DNA of 64,000 bases, taken from Pseudomonas sp. ADAK13. Its GTDB lineage: Bacteria; Pseudomonadota; Gammaproteobacteria; Pseudomonadales; Pseudomonadaceae. The notes under the pieces are model-generated. The model worked only from the letters and a program-made list of their open reading frames with translations, did not search any database and was not told the DNA's origin. Made by a program: the position numbers and the translations under genes. Numbering within the stretch: the stretch's first letter is position 1; each line of letters starts with the position of its first letter. Shown in pieces: positions 1 through 64,000 of this stretch. The stretch is from NCBI RefSeq assembly GCF_012935715.1, contig NZ_CP052860.1, positions 5,828,001 through 5,892,000 of the forward strand, in the 5' to 3' direction.

Positions 1-145
1 GCCCGGGGGCAGGTGCGTTACCGCCGTTTCAGACGATGCAGGAGCAAGCCACGCGAACCGGGCCTTTGGATACGAAATGCGTACTCATCCAGACCCAGCT
101 GAAGTGACAAATGTCGGCATGTGTATGAGCTGACCGAAGTGAGCC

Positions 146-693
146 ATGGAGGAGGGTGGTGTGACGCGAGAAATTCGTACAGTCGCTGTTTGTGAGGCGA
201 GTCCTGAACGCAGCGAAGATTACCTGGACTACCGTGATGTTCCCCGGCAAATGACGGTCCTGGTTCGAAATCAACACACCGGCGAATACAATGAGCCTCA
301 CACGCACAAGCACGGGCAGGTGCTCTATGCGTCCAGTGGCGTCATGCGTGTTGCCGCGCAAAATGGACTGTGGTTCCTACCGCCGAAAAGAGCACTGTGG
401 ATCCCTGCGGGCGTTGTGCATGACCAACTGATGCTCAGTCCGGTCAAGCTCCGTTCGGTTTATATCGATCCAGAGGCATCACAGGCATTCGGCGCCGAGT
501 GCAAGGTGCTTGAAGTCTCAGTGATGTTGCGTGAGCTGATTCTGGCCTTGGCAGACCAGCCGGTCGAATATCCTCAGAACGTTCGCAATGCGCACATTGG
601 GGGGGGTTGATCCTCAGCGAGCTTGAATTGTCGCGCAGCTTGTTCCGACGGATAATGGGCGAGTCGCCTAGAGAATTCTTGATCAGGGGATAG
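146..693 (+). pseudogene. AraC-family regulator remnant
   Basis: The first ~150 codons encode an AraC-type N-terminal cupin sensor domain, with the His-rich strand EPHTHKHGQVLYA and the segment LPPKRALWIPAGVVHD typical of this subfamily. The frame closes at 610 just after a run of eight G residues (598-606). In the next frame, 607-693 encodes LILSELELSRSLFRR and then MGESPREFLIRG before a stop, which matches the linker and the extreme C-terminus of the same family. The two-helix DNA-binding domain of about 95 residues between these parts is missing. The gene therefore has both an internal deletion and a frameshift and should not produce a DNA-binding regulator. The start at 146 is the first plausible ATG; it is not strongly supported. 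Confidence 0.75.
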
Positions 694-855
694 CGGTGAG
701 CCAATCGCTTGTTTACGAGAACATCCCCACGCCACGTGCGGGCTTTCCACAATGAAATAATCTTCGGATCAACGCTGGACTCAGTGAAAAGCTGAACTTA
801 TTCAATCAGCCTGCCTGCTTAATAGGCGCTATTTACCGCATAGAGGGGAATGTTA

Positions 856-1776
856 ATGGATGTCTCACCACGAATATCGCTCACGTCTCAAGGACCGGAG
901 TTTTCTCGAATCGTGTATGGCATGTGGCGCTTGAACGAGTGGTCTCTATCGGTCCGCGAACGCCAGGAACTTATTGAGGCAGCACTCGAACTGGGTGTGA
1001 CGAGCTTCGATCACGCGGACATTTACGGTGGCTATCAGTCCGAAGAATTGTTTGGTGAAGCGCTCGCTGCAGCACCGCACTTGCGCAAACACATGCAACT
1101 TGTCAGCAAGTGTGGAATCAAGCTGATCTCTTCTCGGCGACCAGAGCATCGACTCAAGAGTTACGACACGAGCTTCAGTCACATTGTCGCGTCAGCCGAA
1201 AGCTCACTACGAGCCCTGCGCACCGAGTACCTTGACTTACTATTAATACATCGTCCTGATCCGTTGATGGATGCAGATGAAGTTGCACGCGCATTCATGG
1301 TGTTACGCCAGGAGGGAAAAGTTCGCCATTTCGGCGTGTCGAATTTCTCACCGGCCCAGTTTAGTCTGCTCCAGGACCGGTTGGCCGCCAATGGTATGAC
1401 ATTGGTCACGAATCAGGTCGAATGCTCATTGCTGCACCTGGCCCCTGTCTACGATGGGACGTTTGACCAAGCTCAACAGTTGAAGTGCGCTCCAATACTG
1501 TGGTCGCCACTCGCCGGCGGGAGTCTTTTTACCGATTCAGGCCCTGTGGCCAAGCGAATCAGGGAAAGCCTGACACGCATAGGAGAGCAATTAGGAGAGT
1601 CTGCAACAACGGTTCTTATGGCGTGGTTGCTTGCGTTGCCATGCCAACCGTTGCCCATTGTAGGATCGAGACGTCTCGATGTTTTACGTGAATCAGTACG
1701 TGCTTGCCAGCTGGCCATTACGAAAGATCACTGGTTCGAACTTTTGCTCGCGGCACAGGGGACCGAAGTACCGTAA
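856..1776 (+). CDS. Aldo/keto reductase (YdhF-like)
   Basis: This is a soluble NADPH-dependent aldo/keto reductase of about 306 residues, the usual length for the TIM-barrel family. Visible signatures are the N-terminal IVYGMWRLNEW, the catalytic-Asp strand SFDHADIYGGYQSEELFG, the Lys motif LVSKCGIK, the strand LDLLLIHRPDPLMD, the segment VRHFGVSNFSPAQ, and the C-terminal cofactor region PIVGSRRLDVLRESV. The ATG at 856 is preferred because GAGGGG lies about 7 bases upstream. The ATG at 850 would add two residues but sits too close to that site. It stands alone between the broken AraC gene and the convergent MFS gene. The physiological substrate cannot be read from sequence. Confidence 0.85.
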   Translation: MDVSPRISLTSQGPEFSRIVYGMWRLNEWSLSVRERQELIEAALELGVTSFDHADIYGGYQSEELFGEALAAAPHLRKHMQLVSKCGIKLISSRRPEHRLKSYDTSFSHIVASAESSLRALRTEYLDLLLIHRPDPLMDADEVARAFMVLRQEGKVRHFGVSNFSPAQFSLLQDRLAANGMTLVTNQVECSLLHLAPVYDGTFDQAQQLKCAPILWSPLAGGSLFTDSGPVAKRIRESLTRIGEQLGESATTVLMAWLLALPCQPLPIVGSRRLDVLRESVRACQLAITKDHWFELLLAAQGTEVP

Positions 1777-1924
1777 TGAGTGGTGAAGGTCGAGAGCCTT
1801 TGATGTAGATGAAGGTGTCTCCCGTCGGTAGCAATCGGGAATTGCAGGTGCAACCTTGCACCGTTCGGAATGCTGCTCAGGGGGCATCATATTACTCGCG
1901 AATTGAGGCTGCTCATTGCCCCTC

Positions 1925-3199
1925 TCAGCTAGGTGATGCGTCGATTTGTGGATTTCCACAGGTAACGCTTTGTCTCGGCGCACGTATCAGCAGTGGCCCG
2001 AGCATTGCCATTAAAGCGAGCATCACCAGTGGGAAAAACATCAACTTGCCCAGGCCGAAGTTGCTCACGATCACCGTGATCACAGCAGGGCCCGCCAGCA
2101 TTCCGGAAAAGCCGATGCAGTTGACGATCCCGATGTTGCGCCCGGCATGTGCCGGATCTCGGCGCCCGGCGGCGGAGATCATCAACGGTGCGATGCACGA
2201 AAGGCCGAGGCCAAACATCGCGAAACCGATAATGCCGGTGACGGCCGTGCTGCCCAAAATTGTGACGACCATTCCGAGTACGCACAGCGTGCCGCATCCA
2301 AACACCACCTGCGCATTACCGAGCGCAGCGGCCAGGCGGTCGCCAAAAAGGCGCCCCACGAATGACGCACCAACGAACAGTGAGACCGCCATGCCTGCGG
2401 TCGAGGTGGTGGTCTCGAACTCCCGGCGAATGTATTCCTGGCCCCAGTCGGCAATTGCGTTTTCGCCCATCATGCTGCCCAGCAGCAAGGTGCCGAGAGC
2501 GATCATCACCAGCAGCGTCTTGGCCGAAGGGCCCTTGCCGGTTTCGTCCCGGGACTGAGTGCCGGCTTGCCAGTCGTCAAGCCGGGCGTCAGGCACATCA
2601 TGCTTGCCCAGCAACCATCGGCTGAACACGCAGCCAAGAATGAACATCGCCAGGCCCAGTACGGTGTAGGGCACCAGCACGCTGTCGGTGTAGAACCGGG
2701 TCAGCCAACTGCATGCCATGCCCAGCAGGAAGCCGCCCAGGGAATAGAAGGCATGGAAGCCGGACATGATTGAGCGTCGATAAAACCGTTCAACCTGCAC
2801 GCCGTGGGCATTCAAGGCGGTATCCAGGGCACCGCGCAACAGCCCCAGCGCAGAGCCGAAACATAGCGCAAACCAGAAACCGTTGACGAAGCCCAGCGGG
2901 ATAATCGAAAGGGGATAGGCGAGGGCGCCAACGGTAATGACCGGCTTGGCGCCGAAGGTGTCCAGCAGCCGCCCCACCAGCAGCGCACCGGTTGCGGAGC
3001 CGACACCGACCCCGAGGGCAATCAGGCCGAAACTCGAATCCCCGAGCTCTCCCGTCAAGCCAAGCTGGGTCCTGAATACGCTCACGCCGGTGGACCAGAT
3101 GTACATCATGGCGCCAATCATCATGAAGCCGAGAAAGGTGGCGATACGCGCCTTGCGAATACGCGGGGGGATCGGGGTTTTCTGGAAAGTGCTTATCAC
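1925..3199 (-). CDS. MFS transporter
   Basis: This inner-membrane protein of 424 residues has about twelve hydrophobic segments, as in the major facilitator superfamily. It contains the motif GALLVGRLLDTFGAK in the loop after helix 2 and a distinctive GVQVERFYRRSIMSGFHAF segment. The latter is matched by GVMVERATGRSLMSGFH in the divergently transcribed MFS gene at 3398, so the two are distant paralogues. The start is a GTG, since the nearby ATG lies in another frame. Its promoter region holds two LacI-type palindromes shared with the divergent operon. A sugar or sugar-derived acid is a reasonable guess for the substrate from the LacI context, but it is only a guess. Confidence 0.85.
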   Translation of the reverse strand: MISTFQKTPIPPRIRKARIATFLGFMMIGAMMYIWSTGVSVFRTQLGLTGELGDSSFGLIALGVGVGSATGALLVGRLLDTFGAKPVITVGALAYPLSIIPLGFVNGFWFALCFGSALGLLRGALDTALNAHGVQVERFYRRSIMSGFHAFYSLGGFLLGMACSWLTRFYTDSVLVPYTVLGLAMFILGCVFSRWLLGKHDVPDARLDDWQAGTQSRDETGKGPSAKTLLVMIALGTLLLGSMMGENAIADWGQEYIRREFETTTSTAGMAVSLFVGASFVGRLFGDRLAAALGNAQVVFGCGTLCVLGMVVTILGSTAVTGIIGFAMFGLGLSCIAPLMISAAGRRDPAHAGRNIGIVNCIGFSGMLAGPAVITVIVSNFGLGKLMFFPLVMLALMAMLGPLLIRAPRQSVTCGNPQIDASPS

Positions 3200-3245
3200 G
3201 CTGCATGGTCCCTTTTGTTTTTGTGGGGTGGTTATGCAATTTTGA

Positions 3246-3259
3246 GTTATACGAATAAC
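3246..3259. promoter_or_regulatory. LacI-type operator, imperfect copy
   Basis: GTTATACGAATAAC is a one-mismatch version of the perfect palindrome at 3357. It lies 47 bases upstream of the leftward MFS start. An identical imperfect copy is found at 10080. The LacI-family protein encoded at 4623 is the likely ligand. Confidence 0.75.
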
Positions 3260-3356
3260 CTTGCGGAAGTAAAACCTGCACCCTATGGGCTGTCAATGCT
3301 TTATCAATCCAGAATATGTAACAGTAACAAGGCAGTGGCTGGCGCTTGAGTTTTAA

Positions 3357-3370
3357 GTTATACGTATAAC
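3357..3370. promoter_or_regulatory. LacI-type operator, perfect palindrome
   Basis: GTTATACGTATAAC is a perfect 14-bp palindrome with the central CG common in LacI-family operators. It sits 27 bases upstream of the rightward MFS start and 111 bases from the imperfect site at 3246, a spacing compatible with looping. The same perfect sequence recurs at 10003. Confidence 0.8.
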
Positions 3371-3397
3371 TCTAACTGTCCAGGTATTAGGGTTTCC

Positions 3398-4567
3398 GTG
3401 TCGTCTCAAGAGTTGTTATTGCCGTGCTCCACGCCGCACATGTCGGCCTACCGCTTGACGTTTCTGCTGTCCGGCCTGTGCATGGGCGCCTGGGCGCCGC
3501 TGGTTCCCTATGCGCGCAGTCGGGCTGGGGTGGACGACGGCGCATTGGGCATCCTGTTGCTGTGCCTGGGCCTGGGCTCACTGGTGATGATGCCGCTGGC
3601 GGGCATCCTGAACGCCCGTAAAGGCTGCCGCTTTACCATGCACATCGGCATCGCCCTGGTATTCCTGACGCTGCCTCTGCTGGCGACCACCCATTCATTC
3701 ATAGGCTTGATGTTTGCCCTGACCGTGTTCGGTGCCGGGTGCGGCGCGGTCGATGTGACGATGAACGTGCAAGGCGTGATGGTTGAGCGCGCGACAGGCC
3801 GGTCGCTGATGTCGGGCTTTCATGGCCTTTTCAGCCTGGGCACGATCGTCAGTGCGGCGGGAATCACCGCGCTGCTCTGGCTAGGCGCCACGCCGTTGCT
3901 GGCCAGCAGCGCGGTGATGGCGGCATTGGCTGCGTTTGTCCTGAGTTACGGGCGCCAGATGCTCGGGCGCAGCGGCGAAGAGGGCAGCCCGATCTTTGTG
4001 CGGCCCACGCGTAAAGTCCTGGTGCTGGGCGTGCTGTGCCTGTTCGCGTTCCTGGCCGAAGGTGCGATTCTCGACTGGAGCGCGGTGTTCCTGACCCAGG
4101 TGCGTGATGTAGAACCTTCCATTGCAGGCCTGGGTTACGCCTGCTTCGCCGTGATGATGGCGTTGGGGCGCTTGAGTGGCGACCGGATTCTGCTCAAACT
4201 CGGTGCCCGCACGGTGCTGGTGGGCGGCGGTTTTATTGTGATCCTTGGGTTCCTCACGGTGGTGCTCGCGACGAACTGGCTGGTGAACCTGGTGGGCTTT
4301 GCCGTCATTGGTATCGGTTTGGCCAACATCGCGCCGGTCTACCTGTCCCTGGCGGGTGCACAAAAGACCATGCCAGGGGAGTTGGCGATTGCCGCGGCCA
4401 CCAGCCTCGGTTATCTGGGTATCCTGATGGGCCCGGCGGTGATCGGCTTGTTCGCCCACGCGACGAATCTATCCTGGGCGCTGCTGGCGGTTGCCTCGCT
4501 GATGGTCGCAATCATGTTCAGTGCCACACGACTGGTTCCGAAGGTTTCCCCTCAACGGGTACACTGA
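3398..4567 (+). CDS. MFS transporter
   Basis: This integral membrane protein of 389 residues has the major facilitator layout. Features include GAWAPLVPYARSRAGVDD near the first helix, the loop-2 motif PLAGILNARKGCR, and the MSGFHGLFSLG segment shared with the divergent MFS at 1925. The start is a GTG and no strong ribosome-binding site is evident. The LacI-family gene follows after 55 bases, so the two are probably co-transcribed and both are controlled from the palindromes at 3246 and 3357. Having two related permeases back to back suggests uptake of two related substrates, or one importer and one exporter. This cannot be resolved from sequence. Confidence 0.85.
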   Translation: MSSQELLLPCSTPHMSAYRLTFLLSGLCMGAWAPLVPYARSRAGVDDGALGILLLCLGLGSLVMMPLAGILNARKGCRFTMHIGIALVFLTLPLLATTHSFIGLMFALTVFGAGCGAVDVTMNVQGVMVERATGRSLMSGFHGLFSLGTIVSAAGITALLWLGATPLLASSAVMAALAAFVLSYGRQMLGRSGEEGSPIFVRPTRKVLVLGVLCLFAFLAEGAILDWSAVFLTQVRDVEPSIAGLGYACFAVMMALGRLSGDRILLKLGARTVLVGGGFIVILGFLTVVLATNWLVNLVGFAVIGIGLANIAPVYLSLAGAQKTMPGELAIAAATSLGYLGILMGPAVIGLFAHATNLSWALLAVASLMVAIMFSATRLVPKVSPQRVH

Positions 4568-4622
4568 GCGTCTGTTTTTTCATGACCTCGCATGAGGTTT
4601 CAAAAGGATTGGGAAGCAAGCG

Positions 4623-5720
4623 ATGGCCGTTTCAATGAAAGACGTAGCACTGGCAGCAGGGGTGTCCCAGCCTGCGGTGTCTTACGCCTACAACCGACCT
4701 TCCAAACTGTCCCCGGCCCAGCGCGAGCATATCCTCGAGGTGGCCGCGTCATTGGGCTACCCGGGCCCCAATGTGCTGGGCCGCAGCCTGCGCTCGGGCA
4801 AGATCGGCGCCATCGGGTTGATGATGATGGACAAGTTGTCCCTGGCCTTTGCCGACCCGTGCACCATCGCCATGCTGCGCGGCATCAGCGAAGTGGGCGA
4901 ACTGGAAAATGTCGCACTGACACTGTTTCCGCTCAACAATAATCGCCTGGTGGGTCGCGGCCAGGCAGCGAGCCACAGCAGTCTGGCCTTGCGCGGGCTG
5001 GTGGATGGCCTGATTATCTCGACCCTGCCCGATGATCACCCGGCGGTGCTGGCCGTGGTGAAGCACAGTATTCCGTTCGTGGTGATCGACTCGCCGCTCG
5101 TAGAGAATTCGTTTTTTGTCGGCATTGACGATCGCGGTGCGGCTCGCACGCAAATGCAGCATCTGCTGGACCTGGGCCACCGCAAGATCGGCGTCATCAT
5201 TGACCGCCTCAACCCGGATGGTTACCGCGGCCCGATTGACCTGCAACGCTTCAAAAGCGCCAGTGAACGGATTGTTCGCGAACGCCTCACCGGTTACGTG
5301 GAGGCGGCCACCGACGCGGGCCTGGCGTTTGAAGACCTGAGCGTGATCGAGGCCGGTGGACTGGATTCCACGTCCGGCCAGGCCGCAGCGTTCACGTTGC
5401 TGACCTCCAACGACGTCACGGCAGTGGTGGCGTGCTCGGATGTGATGGCGATTGCCTGCATGAAAACCGCCCACGCCCTCAGTCGCCAAGTCCCGGAGAC
5501 GCTTTCGGTGATTGGTTTCGACGATATTCCCGAGGCGGTGCAGCTCGGTTTGACCACCATTGCCCAACCCATGGTGGAGAAGGGCGTGTACGCCGCACGC
5601 ATGCTCACCGAGCAATTGAATGCCCCGGCTGATGCACCGCTTGTGCCTGCGCAGAAAATATTCGCCACCAAGCTGGTGGTGCGTACCTCCACTCGCAGTA
5701 TCCAGCCGGCAGACGCCTGA
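4623..5720 (+). CDS. LacI-family transcriptional regulator
   Basis: This 365-residue repressor-type protein has an N-terminal LacI helix-turn-helix (MKDVALAAGVSQPAVSYAYN, residues 5-24) and a hinge region around LGRSLRSGKIGAIG. A periplasmic-binding-protein-like effector domain follows, with VDGLIISTLPDD, LLDLGHRKIGVI, VIGFDDIPEAVQLGLTTI and the C-terminal dimer segment. The ATG at 4623 follows AAGCG after a GGGAAGCAAG stretch. It is the only LacI gene in the 1.9-11.5 kb block. The block carries four copies of one 14-bp palindrome in its two divergent promoter regions, so this protein most likely controls both MFS genes, itself, the ThuA/ThDP/GMC operon and the HisD-family gene. The effector is unknown. 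Confidence 0.9.
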   Translation: MAVSMKDVALAAGVSQPAVSYAYNRPSKLSPAQREHILEVAASLGYPGPNVLGRSLRSGKIGAIGLMMMDKLSLAFADPCTIAMLRGISEVGELENVALTLFPLNNNRLVGRGQAASHSSLALRGLVDGLIISTLPDDHPAVLAVVKHSIPFVVIDSPLVENSFFVGIDDRGAARTQMQHLLDLGHRKIGVIIDRLNPDGYRGPIDLQRFKSASERIVRERLTGYVEAATDAGLAFEDLSVIEAGGLDSTSGQAAAFTLLTSNDVTAVVACSDVMAIACMKTAHALSRQVPETLSVIGFDDIPEAVQLGLTTIAQPMVEKGVYAARMLTEQLNAPADAPLVPAQKIFATKLVVRTSTRSIQPADA

Positions 5721-5740
5721 TCCTGTTGGTAGGGGAACAC

Positions 5741-5826
5741 TGTAGGCGCTGGTTTGCCTGCGATGGCAGCGACTCAATACCACTGACAGACCGAGTCGAC
5801 TGCATCGCAGGCAAGCCAGCGCCCAC
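5741..5826. repeat. REP-type inverted repeat
   Basis: The arm TGTAGGCGCTGGTTTGCCTG at 5741 is complemented near 5802-5824 by CATCGCAGGCAAGCCAGCGC, forming a long imperfect hairpin typical of Pseudomonas REP/BIME elements. It lies between the convergent LacI and GMC oxidoreductase genes, where it could also attenuate read-through. A related hairpin is at 11911. Confidence 0.8.
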
Positions 5827-5828
5827 CT

Positions 5829-7439
5829 TTACCCCTGCGGTCCATTGAAGTGTGCCGCTACTCTGAGGGCATTCGCCGCGATAGTGAGCGCCGGATTAAC
5901 CGCCGCCGACGACGGGAAGAACGAGCTGTCCACCACCCATACATTCTCCAGGTCATGCAACTTGCAGTTCAGGTCCAGCACGCTGGTGGCCGGATCCTTG
6001 CCCATCACGGCAGTGCCGCACTGATGGGAGTTCGTCGCGATACCCATGCGCGCCTTGAGGATCAGCGGATACCCTGCATCACGCATGGTTTTGGTGGCCT
6101 TGCTCACCAGCCCTTCATGGGCCTTGAGGTTGTTCGGCGTCCAGTGAACCTTGATCGCACCGCGCTGCACGTCGTAGGTGACGCGGTTGTCCTGGGTGGG
6201 CAGATCTTCCGAGGTCAGGTACAGGTCGACGCTGTGGTCAGTGATATAACGTGAAGCAAATTTCGGCAACCAGGGCCGCATGGCACTGATCATCGGCTCG
6301 CGGATTTTCCCCAGCATCTGCACATTGCCCAAGGGAAACGCGTTGTGTGCACTGGCACTGTACCAGTCGTTAATAGCCAGGGTTTTCTGGAAGGTCACGT
6401 TGTTCTTGCGTCGCGGGTCTACTACCAGCATGAAGGTGCTGTTATGCACCATGTAGTTACGCCCCAATTGCCCGGAGCTGTTGCCCAGGCCGTGAGGATG
6501 TTGAGCGTTCGCAGACTTGAACAGCAACGCTGCGCTGTTGACTGCGCCGCACGCCAGCACGAAGCGGGTGGCACGCAGTGTCACCTCGCGTCCATCGAAC
6601 AGGCCTCGGGCTTCGGTCACGGTTTTGCCATCGTTACCGGTGTCCAGCTGCTTGATCGTGGTGCGGGTCATCAGCCGAATGCTGCCACTGCGCAGGGCGG
6701 GCCTCAGGGCTGAAACTTCGGCGTCGGCCTTGGCGTCCACCAGGCACGGATAGCCATCGCAGGTTGAACACAACACGCAATTGCCACCATCGCCATAGTC
6801 CACCGCCGCCGGCATCACGAACGGCTTGAGCCCGGCGCGTTGCATGCTTTGCTCCAGCGCAACCAGGGCCGGGTCATGCTTCAGTGCCGGTTGCGGGAAG
6901 GGCCCCGAACGCCAGGGTTCGCTGGGGTCGATGCCGGCCTGGCCATGCACGCGGTAGAGTTTTTCCGCCTCGGCGTACCACGGCTCAAATTCGGCATAGC
7001 TGACGGGCCACGCAGGGGACACGCCCTCGGCATGCTGGATCTCGCCAAAGTCCGCCTCGCGAAACCGTGGCAGCATGGCGCCGTAGAATTTGGTGTTGCC
7101 GCCGACGTAATAAAACACCCCCGGCGAAAATGCTTGGTTGGCCTGGTCCAGCCACGGTTCGGCATTACGATAGCGCCCTTGGCCGAACACCGCTTCAGCG
7201 CTCCAGTTCTGGATCTCACGCGGCAGGAAATCACCCCGTTCGACGATCACGATATCCAGCCCGCTGTCACGTAAGGCATGAGCGAAGGTCGAACCGCCCA
7301 TGCCCGAGCCGATAATCACCACATCACAGTTGATCGTGCCATCTGCATCAGGCGTCACCACGCCGAGGGCGCGCGGTTCGCGCGACGCCCCCGGTTGTGG
7401 ATTCAGCTCTGCATGATGCGAAATCAATGCATCACTCAT
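5829..7439 (-). CDS. GMC-family FAD oxidoreductase
   Basis: This 536-residue flavoprotein of the glucose-methanol-choline family has the FAD-binding Rossmann motif CDVVIIGSGMGGSTFAHAL near residues 39-57. The GMC signature region is GGNTKFYGAMLPRFREADF. The C-terminal half holds the active-site pair: His in NSHQCGTAVMG and Asn in AVNPALTIAANAL. It has no Tat signal or cytochrome partner next to it, so it may be a cytosolic sugar or polyol oxidase/dehydrogenase. It is the last gene of the leftward ThuA-ThDP-GMC operon, 17 bases after the ThDP gene. A second, only distantly related GMC gene is at 23782. Confidence 0.85.
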   Translation of the reverse strand: MSDALISHHAELNPQPGASREPRALGVVTPDADGTINCDVVIIGSGMGGSTFAHALRDSGLDIVIVERGDFLPREIQNWSAEAVFGQGRYRNAEPWLDQANQAFSPGVFYYVGGNTKFYGAMLPRFREADFGEIQHAEGVSPAWPVSYAEFEPWYAEAEKLYRVHGQAGIDPSEPWRSGPFPQPALKHDPALVALEQSMQRAGLKPFVMPAAVDYGDGGNCVLCSTCDGYPCLVDAKADAEVSALRPALRSGSIRLMTRTTIKQLDTGNDGKTVTEARGLFDGREVTLRATRFVLACGAVNSAALLFKSANAQHPHGLGNSSGQLGRNYMVHNSTFMLVVDPRRKNNVTFQKTLAINDWYSASAHNAFPLGNVQMLGKIREPMISAMRPWLPKFASRYITDHSVDLYLTSEDLPTQDNRVTYDVQRGAIKVHWTPNNLKAHEGLVSKATKTMRDAGYPLILKARMGIATNSHQCGTAVMGKDPATSVLDLNCKLHDLENVWVVDSSFFPSSAAVNPALTIAANALRVAAHFNGPQG

Positions 7440-7456
7440 TTGAGCCGCTCCAGCGT

Positions 7457-9244
7457 TTACAGGTGTTGTTCGGAATTACGGATCTGCCAGTACTCATCCT
7501 GGCGTTCGTCGGTGATGTATTCCGGAATCGGGAAGTCCCACCAGCCCGGTACCCAAGGGCCGGCTGCGTCGCGGTCGGTCGGTACTTCGATCAGCACCGG
7601 CACGTTCAAATCCAGAGCTTCCTGCAGGATCGGCTCGAGGTCTTCCGGGCGTTCCACACGGTAGGATTTGAGGCCGAAGGCTTCGCCCACCGCCTTGAAG
7701 TCCGGGCTGTAGGGCGTGCCGTCCGGGTGGTTGAACTCGGTGCCGATATGGCGGCTGGTCTGCTTTCGCTGGCCACCGCGAATCGACATGTAGCCGGCGT
7801 TGTTCTGGATCAGGAACACAACAGGGATATTGTTGGTCACGCAGATCGCAATTTCCTGGGAGGTCATCAGGAAATCGCCATCCCCGAGAATGCACACCAC
7901 CGGCTGGTTAGGCGCAGCCAGCTTGGCGCCGATAGCGGCAGGCACGGCCCAGCCCATGGACGAGAAGCCGCCGGAGGTCAGGTGTGTACGTGGAGTGTAG
8001 ACCGGGAAGGTCTGCTTGACCGCACCCTGGGTGTTGCCCGAGCCAACCACCACGATTGTGTCGCGCGGGAACACTTTGCGCAGCGCGCCGAGGGGGCGTT
8101 GTGAGGTGAACGGGAAGCGATCGGAGTCACGACGGCCCGCCAGTTTGGTTTCCCATTCTTCCTGATAACCGCGCAGGTCGCTCAGGTACTCTTCGCGCTC
8201 AACCGTCTCGCCGTTCAGGCTTTCGACGATGGCGGCGAGGGCGTATTTGGCGTCGGCACAAATCCCCACGGTCACCGGGTAGTTCTTGCCGATCTCGTGC
8301 GGGTCGATGTCGATGTGGATCAGCTTCGACGGCGGGATTGCAAAGGTCACGCCCTTGGCATAGCTGGACGACGACCAGTCGGTGAAACGGCAGCCCACGG
8401 CGATGATCACATCGGCGGTGGACGCGACTTTATTGCCGCACAGGGTGCCGGTCTGGCCGACGCTGCCGGCGAACAACGGGTGGTCTTCCGGGAAGCCGCT
8501 TTTGCCGTTCCAGGTGGTCACCACCGGGATTTTCCACGCTTCGGCGAGGGCGAACAGTTCCGCACTGGCTTCGCCGGTAATCACGCCGCCGCCGATCACC
8601 AGCACCGGGCGCTTGCTCAGTTTCAGCTCTTCCACCGCGCGGGCCGTGGCTGCCGGATCCGGGAAGCATTTACCGATCGGAGTACGTTCTTCGAGGGCAT
8701 GAAGGGTCACTTCAGCCGCCTCGGCCTGCACGTCCATCGGGATTTCCAGGTGCACAGGGCCTGGGCGCCCAGTGACCATCGCGCTCCAGGCGCGGTGCAT
8801 CATGAATGGCAGCTCTTCAACGCGGGTCGCCACCCAATGACGCTTGGTCACGGCTTCGGCAATTTTCGGGAAGTCGTTGTCGGTGTAGCGTTCCAGCTCC
8901 TGTAACAAACCGTGGCCACGCATGTGAGTGGGTGGCCCGCCGGTGATCAGCATCAGGCTGGTGGAGTCGGTAAACGCGGTGGCCATGCCGATCACGGTGT
9001 TGGCGGCGCCGGCACCGATGGAAGTCACCGCCGCCATCGGCTTGCCGCTCACCCGGTAGTAACCGTCGGCGAGGTGAACCGCGCTCTGCTCATGGAATAC
9101 CTGGATGAACTTGAGCTTGGAGTCTTCCTCGAGGAAGGCGTCGGTCAGGGTCCAGATACCGTGGCCAGGGATACCGGCGACGTATTCGACGCCATAATTT
9201 TTCAGGGTTTGAGCCACGATCTGGCTGCCGGTCAATTTAGTCAT
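7457..9244 (-). CDS. ThDP-dependent enzyme, acetolactate-synthase-like
   Basis: This 595-residue enzyme has the three ThDP-enzyme domains. The N-terminal PYR domain has the catalytic Glu at residue 52 in FIQVFHEQSAVHLADGYYR. The central domain includes LVIGGGVITGEASAELFALA and IPPSKLIHIDIDPHEIGKNY. The C-terminal PP domain has the ThDP-Mg motif GDGDFLMTSQEIAI followed by the Asn-Asn at IQNNAGY. The family covers acetolactate synthase, glyoxylate carboligase, sulfoacetaldehyde acetyltransferase and IolD-type hydrolases; the exact reaction is not determined. The ATG at 9244 gives a start MTKLTGSQIV matching the family; a longer open frame to 9709 is read-through of the ThuA gene. It overlaps the ThuA stop by four bases. 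A degenerate paralogue lies at 17179. Confidence 0.85.
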   Translation of the reverse strand: MTKLTGSQIVAQTLKNYGVEYVAGIPGHGIWTLTDAFLEEDSKLKFIQVFHEQSAVHLADGYYRVSGKPMAAVTSIGAGAANTVIGMATAFTDSTSLMLITGGPPTHMRGHGLLQELERYTDNDFPKIAEAVTKRHWVATRVEELPFMMHRAWSAMVTGRPGPVHLEIPMDVQAEAAEVTLHALEERTPIGKCFPDPAATARAVEELKLSKRPVLVIGGGVITGEASAELFALAEAWKIPVVTTWNGKSGFPEDHPLFAGSVGQTGTLCGNKVASTADVIIAVGCRFTDWSSSSYAKGVTFAIPPSKLIHIDIDPHEIGKNYPVTVGICADAKYALAAIVESLNGETVEREEYLSDLRGYQEEWETKLAGRRDSDRFPFTSQRPLGALRKVFPRDTIVVVGSGNTQGAVKQTFPVYTPRTHLTSGGFSSMGWAVPAAIGAKLAAPNQPVVCILGDGDFLMTSQEIAICVTNNIPVVFLIQNNAGYMSIRGGQRKQTSRHIGTEFNHPDGTPYSPDFKAVGEAFGLKSYRVERPEDLEPILQEALDLNVPVLIEVPTDRDAAGPWVPGWWDFPIPEYITDERQDEYWQIRNSEQHL

Positions 9245-9966
9245 GACAGGACTCCTTGGGTTGATGAAACGGGGGTGTTTGCGTCGGTGGGTCCGGTACT
9301 GCTTGCACGTCCGCGTGTCGCCCAGTTCAGGCCTTGCTTGGTCAGGCGGCGGATATTCGGGTCGGCGAGGTTGCTGGTGTCGTGCCCGATGGAGTGATAG
9401 AACACCCGACCCTGGCCCCACTGGCGCACCCAGGCCACCGGGCTGCGATGGCCCTTGAGCCAGGGGAAGGGGTTGCCGTCGAAGGTGGTTTCGGCCAGCA
9501 CGTGAATGTTCGGGTCGACCTGCATGTAGTACTGCTCGGACCGTACCTCGAAATCCTCGACGCCTTGTGTCACCTCGTGGCTGTGGTCGATGACGTTGAC
9601 CTCGTACGGGTGGGGAAAGCCTTCGCCCATCGGGTGTTCGAGGAATGAGCCGCCGAGCACCCAGTGATATTTGAGGCTGGCGCGAAACGCTGCGCCTGCA
9701 CCGTGCCAACCCACCAGGCCGGTGCCGCTTTCTACCGCTTGCAGCAGGCGGTTTTCCTGGGAGGCGGTGAGCGTCTCGGTGGTGACCGCGTTGTTCCAGC
9801 CGATCACGATCAGGTCATAACCGGTCAAGTCCCTGTCCAGTGTGAAGATGTCGGTGGACTCTTCGACCTCGAAATCCAGCTCCTGGAAAACGGTGCGCGC
9901 CCATGCCGCGATTTCGTAGGGGAAATGGCCGGGCCAGCCACCGAATAGATACAAGACTCGACTCAC
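9241..9966 (-). CDS. ThuA-like domain protein
   Basis: This 241-residue protein has the ThuA / glutamine-amidotransferase-like fold. It begins MSRVLYLFGGWPGHFPYE and contains LIVIGWNNAV, GLVGWHGAGAAFRASLKYHWVLGGSF, the His-rich VIDHSHEVTQGVEDF and the C-terminal VFYHSIGHD. ThuA proteins are associated with catabolism of trehalose and other sugars, where keto-sugar intermediates are proposed. It is the first gene of the leftward operon, and its stop overlaps the ThDP start. Two copies of the LacI-type palindrome lie upstream at 10003 and 10080. The grouping with a GMC oxidoreductase and a ThDP lyase suggests an oxidative route for a carbohydrate-like compound. Confidence 0.8.
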   Translation of the reverse strand: MSRVLYLFGGWPGHFPYEIAAWARTVFQELDFEVEESTDIFTLDRDLTGYDLIVIGWNNAVTTETLTASQENRLLQAVESGTGLVGWHGAGAAFRASLKYHWVLGGSFLEHPMGEGFPHPYEVNVIDHSHEVTQGVEDFEVRSEQYYMQVDPNIHVLAETTFDGNPFPWLKGHRSPVAWVRQWGQGRVFYHSIGHDTSNLADPNIRRLTKQGLNWATRGRASSTGPTDANTPVSSTQGVLS

Positions 9967-10002
9967 GGTTGATCACCTCTTTACGTTGGGTGTGATTATT
10001 AG

Positions 10003-10016
10003 GTTATACGTATAAC
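10003..10016. promoter_or_regulatory. LacI-type operator, perfect palindrome
   Basis: GTTATACGTATAAC lies 37 bases upstream of the leftward ThuA start and is identical to the site at 3357. Together with the site at 10080 it repeats the perfect/imperfect pair arrangement seen between the two MFS genes. Confidence 0.8.
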
Positions 10017-10079
10017 CGCTTATTTAACCTATCACTCCGAACCACTAAGTCAATGGGGCTCGCCTATTTTTCGTGAACG

Positions 10080-10093
10080 GTTATACGAATAAC
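10080..10093. promoter_or_regulatory. LacI-type operator, imperfect copy
   Basis: GTTATACGAATAAC is identical to the imperfect site at 3246. It lies 77 bases from the perfect site at 10003 and upstream of the rightward HisD-family gene, so it may control both divergent transcripts. Confidence 0.75.
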
Positions 10094-10253
10094 GTCAGCG
10101 ACCGCCGTAGTGCTTCAGCACTGCGTCTGTGTTGCGTCAGGTTGCGTCATCAATAGGGTGGCTGCGAAATTGCCGGGGGCAGGGGGGTAGGAAAAGATGG
10201 TTGCCAATGCCGGGGGCATGTCGCGTGCCCTCAAGAACCACCTGGAGCCACTG

Positions 10254-11537
10254 ATGATTCGTTACCTGAAAACACCTAAACCGGTCGAAGCCCAAGCCGA
10301 GATTGCTGCCCAAGTCCGCGATACCGTTGAGCAAATCATCGCCAACGTCGCCCGCAATGGTGATGCGGCCGTGCGTGAATATTCGAAGCAGTTTGATCAG
10401 TGGTCGCCCGTGTCTTTCCGGCTGACCGACGAAGAAATTGCCGCGTGCGTGGCGAGCCTTTCCGAGCAGGAAATGGGTGATATCACCTTTGCCCAGGCGC
10501 AGGTCCGGCGGTTTGCCGAGGTACAAAAGGCCTCGATGCACGACGTGGAAGTCGAGACTTTGCCGGGCGTGATCCTGGGGCACCGCAATATTCCGGTGAA
10601 CTCGGTGGCCTGCTACATACCGGGCGGGAAGTATCCGTTGCTGGCGTCGGCGCATATGAGCGTACTGACGGCCAAGGTGGCCGGTGTGAAGCGCGTTGTT
10701 GCCGCCGCGCCGCCGTTTGATGGCAAGCCGCATCCGGCCATCGTGACGGCGATGTATTTGGCCGGCGCCGATGAGATCTATTGCGTGGGCGGGGTGCAGG
10801 CTATCGCCGCGTTTGCGTTGGGGACCGATACGTTCAAGCCGGTGGATATGATCGTTGGGCCGGGTAATGCGTATGTGGCTGAGGCCAAGCGTCAGTTGTT
10901 CGGCAAGATTGGTATCGACTTGATTGCCGGGCCCACTGAGACGTTGGTGATTGCTGATGACAGTAGCGATGTGGAAATTATTGCTGCCGATTTGCTGGGG
11001 CAGGCGGAGCATGGGGTTAATTCGCCTGCGGTGTTTTTGACCAACAGTGCTGAGTTGGCGGAAACGCTGCCGGCGGAGATTGAGCGTCAGTTGGCAATCT
11101 TGTCCACTGCGCCGGTGGCTTCCATCGCCTGGCGGGATTATGGCGAGATTATTCTGTGCGACACCGTCGACGAACTTGTGCAGGAAGCCGACCGCATCGC
11201 CTCCGAGCACGTGCAGGTGATGACCCGCGATCCGTTGTATTTCCTGGAGCACATGACCAACTACGGCGCGTTGTTCCTCGGTGAGCGCACCAACGTTTCC
11301 TATGGCGACAAGGTGATCGGCACCAACCATACATTGCCTACTACCGGGACCGCGCGGTACACCGGCGGGCTGTGGGTCGGCAAGTTCATCAAGACCTGCA
11401 CGTATCAGCGCGTGCTGACGGATGAAGCGTCGGTGCTGGTAGGGGAATACTGCTCGCGGCTTTGCGGGATGGAAGGGTTTGCGGGGCACAAGGAGCAGGC
11501 GGATATTCGGATTCGTCGTTACAAGAAGCACGGTTGA
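10254..11537 (+). CDS. Histidinol-dehydrogenase-family protein
   Basis: This soluble NAD-dependent dehydrogenase of 427 residues belongs to the HisD fold. It shows [37 protein letters not shown] and [21 protein letters not shown]. The metal/substrate region [13 protein letters not shown] and the loop [19 protein letters not shown] are also present. It stands with catabolic genes and a LacI operator, not with his genes, so it is probably one of the paralogues that oxidise another alcohol to an acid, such as the sulfopropanediol dehydrogenase HpsN type. No sulfonate-specific genes are visible, so that name is not given. The ATG at 10254 has TGGAGC 6-9 bases upstream; an alternative ATG at 10197 adds 19 residues. 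Confidence 0.8.
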
Positions 11538-11540
11538 GGG

Positions 11541-12357
11541 TACATATCCGTTATTTGGGTGACGGCTGAGATTGGTTCCGCTCTTACAGCGGCTCACTTT
11601 TGAACAGCCGGAATGCCGGCCCAGTCAAAAGTAAGCAAAGCGCTCTTGCCCCACCACTCGGCTCCTCGCTTAGGCTCGGAGTGCCCGCACTCCGGCTTTG
11701 GAGCGTGGGCCGCCGTCATGGGCCATCCTTGGCCCAGGACGGCTAACCCGGCGTCCTGCCGGTTTACCCACGCTCCAAAGTATGCGTTCGGCCAGCGTGG
11801 TTTAACCGGGCGCCCAAGATCAAGATCAAAAGCAGATCAACAGCACAGCGGCCTGAAAGCCGACCTGAGTGTTAAAAGCAAAATCAAAAGCTAAAGCGGG
11901 CACGGTCCACTGTAGGAGCTGGCTTGCCAGCGATGGCATCAACTGGGTGTACCTGATGCACCGAGGTGTCTGCATCGCCGGCAAGCCGGCTCCTACAGAA
12001 AAGCAGCTCTGCTTTCGCTTTGGCTTTTGCTCTGGCTTCTACCACTCAAGCCGGCCTGTAGGCCGCTGTGCTCTTGCTTTTGATCTTGATCTTGATCTGA
12101 CTGCCCCAATAAGCCCGAGGCCGAACGCAGGGATTGAGGAGCGGGTAAACCGGCAGGACGCCGGTTTAGCCGCGACGGGGCAGGGACGCCCCGTCGCGGC
12201 GGCCCGCGGAGCAATGCCGGAGTGAGGGAACACCGAGCCTAGGCGAAGTGCCGACAGGCGGGGCAGAGCGCTTTGGTTACTTTGCCGCTTTTGCAAAGTG
12301 ACTCGCTGTAAGAGCGAAACCATAGGCCGCCGTTACCTAAATAACGGATATACACCC
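11541..12357. repeat. ~0.8 kb imperfect palindrome (composite intergenic repeat)
   Basis: The 976-base gap between the HisD-family gene and the polyamine operon has no credible gene. Its left half reads ATATCCGTTATTTGGGTGACGG, GCTCTTACAGCG, AAGCAAAGCGCTCTTGCCCC, CTTAGGCTCGG, CGTCCTGCCGGTTTACCC and AAGATCAAGATCAAAAGCA in order. The right half carries the reverse complement of the same series in reverse order, ending CCTAAATAACGGATAT at about 12335-12351. The symmetry centre, near 11950, coincides with the REP hairpin at 11911-11997. A fragment of the outer end recurs at 17027. Families of such repeats are known between genes in fluorescent pseudomonads. Open frames within it are artefacts of the repeat. 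Confidence 0.75.
11911..11997. repeat. REP-type hairpin at the palindrome centre
   Basis: TGTAGGAGCTGGCTTGCCAG at 11911 pairs with GCCGGCAAGCCGGCTCCTACA at 11977-11997. The two arms enclose a short loop region, as in Pseudomonas REP doublets. It is the inner core of the larger symmetrical repeat. Confidence 0.85.
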
Positions 12358-12513
12358 CATCACCCCGCCCCCCACTACCCGCTCGATGTAACCAACCATT
12401 ATTCTCTTCCCCCGGGGCAAAAAAAACGCCAGACCAGGCTCCCGTGAAAGAGCGCATGATCCGGCGTAAAAATGAACCTCGGCTGCTTCAGCCTGGCCCC
12501 ATGTTCAACCCCT

Positions 12514-13581
12514 TCAGACCGGAATCACCACAAAGCTTTCCGGTTTGCAGGTCAACGCCACGTTCGTACCCGGCGGCAGTGCGTGGCTGCCGGGAGTCGG
12601 CAGTTGCTGGCATTTGAGATCAAGCGTGCCACCGGCCACCTCCACGCGGTAGATCACCCGATTGCCGATAAACGAAGTGTCCTTGACCTTCCCGGCAAAC
12701 GCACCGTCGGCCAGTGCGGCGCCCAGAGCCGGCTCAAGGCCGATGGTTTCAGGCCGGATCGACACATTAACCGGCCCCGCACCCACGCCGCTTTTGGCGG
12801 TGTGGGCATAGCGCCCGAACGGCAAGTCGACCACGCCACCCAGCCCATACGTGCCGTTGACGATATTGGTATCGCCGAAGAACTTGGCGGCGAACAAGGT
12901 GCGCGGCGACCAATACATCTCCTGCGGCCCGCCGATCTGCTCAATGCCACCCTTGTTCAGCAGCACCACCCGGTCCGACAAAATCATCGCTTCGTCCTGG
13001 TCGTGGGTCACATACACAAAGGTGGTCGATGTCTCTTCGTGGATGCGCTTGATCTCGTTGAGCATATGGTGGCGAATCTTCAGGTCCAGAGCCGCCAGCG
13101 GTTCATCCAGCAGCAGTACTGCCGGGCGGTTCACCAGTGCGCGGGCCAGGGCCACACGTTGCGCCTGCCCGCCGCTGAGTTCGGAGATCCAGCGGCTCTT
13201 GAAGCTTTCCAGTTGCACCAGTTCCAGCGCCTTGTTCACTTCACGCTTGATCTCATCCTTGGGCTTCTTCTTCAGGCGCAACCCGAAGGCCACGTTGTCG
13301 AACACGTCCAGATGCGGGAACAGCGCGTATTTCTGAAACACCATGTTCACCGGGCGGTGTTCAGGCGCCAGGGCGGTGGAGTCCTTGCCGTCGATCACCA
13401 CCTTGCCGGTGGTGGGTTCTTCGAAGCCGGCGATGATGCGCATCAGGGTGGTCTTGCCGCAGCCGCTGGGGCCGAGCAGTGTCAGGATCTCGTTGCGCTT
13501 GACGGTCAGGTCGACTTTGCCCAGGGCGGTGAGGTTGCCGTAGCTCTTGGAAATTCCGGTCAGTTCAATACTGTTGGTCAT
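12514..13581 (-). CDS. potA: Polyamine-type ABC transporter ATPase
   Basis: This 355-residue cytoplasmic ATPase belongs to the spermidine/putrescine (PotA) group. It has Walker A GPSGCGKTT (residues 38-46), the signature LSGGQAQRVALARAL, Walker B VLLLDEPLAALD, and the switch His in YVTHDQDEAM. A C-terminal TOBE-type beta domain includes FFGDTNIVNG and VSIRPETIGL. It lies in a four-gene leftward operon with two PotB/PotC-type permeases and a PotD-type binding protein, the last in transcription order. Several Pseudomonas copies of this family carry polyamines, aminobutyrate or other cationic amines, so the exact substrate is inferred only at family level. Confidence 0.85.
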   Translation of the reverse strand: MTNSIELTGISKSYGNLTALGKVDLTVKRNEILTLLGPSGCGKTTLMRIIAGFEEPTTGKVVIDGKDSTALAPEHRPVNMVFQKYALFPHLDVFDNVAFGLRLKKKPKDEIKREVNKALELVQLESFKSRWISELSGGQAQRVALARALVNRPAVLLLDEPLAALDLKIRHHMLNEIKRIHEETSTTFVYVTHDQDEAMILSDRVVLLNKGGIEQIGGPQEMYWSPRTLFAAKFFGDTNIVNGTYGLGGVVDLPFGRYAHTAKSGVGAGPVNVSIRPETIGLEPALGAALADGAFAGKVKDTSFIGNRVIYRVEVAGGTLDLKCQQLPTPGSHALPPGTNVALTCKPESFVVIPV

Positions 13582-13586
13582 GGTGA

Positions 13587-14378
13587 TTACTCTGCAGTTT
13601 CAGCACGTTCAAGTTCGAGGCGGCGACGACGCAGGGTCATGACCAGGCCGGCGATGGCGATGATGGCGATGGTCACCACCAGCATGAATACCGAGGCGGC
13701 ATTGATGGTGGGGCTGACGGCGCGGCGCATCATCGAAAGAATCATGAGCGGCAGCGTGGTGTCGCTGCCGGTGACGAACACGGTGATCAGGAATTCATCC
13801 ATCGACAGCGCCACCGCGAGGATCGCGGCGCCTGCGATGGTTGGCCCGATGATGGGCAGCGTCACCAGCCAGAACGCCTTGAGGGGCGAGGCGCCGAGGT
13901 CGCGCGCGGCCTCCTCGAACGACAGGTCGAAATACTCCAGCCGCGAACGCACCGACTCCACAAAGAACGGAAAGGTGAACAGCGTATGGCCGATGATCAC
14001 CGTCAGCAGCGAGCGGGGCAGGCCGATCAGCGAGAAGAAAATGACCAGCGCAATCCCCAGGAACAAACCGGGCAAGGCGATGGGCGCGAAGTTCATGAAC
14101 GCGAACACTGCCTTCACCCGGCCTTTCATGCGCATCAGCGCCAGGGCCGAGAACGTGCCCAGCAGCGTGGTAAGAATCGCCGAGCCAGCGGCGACGATCG
14201 CGCTGTTGGTCAGGGCTGTCATAAAGTCCGAACTGCTGAACAGCGCCTCATACCAGCGCGTGGAAAATCCCTCGAACGGGAACGACAACGAGGCCGACGA
14301 GTGGAAGCTGAACAGCGCGATAATCGCGATGGGCGCGTAGAGGAACAGCATGTAGACGTAAGTGAATAGCCGGATCAT
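13587..14378 (-). CDS. potC: ABC transporter permease, PotC-like
   Basis: This 263-residue inner-membrane permease has six hydrophobic segments. The conserved cytoplasmic EAA loop is visible as SFEEAARDLGASPLKAFWLVTLPIIGPTI, where it contacts the ATPase. The N-terminus (YVYMLFLYAPIAIIALFSF) is typical of PotC proteins. It is separated from the ATPase gene by five bases and follows the PotB-like gene, so it belongs to the same transcript. Confidence 0.85.
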   Translation of the reverse strand: MIRLFTYVYMLFLYAPIAIIALFSFHSSASLSFPFEGFSTRWYEALFSSSDFMTALTNSAIVAAGSAILTTLLGTFSALALMRMKGRVKAVFAFMNFAPIALPGLFLGIALVIFFSLIGLPRSLLTVIIGHTLFTFPFFVESVRSRLEYFDLSFEEAARDLGASPLKAFWLVTLPIIGPTIAGAAILAVALSMDEFLITVFVTGSDTTLPLMILSMMRRAVSPTINAASVFMLVVTIAIIAIAGLVMTLRRRRLELERAETAE

Positions 14379-14406
14379 GGCGAGTTACCTTTTTTATGGG
14401 CGGTAT

Positions 14407-15342
14407 TCAGTCGTGGTAACGCTTGCCGGGTGCCAGGTTGGCAGCGCGTAACACCGCCAGCAGCAACGCGTACACCAGCATGAACACGATCAACAGCAGA
14501 TAGGCCATCGCCGCCCCCAGCGGCCAGTTACCCACCGAGCGGAACTGGTTGGCGATCACCAGCCCGGTGGTCATCGCATCCCGGCCACCCAGCAGTTGCG
14601 GTGTGACGTAGTCGCTGGCGGCGAGCACGAAGGTGAACATGAACGAGCTGACGATGCTCTTGTGCGCCATCGGCATGATCACCCTCCACAGAATGGTGAC
14701 GCCGCCGGCGCCGAGGTCGGCGGCTGCTTCCAGGTAGTCCTTCTTGATATCCCGCAGGCCCGACACCAGCAGCAAAAGGGTGAAGGGCAGCATGATGTGA
14801 ACCAGGGTCAGCACCACTGCGAATTTGCTGAACACCAGCCATTCCAGCGGCTGGTCGATCAGGCCGAAGTGCAGCAGTGTGGAGTTGATCACGCCGTTGG
14901 TACCCAGGATTGAGCGCCATGCGTAGACCCGCACCAGATAGCTGGAAAACCACGACACGAGCGCCAGGTACAACACGGCGTTGGAGCGTGTGCGGTACAC
15001 GATGTAATAGGCTACCGGAGCACTGATCACGGTGGAGAGCAGGGCGGTCCAGAAGCCGTTTTGCAGGGCGATCCACAACGAGTCATAAAACCCGCTGGCG
15101 TTCAGGGCCTTGGCATAGTTGGCCAGGGTGGCGGCGGGTTCCATGCTGAAGGTCTTGGCGGTCCAGAAACTGGCGACCAGCAGCAGCACTGACGGAATCA
15201 GAAAGAACACCACCAGAAACAGCAACGGTGGCGACGCCAGCCAGTACCCGCTGAGGGTTCTCTTGTCGATCTTCATGTGTTTGCCGACCCTTGAATCCCG
15301 GTTGTCCAGGGGCATGGACTCGGTATTGTTGACTACGGTCAT
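14407..15342 (-). CDS. potB: ABC transporter permease, PotB-like
   Basis: This 311-residue permease has about six membrane segments after a hydrophilic N-terminus. The EAA loop reads DYLEAAADLGAGGVTILWRVIMPMAHKSI. The start at 15342 gives an N-terminal extension of 22 residues before MKIDKRTLSGYWLASPP; an internal ATG at that point (15276) is an alternative start and would give a more usual PotB length. It is the second gene of the operon and pairs with the PotC-like protein to form the channel. Confidence 0.85.
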   Translation of the reverse strand: MTVVNNTESMPLDNRDSRVGKHMKIDKRTLSGYWLASPPLLFLVVFFLIPSVLLLVASFWTAKTFSMEPAATLANYAKALNASGFYDSLWIALQNGFWTALLSTVISAPVAYYIVYRTRSNAVLYLALVSWFSSYLVRVYAWRSILGTNGVINSTLLHFGLIDQPLEWLVFSKFAVVLTLVHIMLPFTLLLLVSGLRDIKKDYLEAAADLGAGGVTILWRVIMPMAHKSIVSSFMFTFVLAASDYVTPQLLGGRDAMTTGLVIANQFRSVGNWPLGAAMAYLLLIVFMLVYALLLAVLRAANLAPGKRYHD

Positions 15343-15451
15343 GATGAGATTGCCTTTGCGTTTTTATTCGATAGTCAGGGCGCGTTGACCCGTGGGGCGG
15401 GTGTTGGTGACCCCCGGCCCCACGGTTGCCTGCACCGGCGTGCCAAGCGCT

Positions 15452-16612
15452 CTAGAACGAACCCTTGAAGTTCGCCCACTGATCGATCCATTCAGCGTAG
15501 GTCACATATTTTTCGGAGCTCAGGGGCGGTTGACCATAGAGTTTGGATTTCTCGAAAAAGCTGTCCAGGTTCGCGTAGTCGAAGGTGTTTCTCAGGTCTT
15601 CGGGCAGCAGCGGCACGGCCTTTGGGTTGACCACGCCGGAGAACATCGTGGTCGCCATCTTGGCTTGGGTGTCGGGCTCCAGGGTCTTGTTGATGAATTC
15701 CAGGGCCAGGGGAATGTCCTTTGCGGTTTTCGGGATGAACAACGCATCGCACCAAAGCGCCGCACCTTCGGTGGGTACTGACAGGGCAGTGGTCACGCCA
15801 CGCTTGATGGTTTCGCTCGGGGTGTTGGCGGAGGCCGAGAACACCGCGTCCACTTCACCCGAGACCAGCAGCGACACCGCGTCACCCGACGAGGCGGCGA
15901 ACACCCGGCACTGATCACGGTACGGCTTGAGTTTTTCGAAGGCATCGTTGAATTCGGCGCGGGTCAGGTTGGGGTACTTGTCGCCGTAGCCGGCGATGGT
16001 CGCGATCAGCGACCAGTTCGAGGTGCCGTCATCGACAAAGGTCAGCTTGCCCTTGAGTTTGGGGTCCAGCAGGTCGGTGTATTGGGTAGGTTTTTTGACG
16101 TTCCTGGGGTTGTAGATAATGGTGTTCATGCCCCACAGCAACGGGATGCCCCATTGCTTGCCGTCCCAGTACCAGCGGCTGCCCTTGTAGAACAGCGCGA
16201 GGGTATTGTCGGCGGAATAGTTGGGGATCTTCGTGGTGTCGATGGCCTTGAGCAGACCCATTTCCTGATAGATCTTTTCGTAGCCCAGGGCGTACATGGT
16301 CAGGTCGAGTTGCACCGGATCGGAGCCTGCCAACCGTGCGGTGATGTCGTCCTGGTTGCTGGCATAGCTGGAGCGCACGGTGACGTTGCGCTGCTTGCGC
16401 CAGTCGGCGAGTTCGGCGTCGCCGGTTTCACCTTCCCAACCGAGGATTTCCAGGTGGCCGGTGGTGGCGGCAAATGCGCTGGGCACGAACGAGCCGAGGT
16501 ACAAGCCTGCGGCAGAGGCGGCAGCGCCCAGCAGAAACGAGCGTCGTTTCAAGCTGAGGGAATTGAAGTCAATGCCGGTCAAACCATAACCCGTCTCTAT
16601 TTCTTTTTTCAT
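15452..16612 (-). CDS. potD: Polyamine-type ABC substrate-binding protein (Tat signal)
   Basis: This 386-residue periplasmic binding protein is the first gene of the operon. Its N-terminus holds a twin-arginine signal (LSLKRRSFLLGAAASAAGLYLGS), unusual among PotD proteins, which mostly use Sec. The mature part has the PotD/PotF pattern: LEILGWEGETGDAELADW, the segment VQLDLTMYALGYEKIYQEMGLL, IPLLWGMNTIIYNPRNV, and the C-terminal YVTYAEWIDQWANFKGSF. The Tat signal implies export in a folded state. The ligand is likely a polyamine or a related amine. Confidence 0.85.
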   Translation of the reverse strand: MKKEIETGYGLTGIDFNSLSLKRRSFLLGAAASAAGLYLGSFVPSAFAATTGHLEILGWEGETGDAELADWRKQRNVTVRSSYASNQDDITARLAGSDPVQLDLTMYALGYEKIYQEMGLLKAIDTTKIPNYSADNTLALFYKGSRWYWDGKQWGIPLLWGMNTIIYNPRNVKKPTQYTDLLDPKLKGKLTFVDDGTSNWSLIATIAGYGDKYPNLTRAEFNDAFEKLKPYRDQCRVFAASSGDAVSLLVSGEVDAVFSASANTPSETIKRGVTTALSVPTEGAALWCDALFIPKTAKDIPLALEFINKTLEPDTQAKMATTMFSGVVNPKAVPLLPEDLRNTFDYANLDSFFEKSKLYGQPPLSSEKYVTYAEWIDQWANFKGSF

Positions 16613-17178
16613 TTCGAGTTCCTGCCTGGGGTGGTGGGTGCGAACGTTGAGCGACTTGCAAGGCGTGGGCCCGGCGGTGTGGCCGGGTGCTTCCTTTTGT
16701 ATGCAGTCAGTTGGATCGGCAGTGTTATGGCCAGCATTGATTCCATGCTGCTGGGGAGGGTGGTAAGGCCTCCACTGTTCCGATTGACTCTTCCTTGGCT
16801 GGGCGACGCACGCTTTTTCCGGGCTATGGAGTTGCAGGCCTGAAGCGGTGCGCCCAGCGCTTGATAGGCTCGGCTTGTTGTTTTCATGGGGTGAGTATTG
16901 AGCCGGGAGGCGGGGGGCTCAATTTCGCAGGGGGGTTAAAAGCGACGCACTCTGACGCATTGAAGTGACCTAATCGGCGCACGCCTCTGGGTATGGGTTA
17001 TGGGTCGGGGATTGAGTATCAAAAATCACCCAAATAACGGATATCCCCCCAATCGCCAGGTACCTGCGTCAATCTGCGTCTCTTTTACCCAAGGTGCGAA
17101 GTTGAGCCCACCCCGTACCAGGCGAATACTCCAAGCCTGATCCCCGGCCAAGACGCCGCGCATTCGCTGGAGTGTTAA
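16613..17178. other. Intergenic region without a gene
   Basis: No credible coding region is seen in these 566 bases between the divergent polyamine operon and the degenerate ThDP gene. The only recognisable element is CACCCAAATAACGGATAT at 17027-17044. This repeats the outer edge of the 0.8 kb palindrome, so the polyamine operon is bracketed by two same-orientation copies of this short sequence (about 12335 and 17027). Promoters for the flanking genes must lie here but cannot be placed with confidence. Confidence 0.6.
17027..17044. repeat. Outlying copy of the palindrome edge
   Basis: CACCCAAATAACGGATAT matches, in the same orientation, the right outer edge of the 0.8 kb palindrome (CCTAAATAACGGATAT at about 12335) and, inverted, its left edge (11544). 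It suggests recombination or mobility of this repeat around the polyamine operon. Confidence 0.65.
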
Positions 17179-18270
17179 GTGAAACTCACAGGTGGCCAAA
17201 TCATCGCCAAGGCACTGAAAGCCAACAGTGTCGACTACGTAGCGGGCATCCCGGGCGACGGCTCCCGGGCCCTGGTCGAAGCACTGCTGACCCCAGGCAC
17301 CGACATCCCGTTCATCCACGTCATCCAGGCCCACAGCGCCGTCCACCTCGCCGACGGCTACTTCCGCGCGTGCGGGCGCCCCATGGCCGTCGTACTGACC
17401 GGTCCGCTGGGCATCCCCTCAGCCCTGGGAGCCCTGGCCACCGCACACCAGGACGCCTCCGCACTAATAGTCATCAGCAACGCCCAGGCCGAAACGGTAT
17501 CGATCAACGTCTTGAAAGACCAGACGACAGTCCAGACGCTACAACAGCTACCCCAAGCCCTGCGCCAGTCCTTCGACACCATGCTGAGCGCCCATTCCGG
17601 CCCGGTCAGCCTGTCCATCGACGACACCCTCCAACGCGCCTCCACCAACGCCAGCCTGCCACTCGCCACCCTGCGCGCAGAACCCCAACCCACCCCGCGC
17701 AAAATCACCTTACTGCGCGAAGGCCGCGCCTTACGCTCCGTGCTGGAAAACGATGCGCTCCTCGTCCTGGGCGCCGGACCCACACAGCCCATGGCCCGCG
17801 AAATGTTCCCGGTGCATTACCCCGGCAGGCACCTCTGCGCTGGCAACCCCGCCACCCTCGGCTGGGCTGTCCCGGCAGCGATCGGCGCCAAGCTCGCGAT
17901 GCCCGCCCGCCAAGTAGTCTGCGCCGTCGGCAGCCGGGACTTCCTGCAGTCAATGCAAGAGATGGCCGTGTGCGTGATGCACAGCATTCCGGTGGTATTC
18001 CTGGTCTTCAACCGCAGCGCTGACGACGCTGTGAACGAGGCACAAGCCCAACCCATCGAGCAGCACCGGGCCGGTGAATTCAACTTGCCCGATGGCAAGC
18101 CCTACGCCCCGGATTTCGCCGGTATCGCCCGCAACTTCGGCCTGGAAGCCTGGCGCGTCGAACACGTTTCACAACTCAACGCGACCCTCGTCAAAGCCCT
18201 GAACAGCAAGGGCCCGTCGCTGGTTGAAATGATGACCACGCGCCAACCCCTGCAAGCTCCTCAGTCCTGA
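17179..18270 (+). CDS. Degenerate, shortened ThDP-enzyme paralogue
   Basis: This 363-residue protein aligns by eye with the 595-residue ThDP enzyme encoded at 7457-9244. Both begin KLTG-QI-AK/QTLK and share SAVHLADGY-R--G-PMA, GWAVPAAIGAKLA, DFL-S-QE-A-CV, IPVVFL and EFN-PDG-PY-PDF. Most of the central domain is missing. The catalytic Glu of the PYR domain is Ala (residue 51, in IQAHSAVHL against FHEQSAVHL). The ThDP-Mg motif GDGD is GSRD (251-254), and the downstream Asn-Asn has become Phe-Asn. The frame is intact, so it is expressed as a protein and not an obvious pseudogene. A non-catalytic regulatory or binding role is possible. It converges on the XRE gene with a 10-base overlap. Confidence 0.75.
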   Translation: MKLTGGQIIAKALKANSVDYVAGIPGDGSRALVEALLTPGTDIPFIHVIQAHSAVHLADGYFRACGRPMAVVLTGPLGIPSALGALATAHQDASALIVISNAQAETVSINVLKDQTTVQTLQQLPQALRQSFDTMLSAHSGPVSLSIDDTLQRASTNASLPLATLRAEPQPTPRKITLLREGRALRSVLENDALLVLGAGPTQPMAREMFPVHYPGRHLCAGNPATLGWAVPAAIGAKLAMPARQVVCAVGSRDFLQSMQEMAVCVMHSIPVVFLVFNRSADDAVNEAQAQPIEQHRAGEFNLPDGKPYAPDFAGIARNFGLEAWRVEHVSQLNATLVKALNSKGPSLVEMMTTRQPLQAPQS

Positions 18271-19154
18271 CCGCCCCAGACGATGGTGGCGTTTTCGCCG
18301 GTCATGTACTCACGTACATCCAGCGGGATCGACTGATCACTGGGCAACAGCACCGTTGCATTGCGCAAGTGCTGCTTGCGGATCTTGCCCTTGTCCACCA
18401 GCCCCAGCGCCATGCGCGTAGAGAAGGGTTGGCGAAACGAGGACGACGCCACACCCGTCACCAACCCATACAGAAAACGGATCGGCCGACGATGTTGCGG
18501 CGTCAGGATCGAAAACGTCATCTCGTTACGCTGCTTGCCTTCGAAATCCACCATGAACAGGCGATCGCCCAGCAGCAAACAGAACCCGTGGTAGGTAAAT
18601 GAATAACCGATCTTGCCGCTGCCATCGCGCAACGGAAACCGCTCCACGGTGACGTACTGCACCATCGAATCGGCCCGGTACAGGCAGGTGACAGAACGCA
18701 GGATGCGCCCCTTGTAGATCGACGAATTGTGATAGCGGTAATACACGCCCAGATAGTCTTCAAGCACGTCAGCCGACTGTTTCGCCAGCGGCAGGAAATG
18801 ATTGAACTGCTCCGAGGCCCGCAAGCCGGTCGGCAGTTCGTTTTCATAGCCTTCATAGAACTTCTTGAACTCGGCGGGCGGACGGAAAAGGTCTTCCGCT
18901 TCCATCATGAAATAACGCCCGATCTTCTGAAGGATCTTCTGCGACGGAACGTGCTGGCCCACCAGGTACTTGTTGAACTGCTGGCGATTCACATCAACTT
19001 TGCGACACATATCGGCTACCGACCGGCAGGATTCGACCAGGGTGCTCAGGTTCCTTTGCACATTGGCCTGCAAGTCACTGCGCGCCTGCTGTCGCTCGGG
19101 GTGCGAAGTGGCAGAGGCTAACGACAGGGGGGATGCGTCCGGGCGACTGGGCAT
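18261..19154 (-). CDS. XRE-family transcriptional regulator
   Basis: This 297-residue protein has a helix-turn-helix near residues 40-80 (SVADMCRKVDVNRQQFNKYLVGQHVPS). A domain of about 200 residues follows, of the kind found in a group of Pseudomonas XRE regulators, with YHNSSIYKGRILRSVTCLYR, FCLLLGDRLFMVDFEGKQ and PIRFLYGLVTGVASSSFRQP. The C-terminal domain's ligand is unknown. An inverted-repeat region (19191-19244) lies directly upstream, between this gene and the divergent Gfo/Idh operon. The protein probably controls both transcripts. The stop overlaps the 3' end of the convergent ThDP paralogue. Confidence 0.8.
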   Translation of the reverse strand: MPSRPDASPLSLASATSHPERQQARSDLQANVQRNLSTLVESCRSVADMCRKVDVNRQQFNKYLVGQHVPSQKILQKIGRYFMMEAEDLFRPPAEFKKFYEGYENELPTGLRASEQFNHFLPLAKQSADVLEDYLGVYYRYHNSSIYKGRILRSVTCLYRADSMVQYVTVERFPLRDGSGKIGYSFTYHGFCLLLGDRLFMVDFEGKQRNEMTFSILTPQHRRPIRFLYGLVTGVASSSFRQPFSTRMALGLVDKGKIRKQHLRNATVLLPSDQSIPLDVREYMTGENATIVWGGQD

Positions 19155-19190
19155 TATTATCTCGATGTACTTGGCTGGGTTAAGGCGCCA

Positions 19191-19244
19191 GTTATTAAAG
19201 TTATAGCGCAGTTATCGAATAACCCTGCTTATAACTTTAATAAC
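19191..19244. promoter_or_regulatory. Three-part inverted-repeat operator region
   Basis: GTTATTAAAGTTAT at 19191-19204 is the exact reverse complement of ATAACTTTAATAAC at 19231-19244. Between them sits a near-palindrome, GTTATCGAATAAC (19211-19223). The whole unit is symmetrical and lies 37 bases upstream of the XRE regulator start. It is a strong candidate for the XRE protein's own binding region, controlling itself and the divergent Gfo/Idh-GH3 operon. Confidence 0.7.
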
Positions 19245-19504
19245 CGTTTAAGCGTTTGAAAATTCCGGTAATTACCAAAGCATCTTTCATGCCGTTTTTA
19301 TAAGTTTCTACATAAAGGTTTAGAACGACTGAATGCGTCAGATTGTAAGCGCTTTTGCTGGCTGCTCGGCACCGCCGACAAGCGCGGCATCGTAGTTTAA
19401 GCCGCAGAATCGCTGCGCCCAGTAACACATTGAAATGCCGCGGGTAACACCGCGTGCTGCTTGTGAGTGCTTCAGTCCGCGTCAGGTATCACCAAGGGTG
19501 CGAA

Positions 19505-20731
19505 ATGGTGGAAACAAACATCACCCTTGATACTCGGCCCATGCTTTTTGCGGAGGATTGGGTGATGGCAAGGTTGACCGGCGACATTCCCGGAAAGCGG
19601 CGATTCAAGGTCGGCATGGTCGGTGGCGGGCAGGGCGCTTACTTCGCCAGTTACCACCGTGCCGCGATGCGCCTGTGTAATCGCTTCGACATCGTCGCCG
19701 GGGCCTTCTCGTCGGGCGCGGACAAATGCCGCGAGGCGGGCGCTGCTCTCAATATTGAACCCGACCGCATTTACCTTTCCTTCGAGGCCATGGCCGCCGC
19801 CGAGTCGCGCCGACCCGACCCGATAGAGGCGGTGGTCATCGTGACGCCCAATCACCTGCATTTCGAGCCGTGCCGGTTGTTCCTGGAAGCAGGCATCCCG
19901 GTGATCTGCGACAAGCCCTTGGTCAACCATCCCCACGAAGCCCTCGAGCTGGCGAGCCTTGCCGAGCGCCACGGGACGTTTTTTGCGCTGACCTACACCT
20001 ACCAGGGTTATCCGATGGTCAGGGACGCCCGCAGTCGGATCCAGGCCGGTGAGCTGGGGGAGTTGCGCTTCCTGTACGTGGAATATTTGCTGGAGTGGTT
20101 GGCACCGGGCGTGTCCGGCTTAAGCAACAGTCTGGCGTGGCGCGGTGACCCGCAAAAGGCCGGCCCCACCGGGGCCTTGGGCGACGTCGGCACCCACGCG
20201 TTCAACCTGCTGGAGTTTCTTTCCGGGCAGCGCTGCAACCAGCTCAACGCCAAGTTGACCAGCGTGGTGCCGGGTTGGGCACTGGACGACACCTGCGTGG
20301 TGCAACTGGAGTTCGACGGCGGCGTAGACGGCTTGTTGTGGGCCAGCTTCGCGGCGCCTGGTCATCGCAACGGCTTGCGCTTCAAGATCGTCGGCAGCCT
20401 GGCCTCGCTCGAATGGTGCCAGGAGTCACCGGAAACCCTGCTGTTCACACCCATCGACGGCGCCGACCGCATTTATCGGCGTGGCCAGGCAGACAACATG
20501 CCCCAGACGCTGAGCTTCACCAGCCTGCCGGCGGGCAATACCGAGGGCTATCTGGAAGCGCTGGCGGTGTTGTACGCCGACTTCGCCGACGCCCTGGAGG
20601 CCGGGGCGCAGTGGCGCACGGCGACCAGCGTGCCGTTGCCGGATATCCAGGAGGGCGTGCGCGGGGTGCTGTTGTCCCAGGCCTGCGTCGAATCCCACCA
20701 GCGACGTGCCTGGGTGCCGTTCCCGCTGTAA
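19505..20731 (+). CDS. Gfo/Idh/MocA-family oxidoreductase
   Basis: This 408-residue NAD(P)-dependent sugar-type dehydrogenase has the Rossmann motif KVGMVGGGQGAYFASYH, the motif EAGIPVICDKPLVNHP (the EKP-type cofactor Lys), and the catalytic-region GALGDVGTHAFNLLEFLSG. It is the first gene of the rightward operon that continues with the GH3-like pair, isomerase and GMC genes. ATG 19505 follows AAGGGTG. An in-frame ATG at 19564 has a better-spaced GGAGG (19552-19556) and would give a usual-length N-terminus, so it is a real alternative. Family members oxidise cyclitols, sugars or glycosides; the 3-keto route of glycoside cleavage is one possibility for this operon. Confidence 0.85.
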   Translation: MVETNITLDTRPMLFAEDWVMARLTGDIPGKRRFKVGMVGGGQGAYFASYHRAAMRLCNRFDIVAGAFSSGADKCREAGAALNIEPDRIYLSFEAMAAAESRRPDPIEAVVIVTPNHLHFEPCRLFLEAGIPVICDKPLVNHPHEALELASLAERHGTFFALTYTYQGYPMVRDARSRIQAGELGELRFLYVEYLLEWLAPGVSGLSNSLAWRGDPQKAGPTGALGDVGTHAFNLLEFLSGQRCNQLNAKLTSVVPGWALDDTCVVQLEFDGGVDGLLWASFAAPGHRNGLRFKIVGSLASLEWCQESPETLLFTPIDGADRIYRRGQADNMPQTLSFTSLPAGNTEGYLEALAVLYADFADALEAGAQWRTATSVPLPDIQEGVRGVLLSQACVESHQRRAWVPFPL

Positions 20732-20808
20732 TTGAATTCATGCGTGGAATAGCCGCGCATCCACCGAGTTGAGCGTTCCGCTCACCATAACGCTGTTGAG
20801 GAAAAGCA

Positions 20809-21840
20809 ATGTCAAGCGAACTGCATAGCGCCGCGTATTCGGTACTGCTTCCCGCGTTCGGGGATTTGCACCTGGACGACAATGTGCGCCGTTACCTGAG
20901 CCGTGGTGGTGTGTCCCTGTTGCTCGGGGAAACCCGCGATGAATATGTTGGTCGAGGCATGAGCCCGGCGCGCAAGGCAGCCGAGTCCAAGGCTGATTTT
21001 GTCAATGTCGTTAAGGAAGCTACGGCCTTGGCGGGTTCTGCGGTATTGATCGCAGTCGACCAGGAACTCGGCGGGATCGAGCGCCTGCATCAACTGGTCC
21101 CGGCGGTCGCCTCCCGAGCGCAGCTCCAGGCCCTCAGTGCCCTGGATATCGAGCAACGGTGCTTCGAGATGGCCACCGTGGCCCGTGAGCTGGGGGTGAA
21201 TCTGTTTCTGGCGCCAATCGTGGACGTCGTCACCGGCGCCAATCCGTGGCTGCATAACCGTCACCTCGGCGCCGACCCGGTGGAAGTCAGCCGGGTGTCC
21301 TGCGCGTTTATTCGTGGGGTGCAGCGCGCCGGTGTGATCGCCACCGCCAAGCACTTCCCCGGGCATTACGTCACCGAACACGACCCGGCCATTGCCGAAG
21401 CCACCGTGCCGGGGCCGCTGGAATTGCTGCATGACAACCTTGAAGTGTTCAAGCAGGTCATCGCCACCGGCGTGAAAGCCATCATGCCAGGCCCGGCGGT
21501 GTTCCCTGCGATAGATACCGATCACTCGGCCTCCACCTCACCCAAGGTTATCGGGGTGCTGCGTGACACCCTCGGCTTCGACGGCTTGATCATTTCCGAT
21601 GATCTGGACGCGGTTTCCATTCTGCGCGGCAACACCATTCCCGACACCGCTGTCGCGTCGCTGGTGGCCGGTGCGCACCTGCTGCTGGTTTCCAGCGAGT
21701 CCGGCCTGGACAGCATCGCCGACGCGATCGTCGCCGCCGTTCACGAAGGCACGCTGGATCGCCAGGTGTTACTGGATGCAGCCGCCAGGGTCCGCCAGTT
21801 GGCAATCGCGACCCAGGGGACTAACCATGAGCGCGAATGA
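20809..21840 (+). CDS. GH3-family (NagZ-like) glycosidase
   Basis: This 343-residue protein corresponds to the single N-terminal barrel of glycoside hydrolase family 3, like NagZ. It lacks a signal peptide and so is cytosolic. Visible features are IAVDQELGGIERL (NagZ proteins have DQEGGRVQR), the KHFPGH motif at 181-186, and GLIISDDLDAVS. In the last of these, Asp264 is in the position of the catalytic nucleophile. The usual His-Asp acid/base loop after KHFPGH reads YVTEHDPA, so an acid/base His is possible. The next gene is a paralogue and starts 14 bases before this one stops, indicating translational coupling. Its substrate is probably a glycoside or amino-sugar derivative. Confidence 0.8.
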   Translation: MSSELHSAAYSVLLPAFGDLHLDDNVRRYLSRGGVSLLLGETRDEYVGRGMSPARKAAESKADFVNVVKEATALAGSAVLIAVDQELGGIERLHQLVPAVASRAQLQALSALDIEQRCFEMATVARELGVNLFLAPIVDVVTGANPWLHNRHLGADPVEVSRVSCAFIRGVQRAGVIATAKHFPGHYVTEHDPAIAEATVPGPLELLHDNLEVFKQVIATGVKAIMPGPAVFPAIDTDHSASTSPKVIGVLRDTLGFDGLIISDDLDAVSILRGNTIPDTAVASLVAGAHLLLVSSESGLDSIADAIVAAVHEGTLDRQVLLDAAARVRQLAIATQGTNHERE

Positions 21841-22867
21841 AGGCAAGGCCTACGGCGTGCTGTTCCCGGTGTTGCTGGACGTACAGATGACGGATGACGT
21901 GCGCCGGTTTCTCGGGAATGGCGGGCGCAGTCTGTTGTTTGGCGAAACGGGCGAGGAATACGTCAGCGGAAAAATGAGCGCCAGGCGCCTGGAAACCGAA
22001 ACCCTGGACACCTGGCAACGCTTTACCGGCACGGCCACCGCGCTCGGCGGGCCGCTGCTGCTGGCGGCAGACGCCGACATCTCCGCCGTGCACCGCTTGC
22101 AAGGGATCACCCCGGCGCTACCTGAACCCGACGTGGCAAGGGCGATGGACTGCGCGGCGCTGGAGCAGGCCTGCTTCAAGGTTGCGACCGCCGTGCGGGA
22201 GACCGGGGTCAATCTGTTGCTGTCGCCGACGGCGGACATTGTTGGCGGCCCCAATGTGTGGCTGGCAGGGCGCACGCTTTCGGACGACGTGCAGCAGACG
22301 GCGGCGATGGTCGGTGCGTATGTGCGTGGCGTGCGGCGGGCCGGGATGGCCAGCACCCTGAAGCACTTCCCCGGCCATCCGGTGTTGTTTCAGCAGCCGT
22401 CGACTGAAACGGCGGTGGTCAGCGAATCCATGAAGCAGCTGCGAGCCTATTGGCCGGGGTTCCAGGCCGGGATCGACGCGGGGGCGGATGCGGTGATGAT
22501 GGGGCCGGCGATATTCGCCGCGTGCACACCGCCCACCGCGGCCTCAGTGTCGCCGGAACTGATCGGTGTGTTGCGCCAGGAGTTGGGCTTCAAGGGGCTG
22601 GTGATGACCATCGACCTCGATCACCGCTCGACCATCGGCCAGATGTCCCTCGGCGAGGTCGCAGTGGCCGCGTTGAATGCCGGGGCTGACCTGTTGCTGA
22701 TTTCTGCCGGCGCCATGCCGCAGGTGCCGCAAATCGTTCGGGCGATTGTCGCCGCCGTCGCCCGGGGCACCTTGTCTCAGGCTCGGCTGGACGCTGCGGC
22801 GCTGGCCGTTGGCGCGTTGGCTGATCGCTACTCACCCGTAGGAGCGCCATATGGCAACCCAAAATAA
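21827..22867 (+). CDS. GH3-like paralogue lacking the nucleophile
   Basis: This 346-residue paralogue of the preceding GH3 protein shares DDVRRFL-NGGRSLLFGET-EEYV, GVNL-LSP-ADIV, KHFPGH (179-184) and the closing helices. The nucleophile strand reads GLVMTIDLDH, so the position equivalent to Asp264 of its neighbour is Ile262. The active-site DQELGG is ADADIS, and the loop after KHFPGH (PVLFQQPS) has lost its acidic/His residues. It is therefore likely to be catalytically inactive as a glycosidase. The overlapping start and stop suggest equal expression with its neighbour and perhaps a heterodimer. The ATG at 21827 is supported by homology to the first copy; longer frames upstream are read-through. 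Confidence 0.8.
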   Translation: MSANEGKAYGVLFPVLLDVQMTDDVRRFLGNGGRSLLFGETGEEYVSGKMSARRLETETLDTWQRFTGTATALGGPLLLAADADISAVHRLQGITPALPEPDVARAMDCAALEQACFKVATAVRETGVNLLLSPTADIVGGPNVWLAGRTLSDDVQQTAAMVGAYVRGVRRAGMASTLKHFPGHPVLFQQPSTETAVVSESMKQLRAYWPGFQAGIDAGADAVMMGPAIFAACTPPTAASVSPELIGVLRQELGFKGLVMTIDLDHRSTIGQMSLGEVAVAALNAGADLLLISAGAMPQVPQIVRAIVAAVARGTLSQARLDAAALAVGALADRYSPVGAPYGNPK

Positions 22868-23735
22868 TATCCTCGCACTGCATTCCACCGTCGCCAAACA
22901 CTCGACCCTGGCGATGGATATCGACATCGCCCAGACGTTGGGTTTTGACGCGCTGGAGATCAACAGCGGCAAGCTGGAGGCGTATTTGCAGGCCGGCTAT
23001 TCCGAGTCGGAGCTGCAAGCATTACTGCAGCACGTACCGGTCACCGGCATCGGTTACCTTCGGGACATCGAACGCCAGGGCGCCGAGCGGGATGACCTGT
23101 TCAAGGAAGCCGAGCGGCTGTTTCAACTGGCCAACCTGGTCGGCGCCAAAGGCGTGCAAGTGCTCACGGGCCCGATCAATGTGCAGGCGGTGATTGATTT
23201 CCAGGCGACGGGCAAGAGCGCCCATTACTCGGGCTTGCTGGGTCTGGATCAAGCCGAACAGTACGCTCGCACGGCCAGCAACCTGGCGGAGCTGGCCGAT
23301 GTGGCCAAGCAATACGGCCTGTTGCTTTATCTCGAAGCGCTGTCCTGGACGCCACTCAATACCCTGGACCACCAACTGCAACTGATCGAACGCACCGGGC
23401 GCAGCAACGTGAAGATGGTGATCGACTACTGGCATTGCTTTACCAGCGGCGTTACCCCTGCGGACGTCGCCAGGCTCGACAAGGGCGTGATCTACGGCGT
23501 GCATGTCTGCGACTCGCTGGCCTTCGATGGCGGCATCCCGAATGAAGAAGTGCTGCGTGATGTTCCCACCGGCAGCGGGGTGCTCGACCTGGCCGAATGG
23601 ACCGCCGCGGTAAAGGCTACCGGTTACGTCGGTTGGTGGAGTTGTGAGTTGTTCTGCAAAAAACAGCAGCAGCAAAACAGCTACGCCGTCGCCCAACAAT
23701 TGAAGACGCTGTTAACCGGCCTGGTCGGTCGATAA
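22851..23735 (+). CDS. Sugar phosphate isomerase/epimerase-type TIM-barrel protein
   Basis: This 294-residue soluble protein has the AP-endonuclease-2 / xylose-isomerase-like barrel. It shows LGFDALEINSGKLEAYL, the conserved Glu in LLLYLEALSWTPLNTL, KMVIDYWHCFTSGVTPADV with the metal-binding Asp and His, YGVHVCDS, and GVLDLAEWTAAVKATGYVGWWSCELF with the final Glu. Family members act on keto-sugars, inosose (IolE-type dehydratases) or hydroxypyruvate. The start ATG follows TAGGAG and overlaps the second GH3 gene by 17 bases, so translation is coupled. Its position after Gfo/Idh and GH3 genes fits processing of an oxidised sugar. Confidence 0.85.
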   Translation: MATQNNILALHSTVAKHSTLAMDIDIAQTLGFDALEINSGKLEAYLQAGYSESELQALLQHVPVTGIGYLRDIERQGAERDDLFKEAERLFQLANLVGAKGVQVLTGPINVQAVIDFQATGKSAHYSGLLGLDQAEQYARTASNLAELADVAKQYGLLLYLEALSWTPLNTLDHQLQLIERTGRSNVKMVIDYWHCFTSGVTPADVARLDKGVIYGVHVCDSLAFDGGIPNEEVLRDVPTGSGVLDLAEWTAAVKATGYVGWWSCELFCKKQQQQNSYAVAQQLKTLLTGLVGR

Positions 23736-23781
23736 CGCGCGTTTCAACACTGGCTGAATACTAAAAAGATCTGAGGTTGTC

Positions 23782-25368
23782 ATGGTGGATTTCATCGTAA
23801 TCGGGGGCGGCTCCACAGGCTGCACGGTCGCATCGCGCTTGAGCGAGGAGCAAGGTGCGTCAGTGGTGCTGTTCGAGGAAGGGCCGCGCGATCGCAGCCC
23901 GTACATCCATATTCCCGGCGCCTACTACAAGACTGCCCAGGGCCCGCTGCTCAAGCGCTATGCCTGGGAGCCCACCGAGGACCAGCACCGCAGCGAAACG
24001 CCGACCATGGTCCAGGCCAGCGTGCTCGGCGGCGGCAGCTCGGTGAACGCGATGATTTACATCCGTGGCGTGCCCGCCGACTACGATGGCTGGGCCGAGC
24101 AGGGCGCTGCCGGCTGGTCGTACAAGGACGTGCTGCCGTACTTCAAAAAGGCTGAAGACAACGAGCGTTTCTGCAATGAGGTACACGGTGTTGGCGGGCC
24201 GTTGGGCGTGTCGGACCCGATCAATATTCACCCCTTGACCAAGGTCTGGCTGCGCGCCTGCCAGCAGTACGGATTGCCCTATAACGAAGATTTCAACTCG
24301 GGCCAGCCCGAAGGCTGCGGTCTGTACCAGATCACCGCCAAGAACGGTTTTCGCAGCAGCGCCGCCGTGGCCTACCTGGCGCCCGCCAAGTCGCGCAAGA
24401 ACCTGACGGTGAAGACCGGTTGCCGGGTGCTGCGTATCCTGATGCAGGGTAACAAGGCTGTTGGTGTCGAATACCTGGAGAAGGGCGTGCGCCAGGTGAT
24501 GCACGCCGACAAGGAAATTGTCCTGTCCTCCGGCGCGATCAACTCACCCCGGTTGTTGATGTTGTCCGGGATCGGGCCCGCCGCGCAGTTGGAGAAACAT
24601 GGAATTAAAGTTGTTCAGGATTTACCTGGGGTAGGGCAGAACCTGCAGGACCATATCGAAGTGTCGCTGGTGTATGAGCTGACCGGCCCCCACAGCTATG
24701 ACAAATACAAAAAGCCCTGGTGGAAACTCATGGCGGGCTTGCAGTACGCGCTGTTCAGGCAGGGTCCGGCGGCGTCGAACCTGATTGAAGGCGGGGCGTT
24801 CTGGTGGGGCGACAAGACGGCGGCGCATCCGGATATCCAGTATTTCATGGTGGTGGGCGCGGGCATCGAGGAGGGCGTGGATTCGGTGCCTGGCGGCAAT
24901 GGCTGCACCTTGAACCTGGGGCAGATACGTCCAAGGTCCAGGGGTTATGTGGAGCTGTATTCAGCCGACCCGATGTCACCGCCACGCATTGTGCCTAACT
25001 ATTTTTCCGATCCGTACGACATCGAAAGCCTGGTGGACGGTTGTCTGATTGGCGAACAGATCATGGCCCAGGCGGCTTTCAAACCCTATGTGGCACGGCG
25101 GCACGTACCGGATGTGAGCGTACGCTCGCGAGAAGCCATGAAGAAATTCTGTCACGAGGAAGCCCATGCCGCGCTGCACCCGTCAGGCACCTGCCGCATG
25201 GGGATAGATAAACAGGCTGTGGTTGGGCCGGATCTCAAGGTGCATGGCATCGAGGGGCTGCGAGTGGCCGACGCGTCGATTATGCCAACGCTGATTTCAG
25301 GTAACCCCAACTCGGTGTGCATCATGATCGGCGAAAAGGTCGCCGACATGATCAAAAGCACCCGATAG
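23782..25368 (+). CDS. GMC-family FAD oxidoreductase, choline-dehydrogenase-like
   Basis: This 528-residue flavoprotein begins with FAD-binding MVDFIVIGGGSTGCTVASRL. GMC signature 1 (QASVLGGGSSVNAMIYIRG) and signature 2 (SSGAINSPRLLMLSGIGP) are both present. The C-terminal active site has His in LHPSGTCRMG and Asn in SGNPNSVCIM. It resembles BetA-type alcohol dehydrogenases, but no betaine genes are nearby. It is the last gene of the XRE-controlled operon, 46 bases after the isomerase gene. It probably oxidises an alcohol group of the same substrate family. Confidence 0.85.
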   Translation: MVDFIVIGGGSTGCTVASRLSEEQGASVVLFEEGPRDRSPYIHIPGAYYKTAQGPLLKRYAWEPTEDQHRSETPTMVQASVLGGGSSVNAMIYIRGVPADYDGWAEQGAAGWSYKDVLPYFKKAEDNERFCNEVHGVGGPLGVSDPINIHPLTKVWLRACQQYGLPYNEDFNSGQPEGCGLYQITAKNGFRSSAAVAYLAPAKSRKNLTVKTGCRVLRILMQGNKAVGVEYLEKGVRQVMHADKEIVLSSGAINSPRLLMLSGIGPAAQLEKHGIKVVQDLPGVGQNLQDHIEVSLVYELTGPHSYDKYKKPWWKLMAGLQYALFRQGPAASNLIEGGAFWWGDKTAAHPDIQYFMVVGAGIEEGVDSVPGGNGCTLNLGQIRPRSRGYVELYSADPMSPPRIVPNYFSDPYDIESLVDGCLIGEQIMAQAAFKPYVARRHVPDVSVRSREAMKKFCHEEAHAALHPSGTCRMGIDKQAVVGPDLKVHGIEGLRVADASIMPTLISGNPNSVCIMIGEKVADMIKSTR

Positions 25369-25478
25369 GGTTGCCGAATGCGGACATTTCAGCTCACTCC
25401 TATCCAAGCTGCCGGTGGGTGTTTGCCAACGCGCATGATCACCCACCCTGCCTCGCAGGCCTCAGAGCGCGAGGGCTA

Positions 25479-26507
25479 CTAGATTGAGTGGCTGGATTGA
25501 CGGATCATCAACTGAGTACCGAGCAGCAGCGGTTTTATCTCGGTACCGTTTTTCAAGTTTGCGATCAGCGCCTCTGCACTCCTCAGTCCCATCTCTCCTG
25601 CGGGTACTGCAAGCGTCGTAAGGGGAGGGTCCAGGTATTCAGCGAACTCGAGATTGTCATACCCCACTACCGACATCTCTCTGGGCACATCAATACCCAG
25701 CTTTTTGCAGGCTGAGAGAACGCCAAAAGCGATAACGTCGCTGTTGCAAATGATCGCGGTCACATCCGGGTATTCCAGGCGGATTCGGCGAAGGGTTTTT
25801 TCACCGAACTCAATGGTGTATCCGCCGGCGCTTTCGTAGGTGAAGTGAGTGCACTTGGATTTGGAGACAGTGAGCGCATCAATGAATGCTTTGTGGCGCG
25901 CCTGTTGGCGATCATTACCTTGCATAGGGCCGGTTAGCATCGCCATGTGGCGGTGCCCAAGACCAAGCAGGTATTCCGTCATCTGTTTCGTGGCCAGGTA
26001 ATTATCGAAGCCGATAAAGGGAAAAGCCTTGTTTTCAAAATAGGAGTACGTGCAGACCACCGGCATGCGGTACTCCTTGAGGTACTGGATCAGGTCAGGA
26101 TCGGCGATATCCCCCACGACCAGCAACGCCTCGGCACCCCGTTCGACCAGCAACTTTACGTTGTTGGAGATTGCGTTTGAATCAAACCCGCAACTGAGCA
26201 CGTAGACGACATAACCGTATTCGGCCAGTTTGTCCTGGAAGCTTTTGACCATGGTCGCGTAAATGGAATGGTCAAGTGTGGGGATGATCGCCCCAATGAC
26301 GTGGGTCTTTTGAAGCCTCAAGGCCTTGGCTGCAGAGTTGGGTGTATAGCCCATTTTACTCGCCGTCTGCAGAACTTTTTCTCGCACGTCGTCCCGAACA
26401 TGATGGGGTAAATTGAAGCTTCTGGAGACGGTGGCCACCGAAACACCGGCAGCTTTTGCCACATCAGTGACGTTTACACGTCCCGATGGATTTCGCTTAA
26501 TGCTCAC
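25479..26507 (-). CDS. LacI-family transcriptional regulator
   Basis: This 342-residue protein has the LacI helix-turn-helix (VNVTDVAKAAGVSVATVSRSF, residues 12-32), a hinge with GYTPNSAAKALRLQK, and the sugar-binding-protein-like effector domain (LVVGDIADPDL, IGFDNYLATKQMTEYLLGLGH, VVGYDNLEFAEYLDPPLTTLA). Its gene lies at the head of a block with seven copies of a TGTAAACGTTTACA-like palindrome. It is the only LacI-type gene there, so it is the best candidate to bind them. The presumed targets are the SDR-to-aspartate-dehydrogenase operon, the convergent ABC transporter and the second ABC transporter at 48850. A degenerate site at 26766 may serve autoregulation. Confidence 0.9.
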   Translation of the reverse strand: MSIKRNPSGRVNVTDVAKAAGVSVATVSRSFNLPHHVRDDVREKVLQTASKMGYTPNSAAKALRLQKTHVIGAIIPTLDHSIYATMVKSFQDKLAEYGYVVYVLSCGFDSNAISNNVKLLVERGAEALLVVGDIADPDLIQYLKEYRMPVVCTYSYFENKAFPFIGFDNYLATKQMTEYLLGLGHRHMAMLTGPMQGNDRQQARHKAFIDALTVSKSKCTHFTYESAGGYTIEFGEKTLRRIRLEYPDVTAIICNSDVIAFGVLSACKKLGIDVPREMSVVGYDNLEFAEYLDPPLTTLAVPAGEMGLRSAEALIANLKNGTEIKPLLLGTQLMIRQSSHSI

Positions 26508-26765
26508 ACAGATTCCTCATGATGGCGCATGCAGATGAAGACGCGGCGTTTAGCGACTGATATCGATTACCTCTCACTCAGCCTACGGCCTGCTCCCTGG
26601 AGCCGTTTTGCACGGCTATATGCCCCGATTCTGCGGTATTCCGTTCCGTCCCGCATCAAAAAAAACGAGCACGCCGCGGAAGGGAGGCGCCGCGGATAAA
26701 ATCCCCCTGCGGCCGCCGCTCCAGCTGGCTTAAAAGGCCTGCGCCCCATAATGTAATCAATTTCA

Positions 26766-26776
26766 GTAAACGTTAC
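26766..26776. promoter_or_regulatory. Degenerate LacI-type site upstream of the regulator
   Basis: GTAAACGTTAC is a shortened relative of TGTAAACGTTTACA. It lies within the 580-base gap 26508-27087, which has no credible gene, about 260 bases upstream of the LacI start. It is the weakest of the group. Confidence 0.4.
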
Positions 26777-26990
26777 CATTTTTCGCACAAATGCAGTCCT
26801 GTAACACACACAAAGACGCGATTGGGGACGGGCGTAGAGCCTGATATTGCCCCGGCAGTGGGCCCGTAGGCCCGCAAAGCAAGACGCCTCCTGACGGGCA
26901 TGCGATTTGCTTCACGGATTCCATACAACACAGAGATTTCTACAAGCATCTTCCTAAGGTGATTATTTGTTGTTATTTTGAGCGACGAGA

Positions 26991-27004
26991 TGTAAACGTT
27001 TACA
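26991..27004. promoter_or_regulatory. LacI-type operator, perfect TGTAAACGTTTACA
   Basis: This perfect 14-bp palindrome lies 84 bases upstream of the SDR gene, where it would overlap or follow the promoter. An identical copy is at 48757, in front of a second ABC transporter. The form matches the general LacI/CcpA operator pattern. Confidence 0.85.
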
Positions 27005-27087
27005 TGAGGCGGGCAGCTATTCGCTTGGCTTCAGTGCGTTCTGTTTTCCAATGATGCTTTTTTAGTGATATGTGAAGGAATTGAACG

Positions 27088-27840
27088 ATGAAATTACAAG
27101 ACAAGGTTGCACTGATTACGGGTGCCGGTGCGGGTATTGGTGAAGCGACCGCCAAGCTGTTCGTGGCTGAGGGCGCCAAGGTTATCGTCGCCGATCGCAA
27201 CATCGAGCAAGCGCTGGCCGTAGCACAAGCGCTGGGCAGCCAGGCATTTGCGGTTCAGGCCGATGTTTCTGACGCGGCTCAGGTCAAGGCTATGGTTGAA
27301 AAGGCCGTGGCGCATTTCGGCGGCATCGACATCCTGGTGAATAACGCAGGTTTCGGTACGCTGGGAACTGTCGTCACGGTCGATGAGCAAACCTGGGACG
27401 AGGTCATCAACGTCAACCTGAAGGGTGTATTTCTGTGCTCAAAATACGCCATTCCTGAAATTATTCGACGCGGCGGCGGGGCGGTCGTGAACCTGGCATC
27501 TACTATTTCTGTGGTGGGTATCAAGGATCGCGCAGCTTACGTTGCTGCCAAAGGCGGTGTCGCAGCGCTGACGCGCGCAATGGCCCTTGACCATGCCCTT
27601 GAAGGCGTTCGTGTGAACAGTGTGGCGCCAGGCGTGATCGCTTCCAGCTATTACGACAAGATTTTCGAAACTGTTCCAGACCCGGTAGCGTTCAAAAAAG
27701 GGCTGGAAGCACGTTCGCCATTGAACAAAATGGGCGAGCCCATCGATATTGCCAACGTGATTTTGTTCCTGGCTTCTCAGGATTCCAGTTTTGCAACGGG
27801 CGCGATGTTCACTGTGGACGGTGGCTACACCGCCTGGTGA
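27088..27840 (+). CDS. SDR-family oxidoreductase
   Basis: This classical short-chain dehydrogenase of 250 residues has the cofactor motif LITGAGAGIGEATA (TGxxxGxG) and ILVNNAGFG. The catalytic Ser lies in VVNLASTISVVG and the Tyr-Lys pair in AAYVAAKGGVAAL. The C-terminal FATGAMFTVDGGYTAW is also typical. Asp in the second strand (VIVADRN) suggests NAD over NADP. It is the first gene of the operon controlled by the palindrome at 26991. A close but broken copy lies at 51980. The NIPSNAP-like gene follows after four bases. Confidence 0.88.
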   Translation: MKLQDKVALITGAGAGIGEATAKLFVAEGAKVIVADRNIEQALAVAQALGSQAFAVQADVSDAAQVKAMVEKAVAHFGGIDILVNNAGFGTLGTVVTVDEQTWDEVINVNLKGVFLCSKYAIPEIIRRGGGAVVNLASTISVVGIKDRAAYVAAKGGVAALTRAMALDHALEGVRVNSVAPGVIASSYYDKIFETVPDPVAFKKGLEARSPLNKMGEPIDIANVILFLASQDSSFATGAMFTVDGGYTAW

Positions 27841-27844
27841 GGAC

Positions 27845-28417
27845 ATGTCGATGATCGATGAACTGCGCGAATACCAATTGACCCCCGAAGCCTGGGAAAA
27901 ATACTGGACTCTTTTCGAGAGCCTTTGTTTGCCGATTCGGGGTGATAAATATGGCAAGTTGCAAGGCCTGTGGCAGGAGCGAGTAGGGGACAACGTCATC
28001 TTTCGGCACCTTTGGCGGTACGAATCCCTGGACGAGCGGGCCCGCTTGAGGGCGCAATTGATCAAGGTAGATGCATGGCGAGAAACTTTTCTGCCTCAGG
28101 CAGCAGCCCAGGTCAGCCAGCAGTTCCTGCAAGTGCTCATACCCAGGCTTTACACGGTCATCGATAGCCTCGCACCGGTTCGCTACCTGCATAAATATCG
28201 CTGTCCAACGGGCAAGGCGGGTGCTGTGATCCAGCAAATCAATTGCGCAGTAACTGAGGGCCGATCTCACGTGTGCGGCCTTTGGGCGACGGAGTTTTCG
28301 GACCCCAACCAGGTGGTCGTCATGGGTGCCGACCCCGAGGCCCCCCAAGTCGATATCCAGGCGTCGTTGGTCGTAGAAACACGTTCTCTCAAGCCATTAC
28401 GTGTTCTGCGCACCTGA
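27845..28417 (+). CDS. NIPSNAP-family protein
   Basis: This 190-residue protein looks like a tandem NIPSNAP-type ferredoxin-fold domain. It begins MSMIDELREYQLTPEAWEKYW, has LQGLWQERVGDNVIFRHLWRYESLDERARLRAQL, and closes with VEITRS-like VVETRSLKPLR. NIPSNAP proteins are often found with catabolic oxidoreductases, with no defined reaction. The ATG at 27845 follows GAGGAC just after the SDR stop, so the two are probably translated together. Longer upstream frames are read-through of the SDR gene. Confidence 0.7.
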   Translation: MSMIDELREYQLTPEAWEKYWTLFESLCLPIRGDKYGKLQGLWQERVGDNVIFRHLWRYESLDERARLRAQLIKVDAWRETFLPQAAAQVSQQFLQVLIPRLYTVIDSLAPVRYLHKYRCPTGKAGAVIQQINCAVTEGRSHVCGLWATEFSDPNQVVVMGADPEAPQVDIQASLVVETRSLKPLRVLRT

Positions 28418-28468
28418 CATCCGGACACATCGGCTGGATTACTTCTCAATGACTCGGAAAAGTGACCT

Positions 28469-29503
28469 ATGAAATTCAAACGAATGATCAATGTTGTCGG
28501 AGCTCACGTTGCTGGTGAGCGCAATGATGTGATTACCGGTGGCGTGCTGGATGTGCCTGGCAACACCATGTTCGACAAGATGAAGTACCTGGAAACCCAG
28601 GGCGATGACCTGCGTAAATTCCTGCTCCAGGAACCTCGCGGCACCGTGACCCAGTGCATCAACCTGGTGTTGCCTTCATCGCACCCGGAGGCCGATGCCG
28701 GCTTTGTCATTATGGAGTCCGAGTTCTACCCGCCGATGTCGGGTAGCAACACGATCTGTACAGTCACAGCGTTGCTTGAGACCGGCATGATAGCGATGGT
28801 CGAGCCTGTTACTCGCCTGACGCTCGAAGCCCCGGGTGGCCTCGTGCGTGTTGAAGCACGCTGCCAGGATGGCAAATGCCTGAGTGTGAAATTCACTAAC
28901 GTCCCCTGCTTCGTATTTGCCCTCGACAAGCACATAGAAGTACCCGGGCTTGGTACGCTCAAAGTCGACGTGGCCTATGGCGGCATGATCTACGTACTGG
29001 CAGATGCTCGATCGCTTGGCTTCGACATTACACCTGACGAAGCGGCAACGCTGGTCAGCGTTGGGGAGACCATCAAGGCGGCGGCCGCAGAGCAAATCCC
29101 GGCGGTGCACCCCGAACAACCGGAAATTCACACCATCAACCAGACCCTCTTTGCCGGGCCAATGCGCGATGACCCTCAAGGCAAGCGCTCGCGCAACGGC
29201 GTGATCGTGTCCCCTGGCCGTCTCGACCGCTCGCCCTGCGGCACGGGCACCAGCGCACGCCTGGCCGTCATGCATGCGCGCGGCCAGATCAAGCCGGGCG
29301 AGAAGCTGATTCACGAGTCCATTCTGAGCACTGAGTTTGTCGGTGAAATCGTCGAGACGCTGACAGTAGGCGATCGCGCCGGCATTCGCCCGGCCATCAG
29401 CGGCCAAGCGTTCCTCACCGGTTTTCACCAATATGTTCTTGATCCAAATGATCCATTCCCAACGGGCTACACCCTGAGCGATACCTGGCGTAAAAATAGC
29501 TGA
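28469..29503 (+). CDS. Proline-racemase-family protein (Ser91/Cys257 type)
   Basis: This 344-residue protein belongs to the proline racemase / 4-hydroxyproline epimerase / trans-3-hydroxyproline dehydratase superfamily. The first catalytic position, normally Cys in MCG-NT, is Ser91 in PPMSGSNTICT. The second is Cys257 in DRSPCGTGTSARLA. Ser/Cys members of this family are known to be epimerases or dehydratases, not proline racemases. The N-terminus GAHVAGERNDVITGGVLDVPG is typical. Its neighbours (aspartate dehydrogenase, cupin, alpha/beta hydrolase) are not those of hydroxyproline catabolism, so the substrate may be a different imino or amino acid. Confidence 0.85.
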   Translation: MKFKRMINVVGAHVAGERNDVITGGVLDVPGNTMFDKMKYLETQGDDLRKFLLQEPRGTVTQCINLVLPSSHPEADAGFVIMESEFYPPMSGSNTICTVTALLETGMIAMVEPVTRLTLEAPGGLVRVEARCQDGKCLSVKFTNVPCFVFALDKHIEVPGLGTLKVDVAYGGMIYVLADARSLGFDITPDEAATLVSVGETIKAAAAEQIPAVHPEQPEIHTINQTLFAGPMRDDPQGKRSRNGVIVSPGRLDRSPCGTGTSARLAVMHARGQIKPGEKLIHESILSTEFVGEIVETLTVGDRAGIRPAISGQAFLTGFHQYVLDPNDPFPTGYTLSDTWRKNS

Positions 29504-29571
29504 TGATTTGCTGGGGGCTCGGCTGAAACTGCTGGGCGCACACCGTTAGAAGCTATTTTTTTATCTTGAGA

Positions 29572-29585
29572 TGTAAACGATTACT
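29572..29585. promoter_or_regulatory. LacI-type operator inside the operon
   Basis: TGTAAACGATTACT lies in the 136-base gap before the cupin gene and differs from the perfect site by two positions. It suggests a second, internal promoter under the same regulator. Confidence 0.7.
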
Positions 29586-29639
29586 AGCCGGTAAAGCAGG
29601 TCTTTTCCGGTTCATCCAGCAAGGCTGACGGAGGTTTTC

Positions 29640-30161
29640 ATGACTAACAAGGCAATAGATTCAAACGAAACGCCAGACGTTAAAGGAACGCTGGTTTACG
29701 TCACTCGCGAGACGGAGGTGAGTTACTGGCAGCCCAAGCCGGCTAACGGCTACGTATCAGTGGCGGTGTCACCCCAGCAGTTCGAGATGAATCACAACTT
29801 CTCTGTGGGCACCCAATTGCTTCCGCCCGGCGGCCGTGTCCGTGAGCATGCCCATGTAATGAACGAAGAGGTCCTGCACTTCGTTTCCGGCACCGGTACC
29901 GCCGTGGTCGATGGCAAGGTCTTCAAGCTTGAGCCAGGCGCGACGTTGTTTTTGGGCAAACACAACTCCCACACATTCAGCAACGACGGCGATGTCGATC
30001 TGCACTGGGTTTGGTTTATGACCCCCAGCGGCCTGGAGACGTTCTTCCGTGATATAGGCCGACCTCGTCAGCACGGCGAGGCGGCTCCGGAGCCCTTTGA
30101 GCGGCCCGAGAACATCGACCAAATCGAGTCCACGGGCCTTTTCGCCTACACCAAAAAATGA
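29640..30161 (+). CDS. Cupin-domain protein
   Basis: This 173-residue single-domain cupin has the first metal-binding motif in GGRVREHAHVMNEEVLHFVSGTG (two His and a Glu) and the second in LFLGKHNSHTFSNDGD. It is cytosolic, with no signal peptide. Many such proteins are small dioxygenases, isomerases or sugar-binding enzymes. The gene has its own upstream operator-like site and is followed by the hydrolase gene after 10 bases. Confidence 0.8.
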   Translation: MTNKAIDSNETPDVKGTLVYVTRETEVSYWQPKPANGYVSVAVSPQQFEMNHNFSVGTQLLPPGGRVREHAHVMNEEVLHFVSGTGTAVVDGKVFKLEPGATLFLGKHNSHTFSNDGDVDLHWVWFMTPSGLETFFRDIGRPRQHGEAAPEPFERPENIDQIESTGLFAYTKK

Positions 30162-30171
30162 GACTGATGAC

Positions 30172-30939
30172 ATGGCCAAAAAGCTCTACGCCCACGAGGA
30201 GGGAGCGGGCATCCCTGTGGTGTTGATATCAGGGCTGGGCGGGCTGGCCGACTTCTGGAAGCCCGTCGTCAATCAGCTCAAGCATGACTACCGGGTCATT
30301 ACGTTCGACCATCCAGGAGTAGGCCAGAGCGAAATTGCAGGCGCACCCTGCATTCCCGGTATCGAGGATGCTTTGCTCCGGCTGTTGGATGAGAAGGGCA
30401 TTGAGTCTGCGCATATTTTAGGGCACTCGACCGGTTCACTGGTCGCGCAAAGCATGGCGCTGGATCACCCGAAACGGGTGAAGAGCATCGTGTTGAGCTG
30501 TGGCTGGGCGAAGCCCGACAAGCGCTTCAAGGACTTTTTTGCCTATCGCCAATACTTGCTGATGAAGCTGGGTGGCTCCGCCTACAACGCGCTGACTCGC
30601 CTGGTCGCTTACCCGTCCACCTGGTATGGCGAGCATTTCGCAACAGAGCATCCGCTGGATTTTGAAGAAAGCTCATCGCTGGATGTCGAGATGACCTACG
30701 CGCGGATGGAGATGCTTTTGAACTTCAACCGCCGTGACGAGTTGGCGTCACTCAAGCTGCCCACCTGGGTGATTGGGGCCAAGGATGACTACATCATCCC
30801 GTTTCACCACTCGCAGGAACTCGCCAGCCTGATTCCGGGCGCCAGTCTTGTAGAGCTCAGTGGTGGGCACTTCCCACCGGTTACATGCACTCAATATTAC
30901 TCATTACTGCTTCGTCAATTCTGGGAGTCCCTAGCATGA
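30172..30939 (+). CDS. Alpha/beta hydrolase
   Basis: This 255-residue hydrolase has the standard fold with the nucleophile Ser86 in LGHSTGSLVAQ and an oxyanion region LISGLGGLADFW. The acid Asp lies in VIGAKDDYIIPF and the His in ELSGGHFPPV, so the triad is complete. There is no signal peptide. It sits between the cupin and aspartate dehydrogenase genes, and its stop overlaps the start of the latter. An amide or ester bond in an amino-acid-derived compound is a likely target. The ATG at 30172 is chosen because it starts the recognised domain; a longer frame from 30097 overlaps the cupin gene. Confidence 0.82.
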   Translation: MAKKLYAHEEGAGIPVVLISGLGGLADFWKPVVNQLKHDYRVITFDHPGVGQSEIAGAPCIPGIEDALLRLLDEKGIESAHILGHSTGSLVAQSMALDHPKRVKSIVLSCGWAKPDKRFKDFFAYRQYLLMKLGGSAYNALTRLVAYPSTWYGEHFATEHPLDFEESSSLDVEMTYARMEMLLNFNRRDELASLKLPTWVIGAKDDYIIPFHHSQELASLIPGASLVELSGGHFPPVTCTQYYSLLLRQFWESLA

Positions 30940-31748
30940 GTACCCATAAAATCAGGCGCGTCGGGATCATCGGACTTGGAGCGATCGGCAAGCGTGTCCT
31001 GGACGCCCTGCAAACCCGGCACCTGCCATTGGCTTCCTATGCTGCGATTAACCACGCTGCTGATGTTGATGGCTATGCCAAAGGTCGCAAGGTCGAGCTA
31101 TTTACTGAAGTTCAGGATCTGATCGACTGGAAACCAGACCTGGTCATCGAGTGTGCAGGGCACAGCGCGGTTGTTCATGCAGTGCCAGCTTTCCTCAACG
31201 CAGGAGTCGATGTCGTCATCGCCTCTATCGGCGCGCTCGCTGATAAGGCGTTGGCGGCGACTCTTGAGCACGCCGCCCAGTCCGGTGGGTCACGCTTGAT
31301 CCTTGTCTCTGGCGCAATCGGTGGTTTGGATGCCATGCGTTCCGCTCGCTCTGCCGGCCTTGATGAAGTGTTGTATATCGGTCGTAAACCTCCCAAGGCA
31401 TGGGCTGGGACGCCTGCCGAGGAAGAATTCGATCTGGATCAGATCAAGGTTCCAACGACCATCTTCCGAGGCACGGCCGCTCTTGCATCCGTTCGGTTCC
31501 CAAAAAATGCGAACGTCACGGCGGCCGTCGCGTTGTCGGGCGTGGGTTTTGATCACACGCAGGTGGAGCTGATCGCTGACCCGAGCGTCGCAAAAAACGT
31601 TCATGAAGTGAACGCCAAGGGGGCGTTTGGTGAGTTGTCGATTCGACTGGTCAATAATCCACTGCCGGACAATGTTAAGACATCGTGGCTGGCAGCGTTG
31701 AGCATTGAGGAGGCGGTCAGCAAGCAGTTGCTCAGTACGGTGTTCTGA
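30936..31748 (+). CDS. L-aspartate dehydrogenase-like protein
   Basis: This 270-residue NAD(P)-dependent enzyme has the Rossmann motif RVGIIGLGAIGKRVLDAL, VIECAGHSAV and VIASIGALAD. The conserved aspartate dehydrogenase core is ILVSGAIGGLDAMRSA, with VYIGRKPPKAW-like LYIGRKPPKAW and a catalytic-His region GVGFDHTQVELIADP. The family (NadX) interconverts aspartate and oxaloacetate or iminoaspartate. It is the last gene of the operon and overlaps the hydrolase stop by four bases. Together with two amino-acid ABC systems under the same operator type, it points to catabolism of an aspartate-like or aspartate-yielding compound. Confidence 0.8.
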   Translation: MSTHKIRRVGIIGLGAIGKRVLDALQTRHLPLASYAAINHAADVDGYAKGRKVELFTEVQDLIDWKPDLVIECAGHSAVVHAVPAFLNAGVDVVIASIGALADKALAATLEHAAQSGGSRLILVSGAIGGLDAMRSARSAGLDEVLYIGRKPPKAWAGTPAEEEFDLDQIKVPTTIFRGTAALASVRFPKNANVTAAVALSGVGFDHTQVELIADPSVAKNVHEVNAKGAFGELSIRLVNNPLPDNVKTSWLAALSIEEAVSKQLLSTVF

Positions 31749-31762
31749 TTTTCGAGTTTTAA

Positions 31763-31776
31763 TGTAATCGAATACA
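31763..31776. promoter_or_regulatory. LacI-type site 3' of the operon
   Basis: TGTAATCGAATACA lies just past the aspartate dehydrogenase stop and before the convergent terminator, where no start codon follows. It could act through looping to the other sites, or be a relic of a promoter. Confidence 0.55.
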
Positions 31777-31799
31777 ATGTTTCAGCAGTAACCCATAGA

Positions 31800-31836
31800 A
31801 AACGGCGACGCCATCCATGAATGTGCGTCGCCGTTT
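31800..31836. terminator. Bidirectional hairpin between convergent operons
   Basis: AAACGGCGACGC (31800-31811) pairs perfectly with GCGTCGCCGTTT (31825-31836) around a 13-base loop. The stem is GC-rich and ends in A/T runs on both sides, as in bidirectional rho-independent terminators. It separates the rightward aspartate dehydrogenase operon from the leftward ABC transporter operon. Confidence 0.85.
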
Positions 31837-31843
31837 GTATTTG

Positions 31844-32569
31844 TCAGTGGATCTGATGAGAAAGGAATTGCTGCGTACGCACGTTCCTGGGTGAGTCGAT
31901 GACTTGAGCCGCAGGGCCAATCTCCGCGATCTTGCCGGCGTCGAAGAAGGCAACCCGGCTGGAAACCTCTCGGGCGAAAGCAATTTCATGCGTGACGAGC
32001 ACCATCGTCATCCCTTCTGTCGACAACATCAAAAGCGTATCGAGCACCTCACGCACCAACTGAGGGTCGAGTGCGGCGGTGACCTCGTCAAACAGCATGT
32101 ACCGGGGCTGCATCGCCAGGGCGCGAGCGATAGCCAGGCGCTGTTGCTGGCCTCCGGATAACTGGGTCGGGGACATGTTCGCCTTATCGCCCAGCCCGAC
32201 TTTTTCGAGCTGTGCGTAGGCAACTTCCTCAGCGTTCTGGCGCTTCATCTTGCGAACAACCTTGAGGGCCAATGCCGCGTTGTCGAGCACTGAAAGGTGC
32301 GGAAAAACGTTGTACTGCTGGAACACGATGCCTACATTCGCACGAAGCGCGTTGAGGTCAGTAGCTCGCGAAAAAACATCGATGCCATCGACACAAATGT
32401 TGCCGTCACTGATGCTTTCCAGGCCATTGATGCATTGAAGCAGGGTTGATTTTCCAGAGCCGCTTGGCCCGATTATGGATACCACTTCACCCTTCTCAAC
32501 ACTCATGTCGACACCCTTTAGAATGTTCAGGTTGCCGTAGGACTTATGGACGTTCTTGATTTCGATCAT
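31844..32569 (-). CDS. Polar amino-acid ABC transporter ATPase
   Basis: This 241-residue ATPase of the GlnQ/HisP group has Walker [12 protein letters not shown] (residues 35-45), Q-loop [13 protein letters not shown], signature [15 protein letters not shown], Walker [13 protein letters not shown] and switch [13 protein letters not shown]. It is the last gene of the leftward operon and overlaps the permease gene by four bases. It energises import of the ligand of the binding protein encoded at 33951. Confidence 0.9.
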
Positions 32570-33222
32570 TGACTTAGACCTTTTTCAACTTTGGCACCCA
32601 AGCGAGCGATGGGGTAGCACAACAGGAAGTAAAAGACGCCGACGATCAGTAGCACCAACAGTGGCTCCTGAGTTCGGGTAACGATGATTTGCGATCCACG
32701 CAGAAGCTCTATGTAGCCAATGACCGCAGCCAGGGAGGTATCCTTCAGGACACCCAGGACAATGCCGATCCATGAGGCAAATGTGCGCCGCAGCATGATA
32801 GGTGCGGTGACGCTGACGAATGCCTGCACGTAGCTCATGCCGAGAGACCGTGCCGCCTTCTGCAGGTTTTGCGGTACCGCCTCGAATCCGCCCTTGTAGA
32901 TTTCCGAGCAGAACGAGGCCATGTACAAGGTGAGTACGAGTGCGCTGCACAAGAATGGGCTTAACGGAAAACGAAAGGCGGCCAACGCAGCGTTCACTAC
33001 GATTAACTGTATAAGCAGCGGAACAGAACGGGAAACATCCACCAGTATCATGATCAGGCCATTGCCGATTTTTGACACCGATCTCAGCCAGCCCATCAAG
33101 AAGCCCAGCACGGTGCCCAGGACGATCGCCCAAAGCGCGAGCCAGAGTGTGTGTCCTGCACCCTGGAGCAAGTAGAGAAGGTCATTGGGCTGCAGGCCCG
33201 AGAATAACGGCACACTGTTCAT
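32566..33222 (-). CDS. Amino-acid ABC transporter permease
   Basis: This 218-residue inner-membrane protein of the HisM/GltK type has about five membrane segments. The loop GFEAVPQNLQKAARSLGMSYVQAF, which contacts the ATPase, is clear. Its start overlaps the second permease gene by four bases, so the two are translated in series and form the heterodimeric channel. Confidence 0.87.
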   Translation of the reverse strand: MNSVPLFSGLQPNDLLYLLQGAGHTLWLALWAIVLGTVLGFLMGWLRSVSKIGNGLIMILVDVSRSVPLLIQLIVVNAALAAFRFPLSPFLCSALVLTLYMASFCSEIYKGGFEAVPQNLQKAARSLGMSYVQAFVSVTAPIMLRRTFASWIGIVLGVLKDTSLAAVIGYIELLRGSQIIVTRTQEPLLVLLIVGVFYFLLCYPIARLGAKVEKGLSQ

Positions 33223-33893
33223 GCTTGAGCTCTCCGTTTTCCGCCGTACAGCCGAGCGGCCCCGTAAAGCATCAGCGTCACCAATTTGGCGAGCACGTAA
33301 TAGATGATTGCGGTAGCAATGAAAAACTCGAACGAGCGAAAGGTCAGCGACTGGGCGGTGTACGTTGCCCCGGTTAGTTCCTGGAGGCCAACAACCATGC
33401 CCAACGACGTGTTCAGCAGACTCCAGATCAACTGGTTACCGGCGCCTGGCAAAATCAACGGCACCAATTGAGGAAGGATGATTCGCACGAATGTTTGGCG
33501 CCGGTTCATTCCCAGCGCTGTACCCGCACGGTATTGCCGCGGGTCAACACCCTCTATTCCGCCGCGAATCACTTCGGCCAGGTACCCGGCCGTATTGAAC
33601 GTAATAGCGCCCAGCACGGCATAGAAGGAGTTCACATCAACGCCGAGTGCTCCCAGGCCGAAGTACGCCATATAGATCTGGAACAAACACGGTGTATTGC
33701 GCGCAATCTCGATCCAGCTGACGCAGATTCCCTTCGCGAATTGATTGCTCGAGGATTTACCCCAAGTCAATACGAACGCAATCACTGACCCGAGAACGAA
33801 CGCGAGCAACGTCAGCTCCAGGGTCATGATCAACCCGGGCAGCAAGTCGGGGAAAGCCTTCCATACTGGCGCCCATTGGAAGTGATAGTTCAA
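33219..33893 (-). CDS. Amino-acid ABC transporter permease
   Basis: This 224-residue permease has LTLLAFVLGSVIAFVLTWG, the motif IEIARNTPCLFQIYMAYFGLG and the ATPase-contact loop GGIEGVDPRQYRAGTALGMNRRQTF. It follows the binding-protein gene after 57 bases and overlaps the next permease gene. It belongs to the polar amino-acid transporter family. Confidence 0.87.
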   Translation of the reverse strand: MNYHFQWAPVWKAFPDLLPGLIMTLELTLLAFVLGSVIAFVLTWGKSSSNQFAKGICVSWIEIARNTPCLFQIYMAYFGLGALGVDVNSFYAVLGAITFNTAGYLAEVIRGGIEGVDPRQYRAGTALGMNRRQTFVRIILPQLVPLILPGAGNQLIWSLLNTSLGMVVGLQELTGATYTAQSLTFRSFEFFIATAIIYYVLAKLVTLMLYGAARLYGGKRRAQA

Positions 33894-33950
33894 GGCATCG
33901 CCCCTCCTTCAATAGGGTGGGAGCCCGAAGGCTCACACCGTTCAACGTAA

Positions 33951-34760
33951 TTAAAGCTTGTCCAGGGCAGGGGCGTCGGTTTGATACCACTTCTTGTACA
34001 GCTCTGCGTAACGGCCACTCACTTGCTGCTGGTGCAGGAACAAGTTGGTGAAACGAAGGAAGTCCGTGCTGTCGCGTGTCACCATCATCCCAACAGTATC
34101 CTTGGGAAACGGGGCATCGCAGCAGGTATGAAACGCCTGGTACTGAGGCAGTTTTGTCAGCTCGCTGGCCGCTTGAACATTGACGATAAAGGCGTCCACC
34201 TTGCCTTGGGCCAGTGCAAGGTTCCGGTCACTGTCATTGCTGACGGTCAGGTATTGGCCGCTGGCGTCATTCCATTTTTTGAAGTAGTTCTGGAATAGCG
34301 AGTCTTCTGCTGCTCCACGAACGCCGGCTACACGTTTGCCTTTCAAATCATCAAACGTTTTGATGTTCGCGTCTTTGCGCGCGACCACCACAAAGCTGTA
34401 TGAGGAATAAGGAGAGGTAAAGGCGACCGTTTTTGCGCGCTCCAGAGTGATGGTTGCGCTGGCAATCGAGATATCGACCTGGCTCGACAATAGGGCCGGA
34501 ATACGCTGAGGGGAGGGCGTCTCGACAATGACCGGTTTGACACCCAACGCCTTGGCCAGGTCCTGGCAGTACTCCACGTCATAACCTGTCGGGTTATTGG
34601 ACGAGTCACGAAAACCGTTAGGCGGGTAGTCCAGCATGACGCCGCATTTAAGCTCGCCTGCCGAGATCACGTCGTCGAGTTTGTCTGCCATGGCGGGTGC
34701 CGCTGCTGCCATCAGCGAGACCAGAGCGGCGGTGGTAACAAGTTTCTGCTTCACGTTCAT
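33951..34760 (-). CDS. Amino-acid ABC transporter substrate-binding protein
   Basis: This 269-residue periplasmic protein starts with a Sec signal peptide (VTTAALVSLMAAAAPAMA, cleaved near residue 25). The SBP family 3 pattern follows: ELKCGVMLDYPPNGFRD, DVEYCQDLAKALGVKPV, the ligand-site PALLSSQVDISIASATITLERAKTVAFTSPY, and DLKGKRVAGVRGAAED. It is the first gene of the leftward transporter operon and has LacI-type sites upstream at 34790 and 34990. A small polar or acidic amino acid is the likely ligand. Confidence 0.88.
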   Translation of the reverse strand: MNVKQKLVTTAALVSLMAAAAPAMADKLDDVISAGELKCGVMLDYPPNGFRDSSNNPTGYDVEYCQDLAKALGVKPVIVETPSPQRIPALLSSQVDISIASATITLERAKTVAFTSPYSSYSFVVVARKDANIKTFDDLKGKRVAGVRGAAEDSLFQNYFKKWNDASGQYLTVSNDSDRNLALAQGKVDAFIVNVQAASELTKLPQYQAFHTCCDAPFPKDTVGMMVTRDSTDFLRFTNLFLHQQQVSGRYAELYKKWYQTDAPALDKL

Positions 34761-34789
34761 TCTTCATACCTTTGGTTGATGGGAAGGAA

Positions 34790-34803
34790 TGTAATCCTTT
34801 ACA
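34790..34803. promoter_or_regulatory. LacI-type operator upstream of ABC operon
   Basis: TGTAATCCTTTACA, an imperfect palindrome of the 26991 type, lies 30 bases upstream of the binding-protein start. A second copy follows 200 bases further at 34990. Confidence 0.7.
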
Positions 34804-34989
34804 TTTGCAGGAGCAGAAAGCGTGCCATATCGCTTTTCAACGGCCCTGACTGCCTTCATGCGCCTGTCTTTTGCGGGTTTTTACCCTCGATTGATAGAAT
34901 ATAGTCCGTATTTACAGCCTTTGGAGACTCTCAAACGGCCGAAATGAACTGATGTGTCACATTCGACGCTCTGTTTTGGTGCTGATTAA

Positions 34990-35003
34990 TGTAATCGATT
35001 ACT
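34990..35003. promoter_or_regulatory. LacI-type operator, distal copy
   Basis: TGTAATCGATTACT lies in the 429-base gap 34761-35189 between the ABC operon and glcB; no gene is seen in this gap. It is 200 bases from the proximal site, a distance suitable for looping. Confidence 0.65.
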
Positions 35004-35189
35004 TTTTTGTTCCGATGGTGAGAAAATTTGTAACGCTGGGCGTGTGCGAGTGAAGGATAAGATGCGGCGAAGGGTGACGGATCGACGGCGCTCCTTAACC
35101 CTGAGTGCCCGCGGCTACCTGCCAAAGCGCCCACGCCGGATGCAATGCATCGGGCGCTGGCGGCGCAGGTGAAACCTGTTGCGGATGGT

Positions 35190-37388
35190 TTAAACCGTCG
35201 ACTGCTTGAACGTGAGCCGAAATTTATGCAACAGCGGTTCGGTATAACCATTGGGTTGGGCTCGTCCTTCGAACACCAGCGCGCAAGCCGCTTGAAATGC
35301 CAACGAGCTGTAGAAGTCAGGCGCCATCGGGGCATAGTGGGGGTCTGCCGCGTTTTGCTCATCGACGACCCGCGCCATACGTTGCAGAACATCCAGGGCT
35401 TGAGCTTCAGTAATAACCCCATGCCTCAGCCAGTTGGCCATGTGTTGGCTGGAAATACGCAGCGTTGCGCGATCCTCCATCAATCCCACGTTATGGATAT
35501 CGGGAACCTTCGAACAACCAATACCCTGTTCGACCCAGCGCACCACGTAGCCCAGCAAACCCTGCGCGTTGTTTTCGACTTCCTGGCGGATTTCATCGGC
35601 CGACCACTCGTTGTCGGTAACCACCGGCACACTGAGCAATCCATCCAGAAGCGTTTGCCTGGTGCTGCCCGACCGGGTGCCTTCAAGTGACTCCTGCACC
35701 GCTCGTACGCTGACTTGGTGATAGTGCAGTGCGTGCAAGGTAGCGGCTGTCGGGGAGGGGACCCACGCTGTATTGGCACCCGACTTTGGATGGGCGATTT
35801 TCTGCGCCAACATATCTGCCATCCGATCGGGCATGGCCCACATGCCCTTGCCTATCTGGGCTCGCCCGCGCAGCTTGCAGTCCAGCCCGACCAGCACGTT
35901 ATTAAGCTCATAGGCCTTGATCCAGGCGGTGTTTTTCATGTCGCCCTTACGCAGCATCGCGCCGGCTTCCATGGACGTGTGCATTTCGTCGCCGGTCCGA
36001 TCCAGGAACCCGGTATTGATAAACGCGACCCTTGACGACGCTGCGCCGATGCAGGCCTTCAGGTTAATACTGGTGCGTCGCTCCTCATCCATGATGCCAA
36101 TCTTGAGCGTGTGCCGTGGGAGCACAAGCAGGTCCTCGATACGGTTGAACAAGTGGTCGGCGAAAGCGACTTCGGCAGGGCCATGCATTTTCGGCTTAAC
36201 AATGTAGACGCTGCCAGTGCGTGAGTTGCCCTTGCGCGGCAGGTCGTGCAGGGCAATCAGGCTGGTGATGACACCGTCGAGAATGCCCTCTGGAATTTCA
36301 AGCCCGGTGTTATCGAGAATGGCCGGGCAGGTCATCAGGTGCCCGACGTTCCGGATAAAAAGCAATGAGCGCCCGGGGAGTGTCAACGAGCTGCCATCTG
36401 CTGCGGTGTACACCCGGTCCGGGTTTAGCCGGCGGATAATGGTTTTGCCATTTTTCTCGAGGCTTTCCGTCAGGTCGCCCTTCATCAGGCCCAACCAGTT
36501 GCTGTAGACCTGGACTTTGTCTTCAGCGTCGACCGCTGCCACCGAGTCTTCGCAATCGATGATCGTGGACAGTGCGGACTCAATCAGCAGATCCTTGACG
36601 CCCGCACCGTCGCCTTGACCGATGAGGCTCTCCCGGTCGATTTGTATTTCCACATGCAGGTCATTGTGTTTCAGCAAAATGGCGACCGGATCTGCCGGCA
36701 CACCCTGGTAGCCGGCGTATTGCGTGGTCTGCGACAACACTGCCTGTGTGCCATCTTGCAGAGTGGCCCGCAGTGTTGCGCCTTCTATCGTGTACTGAAC
36801 CACGGCAGCGTGTGAGCCGTTGCTCAGGGGAAATGCGTCATCCAGGAACGCCCGTGCAAACGCAATCACCTGGGCACCCCGAACCGGGTTGTAACCTGCG
36901 CCAGGTTGGGCGCCATTCTCATGAGGGATCGCATCCGTTCCGTATAGCGCGTCGTACAGCGACCCCCAACGTGCATTCGCGGCATTCAGCGCGTAACGAG
37001 CGTTAACTGCGGGCACCACCAGTTGCGGCCCGGCTTGCACGCTAACCTCAGCGTCAACGTTGCTGGTGGTGACGTTGACGTCTTCGGGTTCCGGTTGCAG
37101 GTAGCCGATACTAGTCAAGAATGCTTGATAGGCCGGCATATCGGTCACAGGCCCTGGATGGGCTCGGTGCCAGTCGTCCAGTTGTACCTGCAGGCGATCA
37201 CGTTCAGCCAATAGTGCGCGGTTCTTGGGGGCCAAATCATGCACCAGGCTTGCAAAGCCGCTCCAGAACGCTTCAGGGGAAAGCCGGGTTCCCGGCAGCA
37301 CTCGAGCATCCACAAAATGCTGCAGGACGGGGGCGACTTTAAGGCCATGGCAGTTAACGAAATCGGTCACTTTGTGCATCTCCATCAT
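35190..37388 (-). CDS. glcB: Malate synthase G
   Basis: This cytosolic enzyme of about 732 residues condenses glyoxylate with acetyl-CoA to malate. It has the long single-chain form G layout: [23 protein letters not shown], the beta-domain insert, [66 protein letters not shown] with the metal-binding Glu, [21 protein letters not shown], and the C-terminal catalytic region [20 protein letters not shown]. The ATG at 37388 (MMEMHKV) matches the family start; an upstream ATG at 37433 would run into glcG. It is the last gene of the glc operon and consumes the glyoxylate made by GlcDEF. Confidence 0.93.
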
Positions 37389-37420
37389 ACTGTGTTCATT
37401 CGGTTGCTTTGGTTTTGTGC

Positions 37421-37822
37421 TCAGCTCACGCATTGCGCGCCAGCTCTTGCGACCTGTGCATCCTGCTCGGCTTTAACCCCGGAAACCCCGACGGCCCCTA
37501 TCACCTGTCCATCGACGAAGATCGGTACGCCGCCTTCCAGGGAGGTCAGCAATGGCGCCGATAAAAAGGCGTATCGCCCACCGTTGACCATGTCTTCGTA
37601 GCCCTTGGATTCGCGTCGACCCAATGCGGACGTGCGCGCCTTTTCGACGGCGATGTAGGCGCTGATCGCGGCGCAACCGTCCAAGCGTTCGAGCGCTAGA
37701 GGGTGGCCGCCGTCATCAACAATCGCGATGGTCACCGCCCACTGGTGGTTGTGTGCTTCGGCACGTGCAGCGTTCAGGATTTGGTTGATTTCGACTTGAC
37801 TCAATATGGCTTTGCTTTTCAT
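37421..37822 (-). CDS. glcG: GlcG/HbpS-like haem-binding-family protein
   Basis: This 133-residue protein has the GlcG (DUF336) fold: [43 protein letters not shown], an acidic-to-basic helix and the C-terminal [19 protein letters not shown]. GlcG sits in glycolate operons of many proteobacteria with no settled role. It lies between glcF (24-base gap) and glcB. Confidence 0.88.
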
Positions 37823-37846
37823 GGGGTTTCTCCAGGGGGGCGGCGG

Positions 37847-39067
37847 TTAGGGCAACGCAGCTTCAACCAACTCGATCCAGTGCCGCACAGGGGTGCGACC
37901 AGCGCCACCGAGGTGGGTCTGACAGCCAATATTGGCCGTGGCGATGACGTCGGGTTTTCCGCTTTCCAGGGCATTCAGTTTGTTGTCACGCAATTGCAGT
38001 GACAGTTCGGGTTGGGTAATTGAATAGGTGCCCGCCGACCCGCAGCACAAGTGACCCTCCGGAACAGCGGTGAGGTTGAAGCCAAGGCTTGTGAGCACCG
38101 CCTCGACGGCTCCGCCGAGCTTCTGCGCGTGCTGCAAGGTGCAGGGGCAATGGAAGGCAATTGATTGGGCGCTTTTAACCCCCAGCCGCTCAAGTTGCTC
38201 GTCACGCAACACTTCAACCAGGTCTTTGGCTAACGCGCTGACCCTTCTTGCCTTGTCGGCGTAGGCCGGGTCGGTGCTCAGCAAGTGACCATATTCCTTG
38301 ATGAACGCACCACAGCCACTCGCTGTCTGCACAATCGCTTCGGCCCCAAGCTCGATGCTCGGCCACCAGGCATCAATGTTTCGACGGGCTCGATCAAGCC
38401 CGGCCGCTTGAGCGTCCAGGTGGTATTCCACCGCGCCGCAGCAGCCGGCCTGTTTGATCGAGGTGACACTGATCCGGAGTTGGTCCAGAACTCGCACAGC
38501 GGCCGCGTTCGTGTTGGGCGAAAGGCTTGATTGCACACAGCCTTCCAGGATCAGCATCTTGCGCGCATGCAGGGCGGTGGGACGCTGTTTCGCCGGCTCA
38601 GCGCTGCGCGGCAATTTTGATTCGAGGTGGCCTGGCAGCAATGCACGGAAGACCTGGCCGCTGCCAATCAATCCTTTGAACAACCCAGGATTAGGCACCA
38701 GTTTGCGTAACCCCTGGCGCAGGAGCCGCTGGGCGAGGGGCCTTTGCACCGCCGCATCAACCACCGCCCGGCCGATATCCAGCAGGTTGTGGTACTCCAC
38801 GCCGGAGGGGCAGGTGGTTTCGCAATTGCGGCAGGACAGGCAGCGATCCAGGTGTTCCTGGGTCTTTCGGGTGACTTCGTTGCCTTCCAGAACCTGCTTG
38901 ATCAAGTAGATGCGGCCTCGGGGCCCATCCAGCTCGTCACCCAGCAGTTGGTAGGTCGGGCAAGTTGCATTGCAAAAGCCGCAGTGCACACAACTGCGCA
39001 GGATGCGTTCTGCTTCCGCGGCGCGAGGGAGTTGGCTGGCGTGTTCACTCAAGGTGGTCTGCATCAC
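37847..39067 (-). CDS. glcF: Glycolate oxidase iron-sulfur subunit
   Basis: This 406-residue subunit of the membrane-associated glycolate oxidase has two 4Fe-4S motifs near the N-terminus: CVHCGFCNATCPTY (residues ~27-40) and CLSCRNCETTCPSG (~75-88). Two CCG-type motifs follow: AGCCGAVEYHLD and HLCCGSAGTYS. Electrons from FAD in GlcD/GlcE pass through it to the respiratory chain. The gene abuts glcE directly. Confidence 0.93.
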   Translation of the reverse strand: MMQTTLSEHASQLPRAAEAERILRSCVHCGFCNATCPTYQLLGDELDGPRGRIYLIKQVLEGNEVTRKTQEHLDRCLSCRNCETTCPSGVEYHNLLDIGRAVVDAAVQRPLAQRLLRQGLRKLVPNPGLFKGLIGSGQVFRALLPGHLESKLPRSAEPAKQRPTALHARKMLILEGCVQSSLSPNTNAAAVRVLDQLRISVTSIKQAGCCGAVEYHLDAQAAGLDRARRNIDAWWPSIELGAEAIVQTASGCGAFIKEYGHLLSTDPAYADKARRVSALAKDLVEVLRDEQLERLGVKSAQSIAFHCPCTLQHAQKLGGAVEAVLTSLGFNLTAVPEGHLCCGSAGTYSITQPELSLQLRDNKLNALESGKPDVIATANIGCQTHLGGAGRTPVRHWIELVEAALP

Positions 39068-40132
39068 TCAAAGCTCCGCGTAAAGGCGTCCGGGGTTGAA
39101 GATTCCGCTGGGGTCCAGGTGCCGCTTGAGGTTTTGGTGGTAGCGCATCAGAGCAGCCGGTAGCGGCTGGAACGGGCTTTCGGCGTGGCCATGGCTATAG
39201 CAGGTCACATGCCCACCGGCTTTTTCGACAACCTGGCGAATCAATGCAGCGTCGGCGTCGGACTTAAGCCAACGCTGCGCTCCGGCCCAGTCGATCAATT
39301 GCTGACCGGGCAAGTCGAGCATCGGCGTGTTGTTCGGTAGCGACAGCCGCCAAAGTGGTTGACCCGCATCGAAGAAACTCAATCGATGCTCGTTGAGACC
39401 GGCCCAGTACGAACCGTCCAACAACTCGCCACCGAGCCGGTCATGGGCCGCAGCTACGGAGCCTTCACCGCCCTCCAGGCGCAGGTGCAGGCGTTCACCG
39501 TCATGACACGCCGCACTGATTGGCAAAGGTTGCTGACCCCATTGCGCCAAGTGCTGCAAGGCACGTTCGCTACCCATTTCCAGGCTGATGCTCAAGGTTT
39601 GACGGGGCTTGGGAAGCACCTTGAGGGAAACTTCCGTGATCAGGCCCAGTGTTCCGTAACTGCTGGCCATTAACCGCGAAACGTCATAACCGGCGACGTT
39701 CTTCATGACCTCGCCGCCAAAACGCAGATGCTTGCCCTGGCCGGTAATCACGCGGGTTCCCAGGACGAAATCGCGCACCGACCCAGACCAGGGGCGACGT
39801 GGCCCCGACAACCCGCTGGCAATCATGCCGCCAACCGTCGCGGTGCCAGCGAAACCTGGAGGCTCGCAAGGCAGCATCTGCTGCGCGGCGTCCAATACCT
39901 GTGACAGTTCCGCTAGCGGCGTTCCGCAGCGCACGGTGACCACCAACTCGGTGGGGTCGTAGCTGACGATGCCGCGATGGCCGCGAGTGTCGAGCACATC
40001 ACCGGCAACGCTGCGCCCCAGGAACGCTTTGCTGTTGGAGCCCTGGATACGTAAAGGCGTTGCATCGCGCAGCGCTTGATTGACCTGCTCCAGCAGCGCA
40101 CCACCGGCATCGATATCGAGTTGATTGCGCAT
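39068..40132 (-). CDS. glcE: Glycolate oxidase FAD-binding subunit
   Basis: This 354-residue subunit has the PCMH-type FAD-binding domain: LRIQGSNSKAFLGR, YDPTELVVTVRCGTPLAELSQVL and AGTATVGGMIASGLSGPRRPW. The C-terminal FNPGRLYAEL is shared with GlcD-type proteins. Its first base overlaps the glcD stop and its stop abuts glcF, so the three subunits are translated in series. Confidence 0.93.
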   Translation of the reverse strand: MRNQLDIDAGGALLEQVNQALRDATPLRIQGSNSKAFLGRSVAGDVLDTRGHRGIVSYDPTELVVTVRCGTPLAELSQVLDAAQQMLPCEPPGFAGTATVGGMIASGLSGPRRPWSGSVRDFVLGTRVITGQGKHLRFGGEVMKNVAGYDVSRLMASSYGTLGLITEVSLKVLPKPRQTLSISLEMGSERALQHLAQWGQQPLPISAACHDGERLHLRLEGGEGSVAAAHDRLGGELLDGSYWAGLNEHRLSFFDAGQPLWRLSLPNNTPMLDLPGQQLIDWAGAQRWLKSDADAALIRQVVEKAGGHVTCYSHGHAESPFQPLPAALMRYHQNLKRHLDPSGIFNPGRLYAEL

Positions 40133-41631
40133 CAGAAACGCTCCAGTTCAGGGAAGGGCAGTTGGCCCATATGAACGTGCATCGCGCCAAACTCGGCGCA
40201 GCGATGCAGGGTCGGAATATTCTTGCCCGGGTTGAGTAACCCGCTTGGGTCAAAGGCTGCCTTGACCGCATGGAACAGGGTCAGTTCGTCGCTGTTGAAC
40301 TGCGCGCACATCTGGTTGATCTTCTCGCGGCCCACACCGTGTTCACCGGTGATGCTGCCGCCGACCTTCACGCATAACTCCAGGATCTTGCCGCCCAGCG
40401 CTTCGGCACGCTCGAGTTCGCCCGCCTGATTGGCATCAAACAGAATCAGCGGGTGCATATTGCCGTCACCGGCATGAAAGACGTTGGCCACCCGCAGGTC
40501 GTACTCGGCAGACAGCGCCGCAATGGCCTGCAGCACGCCAGGCAACTCGCGCCGTGGAATGGTGCCATCCATGCAGTAATAGTCCGGTGAAAGCCGGCCC
40601 ACCGCCGGGAACGCGTTCTTGCGTCCTGCCCAGAACCGCACGCGCTCTGCCTCATCCCGGGCTTGGCGTACTTCGGTGGCACCCGCCAGCTCCAGCACTT
40701 GGCGGACTCTGCCGCAGTCTTCATGCACGTCGGCTTCAACACCGTCGAGTTCGCAGAGCAGAATGGCGTGTGCTTCGACCGGGTAGCCGGCGTGAATAAA
40801 GTCTTCGGCGGCACGTATCGCCAGGTTGTCCATCATCTCCAGGCCACCGGGAATAATCCCGGCAGCAATGATGTCACCGACCGCGCGTCCAGCCTTTTCC
40901 ACAGAGTCGAAGGCGGCCAGCAGCACCTTCGCAGACTGTGGTTTGGGCAGGAGTTTGACCGTCACTTCGGTGATCACGCCCAGCATGCCTTCAGAGCCGG
41001 TAAACAAGGCCAGCAGGTCAAAACCTGGAGAGTCGAAGGCGTTCGAGCCCAGGCTCAGGTAATCACCTTCAACGGTGAGGATGTCGACCTTAAGGAGGTT
41101 GTGTACCGTCAGCCCGTATTTAAGGCAGTGCACGCCGCCTGCGTTTTCGGCAACGTTTCCGCCAATGGAGCAGGCGATCTGAGAGGAGGGGTCCGGCGCG
41201 TAGTAAAGGCCATACGGCGCGCTCGCCTGGGAAATCGCCAGGTTGCGCACCCCAGGCTGAATCCTGGCGGTCCGCGCATCCGGGTCGATGTGCAGTATCT
41301 GGTTAAAACGCGCCATCACCAGCAGCACGCCTTTTTCCAGCGGCAGGGCACCGCCCGACAAGCCCGTTCCTGCGCCTCGCACCACCACCGGTACCTGGCG
41401 CTCATGACACAGCCTGAGCACACCCTGAACTTCATCGAGATGACGGGGCAGTACCACCACCATGGGGGTGGTGCGATAAGCCGACAGGCCGTCGCATTCG
41501 TAGGGCTTGAGCTCTTCTTGCTGTTGGAGGATCTCCAGCTCCGGCAATCGCGCCTGCAGCGCCTTTACAAGTGCGTATTTGTCGACGTCTGGCAGAACGC
41601 CGTCGACGCGCTCATCGTAGAGAATGTTCAT
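40132..41631 (-). CDS. glcD: Glycolate oxidase subunit GlcD
   Basis: This 499-residue FAD-linked subunit carries the glycolate active site. It has VVVRGAGTGLSGGALPLEKGVLL, IACSIGGNVAENAGGVHCLKYG, the FAD-oxidase C-terminal domain with NVFHAGDGNMHPLILFD (substrate/metal His residues), GGSITGEHGVGREKI, and the terminal DPSGLLNPGKNIP. It is the first structural gene of the operon and is divergent from glcC, with GlcC-type palindromes between. Confidence 0.94.
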   Translation of the reverse strand: MNILYDERVDGVLPDVDKYALVKALQARLPELEILQQQEELKPYECDGLSAYRTTPMVVVLPRHLDEVQGVLRLCHERQVPVVVRGAGTGLSGGALPLEKGVLLVMARFNQILHIDPDARTARIQPGVRNLAISQASAPYGLYYAPDPSSQIACSIGGNVAENAGGVHCLKYGLTVHNLLKVDILTVEGDYLSLGSNAFDSPGFDLLALFTGSEGMLGVITEVTVKLLPKPQSAKVLLAAFDSVEKAGRAVGDIIAAGIIPGGLEMMDNLAIRAAEDFIHAGYPVEAHAILLCELDGVEADVHEDCGRVRQVLELAGATEVRQARDEAERVRFWAGRKNAFPAVGRLSPDYYCMDGTIPRRELPGVLQAIAALSAEYDLRVANVFHAGDGNMHPLILFDANQAGELERAEALGGKILELCVKVGGSITGEHGVGREKINQMCAQFNSDELTLFHAVKAAFDPSGLLNPGKNIPTLHRCAEFGAMHVHMGQLPFPELERF

Positions 41632-41731
41632 AGGCAGGTGGCAACTCTCATTTGTTTTTATTAGAGGCTGTTGCGGTTACGGCTGGCTTGCATCATTGAC
41701 CTGAGGCGTTTTACTGTCTATGTGATGTTTT

Positions 41732-41746
41732 ACTGGTCGAACCAGT
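41732..41746. promoter_or_regulatory. Probable GlcC operator
   Basis: ACTGGTCGAACCAGT is a perfect 15-bp inverted repeat with the core TGGTnnnACCA, the consensus for FadR-subfamily GntR regulators including GlcC and PdhR. It lies about 100 bases upstream of glcD and 118 bases upstream of glcC. A further palindrome, ATGTTTTAAAACAT, is at 41782-41795. Confidence 0.8.
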
Positions 41747-41840
41747 TTTTTATTTATTGTGTTTTTAGGTATCAGATAAAGATGTTTTAAAACATATGGT
41801 TAATCCTTGGTATTTGGTGGATTTAAAAAGAGGTTTGTAC

Positions 41841-41851
41841 TGGTAATACCA
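41841..41851. promoter_or_regulatory. Second GlcC-type half-site pair
   Basis: TGGTAATACCA has the same TGGTnnnACCA core and lies 12 bases before the glcC start codon, next to its ribosome-binding site. This position suggests autorepression. Confidence 0.6.
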
Positions 41852-41863
41852 CCCGGAGGCAGG

Positions 41864-42631
41864 ATGGACGGCACAGGTTCGAGACGAAATCCCCAGGTTG
41901 CAGACGTGGTCTGTGAACGCATCGAGCGCTTGATCGTGGACGGTGTGTTCAAGACCGGGCAATTGTTGCCGTCCGAACGGCGCCTGACCGAGAAACTTGG
42001 CGTATCCCGTACGGCGCTTCGCGAGGGGTTAAAGCTGTTGCGTGCTCGTGGAATTATCGACACAGAGCACGGCAAGGGCTCGTACGTTGCCGACCTGTCG
42101 AGCCACGGTGCTGCGTCGCCGCTGATGCATCTTTTCAGCTCGCAGCCACGCACACTCTACGATCTGTTCGAGGTACGCAGCCTTCTTGAAGGGGAGTCCG
42201 CACGTCTGGCCGCTTTACGCGGGACCGACGCCGATTTTGTACTGATCACCCGTAGCTACCAGACGCTGGTTGACGCACATACCCGAAGTCTGGATACCGG
42301 CGAGCACGCCCGGCTTGATCATGCCTTTCATTTGGCAATCTGCGAGGCCTCACACAATCCGGTGCTGGTACAAACGCTGCGTTCGCTGACGGACCTGTTG
42401 CTTAATACGGTGTTTGCCTCGGTCAATAACCTCTATCACCGAGAGCCGCAAAAACGCCAAATCGACCGTCAGCACGCGAGGCTCTATAACGCCGTGATCG
42501 GGCGTATGCCGGACCAGGCGCGCAAAGCGGCCATTGCTCACCTGCGTAGCATCTGTGAGAACCTCAAGGAAATCGAAGTCGAGGAGCAGCGCTTGATCCG
42601 CGCAACATTGCGCCTCGAAGGGTGGGCGTGA
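41864..42631 (+). CDS. glcC: GntR/FadR-family glycolate regulator
   Basis: This 255-residue regulator has an N-terminal winged helix (VADVVCERIERLIVDGVFKTGQLLPSERRLTEKLGVSRTALREGLKLLRARGII) and a C-terminal FadR-type all-helical effector domain. The latter has metal-ligand residues in LDHAFHLAICEASHNPVLVQTL. The ATG at 41864 follows GGAGGC; upstream codons in frame lack such a site. Divergent to glcD, it is most likely the glycolate-responsive activator/autoregulator known from other glc loci. Confidence 0.9.
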   Translation: MDGTGSRRNPQVADVVCERIERLIVDGVFKTGQLLPSERRLTEKLGVSRTALREGLKLLRARGIIDTEHGKGSYVADLSSHGAASPLMHLFSSQPRTLYDLFEVRSLLEGESARLAALRGTDADFVLITRSYQTLVDAHTRSLDTGEHARLDHAFHLAICEASHNPVLVQTLRSLTDLLLNTVFASVNNLYHREPQKRQIDRQHARLYNAVIGRMPDQARKAAIAHLRSICENLKEIEVEEQRLIRATLRLEGWA

Positions 42632-42819
42632 GGAGTTCGGATTAATGACGTGGTTTGCGACAGCGTTATGAACTCGATGATTTGCACCGTGAGACCCGTG
42701 GTGATGCGGGTCGCGCTGAAATGTTTGGCATAGCTGTGAGTCGTGAAAGGCTACTTTCGACTATGGATTCAATCCCGTAATGACGGTTTAGGAGGTCTTG
42801 CCTATAGGCGCCAACGCAA

Positions 42820-42837
42820 TTGTCACAAACTGCTTAC
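42820..42837. promoter_or_regulatory. Weak second Pho-box-like repeat
   Basis: TTGTCACAAACTGCTTAC has the 7-4-7 layout of a Pho box with poor match in the second half. It lies 32 bases upstream of the strong box, close to three 11-base steps, so a tandem array is possible. The gap 42632-42986 shows no gene. Confidence 0.4.
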
Positions 42838-42851
42838 TTGATAATTGTTCT

Positions 42852-42869
42852 CTGTCACGCATCTGTCAT
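42852..42869 (+). promoter_or_regulatory. Pho box (PhoB binding site)
   Basis: CTGTCACGCATCTGTCAT has two CTGTCAC/T direct repeats 11 bases apart with a four-base A/T-containing spacer. It differs from the consensus CTGTCATnnnnCTGTCAT at one defined base. A TATATT -10-like element at 42880-42885 lies 10 bases downstream, the spacing usual for PhoB-activated promoters where the Pho box replaces the -35. It stands 118 bases upstream of tonB. Confidence 0.85.
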
Positions 42870-42986
42870 TCGTCACTCCTATATTCCTGCGACACCTGTC
42901 ACGAGGCGCCTATACCGGGCCTCGGGCCCAACTTTCGCAGGGAATGCGCCCGATGTACCCGGCTACCGGCCTGGAGGAAATCAATC

Positions 42987-43706
42987 GTGGATGCGACGCT
43001 GACACCCCTGCTGCACCTTCAGCCATTGCCTGCCGGCAGTGCCTCACGATTACTGCGCAGAGGCTGCGCGGTGGCGCTGGTGGTGGCGGTGCATGTGGTG
43101 GCATTGAGCGTGGTGAGCCGGTCATCGATCCCGGCGCTCGCACCACCGGTGATTCGTACTATTTACGCTTCGGTCATCAATGAGCCGAGTCCGGTGCCAG
43201 CCGCCACTGCGGCACCCGCACCACCACCGCCCGTTGCCTCGATCGCTCCGCCGCCTGTCGCCGTTCAGCCAGTCGTCCGGCCTAAACCCGTGGCCAAGCC
43301 GCATGTGATGCAACGCCCGGTTGCGGCCGTCGCAACAACCGCCCCCGCGACCACCAGCACGGCGGCCGCCGCACCAGCAGTCATGCCGACTCCAGCGCCA
43401 ACTCCCGCATCACCGCCTCACCCCAAGACACTCACCCGTGGCGTCGAATACGTGCATGAACCGCAACCCGAATACCCCGACAGTGCCCGCGAAGAGGGCC
43501 ACGAGGGCACCGTAATTCTGCGGGTGCTGGTGGACGAACACGGTAAGCCTGGCGCGGTGGACGTCGTGCGTTCCTCCGGCTTCGGTAACCTCGACGAAGC
43601 GGGTAGGGCGGCGGTGCGCGGCGCACTGTTCAAGCCTTATCTGGATGAGGGGCATGCGGTGTCGGTATACGTGATTGTCCCACTGCGATTCCAGCTCGAC
43701 AGTTAG
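42987..43706 (+). CDS. tonB: TonB protein
   Basis: This 239-residue energy transducer has a cytoplasmic N-terminus and one membrane anchor (VALVVAVHVVALSVVS, ~residues 31-46). A Pro/Ala/Lys-rich periplasmic spacer follows (~70-150, with PKPVAKPHVMQ). The C-terminal TonB domain reads PQPEYPDSAREEGHEGTVILRVLVDEHGKPGAVDVVRSSGFGNLDEA. The GTG start at 42987 has GGAGG 9 bases upstream and gives the proper short N-terminus. The longer frame from 42798 includes the Pho box and is not used. It leads an operon with exbB, exbD, a receptor and a phosphatase. Confidence 0.88.
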   Translation: MDATLTPLLHLQPLPAGSASRLLRRGCAVALVVAVHVVALSVVSRSSIPALAPPVIRTIYASVINEPSPVPAATAAPAPPPPVASIAPPPVAVQPVVRPKPVAKPHVMQRPVAAVATTAPATTSTAAAAPAVMPTPAPTPASPPHPKTLTRGVEYVHEPQPEYPDSAREEGHEGTVILRVLVDEHGKPGAVDVVRSSGFGNLDEAGRAAVRGALFKPYLDEGHAVSVYVIVPLRFQLDS

Positions 43707-43790
43707 CACTCCTGTAGGTGTAACCCCGCCATCTTTTATCGAAGGGCCTCCCGGTCAGGGCAGCGCTCACCTCCAAAAAAGGAAATACAC

Positions 43791-44519
43791 ATGGAAACCG
43801 GAACACTGGGTTTGAATGTTTTGTGGCAACAGGCCGACTTTGTCACCCGTGGCGTGGCCTTGATGTTGTTGGTGATGTCGATTGCGTCCTGGTACGTCAT
43901 GCTCGACAAGCTGGTGCGCCTGGCGCTGCATCGCCTGCGTTCACCGAAGTTGCTGGCGGCGTTCTGGAACGCACCGACGCTCAAGGATGGCGTGCAACGG
44001 CTGGGTCATCACAGTGCCTACGCCGAACTCACCCATGCCGGCGTCAGCGCCGCACGCCAGCACCGTGATGCGTTGGATGGCGACATGAACCTGCCAGCCT
44101 TCAGCGAATGGCTGACCCGCGCCTTGCGCCATTCCACCCTGACCGTGGGCGGGCAATTGCAAGGCGGCATGGCGATTTTGGCCACTGTGGGTTCCAGCGC
44201 ACCTTTTGTCGGTTTGCTCGGCACCGTATGGGGCATCTATCACGCCTTGATGAAGATCGGCCTGACCGGCGACGCGAGCATCGACAAGGTCGCAGGCCCG
44301 GTCGGTGAAACCCTGATCATGACCGCCCTGGGCCTGGCCGTGGCCATTCCGGCCACCCTCGGCTACAACCTGCTGGTGCGCAGTAACAAGCAGACGCTGG
44401 CTGAATTGGGCAAGTTTGCCTTCGAGCTGCACGACTTGCTGGTGATCGGCGCCCGTGCTGCCCCACGCGGCGGGCAGCCAGCGCGCAGCACGTTCAATGC
44501 CCAGGCGGAATACGTCTGA
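43791..44519 (+). CDS. exbB: ExbB/MotA-TolQ-type proton channel
   Basis: This 242-residue inner-membrane protein has three hydrophobic segments (ADFVTRGVALMLLVMSIASWYVM; MAILATVGSSAPFVGLLGTVWGIYHAL; GETLIMTALGLAVAIPATLGYNLLV). It carries the conserved TVGSSAPFVGLLGTVWG signature. With ExbD it converts proton flow into motion of TonB. The stop overlaps the exbD start. Confidence 0.9.
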   Translation: METGTLGLNVLWQQADFVTRGVALMLLVMSIASWYVMLDKLVRLALHRLRSPKLLAAFWNAPTLKDGVQRLGHHSAYAELTHAGVSAARQHRDALDGDMNLPAFSEWLTRALRHSTLTVGGQLQGGMAILATVGSSAPFVGLLGTVWGIYHALMKIGLTGDASIDKVAGPVGETLIMTALGLAVAIPATLGYNLLVRSNKQTLAELGKFAFELHDLLVIGARAAPRGGQPARSTFNAQAEYV

Positions 44520-44944
44520 TGGCCGGTGGATTGCTGGACGGGGACGATCTGGATGAGGACGGCTTCAACCCCGAGATCAACACCACGCCGCTGGTGGACG
44601 TGATGCTGGTGCTGTTGGTGATCTTCATCATCACCGTGCCGGCCATCCAGCACGCTGTGAAGATTGACCTGCCCAAGGCCGTCGCGCAGCAGGACAACAA
44701 ACCGCCGCCCTCCGTGGATCTGGCGCTGGACAGCGACGGTCACCTGCATTGGGACGACCACGCCATCAGCGACAGGGATTTGCCAGCACTGATCGCCGAG
44801 GCCGCAGCGCGTCAGCCGGTACCGGAGTTGCACCTGCGCGCCGAGCGCAACACCCCCTATGAAAAGGTGGTGCAGGTAATGGCTGCTGCGCAGTCCGGAG
44901 GCCTGGACAAGATCGGCTTTGTGACCCAGGCCGTAACACCTTAA
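44519..44944 (+). CDS. exbD: ExbD-type protein
   Basis: This 141-residue protein has a short cytoplasmic N-terminus with INTTPLVDVMLVLLVIFIITVP, in which the Asp of the single membrane helix is the proton-relay residue. A periplasmic domain ends in LHLRAERNTPYEKVVQVMAAAQSGGLDKIGFVT. It is the partner of the ExbB gene that overlaps it by one base. Confidence 0.9.
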   Translation: MAGGLLDGDDLDEDGFNPEINTTPLVDVMLVLLVIFIITVPAIQHAVKIDLPKAVAQQDNKPPPSVDLALDSDGHLHWDDHAISDRDLPALIAEAAARQPVPELHLRAERNTPYEKVVQVMAAAQSGGLDKIGFVTQAVTP

Positions 44945-45057
44945 CAACCGCGTCGCCTTCGTCCAACTCGCTGCGTCGGCTGTTACAGCCGGCCACGGCG
45001 AAGTGCGCGCCGCAGAAATCAACCAGGCCGTGAACGGCCGTTTTCGAAGGTGCAGTC

Positions 45058-47178
45058 ATGTTTCGCAAATCCCCGTTGTATGTGCGTGCAGGTCTCGGTT
45101 TCGCAGCGTTTGCCCTGGCCTTGCCGTCTTTTGCGGCCGATGTTCCACCGGCCATCGACGACAGTACGTTGGCCACATTGCCTCAAGTCACCGTAAAGGC
45201 TGTCAAGCGCAAGCCGGCGCTGCACCAGCAGACCAATAGCGGTGCCCTGGGCAGCCACGCGGTGATCGACACGCCGTTTTCGTTCAAGAGCGTAGGTAGC
45301 GACGAAATCCAGGCCCGTCAGGCGGGCATCCTGTCTGAGGCCATCAAGTACGATGCCTCGGTCACCTCCATCAGCTCCAGCTATGGCACCCACCCAGCCA
45401 CACTGGCCGTTCGTGGCCTGCCGCTGGATGACCTGAACGGCTATAAAGTCGACGGCATGGCCAACATCAACCGCGGTGTGGAAATGCCTCTCGAGATGTT
45501 CGAGCGGGTCGATGTGCTTAAAGGCCTGTCTGGCTTCATGTACGGCTTCGGCAGCCCGGGCGGCATCGTCAACTACGTGACCAAGCGGCCTACCGACAAG
45601 ACCACCCTCAGTGTTGAGGCGGGCTACCAGTCCAACACCCTCTATAAGGAGCATCTGGACGCCGGAGGGCGCCTGGATGACCCGCGTTTCGGCTACCGGG
45701 TCAACGTGGTGCATGAGGAGGGCGGTGCCGCTTCGGGTGACGCCAGGGTCAACCGTACGGCAGTCGGCATAGCTCTGAACGCGCAGCTCAGCGATGACCT
45801 GAGTCTCGACTTCGACACCCTCTACCAGACGCGCAATACCAGCGGCGGCACCGACATCATCGTCAACACCAAGAACGCCTTGCCCAGCCCGATTGATGGC
45901 AGCAAGCGCCTGTACAGTAATGGCTCCTACACCGATGTCGACTACAGCCTGTCGACCGTGAGCGCCACCTACAAGTTCTCGCCCGACTGGACCGGTAAGT
46001 TGGCCTACCGCTACACCGATTCGACACGCCGTTATGTGAAGGATCAGTTCCAGATTTCCAGCGACGCCGGCGCCTACTCCGACAAGGTTACGTCCGAGTA
46101 CCACGCTTACGATTACAACGACACCATGGGCACCCTGGAAGGCAAGTTCACCACGGGATGGTTCACTCACGACCTGGTACTGGGTGCCAGTTATTCGCAA
46201 CTGAACTCGGACAAATCGGTGGTCACCCCCAAAACCACCGTGGGCAAAGGCAACCTGTACGATCCGACGATCTTCTCGGTCTACAACATCGACTACAGTG
46301 GCGGCACTTACGGCGATGACAACGTCAAGGAAAGCGCGGTGTTCGCCAGCGACACCATCGGCCTGGGCGAGCACTGGTCGTTACTGGCGGGCCTTCGCAA
46401 CGAAACCTTCCTTGAGCAAACCCACGATTCCGCCACTTCCGCGGCGACACAATACAAGGCGCGGCCGGTAACCCCAACCGTTGCGTTGATGTACAAGCCG
46501 ACCCAGGACGTGACGCTGTACGCCAGTTACGTCGAATCCCTGGAGAGCGGCGGTACCGCACCCACCACCGCCGTCAACTCCGAGCAAACCCTTGGCCCGC
46601 TGCGTAGCAAGCAATACGAGGTGGGCGTGAAGGCCCAGCAGCGTAACTGGAGCGCCACCGCCGCGGCGTTTCGCATCGACCGTGGCGCCGAGTACACCAA
46701 CGACGCCAACGTCTACGTGCAAAGCGGCACCATCCGCTATCAGGGCCTGGAGCTGAACGCCAGCGTCGATGCCACACCGGACCTGACCGTGGAAGGCAGC
46801 GTCATGTCGCTGGACTCGGCCTACCACGATGCGGGGGACGGCGTGGACGGAAACCGCGCAGCCGGTGCGGCGCGTTATCAGGCCGCGACCCAGGTCACGT
46901 ATCGTGTGCCGTTGGTACCGGGTATGTTCCTGCACACCGGTGCCCAGCGTATTGGCGAAATGGCGGTGGACTCGGGCAACGTGCACACCCTGCCGGCCTA
47001 CAGCCTGTTCGATGCCGGGGGCGGTTATCGTCTGCGTCTGGGCGATGGCCATGCGCTGACCTTTGGGGCCAACGTCACTAACCTTGCCAACAAGAAGTAT
47101 TGGACCTACTACCAGGAAAACTACCTGCAGCCGGGTTCGCCGCGTACGTTAAGCCTCAATACCCGCTATGACTTCTAG
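45058..47178 (+). CDS. TonB-dependent outer-membrane receptor
   Basis: This 706-residue protein has a Sec signal (AGLGFAAFALALPSFA) and a TonB-box-like stretch followed by a plug domain. The plug contains LSEAIKYDASVTSISSSYGTH, PATLAVRGLPLDDLNGYKVDG and VDVLKGLSGFMYGFGSPGGIVNYVTKRP. A 22-strand barrel follows, ending in the aromatic signature LSLNTRYDF. It is classed with siderophore receptors by domain, but the Pho box and the following phytase-like gene suggest a phosphorylated substrate such as phytate or its iron complex. The downstream gene starts before or just after its stop. Confidence 0.87.
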   Translation: MFRKSPLYVRAGLGFAAFALALPSFAADVPPAIDDSTLATLPQVTVKAVKRKPALHQQTNSGALGSHAVIDTPFSFKSVGSDEIQARQAGILSEAIKYDASVTSISSSYGTHPATLAVRGLPLDDLNGYKVDGMANINRGVEMPLEMFERVDVLKGLSGFMYGFGSPGGIVNYVTKRPTDKTTLSVEAGYQSNTLYKEHLDAGGRLDDPRFGYRVNVVHEEGGAASGDARVNRTAVGIALNAQLSDDLSLDFDTLYQTRNTSGGTDIIVNTKNALPSPIDGSKRLYSNGSYTDVDYSLSTVSATYKFSPDWTGKLAYRYTDSTRRYVKDQFQISSDAGAYSDKVTSEYHAYDYNDTMGTLEGKFTTGWFTHDLVLGASYSQLNSDKSVVTPKTTVGKGNLYDPTIFSVYNIDYSGGTYGDDNVKESAVFASDTIGLGEHWSLLAGLRNETFLEQTHDSATSAATQYKARPVTPTVALMYKPTQDVTLYASYVESLESGGTAPTTAVNSEQTLGPLRSKQYEVGVKAQQRNWSATAAAFRIDRGAEYTNDANVYVQSGTIRYQGLELNASVDATPDLTVEGSVMSLDSAYHDAGDGVDGNRAAGAARYQAATQVTYRVPLVPGMFLHTGAQRIGEMAVDSGNVHTLPAYSLFDAGGGYRLRLGDGHALTFGANVTNLANKKYWTYYQENYLQPGSPRTLSLNTRYDF

Positions 47179-47185
47179 GCCCTTG

Positions 47186-48451
47186 ATGATGAAGTCGACG
47201 TTATTGAAGTACGCGAGTTTGGCGCTGGGCGTGTGCCTGGCGCTTCCATCGGTGGCCGCGCCCCTGGACACCACCGGCCTGCGCCTGGACAAGGTGGTGC
47301 TGGTGATGCGCCACGGCATCCGCCCGGCTACCGACACCGCCGAGTTGCAACGCTGGTCGGCCAAGACCTGGCCGGCGTTTGGTACCCCGGACGGCCAGTT
47401 GACCGCCCACGGCCGCGCTGCCACCGTACTGCTGGGCCAATGGCAGCGCCACACGCTGGATTCGCTCGGCCTGTTCAAGGCCGGGCAATGCCCACAGGCG
47501 GGGGAGGTCTACGTGTGGTCCAGCCCGGTAGCACGTACTCAGGCCACCAGTGCGGCGTTGGTACAGGGGATGTTCCCGGGCTGCGGCGTAGCGGTACACC
47601 ATGTGCGCGAAAGTGAAGACCGACTGTTTCACGGCGATGAAAATGGCCTGGCACCACTGGACCCGACGCGAACCCAGGCGGCGATGCTGGCGGCCATGGG
47701 CGGCAGCCCAGACGCGGCGCGCGAGCGCTACGCCGCGCCGGTACTGGCCATGCAGCAATTGGTTGGCGTGCCGACGCCCTGCGGGAAAAACACCTGTGCC
47801 CTGAGCGAGCAACACTGGGCACTGACAGAGAAGACGGGCGTCATCAAACTCAGCGGCCCTTTGAGCGTGGGCGCGGCCATGAGCGAAACCTTCCGCATGC
47901 AATACGCCGAAGGCTTGCCACTGGATCAAGTGGCGTTTGGGGAAGGGCGCACCGCCGCAGACGTATCGCGCTTGATGGCCTTGCGTTCGGGCAAATACGC
48001 GTTGAGCAATCACGTACCTTACATCGCACAGCGGGGTGCTTCGCAATTGCTGGGACAAATCATCCTGGCCCTGCAACCGGCATCCGTGGGCAGCCCGCCG
48101 GGTAGCAAATGGTTGGCGTACGTGGGCCACGACAGCAACATCGCGCAGTTGCGCACGCTGCTGGGCTTTGACTGGAAAATCGCCGAATACCCCGAAAATG
48201 ACGCAGCACCGGGCGGCACTATTACGTTTGAGCGCTGGGTGAACGATCGCACAGGCGCGCAGTTTGTCAGCGTTGCCTATGTGGCGCAGAGCCTGGACCA
48301 ATTACGCAGTTTGTCTGACGCACCGCCCTATCAAATGCAGTACCCGGGGTATGCGGGAGAGGGGTTGATGCCGTTGAAGGGGTTTGTTACCGAGATGGAA
48401 GGGCGCATCGATCCCTCTGCGACCGAAGTGCAGCATTACGGCAGGCCGTGA
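47186..48451 (+). CDS. Histidine acid phosphatase, phytase-like
   Basis: This 421-residue protein has a Sec signal (YASLALGVCLALPSVA, cleaved near residue 25) and is periplasmic. The histidine acid phosphatase motif RHGIRPAT (Arg42-His43) supplies the phospho-acceptor His, and GHDSNIAQL supplies the second HD pair. Its length and motifs resemble AppA-type phytases and glucose-1-phosphatases. The canonical RHGxRxP has Pro shifted by one (RHGIRPA). The start at 47186 has AGG 7 bases upstream; an earlier ATG at 47168 lies within the receptor stop region. It should release phosphate from an imported organophosphate. Confidence 0.83.
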   Translation: MMKSTLLKYASLALGVCLALPSVAAPLDTTGLRLDKVVLVMRHGIRPATDTAELQRWSAKTWPAFGTPDGQLTAHGRAATVLLGQWQRHTLDSLGLFKAGQCPQAGEVYVWSSPVARTQATSAALVQGMFPGCGVAVHHVRESEDRLFHGDENGLAPLDPTRTQAAMLAAMGGSPDAARERYAAPVLAMQQLVGVPTPCGKNTCALSEQHWALTEKTGVIKLSGPLSVGAAMSETFRMQYAEGLPLDQVAFGEGRTAADVSRLMALRSGKYALSNHVPYIAQRGASQLLGQIILALQPASVGSPPGSKWLAYVGHDSNIAQLRTLLGFDWKIAEYPENDAAPGGTITFERWVNDRTGAQFVSVAYVAQSLDQLRSLSDAPPYQMQYPGYAGEGLMPLKGFVTEMEGRIDPSATEVQHYGRP

Positions 48452-48520
48452 TTATTCGGGTTGAAGTTTTGGTATTACATCAGTGACGCTTACAGCGCAA
48501 CGGTCGTTGCTGATCGCTGT

Positions 48521-48562
48521 AAAGCAGGGTGATTACGGTCCCCGCCGCCCTGCTTTTTATTC
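48521..48562 (+). terminator. Rho-independent terminator after the phosphatase gene
   Basis: AAAGCAGGG (48521-48529) pairs with CCCTGCTTT (48548-48556), and the second arm runs into a T-rich tract. The loop of 18 bases is longer than usual. It lies 70 bases after the phosphatase stop and closes the Pho-box operon. Confidence 0.65.
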
Positions 48563-48756
48563 TCCCCAAGTGTGTCCTTCTCGCTGGCATTTTCAGTCCT
48601 GGCGCAGGGAAATTCTCAGATAAAAATGCCTCAAAAAGGAGCGATATTTTCTTTTTTGACTTCTTTGAGTGCGCTTTTCGTCCAGTAAATACGGGCTATT
48701 TACGACCTTTAAAAAATTGTTACCTACCTTGACACCCTTTTTGAAAGGTGATGTCA

Positions 48757-48770
48757 TGTAAACGTTTACA
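48757..48770. promoter_or_regulatory. LacI-type operator, perfect TGTAAACGTTTACA
   Basis: This site is identical to the perfect palindrome at 26991 but lies 22 kb away. It stands 80 bases upstream of a second amino-acid ABC transporter and links that operon to the LacI regulator encoded at 25479. Confidence 0.85.
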
Positions 48771-48849
48771 GAATAAAAAAATTGGTTGCATTCCTGCCTA
48801 TTGACGAACCAGAAGCTGGTTCCAGCTCAACACAACCGGAACGATTTCC

Positions 48850-49686
48850 ATGAAAAATTACTTGAAGCGCTTCACTCAAACAGCTTTCGCCGCAGTCATT
48901 GCAGTACTCGTGTTTTCAGACTTGGCGATGGCGGCTGAGCCCGCCACGGAATCGCTTTGGGTTAATGCTCAAAAGGCAGGTGTGCTCCGCGCCGGTGCCG
49001 GCCTTGCGCCACCCGATGTGATTCGCGACCCGCAGACCGGAGAGTACAGCGGCATTTTCGTGGATCTGCTGCGCGAATTTGCCGACAAGGAGCTGGGCGG
49101 GGTCAAGGTTCAGTTCGTCGACACCGACTGGGACAACATGATCGCCGGCCTGAACAGCAACAAATGGGATGTGGCCATGGCGATCAACCGCAAACCACAG
49201 CGGGCAATGGTCATTCATTTCAGTGAACCATCGCGGTTCTTTGAAGTGTCACTGGTCTACAACAAAGACAACCCGAAAATCAAAGCTATCAGCGACTTCT
49301 CAAAAAACTTTGATAACGAAAACATTACCTTTGCCGTCGTAGGCGGGACCGCGGAAGAGCAGGCACTGTCCGCCCGGATTCACAAAGCCAAGATTCTAAA
49401 GTTGCCTAACATTGGTGATGTAGGCCTAGCGGTTTCCAGTCGTCGTGCTGATGTATCAGTCGCCGACTCGATCACCAATCAGTTGTTCATCAACGCCAAC
49501 GAGGGCTGGGCTGTTGCTGCAATGCCGGACCCGGCGCTGGCAAAACAGGGGATCGCTTATGGTTTCCGTCGTTCGGTACCCCTGGACGACATCGAGGCTT
49601 TCAATATTTTCATTGAGCAGAAAGCGGCGGATGGCAGCGTTGCTCGTCTTACCCAGAAGTACTCTGCCAAGGCAACCGCCCAATAA
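48850..49686 (+). CDS. Amino-acid ABC transporter substrate-binding protein
   Basis: This 278-residue periplasmic protein starts with a Sec signal (FAAVIAVLVFSDLAMAA, cleaved near residue 29). It shows the SBP family 3 pattern: GVLRAGAGLAPPDVIRDPQTGEYSGIFVDLLREFADKEL, DTDWDNMIAGLNSNKWDVAMAINRKPQRA and VVGGTAEEQALSARI. It is first in the second ABC operon behind the perfect palindrome at 48757. It is not a close copy of the binding protein at 33951, so the two systems may take different ligands. Confidence 0.87.
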   Translation: MKNYLKRFTQTAFAAVIAVLVFSDLAMAAEPATESLWVNAQKAGVLRAGAGLAPPDVIRDPQTGEYSGIFVDLLREFADKELGGVKVQFVDTDWDNMIAGLNSNKWDVAMAINRKPQRAMVIHFSEPSRFFEVSLVYNKDNPKIKAISDFSKNFDNENITFAVVGGTAEEQALSARIHKAKILKLPNIGDVGLAVSSRRADVSVADSITNQLFINANEGWAVAAMPDPALAKQGIAYGFRRSVPLDDIEAFNIFIEQKAADGSVARLTQKYSAKATAQ

Positions 49687-49762
49687 CGTTCCACGAACGA
49701 TGGTAGTGACCGGGGCCGCCAGTCGGCGGTTCCGCCGCACAGTTCTTGTGAGAGATACCGAG

Positions 49763-50533
49763 ATGTCCGACGCGTTCATCAATATTTCGAACCTGCATAA
49801 AAGTTATGGCCTCGGCGCGCTCAAAGTCCTCAATGGCTTGGACCGTACGATTGACCGCAATGACCGACTGGTTATCGTCGGGCCCAGCGGTGGCGGAAAA
49901 AGCACCATGCTGCGCTGCGTCATGGGCCTGGAGGATATTGATTCCGGTAGCATCGAGATGGACGGCGAACGCTATATTTCTACCGGCCGCAATGGCAGGA
50001 CCGTGATCAACCGCAAGTTGCAAAAGCAAATCGGCATGGTGTTTCAGCACTACACTTTGTTTCCTCATTTGACGGTTCGACAAAATCTGACCTTGGCGCC
50101 GGTCCGGGCCCATGGGGTATCGCCAAGAGTGGCGAATGAGAAGGCCGAGAGCTTGTTGGAGCGTTTTGGATTAGCTACCAAGCTGGATGCGCATCCCTCC
50201 AAGTTGTCCGGCGGACAAAAGCAACGGGTAGCGATTGCTAGGGCATTAATGCTTGATCCCAAGTTAATGTTATTTGATGAGGTTACCTCGGCGCTGGACC
50301 CTGAGTTGGTGTTTGAAGTTGAAGGCATGATGTCGGCGTTGGCCGAGGGCGGCATGCCAATGATGATCGTGACGCATGACATGAACTTTGCGAAGAACAT
50401 TGCTACCGAAATCGTATTTTGTGCCGGCGGCATCATTGTTGAATCCGCGCCTCCCAAAGAGTTCTTTGGTTCTCCCAAGATGCCGCGGACTCAAGAGTTT
50501 CTGAAATCTATTCGATCCGGTGGATCTGAGTGA
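49763..50533 (+). CDS. Amino-acid ABC transporter ATPase
   Basis: This 256-residue ATPase has Walker A GPSGGGKSTML, Q-loop VFQHYTLFPHLTV, signature LSGGQKQRVAIARAL, Walker B LMLFDEVTSALD and switch MIVTHDMNFAKNI. The ATG at 49763 follows a GAGATACCGAG stretch; longer in-frame reading is spurious overlap with the binding-protein gene. It is similar to the ATPase at 31844 and shares its operator type. Confidence 0.9.
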   Translation: MSDAFINISNLHKSYGLGALKVLNGLDRTIDRNDRLVIVGPSGGGKSTMLRCVMGLEDIDSGSIEMDGERYISTGRNGRTVINRKLQKQIGMVFQHYTLFPHLTVRQNLTLAPVRAHGVSPRVANEKAESLLERFGLATKLDAHPSKLSGGQKQRVAIARALMLDPKLMLFDEVTSALDPELVFEVEGMMSALAEGGMPMMIVTHDMNFAKNIATEIVFCAGGIIVESAPPKEFFGSPKMPRTQEFLKSIRSGGSE

Positions 50534-50543
50534 GGGTTGAATA

Positions 50544-51206
50544 ATGGACTTCCACTCAGTCATTAATAATGCCGGGCAGCTCTGGTCCGGGTTGATTATT
50601 ACGCTGGAACTATCAGCGATCACGATTGCAATCTCTACCTTCACCGGGTTTATTGTTGCGTTGCTATCCATCAGCCCTTACAGAGTCGTGCGGTTGCCGA
50701 TCCGAACCTACATTGAAATTTTCCGCTGCACGCCGGCGCTGGTGCAGGTGGTGTGGTTCTTTTATTGCGTACCGGTGCTGTTCAATGTGTTCTGGGAACC
50801 CTTCACCATGGGCGTGATCGTTTTTTCCTTGAACCTGACGGCTTATAACGCGGAGGCTTATCGGGCGGCTATTCAGGCAGTACCGGGCGCTCATAGCGAT
50901 GCTGCCGTGGCGCTTGGGCTCAAGCGCACTCAGTATTACCGTTTCGTGGTATTCCCCCAGGCCCTGAGACTGGCAGTGCCCGTATTGCTGACCAACAGCA
51001 TCGGCATGATCCAGCAAAGTGCGTTGGTGGCATTGGTTGCAGTCAACGACCTGATGTATGAATCCAAGGCGCTGGCCTCGCAAACCTATCGGCCGGTCGA
51101 AGTATTCACGGTTGCGGCCGGGGTCTACTTTCTGATTTCCCTGGTTATGAGTCGCGTCGTTGAATTCGTCAGCAAGCGCACCAGTCGATTGATTGACGCA
51201 AGGTAG
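50544..51206 (+). CDS. Amino-acid ABC transporter permease
   Basis: This 220-residue permease of the HisMQ/GltJK family has IEIFRCTPALVQVVWFFYCVP and the ATPase-contact loop AAIQAVPGAHSDAAVALGLKRTQYY. It has about five membrane segments and follows the ATPase gene after 10 bases. It pairs with the next gene's product. Confidence 0.87.
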   Translation: MDFHSVINNAGQLWSGLIITLELSAITIAISTFTGFIVALLSISPYRVVRLPIRTYIEIFRCTPALVQVVWFFYCVPVLFNVFWEPFTMGVIVFSLNLTAYNAEAYRAAIQAVPGAHSDAAVALGLKRTQYYRFVVFPQALRLAVPVLLTNSIGMIQQSALVALVAVNDLMYESKALASQTYRPVEVFTVAAGVYFLISLVMSRVVEFVSKRTSRLIDAR

Positions 51207-51216
51207 GGGAACGATC

Positions 51217-51888
51217 ATGACGTACACTTTCGATTTTTCGATTCTCTGGAAGTTTTTACCGGTTATCGGCTCGGGATTGCTGGTTACTTTGCAGGTCGCA
51301 CTCGCCGCTATCTTGGTCGGCGCCGTGGTGGGATTTTTTCTCGCCTATATAAGAAACTACGGCCCGTTTGTTTTGGCAGCGATTGCAACCACCGTGGTTG
51401 AATTTTTGCGGGGTGTCCCGGTTCTGATTCAGTTGTTTTGGGTGTTCTTTTGCTTTCCGGTTATCTTTGGAATCGAAACCAGCCCATTCTTTGCTGCGTT
51501 CTTTGCGCTGATGATGTACATGGCGGCTATTTGTAGTGAATCTTTCCGGTCGGCGTTTGCGACCATTGAAAAAGAACAATGGGATGCCAGTGTGGCGCTG
51601 GGTATTCCAGGGCGAGTCATGATGCTATATGTGATTCTTCCGCAATCGTTGTTGCGGGCTGCACCGACTTTATTGTCTAACGCTGTTTCGGTGTTCAAAG
51701 AGTCCGCCATTGTCTCGGCGGTAGGTATGGTGGACATGATGTTCGTGGGCCGTAATGTCTCAAGTGCAACGGGGCACCCCATTGAAGTATTAACCTTGAT
51801 TGCCGTTATTTATTTCATCATTGCTTTTCCATTGACCCAAGCTGTTTCAGTAGTCGAAGCACGGATACTGCATCGCTTGAAGCTTTAG
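51217..51888 (+). CDS. Amino-acid ABC transporter permease
   Basis: This 223-residue permease has GLLVTLQVALAAILVGAVVG, VEFLRGVPVLIQLFWVFFCFP and the loop FRSAFATIEKEQWDASVALGIPGRV. The ATG at 51217 follows TAGGGGAACG, a good ribosome-binding site; an upstream ATG at 51193 lies inside the previous gene's end. It is the last intact gene of the transporter operon. Confidence 0.87.
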   Translation: MTYTFDFSILWKFLPVIGSGLLVTLQVALAAILVGAVVGFFLAYIRNYGPFVLAAIATTVVEFLRGVPVLIQLFWVFFCFPVIFGIETSPFFAAFFALMMYMAAICSESFRSAFATIEKEQWDASVALGIPGRVMMLYVILPQSLLRAAPTLLSNAVSVFKESAIVSAVGMVDMMFVGRNVSSATGHPIEVLTLIAVIYFIIAFPLTQAVSVVEARILHRLKL

Positions 51889-51979
51889 CGTTTCATCCAC
51901 TCAACACATCATCAATCCAACAGCATTCGCTGGTGGGTGGCTCAATGACGTCTCCCGATCGATAGTCAGGTGAACATTA

Positions 51980-52358
51980 ATGAAACTAAAAGATAAGGTT
52001 GTATTGATTACGGGTGCCGGCGCCGGTATCGGAGAGGGGACCGCGAGGTTGTTTGCCGAGCAGGGTGCCAAGGTGATCGTCGCGGATCGTTATATCGACC
52101 AGGCCAGGGCAGTGGCTGACGCCATTGGAGCTCAGGCGTTTGCGGTGCACTCAAGGGGTATTTCCATGCTCTAAGTACGTAGTGCCGCATGTCGTCAACC
52201 GCGCCGGTGGAGTGATCATCAATATCTCGTTTAACACCTCGGTAGTCGGTATCAGGATCGTGCAGCGCGTGTCGCCACCAATGGCGGCATCGCCGCATTA
52301 GCCAAAGCCATGGCGCTCGAACACGCAGCGATGCAGGATGTTCTGGTGCGAGTGTGGC
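51980..52358 (+). pseudogene. SDR oxidoreductase remnant, interrupted by the transposon
   Basis: The first ~55 codons (MKLKDKVVLITGAGAGIGEGTARLF..., with VIVADRYIDQARAVADAIGAQAFAV) match the intact SDR at 27088 very closely. The sequence then jumps over roughly 65 codons to a piece equivalent to LKGVFLCSKYAIPE and changes frame. It continues as fragments recognisable as GGVIINISFNTSVVGI and NGGIAALAKAMALEHA. Homology ends at about 52358 where AT-rich transposon sequence begins. The gene has therefore lost its middle, picked up frameshifts and lost its C-terminus. It was presumably the last gene of the 48850 operon, mirroring the SDR/transporter pairing at 27-35 kb. Confidence 0.8.
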
Positions 52359-52423
52359 TGTCAATCAATAATGATTTTCAATAATTATCAATAAAATCAA
52401 TAGTATAGATAATATCCCAATTT

Positions 52424-52468
52424 AAAAAGGATAAAAGCCCCAGATCTTTAGGGGGTTTTATCCTTTTT
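52424..52468. terminator. Strong hairpin inside the transposon left end
   Basis: AAAAAGGATAAAAGCCCC (52424-52441) pairs with GGGGGTTTTATCCTTTTT (52451-52468) with one mismatch and a 9-base loop. The stem has A and T runs on both sides, so it could stop transcription in either direction. It lies 200 bases upstream of tniA and would shield the transposase genes from outside promoters. Confidence 0.75.
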
Positions 52469-52670
52469 AACTTTTTCGAAAAGCCCAAAGATTCGTTATC
52501 TCGGCGTGTATCGGATACACGACTCTGATTTTTAAATACGACATTTTGAAAGAAAAAAAGCACTACGATTCAGAGTGTTATCGCATCAGCCTTCTGAGTT
52601 ATACATTCGCGTCAAAAAATATGAACGGTAGTGGTCTATATAGCTAATAGAAAACTATTGGACCCTATTC

Positions 52671-54470
52671 ATGTTTGTTGAGCTAAAAAAAGACTTGCAA
52701 GTAATAGCGCGCGGAAAAGGCTCGGTTATAACTTCTATCATTGACTCTAAAAATGTCCTGGTACGAGTTTCATCGACCGGTGAAACTGTGGCAGTAGGGG
52801 TCGATGAAATCGAATTTTTGATTGTGGCTGATCAGCAAAATATTGCTTGGTCGGCAACGGGTGGCTATGAAGTATCAGATGATGAATTTTACGAGGCCAA
52901 ACGCCGGCACGATATCCTCGTCAAGTTCAAAAATGGAGAGATTTCTCAAAAGCAAGCGGCGGTAGAAGTCGGTGTCAGCGTGAACCATATCTATAAGATT
53001 CTCGGAAACTTCGACGCTGCAAGAGGACCAATTACTTTAACAAGGAGAAATCGAGGAGTTAAAAAGGGTGAAGTGCGACTTAACCCGAAAATAGAAAAAG
53101 TTATCAGCGAAGCTATAGATGTGTACAAAAACAAAGAAGCTGTGCCGATTTCAAATATATGGAAAAGAGTTGAGGTGGTATGCAAGGAGAAAGGCTATAA
53201 GACGCCATCGAAGGCAACCGTTAGGCAGCGAGTTTATTCAAAGTTAACTTCCCTACAAGTCACATCTTTACGCAAAGGAAAAGAAGCCGCCAAGCAAAAA
53301 CATCATGCAAAACCAGGGTCTCAAGCCCTGAGTTTTCCATTAGAATCTGCTCAAATGGATCATACATTAGGTGACGTAGTACTTTTGGCAAATGACCGAA
53401 TCCATCCCATTGGCAGGCCATGGATAACACTTGTCGTCGATAGGTATACGCGCGTAGTTTTAGGTTATTATTTGAGCCTGCACGTTCCTAACTCAGTCTC
53501 GGTTGCTTCGGCCTTAACTCACGCGGTACTGCCAAAGTGGGAGTTTCTGGGGAGGCTGGGTTTAGACAAGTTTAGCTATCCGTTTTTCGGGGTGCCACAG
53601 TTACTCGGAATGGATAATGCTAAGGAATTCAAGAAACGTAGATTTCTATTGGATTTAGATAAAGTTCAGATGGGATACGAACATCGCCCTCCTGGCAGAA
53701 AACATTACGGTGGTCATGTAGAAAGAATGATTGGCACGTTTATGGGGAAGTTACACCTTTTGTCAGGAACAACAATGTCAAATACAGTTGCTCGTAAAAA
53801 TCTTAAATCTTCCGCGTTGCCTACGATGACATTCTCCGAATTTTGTCGATGGTTTGCCTTACAAGTATATGAATATCATAATACTGTTCATTCTGCGCTT
53901 GGTAAGTCACCAGCGGAGGCGTGGACGGAATATTTCGATCCGACAGGGATAACTCCTTATCCTCCATTTACTACTGATCCTCAACAGTTTAGATTGAATT
54001 TTATGCCTACTGAGGAAAGGGTGGTACAAACTAAGGGTATAGAGTTTAAGAATATGTTTTACTGGGATAATGTGCTTTCGCCACTGGTCGGCACAGGAAA
54101 GGCTATAATAAAATACGACCCCCTTTCAATGAAGCAAATATGGGTGAAGTTCCCAACGGGATATGTACCTATCCCATTCGCGGATATGAGTAACCCTGAT
54201 TACACATATGAAGAGTACCGTGCGGCCGCGTTTCACAGCGGTCGTAAGATACCAGGGGCCTTCACAACGCCAGAAGGACCAGTCGCTTATCGAGAGGCGG
54301 AGGCGATTGAGATTAAAAGCGTCAAGGAAACAAAAAGAGCGAGAAGGCAGGCTGCAGCACGAGAAGAGTACGAAAAAGAATTTTATCCCAGTAAGACAAC
54401 CGCCGAACCAAAAGATGTACCGGATTATTCACAACCCCCCAAAAAATTTGGTGTGAGTGATGAGCTATGA
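52671..54470 (+). CDS. tniA: TniA/TnsB-type DDE transposase
   Basis: This 599-residue transposase has an N-terminal helix-turn-helix (ISQKQAAVEVGVSVNHIYKIL, residues 91-111), a second DNA-binding region around 160-190, and an integrase catalytic core. The core has Asp230 (AQMDHTLGD), Asp315 (LLGMDNAKEF) and Glu351 (GGHVERMIGTF). The Mu-type C-terminal beta domain (FMPTEERVVQTKGIEFKNMFYW) follows. It cuts and joins the 3' ends of the element. Low GC and codon use differ sharply from the flanking genes. The tail is rich in Lys/Arg/Glu and probably contacts the AAA+ partner. The stop overlaps the tniB start by four bases. Confidence 0.9.
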   Translation: MFVELKKDLQVIARGKGSVITSIIDSKNVLVRVSSTGETVAVGVDEIEFLIVADQQNIAWSATGGYEVSDDEFYEAKRRHDILVKFKNGEISQKQAAVEVGVSVNHIYKILGNFDAARGPITLTRRNRGVKKGEVRLNPKIEKVISEAIDVYKNKEAVPISNIWKRVEVVCKEKGYKTPSKATVRQRVYSKLTSLQVTSLRKGKEAAKQKHHAKPGSQALSFPLESAQMDHTLGDVVLLANDRIHPIGRPWITLVVDRYTRVVLGYYLSLHVPNSVSVASALTHAVLPKWEFLGRLGLDKFSYPFFGVPQLLGMDNAKEFKKRRFLLDLDKVQMGYEHRPPGRKHYGGHVERMIGTFMGKLHLLSGTTMSNTVARKNLKSSALPTMTFSEFCRWFALQVYEYHNTVHSALGKSPAEAWTEYFDPTGITPYPPFTTDPQQFRLNFMPTEERVVQTKGIEFKNMFYWDNVLSPLVGTGKAIIKYDPLSMKQIWVKFPTGYVPIPFADMSNPDYTYEEYRAAAFHSGRKIPGAFTTPEGPVAYREAEAIEIKSVKETKRARRQAAAREEYEKEFYPSKTTAEPKDVPDYSQPPKKFGVSDEL

Positions 54471-55315
54471 GTGACTATCCTCGAGATTTACGAGAACTTA
54501 ATACTCAAGATAGAATCTTGCTAATAAATAAAGACGTCTGGGTTGACTATTCTCCAAGTGAGGAAATATTCAAAATAATGAACAATATTTCTCGCGTACC
54601 GAGACGTATTACAGCGCCCGCACTTATGGTTGCAGGAGTAGGAGGTGTAGGTAAGACGGCAATCATACGTCAAATACCTAAAAGAGTTGAGCGAAGTGAT
54701 GGCCTTCTATTTTTGGATATGGCGCTCGACCCAGAAAAACCTCATATTAAAAAGACATTTCACTCGGAATTGTGTAGGGCGTTAGAAATACCGATTGATG
54801 GGTCATCTAGGCCAAAGGAAGGGCGATTGGTTTCGCATGAACTTGCAGATATTTTAAAGCTAAGACAAATCTGGGGATTGGTTATCGATGAAATACATGA
54901 GCTATTGTTAGTAAAGAAAGATGAGCAACGAATCAACGGATCGATTCTCAAAACGTTGATCGGTGAGAAATACGCGCTGTGTTTATTTGGATTCGGTACT
55001 TTAGGTGCTACTACTGTACTAGGCGCAAAGCCTGAAACCAAACGACGGTTCACGGAGGTGTTGCTAAGTGACTGGAGAGAAACTGAAGAATTTAGATCGT
55101 TTCTACTTTCTATTGAAGAGAAGCTACCACTTAGGGAGCCCTCAAAGCTCTACGAAAAAAATATAGTACGGGTTATTTTGCAAAGCACCCACGGGCGTAT
55201 GGATAAAGTCATTGACCTGATACGCAGCGCCGGATGTTACGCGCTCAAGAATGGGAAGGAGCGCATAGATGTAGAATGCTTGAAGGCTGCAGCTGAAAAA
55301 CCTTGGTCTTACTAA
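54467..55315 (+). CDS. tniB: TniB/TnsC-type AAA+ ATPase
   Basis: This 282-residue ATPase has Walker A GVGGVGKT (residues 57-64) and Walker B GLVIDEIHELL (Asp141-Glu142), with a sensor region LFGFGTLGATTVLGAKPETKRRF. TnsC/TniB proteins bridge the target-selection protein and the transposase. It overlaps tniA by four bases and tniQ by one base (TAATG). Confidence 0.9.
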   Translation: MSDYPRDLRELNTQDRILLINKDVWVDYSPSEEIFKIMNNISRVPRRITAPALMVAGVGGVGKTAIIRQIPKRVERSDGLLFLDMALDPEKPHIKKTFHSELCRALEIPIDGSSRPKEGRLVSHELADILKLRQIWGLVIDEIHELLLVKKDEQRINGSILKTLIGEKYALCLFGFGTLGATTVLGAKPETKRRFTEVLLSDWRETEEFRSFLLSIEEKLPLREPSKLYEKNIVRVILQSTHGRMDKVIDLIRSAGCYALKNGKERIDVECLKAAAEKPWSY

Positions 55316-56346
55316 TGCGGTTTTCATGCGGCCTACCTGCACCATTTCATGATGAAACATTAACATCATGGCTCTACCGAATTTCTTTCAAAAGACGAAT
55401 AGTTGTGGGAGAGCGCGAACTGCTTCTAGCACGACCAAGGATAGCATGGGCGGGGGTTAATCCTATTGATGAAGATCTAGACTTTGATTTTTCGACTGTA
55501 TATTTCAAAAAAAACACTATTTCTTTGGCGTTAAATGAACAGGCAGTCAAGTGCTTTTTTAGCGCAAAAAATATTGCTATTGTTAATCCTGGCCGAAGAA
55601 CGCATTTTTGCTCTATTTGCTTGCGAGAGGACATTGTAAGGGGGCAAATGCCAGGCTGGCGTAAAAGCTGGTGCGCGAGGGATGCTGTGATTTGCGCTTT
55701 CCACGGAGTAGATCTATCAGTCTTAGGGGTAAATGCAACTTTCCGTAAGAGCTGGGATGCTTACATCCAAAGTGTGCAGCCTAATATAGCTCTCGATCCT
55801 TGGCTGAGCGTAAACTTTCAGAGGTTACGTAGAGATTTAATTCAGCGCATCAAACTTTGGCGCAAGCGTCAGAACAAACGCGCACGCAAACTGTTTTTCA
55901 ATCTTTACGACCTATTCCTTCTGGCGCCGACCTACAATCATGAGGCGGGTGTAGCACGTTTTCTTTTTGGCCGAAAACCTACGAGAAAATATAGTCAACT
56001 TATTACGTTTGAAGATGCAATCCTTCATGGCGCCGAATTAAGTGATATTAAAGCAAGATTTGGTGGTCAGGTGCTTGCGGCTTACGTTCTTGGTGGGATT
56101 CGAGAAAAGGAAATTTTGAAATTGCGGGCTAGTTGTATAAGGCATGGTATAGCGTTTCCCAAGATAGAAGAAATTATTCCAATGATACATTTCGGCTGCG
56201 CGACCTCAGCCGATTATGAATACTTGCATAGCCATTTAGGGAGGTTTACTCGAAAGGCGGGTAGTAAGCTTGATTGTCTCTTTGCGCGTTTTGAAAAAAA
56301 TATCGGATCACGCATTTTCCATAGTCAACTTCGGTTTGGTCGTTAG
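55315..56346 (+). CDS. tniQ: TniQ/TnsD-type target-selection protein
   Basis: This 343-residue protein has the TniQ N-terminus (MRFSCGLPAPFHDETLTSWLYRISFKRR) and a zinc-binding region: Cys99 and Cys102 in HFCSICLRED, Cys120 in WRKSWC, and Cys127/His130 in VICAFHGVDL. The C-terminal half has weak helix-turn-helix character (GGQVLAAYVLGGIREKEILKL). TniQ proteins choose or license the target site. The ATG at 55315 overlaps the tniB stop; upstream starts are not needed. At this length it is closer to Tn5053-type TniQ than to full TnsD. Confidence 0.85.
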   Translation: MRFSCGLPAPFHDETLTSWLYRISFKRRIVVGERELLLARPRIAWAGVNPIDEDLDFDFSTVYFKKNTISLALNEQAVKCFFSAKNIAIVNPGRRTHFCSICLREDIVRGQMPGWRKSWCARDAVICAFHGVDLSVLGVNATFRKSWDAYIQSVQPNIALDPWLSVNFQRLRRDLIQRIKLWRKRQNKRARKLFFNLYDLFLLAPTYNHEAGVARFLFGRKPTRKYSQLITFEDAILHGAELSDIKARFGGQVLAAYVLGGIREKEILKLRASCIRHGIAFPKIEEIIPMIHFGCATSADYEYLHSHLGRFTRKAGSKLDCLFARFEKNIGSRIFHSQLRFGR

Positions 56347-57252
56347 CTCTTTCGAATGGAATTGTTCTTTGATATGTCTCGTACAACGAGAACTTATGAC
56401 CTATGAAGTAGGCTACTGTGCCTTGGTGCGCACGTGCTAATTCAAGGACTACGGAGCGCTCAATTATCCATTGAGAGCTCAACCAGACGAATGACCCCGC
56501 CGGACATCCTGATTAAAATAGCATACACCATGAGATTTGAACGTGGGCGAGAGATTCCGTGCATCCTTAATTCCTTCCTCTTCGGATCAAGTAAAGGCGC
56601 TGACGTGTACAGTGTGTTCGCTGATATCGAACACGCTGTACGAATTCCTGTACTAAGGGCGACTTTATCCGTTTATTTAAAGGGAGCGCCATCAACGTTG
56701 TCACAAGGAGTCTGATGCATCAACAAAACATTAAAAAAACTATGTTAACGCCCAGGTCGTGCCTCGCATCGCTCAATGAGCTTAAGTTATTGAGAGACCT
56801 CCGCGAGGTGCTTCTCCAGAAAACTCAAGTTCGCAATATGTTTGTCTTGTATCTCCTGCGTTGCTCTGTCTAGGCATGGCAGCTTTTTTCTGGTCTCTCT
56901 GAATTGTTTGATTGACTTCAGCAAGTCATTTTACTTTTGAATCCTTTTCGCGGCGGCGAAGAACTGGCATTCCAGGAATGCGAATAGCATCGTAAATTCT
57001 TAAGACCTCACTGCTTGTCTTCGCCCTGGGCGCAAGTTGGACGATCAGTCGATCTCAATCAAGGGCATACACTACAATGCTTTTGCGAAAAAGCGCCGCT
57101 CACGATGCTCAACGCAGTTTGGGGTCGGTCTGGGCGGCGTCCAATCAACGACATACCCCAGCCGAGCGAAATCGTCGAGCGATGGTACATTTCACGGTGA
57201 TGGCATTTTGTCTCAGAGAAATGTACATTTCGCATCTTGCAAGGAGAGCACT
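56347..57252. other. Gap between transposition genes and cargo
   Basis: No convincing gene is seen in these ~900 bases. A GTG-initiated open frame at 56434-56715 has no ribosome-binding site and no recognised domain. Several hairpins occur: GAGCGCTCAAT (56454) with ATTGAGAGCTC (56470), then CTCAAT...ATTGAG and ACCTCCGCGAGGT around 56774-56815. The composition shifts here from AT-rich to the GC-richer cargo. The region may carry the cargo promoter, a small RNA, or only debris of earlier insertions. Confidence 0.5.
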
Positions 57253-58167
57253 GTGGCAGAACCCATCACCTATACCTTACCGCTAGCGTTCTATTATGAA
57301 AGCAAGCTGCCCGTCCCAATTGACGAAATCGTAAAATCTCTTCTCGCCCTCGAAAAGCTCGCGGCCAAAGTGCCACTGCTACTCGGGGAGCTCAGTGGAA
57401 CCTCGATTGATCTGCATTCCCTGAAAGTGGAAAAAATCGAATCTGGGAGTCTGAAAGAGCTTCTTGAAATGTCCATTTCCTTTCTGTCGGAAGAGGACAA
57501 GGTGAAGTTTAAGGCCTGGCTGAAGGGGACAAAGATGGGGCAAGCGACGAAGGTTGCAGCAGTGGGAGGCTTAGCCTCACTGGCCGTTTTGCTAATCGCC
57601 AGTCAAGCGATCACTGCTTACGACACCTTTACCAAAACCGACACCCCGAGCATCCAGGCAAACCATAACGTCATCATCAACATAGGTGCTGATGCTACCG
57701 GCGTGTCGCCTGAGCGTCTGAAAAAAGCCATCGATGCCTCCATGACGGGTGACAAGAAAAAAGTGGTGGCTGCCGCTTTAAACTTCGTAAGTCCGGCGGC
57801 GGGTGAGGATGGCGGACGTCTATACATCGGGCAGGATAAGAGCTCCGACGTGTCCTTCTCCCACGAGGCCGCGACCGATGCTCCGGCACAAGCCGATTTC
57901 CGCATTCGGGACGTCGATCATCTCTATGAGAGAGTGGCGGTTGAGATCAAGGTCCTTGATCGCGATAAAACCGATCGCGGCTGGAAGGCGATTCTTCCGA
58001 CGGTTGCTTCGGAAAAGCGGCTACCACTTTATTTCGGTGAGGGCGTCGTCCCTGGTAAAGCTGCGACCGAGGAAACAGTCATGGCGGATGTCATCGTCAC
58101 ATACGCTCAAGACTTTAATAAAGGCGTGATGATTCCCAAGGCGATCCTGGTTAAGCGGATCTATTGA
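57253..58167 (+). CDS. Unknown cargo protein with one membrane segment
   Basis: This 304-residue protein is not recognised. The GTG start at 57253 has AAGGAG 7 bases upstream and is preferred to an ATG at 57037, whose extension looks like random sequence. Residues 1-95 form a soluble domain of alternating strand and helix (YTLPLAFYYESKLPVPIDEIV, then IDLHSLKVEKIESGSLKELLEM). One hydrophobic helix spans about 101-122 (VAAVGGLASLAVLLIASQAI). The C-terminal ~180 residues are soluble, with ADFRIRDVDHLYERVAVEIKVLD and GWKAILPTVASEKRLPLYF. Its place between the tni operon and the Druantia genes makes a defence-related or accessory role possible, by position only. Confidence 0.6.
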   Translation: MAEPITYTLPLAFYYESKLPVPIDEIVKSLLALEKLAAKVPLLLGELSGTSIDLHSLKVEKIESGSLKELLEMSISFLSEEDKVKFKAWLKGTKMGQATKVAAVGGLASLAVLLIASQAITAYDTFTKTDTPSIQANHNVIINIGADATGVSPERLKKAIDASMTGDKKKVVAAALNFVSPAAGEDGGRLYIGQDKSSDVSFSHEAATDAPAQADFRIRDVDHLYERVAVEIKVLDRDKTDRGWKAILPTVASEKRLPLYFGEGVVPGKAATEETVMADVIVTYAQDFNKGVMIPKAILVKRIY

Positions 58168-58807
58168 TCGACCAAACTGAGCATCGGTACGCCCAATGAG
58201 TGAGGGCGTCCTGGACAGATCGCCACTTAAATGCCCCAAGGCGTGATCTTGGCGAGCGCATGTTGTGACTCAAAATCTCTTGATTCCCCGACTTCCGCAG
58301 GAAGTGATCGCCGACAGACATTCGTGATGGACATTCGGTCCGCTTCGCGCGCCACCGTCTGGTAGGTGCGGGTGGCGGTCGTATGAGAGGAATCAAGGTC
58401 GTCCGCGTGGCGTCCTTCCCAGTGTGGACGTCGCAGCAGCGTGTGTTCGCTGCCAGATTTTTCAGCGACGACGTGCTGAGTTGGATCAGGGCATTAGAGC
58501 TCAGCTTGTCTGGGCACGTGCTGACTGTCAGTGCAGTGCGTTGCCTTTATTTTATAAGTGTTGAGGATGGATGTACCATCTACTCTCTGCGCTGACGGCT
58601 GGACTCACAAGCTGTTGGAGTTCGCCAAACGGAAGCTGGGATGGGGTATCCGTTGACCCCTTTTGCTGAAGTCTGGCGCGACGCGAACACCGTCCGAATA
58701 ATCGATTGGGTGGCCGATCCGATTCTAATCAAGCCTCCCATGCGTGTAACGCAGAAGCTGTCGGCTAGTTAGGCGCCATTGGATTACTACTGAGCAGGAA
58801 GCGACAC
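58168..58807. other. Gap with a possible transposase scrap
   Basis: No intact gene is seen in these 640 bases. Around 58600-58665 one frame reads ADGWTHKLLEFAKRKLGWGIR before a stop. This recalls the ADG(G)Y...GW region of IS5/IS4-group transposases, but it is far too short to assign. The Druantia promoter presumably lies near the end of this gap. Confidence 0.4.
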
Positions 58808-60037
58808 ATGCCAAAAGGCGACGCGATCATTATTGGCGTTAACCTCCGAGAAGCGAACCTCAAGCGAAAGTTACGCGAGCACTTACATTCTTTGGGGTTC
58901 ACTAAAACAGATGAGGGTGCGCTGCGTCCGCCGGGAAATGGCAAGGAGGCAATCCGCACTCTGCATAGTGCGCAACGTGAAGAGCGTCTTATCGCCAGCG
59001 AAAGCTTTGTTCTCAGGGCGGGCGCAAAACTGATGCATCATTTTGCATCAGGATCTGAGGTTAAACCGGAAAAAATTTCACCCGTGCTGGAGCGCGTGTC
59101 TTCCAGTACTTGGCAAAGCGACTTATTCCGATTGGCTGCGCTATCCTGGTCAGTGCCGGTGTCCAATGGCTTTGGGCGCCGCCTACGTTATCTGGTTTGG
59201 GACCAAAGCAACGGAAAACTGATGGGGATTATCGCTATCGGTGATCCTGTATTCAACCTTGGGGTGCGAGACAAGTTTATCGGTTGGAACTCCCATGACC
59301 GCGGCGCCAGACTGGTTAATATTATGGATGCTTATGTGCTAGGAGCGATCCCGCCTTATAACTCACTGCTTGGCGGCAAATTGGTTGCCTGTCTGCTTCG
59401 TAGTCGTGATCTGTACGATGATTTTGCCGCGACCTATGGCGCCTCTAGGGGCATTATCTCTCAGCAGGAAAAGAAGGCGCGTTTACTGGCGATCATAACG
59501 ACCTCGTCGATGGGACGCTCTTCGGTCTATAACAGGTTGAAGCTACACGGCACGGAGTATCTCAAATCGATAGGCTATACCGGTGGTTGGGGACATTTTC
59601 ATATCCCAGACTGGCTCTTCACCGAACTGCGGGACTATCTGCGCTATAAGGATCACACCTATGCCGATCAGCACGCTTTCGGGCAGGGCCCCAACTGGCG
59701 GTTGCGCACCACTCGAGCAGCGCTGACCGCTCTCGGCTTCAAAGATGATCTGATGCGCCATGGCATCCAACGCGAAGTCTTTATCTCTCAACTCGCATCC
59801 AATGCGACCAAAATCTTGCAGAGCGGAAAAGGGAAGCCCGACGTGAGCTCTCTGCAATCCGTTAACCAGATCGCTGATATGGCGCTTGAGCGATGGTTAC
59901 TGCCCCGTGCTATCCACATGCCGAATTTCAAATATTGGAAATCGAGCGACCTGATTGATTTGTTTGGCAATCAAGCCCAGTTACTCCGAGCACAAGTGGA
60001 GCAGGAGCAGTTGCTCGACGCAACCCAACGGAATTAG
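58808..60037 (+). CDS. druA: Druantia anti-phage protein DruA (DUF4338)
   Basis: This 409-residue protein carries the DUF4338 pattern: LVWDQSNGKLMGIIAIGDPVFNLGVRDKFIGWN, then LVNIMDAYVLGAIPPYNSLLGGKLVACLLRS. The C-terminal segment has YADQHAFGQGPNWRLRTTRAALTALG and HGIQREVFISQLASNATKIL. In type I Druantia systems this is the first gene, followed by druB-druC-druD-druE. The biochemical role of DruA is not established. The ATG follows GAGCAGGAAGCG. The following gene starts 24 bases on, so an operon is likely. Confidence 0.82.
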   Translation: MPKGDAIIIGVNLREANLKRKLREHLHSLGFTKTDEGALRPPGNGKEAIRTLHSAQREERLIASESFVLRAGAKLMHHFASGSEVKPEKISPVLERVSSSTWQSDLFRLAALSWSVPVSNGFGRRLRYLVWDQSNGKLMGIIAIGDPVFNLGVRDKFIGWNSHDRGARLVNIMDAYVLGAIPPYNSLLGGKLVACLLRSRDLYDDFAATYGASRGIISQQEKKARLLAIITTSSMGRSSVYNRLKLHGTEYLKSIGYTGGWGHFHIPDWLFTELRDYLRYKDHTYADQHAFGQGPNWRLRTTRAALTALGFKDDLMRHGIQREVFISQLASNATKILQSGKGKPDVSSLQSVNQIADMALERWLLPRAIHMPNFKYWKSSDLIDLFGNQAQLLRAQVEQEQLLDATQRN

Positions 60038-60061
60038 GGACGCAAGGGGAAGGGGAAGGCG

Positions 60062-61729
60062 ATGGACTATGCCATTAACAGAGTGACAAACAAAATCGAG
60101 TCGGCTGAAAAGGCATTTGGCGGAGGATTTTACGTCTGTCCTATTTGCCGGGCGAGAGTGAGCCACTGCGCAGGACTCAAACGTAGAAAATATTTTGCAC
60201 ACTATCCCGGCACCGGCACATTTGAATGTGAAAACTTTACTCTAGGCCAGTATGAGCAGGGCGCTTCCAATGGCGCGCTTGCTGGTCTAACCAAGCGGCG
60301 CATGGACCTGCGATTAAAAATCGAAAGAGGGCAAAATCGGGCTGCGTGGTATCTAGAGTTGACCCTGCCTTCCTGTCGTGCGTGCAACGCCACGCTCACT
60401 GTTGATGTGGGGGGACGGTTACAGAACATCAATATGCGCGGTATGGCTACTGGCTTTCGGATCATGGCCGAACTCTCCACGGATGACTTTCGGATAGTGT
60501 CCTTTGACGGTGCTCCGGACCGTTTTTTCGTCGAAGGCGTGGAGCGTGAATGCCGCGGACTTCCATCATTGGGGGCGGCTGTGTTCACGGCTTCGGGGCG
60601 CGGTGGCACGATTGGATTCCCGAGAGCGCACGAACTGCGAGGGGCAGAGACCTACGCTGTTTTGTGGAAAGAACCCGAGTTTCCGGGCTTCCCCAATGAG
60701 CTTGTCCCCGATAGGTTTCAAAGTCGGCAAGGTTGGTCGCTTGCTCTAATCACTGTTCCTGAAGCGCCCTCTCAAGAATGCATTGAATGGCTCCAGGCTT
60801 TCACGGGCTTGATGGTCAATCCCTCTGTACCAAGCATCTCAACCGTCTGGCCGTTTCTTGCGAGAAACGCCAGTGTAAATGCCGTTGAGTGTACCGATTC
60901 TAGTTCGATAGTCTTGGCCGCCAATATGATGCCGGTAGGTCCGGGGGATGCAGGGCCAAACATGCTGGTGTTTGGTGGTGAAAGCCGAATAGCTGCAATG
61001 GGGCTTGAACGATCACCTGCTTTGTTTGCTTTGGCACCGGGTGGACAAACGCATTTCCGAGTCGCTAAGTCCGAGCGCTCTGAAAGCGAAAAACTCTTTT
61101 CCCGGACACTCACAGTTAGGCCGGTATCGGACCTACCTGGACTGGAGATGGCATTTACTACTGCGGAAGGAGTGCACTTAGTCGTACCCTTCGGCACTTC
61201 AAAGTGTAAAGCGCTTGTGGAGTCAGTCAGGCAGCAGCGGACGACACTCGAGTACCTGGCGATGCCTCCCGGCATCTCTGGCCAGCTACATGCCGAAAGT
61301 CGGTCAACGCCGGTCACCCTTCGATTGGCGTCAGGCAATACTGCCGCTCCCCATTGTGCCCATCAGCGGCTCCTGCCCCCCGCTATACAGACCGCGGTCA
61401 TTGATTTTTTAAGCGACTCGTCATCACCTGTCGATCTTGAGTTCGGAGGGTTCGGCCGGCTGCGTTTGGCGGGCACTCCGTTGATGCCGGCAGTCAGTAA
61501 GGCTCATTTAGTCTTGGATCACCTCATCCGGACAAGGCTGCGCAGTTTCCTTTTCCAAATGCACGTAGGGTCAACGGCTGGGCGTTTTGCGAACGATTCG
61601 ACATTGGTTCGAGCATTTTGCGCAAGCAGGCCTCCGCAGAGACTTATACCGAACTATCGCGCTCTGGCGAGCGAACTCCGCGCCAGCGGATTTGACATCA
61701 AACATTCAGCAGGAGGTGTCTCGTTATGA
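60062..61729 (+). CDS. druB: Probable Druantia protein DruB
   Basis: This 555-residue protein begins with a zinc-binding segment: Cys26 and Cys29 in FYVCPICRARVSHC, His47 in RRKYFAHYPG, and Cys56 in TFECENF. The spacing recalls the N-terminal domain of CoiA-like competence proteins. The remaining ~480 residues, rich in beta strands, have no recognised family. The call as DruB rests on position between DruA and a long coiled-coil protein in the expected order. The start follows AGGGGAAGGGGAAGG. Its stop overlaps the next start (ATGA-type, 61726-61729), indicating coupled translation. Confidence 0.62.
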   Translation: MDYAINRVTNKIESAEKAFGGGFYVCPICRARVSHCAGLKRRKYFAHYPGTGTFECENFTLGQYEQGASNGALAGLTKRRMDLRLKIERGQNRAAWYLELTLPSCRACNATLTVDVGGRLQNINMRGMATGFRIMAELSTDDFRIVSFDGAPDRFFVEGVERECRGLPSLGAAVFTASGRGGTIGFPRAHELRGAETYAVLWKEPEFPGFPNELVPDRFQSRQGWSLALITVPEAPSQECIEWLQAFTGLMVNPSVPSISTVWPFLARNASVNAVECTDSSSIVLAANMMPVGPGDAGPNMLVFGGESRIAAMGLERSPALFALAPGGQTHFRVAKSERSESEKLFSRTLTVRPVSDLPGLEMAFTTAEGVHLVVPFGTSKCKALVESVRQQRTTLEYLAMPPGISGQLHAESRSTPVTLRLASGNTAAPHCAHQRLLPPAIQTAVIDFLSDSSSPVDLEFGGFGRLRLAGTPLMPAVSKAHLVLDHLIRTRLRSFLFQMHVGSTAGRFANDSTLVRAFCASRPPQRLIPNYRALASELRASGFDIKHSAGGVSL

Positions 61730-63618
61730 GTTACCAGTATGGCCAGGAGGCAAGAGAGCGTATCTCTGCATTCGGACAACATAAAATTGCCGAGTTCATT
61801 GAGGAGGTCCCTCATGATTACCGCAAGGCTTACTGCGACCGCCAACCGGCCATCTCCGGCTTCCGCAGAGGCTCACCGCCTGAATTCAAGGAGAAACAAA
61901 GGCGCCTTATCGGTCACATTGTGCAGCCCCAAGGTGGCCAGAAAGGCGACGCAGACTGGAAAACATTTGCAAACTTCTGGGTGGCTTGGGCTAAACATAG
62001 GCTGGGCGTTGAATTTCCCGCTGGCGATCGAACTGTTCCCGAGGATGACGCAGGACCGATGTTCCTGGAAACGATAGCGGGTAAGTTTCCCGACGTTCCT
62101 CGAGAGGTTGTGGAGCGATTGATCGCGTTCAGTTGCTTTTCCGACCATTCGGATACGCAAGCGGCACTGGAAAAATTTCGCCCGGCATCGACCCTTGCTC
62201 GTGATCGAATGATTGACGGATTGCCAGGACGTTTGGACAAGATTGAAGGTTACTTCGAGATCGCCGAAACGGCAGCCGAGGAGGTCGCCGGGCAATTTGA
62301 GTTACTTGAGTCCAAAGTGTCAGCGCTAATCGACTCTGTGGACGATGTTAAAACACGGGTGCAGTGCTCGGCTAGCGAGGCTGCTGACCTGCGATCTGCT
62401 TTAGATAAGGCAAACCAACGAACGGAGCAGTTCATTAAGACCGCTCAGGCGCTTGATGAGGGGGGGCGAAACATTAGTGAAGCTCTGACTGCATCGGAAA
62501 AAAAGGCGGATCTGGTTAGACAAAATGTGAATGCGCTTGCTGATAGGGCGCAAGATTGGGATGAGACCTCGGCACAAGCTACCGAGCTCAAAAAACTGGT
62601 GGAACAGATTAAGTCACAGGCACCGGACTGGATCAAAACTGCCGAGACGGTAAGTGCACTCTCCGATCGGATTGAAGAGTTACACGCCAATCTGGACAAA
62701 CTGGGCAGCGGGGCGGGGCACCGGCCACCGCAGTATCGACTGTTTGAGCTTGAAGCCCTAGGGCCTCTTGTCGAGATACATTCTGTCGAAAACGCACGAG
62801 AGCTTATCTCATGCAACCTTCAAGCATGTGGGATCGTAAAAGGGGCTGCGATATCTGTTGCTCGGCTGATCCTGGCTGGGCTCGCTGCCGGTCAGTTGGT
62901 CCAATTCTCAGGGTCCCTTGCCGACTTCATGGCGGATGCAGTCGCAGCAGCGATAGGCGGCCCGACATTTCACGAGTGGCGGGTCCCCGTCGGCCTCCTA
63001 TCAGAAGAGGCCGCGAGCGACTGCCTTGAGGCGGTTGCCGACCATTCAGGCTGCTTAGTTCTAAAAGGTGCGAACCGATCTGCGTTTGAAATTTATGGCA
63101 ACGCAATCCGAGACATTGTCACCCGTCGCCAGTTAGCCGTTGCCACCCATCACAAACTGGCTCTGATCTGTTCGTGGGCAGAGGGCCCCGCCGCATTTCC
63201 CGACGGTGGCACCTTGGCCGAGCTCGGCCCAGTTTTTGACACCGATAGCCTGCCGCTACGGGGCGTGTCGTCGAGAGTACCGAGCTTAAGATATGGCCAC
63301 CTGTCGAGGGGCTCGTGGCAGCTTATTGAGGGTTTTGATGATGAGACGCCGAGCACCCTCATCACCGACTGGAGAGAGTTGCTCGCCGAGTCGGGGTTTC
63401 GCCCAGGCAATCTTTGGACACGCAGTGCAGATCGAGCGTATCTGCAACTCAGGGCAACGCCGGGTGGAAACGAAGATGGGGATTTACACGCGATGCTGAC
63501 GTACTGGGCCTGTCCTTGGGCGAGGGCGTCTGGTGGCCCGTTTGAAGCGGTCGCTACTATTGCGGAACGGATTCTGGCTCAGCAACAAGCAGAGTCTTCG
63601 CATTTTGAGGGGGCGTAA
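61726..63618 (+). CDS. druC: Probable Druantia protein DruC, coiled-coil
   Basis: This 630-residue protein has a globular N-terminus (to ~165) and then a long helical, probably coiled-coil region (~170-335). The latter shows heptad-like stretches such as VAGQFELLESKVSALIDSVDDV and LVRQNVNALADRAQDWDE. A globular C-terminal domain follows. It starts four bases before the DruB stop. No catalytic motif is seen. The order DruA, DruB, long coiled-coil protein and further gene agrees with type I Druantia, which is the basis of the name. It may serve as a scaffold for the helicase-like DruE expected downstream. Confidence 0.6.
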   Translation: MSYQYGQEARERISAFGQHKIAEFIEEVPHDYRKAYCDRQPAISGFRRGSPPEFKEKQRRLIGHIVQPQGGQKGDADWKTFANFWVAWAKHRLGVEFPAGDRTVPEDDAGPMFLETIAGKFPDVPREVVERLIAFSCFSDHSDTQAALEKFRPASTLARDRMIDGLPGRLDKIEGYFEIAETAAEEVAGQFELLESKVSALIDSVDDVKTRVQCSASEAADLRSALDKANQRTEQFIKTAQALDEGGRNISEALTASEKKADLVRQNVNALADRAQDWDETSAQATELKKLVEQIKSQAPDWIKTAETVSALSDRIEELHANLDKLGSGAGHRPPQYRLFELEALGPLVEIHSVENARELISCNLQACGIVKGAAISVARLILAGLAAGQLVQFSGSLADFMADAVAAAIGGPTFHEWRVPVGLLSEEAASDCLEAVADHSGCLVLKGANRSAFEIYGNAIRDIVTRRQLAVATHHKLALICSWAEGPAAFPDGGTLAELGPVFDTDSLPLRGVSSRVPSLRYGHLSRGSWQLIEGFDDETPSTLITDWRELLAESGFRPGNLWTRSADRAYLQLRATPGGNEDGDLHAMLTYWACPWARASGGPFEAVATIAERILAQQQAESSHFEGA

Positions 63619-64000
63619 ATGAGGTGGCAGGCGGTCTCTGGAGATGAGGCTAAGAGGACCATCGCTGCTGGAATTGGCTGCAAAGTACGTGGTGAAGGGC
63701 TGCGTATCTCGGCGATCTCAGAGTGCTTGAGGGCTGCGTCCTATTTGTGCTCAGTACCGTTAACAAAGGATGGTCCTTGGGAGCCTGCCGTATCGCTCAG
63801 CTTGACTAGCCTCGTGCGCAAACGGCTGTCGCCGATTTGGGACAGCCTTGGCGAAGATGCCGATGCCCGACCAGGCGTGCTGAGTATTTTGGAGAGCCTT
63901 GGAGAGCTCGGAGACTTGGTCAGGGCCGAGCGTGGCTGGTTAACTCCGCGGCCCCAAGCGATCAGTGCCGATTGTGGTAACGCAGTGATCCTAGGTGGCG
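63619..64000 (+). CDS. druD: Probable Druantia protein DruD, N-terminal part
   Basis: An ATG directly after the DruC stop (TAAATG) opens a frame that stays open for 127 codons to the window edge. It begins MRWQAVSGDEAKRTIAAGIGC, with VLSILESLGELGDLVRAERGWLTPRP further on, which looks like a winged-helix-type segment. No known domain is identified. By position it should be DruD, with the large helicase gene druE beyond it. The gene is truncated by the window, not by mutation. Confidence 0.55.
   Translation, partial: MRWQAVSGDEAKRTIAAGIGCKVRGEGLRISAISECLRAASYLCSVPLTKDGPWEPAVSLSLTSLVRKRLSPIWDSLGEDADARPGVLSILESLGELGDLVRAERGWLTPRPQAISADCGNAVILGG

Follow-up and report, generated by a model that had tools for sequence, protein, structure and literature searches.

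Type I Druantia was reportedly described by Doron et al. in 2018. Mechanistic work exists for type III Druantia; for type I none was found in the literature examined. In Benler et al. 2021 (PMC8649781), Tn7-like elements of the TniABQ kind form the clade of Tn5053 and Tn6022, and the table there that lists the defence systems of Tn7-like elements has no entry for type I Druantia. A search of the open PMC literature for Druantia together with Tn7-like elements or TniQ yielded PMC10121019 only, and none was found for Druantia together with a tniA transposon. Two further articles on Pseudomonas defence islands (PMC12629846 and PMC10250203) may bear on carriers of Druantia.

The window analysed here is a stretch of 64,000 nucleotides from Pseudomonas sp. 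ADAK13. It holds a further representative of a system already known, embedded in an island of mosaic make-up. With good confidence we describe the locus as a type I Druantia operon with all its genes, set in an accessory region of mosaic composition. It lies next to an intact TniABQ module, on the latter's cargo side, and position 52353 is the most likely left end of that module. Since the right end was not found, "cargo side" refers here to gene order. The features are listed in Table 1.

Table 1. Features of the TniABQ-Druantia region. Positions beyond 64000 are window-equivalent, counted onward along the same chromosome.
Feature	Position	Strand	Evidence and remarks
Decayed short-chain dehydrogenase (SDR) gene, internal gap	51980-52327	+	tblastn
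Proposed left end of TniABQ element	52353-52670	+	begins TGTGGCTGTC, 318 bp upstream of tniA
Inverted pair of 23-nt site	52419-52473	.	repeat search of window
tniA, DDE transposase, 599 aa	52671-54470	+	Mu-transpos_C 1.4e-11
tniB, AAA+ ATPase, 282 aa	54467-55315	+	TniB 1.3e-19; GVGGVGKT and VIDEIH present
tniQ	55303-56346	+	TniQ 2.3e-8; 347 aa from TTG, 343 from ATG
Putative SMC-like ATPase gene, 3'-end remnant	56760-57025	-	tblastx 37-56% to genes of L099, L101-L110 and L112
phrog_4506 protein, 304 aa, one hydrophobic stretch	57253-58167	+	GTG start; phrog_4506 E 1e-48
druA (DUF4338)	58808-60037	+	PADLOC DruA1 E 3.3e-216, 716 bits; Pfam DruA PF14236 276 bits
druB	60062-61729	+	PADLOC DruB1 1.3e-239, 794 bits
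druC	61726-63618	+	PADLOC DruC1 8.7e-270, 895 bits
druD	63619-64653 (in window 63619-64000)	+	DruD1 494.1 bits, whole protein
druE, 1851 aa	64653-70208, just past window		DruE1 2314.6 bits

The earlier note had recognized a DUF4338 (DruA) protein followed by tightly coupled genes in type I order, and had expected druE to the right of the window. Both were borne out. In the PADLOC check the type I models DruA1 to DruD1 were matched. The first three are covered almost end to end, whereas DruD1 gave 1.8e-58 on the 127 aa within the window and, for the complete protein of 344 aa, its full score over residues 1-343. Extending the sequence rightward along the same chromosome, we found the end of druD and then the start of druE, which lies within the 10 kb allowed for it. 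The genes run in a single direction with druA first and druB, druC and druD between druA and druE. They are spaced from druA to druE by 24 bp, a 4-bp overlap, 0 bp and a 1-bp overlap, and their start and stop codons and reading frames are in order. DruE belongs to the type I branch (2314.6 bits for DruE1 versus 642.7 for the best DruE2 model) and contains DEAD, Helicase_C and MZB (MrfA Zn-binding) domains with DEAH, Walker A and QRAGRAGRRG motifs. Weak SMC/Rad50 matches at residues 153-326 of DruC suggest a central coiled coil in this protein; a scan of viral contigs with DruC gave no match. The locus therefore shares with described type I Druantia the five genes, their order and direction, and model matches over nearly the whole length, and differs only in its surroundings, here a TniABQ module and a phage accessory gene. 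The operon itself looks ordinary.

Phage resistance is predicted for this operon. DruE would act as the helicase core, driven by ATP and engaging phage DNA in the course of infection, with DruA to DruD as the subtype-specific partners which would recognize the trigger and license DruE. According to predictions in the literature, the C-terminal nuclease of type I DruE is inactive, so the DNA-damaging step probably proceeds via another subunit or via host nucleases. A candidate is DruB, whose N-terminus weakly resembles CoiA (CoiA_N PF25164, 26.7 bits at a cut-off of 26.3).

The location downstream of tniA-tniB-tniQ, as given in the earlier note, was confirmed, and all three genes are intact and in order. 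Asp230, Asp315 and Glu351 are invariant across six aligned TniA sequences. Among 398 genomes of the genus, the closest other TniA is 52% identical. One scan of genome contigs gave nine loci at 30-40% identity to TniA, and a scan of viral contigs with the TniA alignment gave one distant match (L143). TniA presumably falls into the Tn5053/Tn6022 clade, a placement made without a tree. No tnsA was seen. The largest open reading frame between tniQ and 57037 has at most 93 aa, too small for a tniR serine resolvase; hence the label "Tn5053-like" had to be given up in its strict sense. In common with TniABQ Tn7-like transposons, the locus has the order tniA, tniB, tniQ, a presumed left end with TGTG and defence genes on the cargo side. 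In contrast to them, tniQ has no adjoining gene of tniR size, and neither a tyrosine recombinase downstream nor the right end was found.

The left end of the transposon is probably at 52353 in this copy, judging by a short motif and the break in an SDR gene. The TGTG of this copy and of two relatives (L069 and L070) was chosen by eye, 207-392 bp before tniA. L071 and L118 have left ends that resemble each other inward of TGTGATGCC but not outside it, and L072 begins in a similar way. With the intact SDR gene at 27088-27840 as tblastn query, residues 1-170 matched the decayed copy (39%, E 2.5e-23), and this homology ends 26 bp before 52353. For the 3' part of the SDR gene, nothing below E 0.45 was found outside the intact gene, either in the window and the next 40 kb or in 51 kb to the right. 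The inverted pair of a 23-nt site inside the left end is possibly a transposase-binding pair or a terminator; a 19-base pattern derived from it has no other copy in the genome with fewer than three mismatches.

As the first of two explanations for the arrangement, Druantia would be true cargo: the element would start at 52353 and have its right end somewhere between druE (70208) and about 72.8 kb, and the whole block would have moved in one step. This could well be correct, though we rate it slightly below an even chance. The intact tni genes suggest a right end somewhere to the right of tniQ, and Druantia occupies the cargo position. The first block in common with a relative from the genus, a 2.8-kb stretch of right flank with core-like genes present in G044 without the left flank, begins only at about 72.8 kb. 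Many defence systems have been described as cargo of Tn7-like elements (Benler et al. 2021, PMC8649781). Furthermore, in another genome, G067, a dTMP-kinase-like gene has a related TniABQ module at its 3' end, and Druantia lies downstream of relatives of this gene in G371 (1.3 kb) and G259 (12 kb). Against true cargo, debris follows tniQ. Of the 16 relatives whose sequence extends far enough, 10 have a tyrosine recombinase downstream, whereas the 47.7 kb downstream here contain none. Moreover, no tniABQ match was present in five other Druantia loci of the genus within the 18-20 kb first fetched for each.

A right end, a target-site duplication and an empty site were not found either. Of the earlier reading of a type I Druantia carried by a TniABQ element, the type, gene order and completeness stand, and the carriage is possible. 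Searches covering 20 to 52 kb rightward, and the whole genome for one site pattern, detected no right end. Ungapped 22-mers revealed no inverted-repeat right end up to 84 kb, and the best gapped local alignment scored 34, as did the shuffled control. Left-end motifs with mismatches occurred 0 times versus 0.4 expected and 8 times versus 8.85 expected. In a maximal-segment search over 20 kb, the best segment reached 12, and the block-shuffled controls 0 and 12. Applied to 14 relatives, this method gave four (L069, L070, L082 and L118) whose best single short match exceeded both controls; no array arose from any of these matches, the ones in L070 and L118 read unlike ends, and no convincing right end emerged in any of the 14. 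Because the same searches failed in relatives too, the missing right end carries little weight here. GCGAG directly precedes 52353 as a candidate 5-bp target duplication. A search for exact CACA+GCGAG over 51.6 kb rightward gave nothing, and likewise there was no exact occurrence in five relatives. The left flank matched 11 of 59 genomes, with matches of just 23-170 bp besides its own locus, and among 288 genomes (E <= 1e-60) it matched its own locus only. The right flank revealed no empty site in sets of 59 and 95 genomes; a recombinase gene further right is common to several genomes over 0.2-0.8 kb.

Alternatively, each block came on its own: the element lost its right half, had it replaced or ends before druA, and Druantia reached the same variable region by another route. 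The likelihood of this falls a little short of one half. The two blocks differ in GC content (per 300 bp, 0.39-0.48 in tniABQ and 0.49-0.60 in Druantia, with about 0.55-0.67 at 72.7-76.6 kb). Between them lie the 3' fragment, named SMC-like ATPase by reading, and the phage accessory gene, and behind druE an IS66-like fragment and unknown genes follow. Mosaic content of this kind is equally expected of transposon cargo, and the intact tni genes argue against a long-dead half element. In favor of separate arrival, five further genomes of the genus contain the same five Druantia genes, in the same order, among other genes; where loci are unannotated, gene names are readings of translations. The settings are ICE-like genes (G348), triple integrases (G046 and G371), a type I R-M-like gene (G042) and a plasmid (pKF715A). 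G371 speaks against it, as distant tniB/tniQ relatives are located 9 kb beyond druE, and therefore Druantia and some TniABQ module meet twice.

It is highly improbable that the 304-aa protein is an extra part of Druantia or of the transposon: its gene, oriented as tniQ and druA are, stands between the two, but a gap of 640 bp separates it from druA, nothing matching it turned up in the five other Druantia loci or, at E <= 1e-30, in 297 other genomes of the genus, and its family is a phage family. The protein that the earlier note placed at the front of the cargo as an extra, unknown membrane protein belongs, by profile comparison, to the phage accessory family phrog_4506. Residues 2-303 align with positions 2-298 of the 300 in the profile, i.e. 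over the whole length. Relatives are found in temperate phages, including lambda-like E. coli and Pseudomonas phages, and two loci were found in viral contigs. In contrast to these phage genes, the present copy lies outside any recognized prophage. PADLOC models did not match the protein from residue 32 onward, its 27 database relatives are named hypothetical at most, and phrog_4506 was not found in the open PMC literature. The predicted structure (mean pLDDT 56, pTM 0.35) is too poor for a fold search. In six of seven places read, phrog_4506 is near a repressor gene; as a candidate superinfection-exclusion gene, the family is a separate lead.

A tnsA-less TniABQ transposon with complete type I Druantia as cargo, with the 3' end of the dTMP-kinase-like gene serving elements of this kind and Druantia alike as an integration hotspot in Pseudomonas, seems rather unlikely at present. 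The TniABQ element may have moved the operon here, or both may have met in the same island. If carriage is true, a mapped TniABQ element enclosing Druantia would add this system to the defence systems moved by targeted transposons.

The type I Druantia operon of Pseudomonas sp. ADAK13 is complete and looks intact. The window covers bases 5,828,001-5,892,000 of the genome (7.30 Mb, one contig). The PADLOC models DruA1, DruB1, DruC1 and DruD1 gave near full-length matches in the order that the earlier note had proposed, with DruD1 reaching 494 bits on a complete protein of 344 aa. The druE gene, expected to the right of the window, was found on rightward extension. It encodes 1851 aa and matches DruE1 over nearly the full length with 2314.6 bits, versus 642.7 bits for the highest-scoring DruE2 model. 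DruE combines DEAD, Helicase_C and MZB domains with Walker A, DEAH and QRAGRAGRRG motifs, and adjacent genes are spaced by at most 24 bp. Solved structures related to DruE are 9tu7, 9wae and 6znp; DruA had no structure match at E <= 0.01.

DruE is the only component common to all Druantia types, and in type III it is described as a helicase-nuclease effector with DruH as the likely sensor (PMC13192584). For types I and II, an inactivated C-terminal Vsr nuclease is predicted in DruE (PMC12458937). On the basis of the type III roles and this prediction we propose a division of labour, in which DruE would engage and unwind DNA, DruA-D would be responsible for sensing and licensing, and cleavage would come from DruB or host nucleases.

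The adjacent transposase genes match Mu-transpos_C (tniA), TniB (tniB) and TniQ (tniQ) in Pfam. Asp230, Asp315 and Glu351 of TniA are invariant in six aligned TniA proteins, and both Walker motifs were found in TniB. TniA was detected at E <= 1e-100 in 16 of 398 genus genomes, our own included, and ten of the 15 others were fetched with long flanks; eight of nine named contigs with a TniA relative are from Pseudomonas. The nearest other TniA (genome G219, 52% identity) contains one internal stop, and therefore this copy may be dead.

In a decayed SDR gene at 51980, homology ends at 52327, and TGTGGCTGTC begins at 52353. The related elements L071 and L118 agree almost completely inward of TGTGATGCC and diverge outside it, hence their left ends are placed there; the start of a third, L072, resembles both. 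TGTG, chosen by eye, lies 318-392 bp before tniA in L070, L069 and the window, and no start was chosen on inspection of L068, L074 and L077. We infer that the left end of the window's element is at 52353, the motif alone being weak. The site pattern of 52419-52473 occurs nowhere else in the whole genome with fewer than three mismatches, no inverted match rose above controls, and exact CACA+GCGAG is absent from the 51.6 kb to the right. Applied to 14 relatives, the same segment search yielded one short match exceeding both controls in each of four (L069, L070, L082, L118), none in ten, and no array; on inspection, the L070, L071 and L118 matches did not resemble ends. Since the relatives gave no convincing end either, failing to find the right end has low power as evidence. 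Searches with the left flank and with the right flank found no empty-site genome.

Tyrosine recombinases were compared in 21 other loci, of which L129 (no TniA match) and four with only 0.6-3.5 kb downstream were dropped. Among the 16 kept (at least 8 kb downstream each), ten show a match exceeding 100 bits downstream of the tni genes, and weak matches were seen in two (L069, L118); one has a recombinase upstream of tniA (L086) and three have none (L070, L071, L084). The window element has none in 47.7 kb downstream, and the top match genome-wide (33% identity) is at 6.17 Mb. Because the outcome is mixed in the six closest loci (two strong, two weak, two absent), the missing recombinase is weak evidence. 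Druantia lies downstream of intact tniA, tniB and tniQ; for its proposed carriage as cargo, neither a right end nor an empty site emerged from the searches. The TniABQ module is a possible carrier of Druantia.

DruC was found at E <= 1e-40 in seven of 398 genus genomes, including our own. Five of the six other loci were fetched (18-20 kb each; G161 left out). The gene order druA-E is conserved in all five, and these stretches contain no tniABQ match at E <= 1e-5. With nine further flanking stretches added, distant relatives of tniB (21%) and tniQ (24%) appeared in G371, about 9 kb beyond druE and behind three genes that we read as putative integrases; the other loci gave no tni match at the same threshold. 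Judging from translations, the setting in G348 appears ICE-like, probable integrases lie upstream in G046, and a type I R-M-like gene is present in G042; for G259 no carrier is assigned. On the P. putida plasmid pKF715A, Druantia lies behind an IS66 element. In G161, druC is divided between both ends of one contig (C2; 139,806 bases), as expected of a circular replicon cut open, and Druantia is possibly plasmid-borne there. Judging again from translations, putative multi-integrase (GInt-like) modules adjoin type I Druantia in two genomes.

In G067 the 3' end of a dTMP-kinase-like gene abuts the TniABQ left end. The G371 copy, upstream of Druantia, has 78% DNA identity to it over 585 bases, and a third copy, in G259, shows 73% protein identity and is located 12 kb upstream of Druantia. 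The gene is missing from the surroundings of the window. These three loci only hint at a shared integration site (hotspot). Table 1 of Benler et al. 2021 (PMC8649781) lists defence systems in Tn7-like cargo, and the word Druantia is absent from the main text. The only open-access paper found to join Druantia with Tn7, TniQ or Tn7-like cargo, on E. coli defence islands, mentions it at a type I R-M locus with a flanking transposable element (PMC10121019).

Between tniQ and druA lie a remnant from the 3' end of an SMC-like ATPase gene, on the opposite strand, and a gene for a 304-aa protein of family phrog_4506. The latter has 27 database relatives, the named ones from Pseudomonas or Ectopseudomonas. 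Family members occur in 15 of 50,697 phage and four of 72,556 plasmid records. All 11 matches in E. coli phages have 28% identity and are non-independent. In six of seven annotated places inspected, the gene follows one to three genes after a repressor (CI-, S24-, LexA-like or otherwise annotated), and in the seventh it stands some genes before terminase. Two viral contigs carry relatives of 81-84%: L141, which is short, and L142, where by our reading putative terminase genes follow. From phage occurrence and gene position, the 304-aa gene is a temperate-phage accessory gene. The extra protein suggested at the cargo front belongs to a phage family. Its placement after the repressor is rex-like, which would make phrog_4506 a candidate superinfection-exclusion gene.

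Coordinates of features in the window and in fetched comparison stretches (L numbers; L003 lies to the right of the window)
Feature	Position	Strand	Remark
SMC-like ATPase gene, 3' remnant	56760-57025	opposite to tni/dru	longer relatives in several genus genomes
phrog_4506 loci	57253-58167, L115, L116, L124, L125, L126, L127		L loci in temperate phages or prophage-like records
367-aa ORF	L003:6418-7521	minus	16 uncharacterised homologues
IS66-like element fragment	L003:7608-7789		match inside annotated IS66 tnpB of pKF715A; matches in many genus genomes
194-aa protein	L003:7986-8570	minus	partial phrog_18838 match
tniA of G219	L068:2493-4292
dTMP-kinase-like gene	L066:5807-6433, L069:17299-17919, L135:5447-6052		two upstream of Druantia, one at TniABQ left end
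druC of G161, two parts	L061:19-1005, L062:1501-2466
Multi-integrase modules, putative	L065:3-4792, L129:250-5319

Behind druE, the 367-aa ORF, the IS66-like fragment and the 194-aa protein were observed. The Druantia operon is ordinary in itself, and its setting is an accessory mosaic adjoining an intact TniABQ module.
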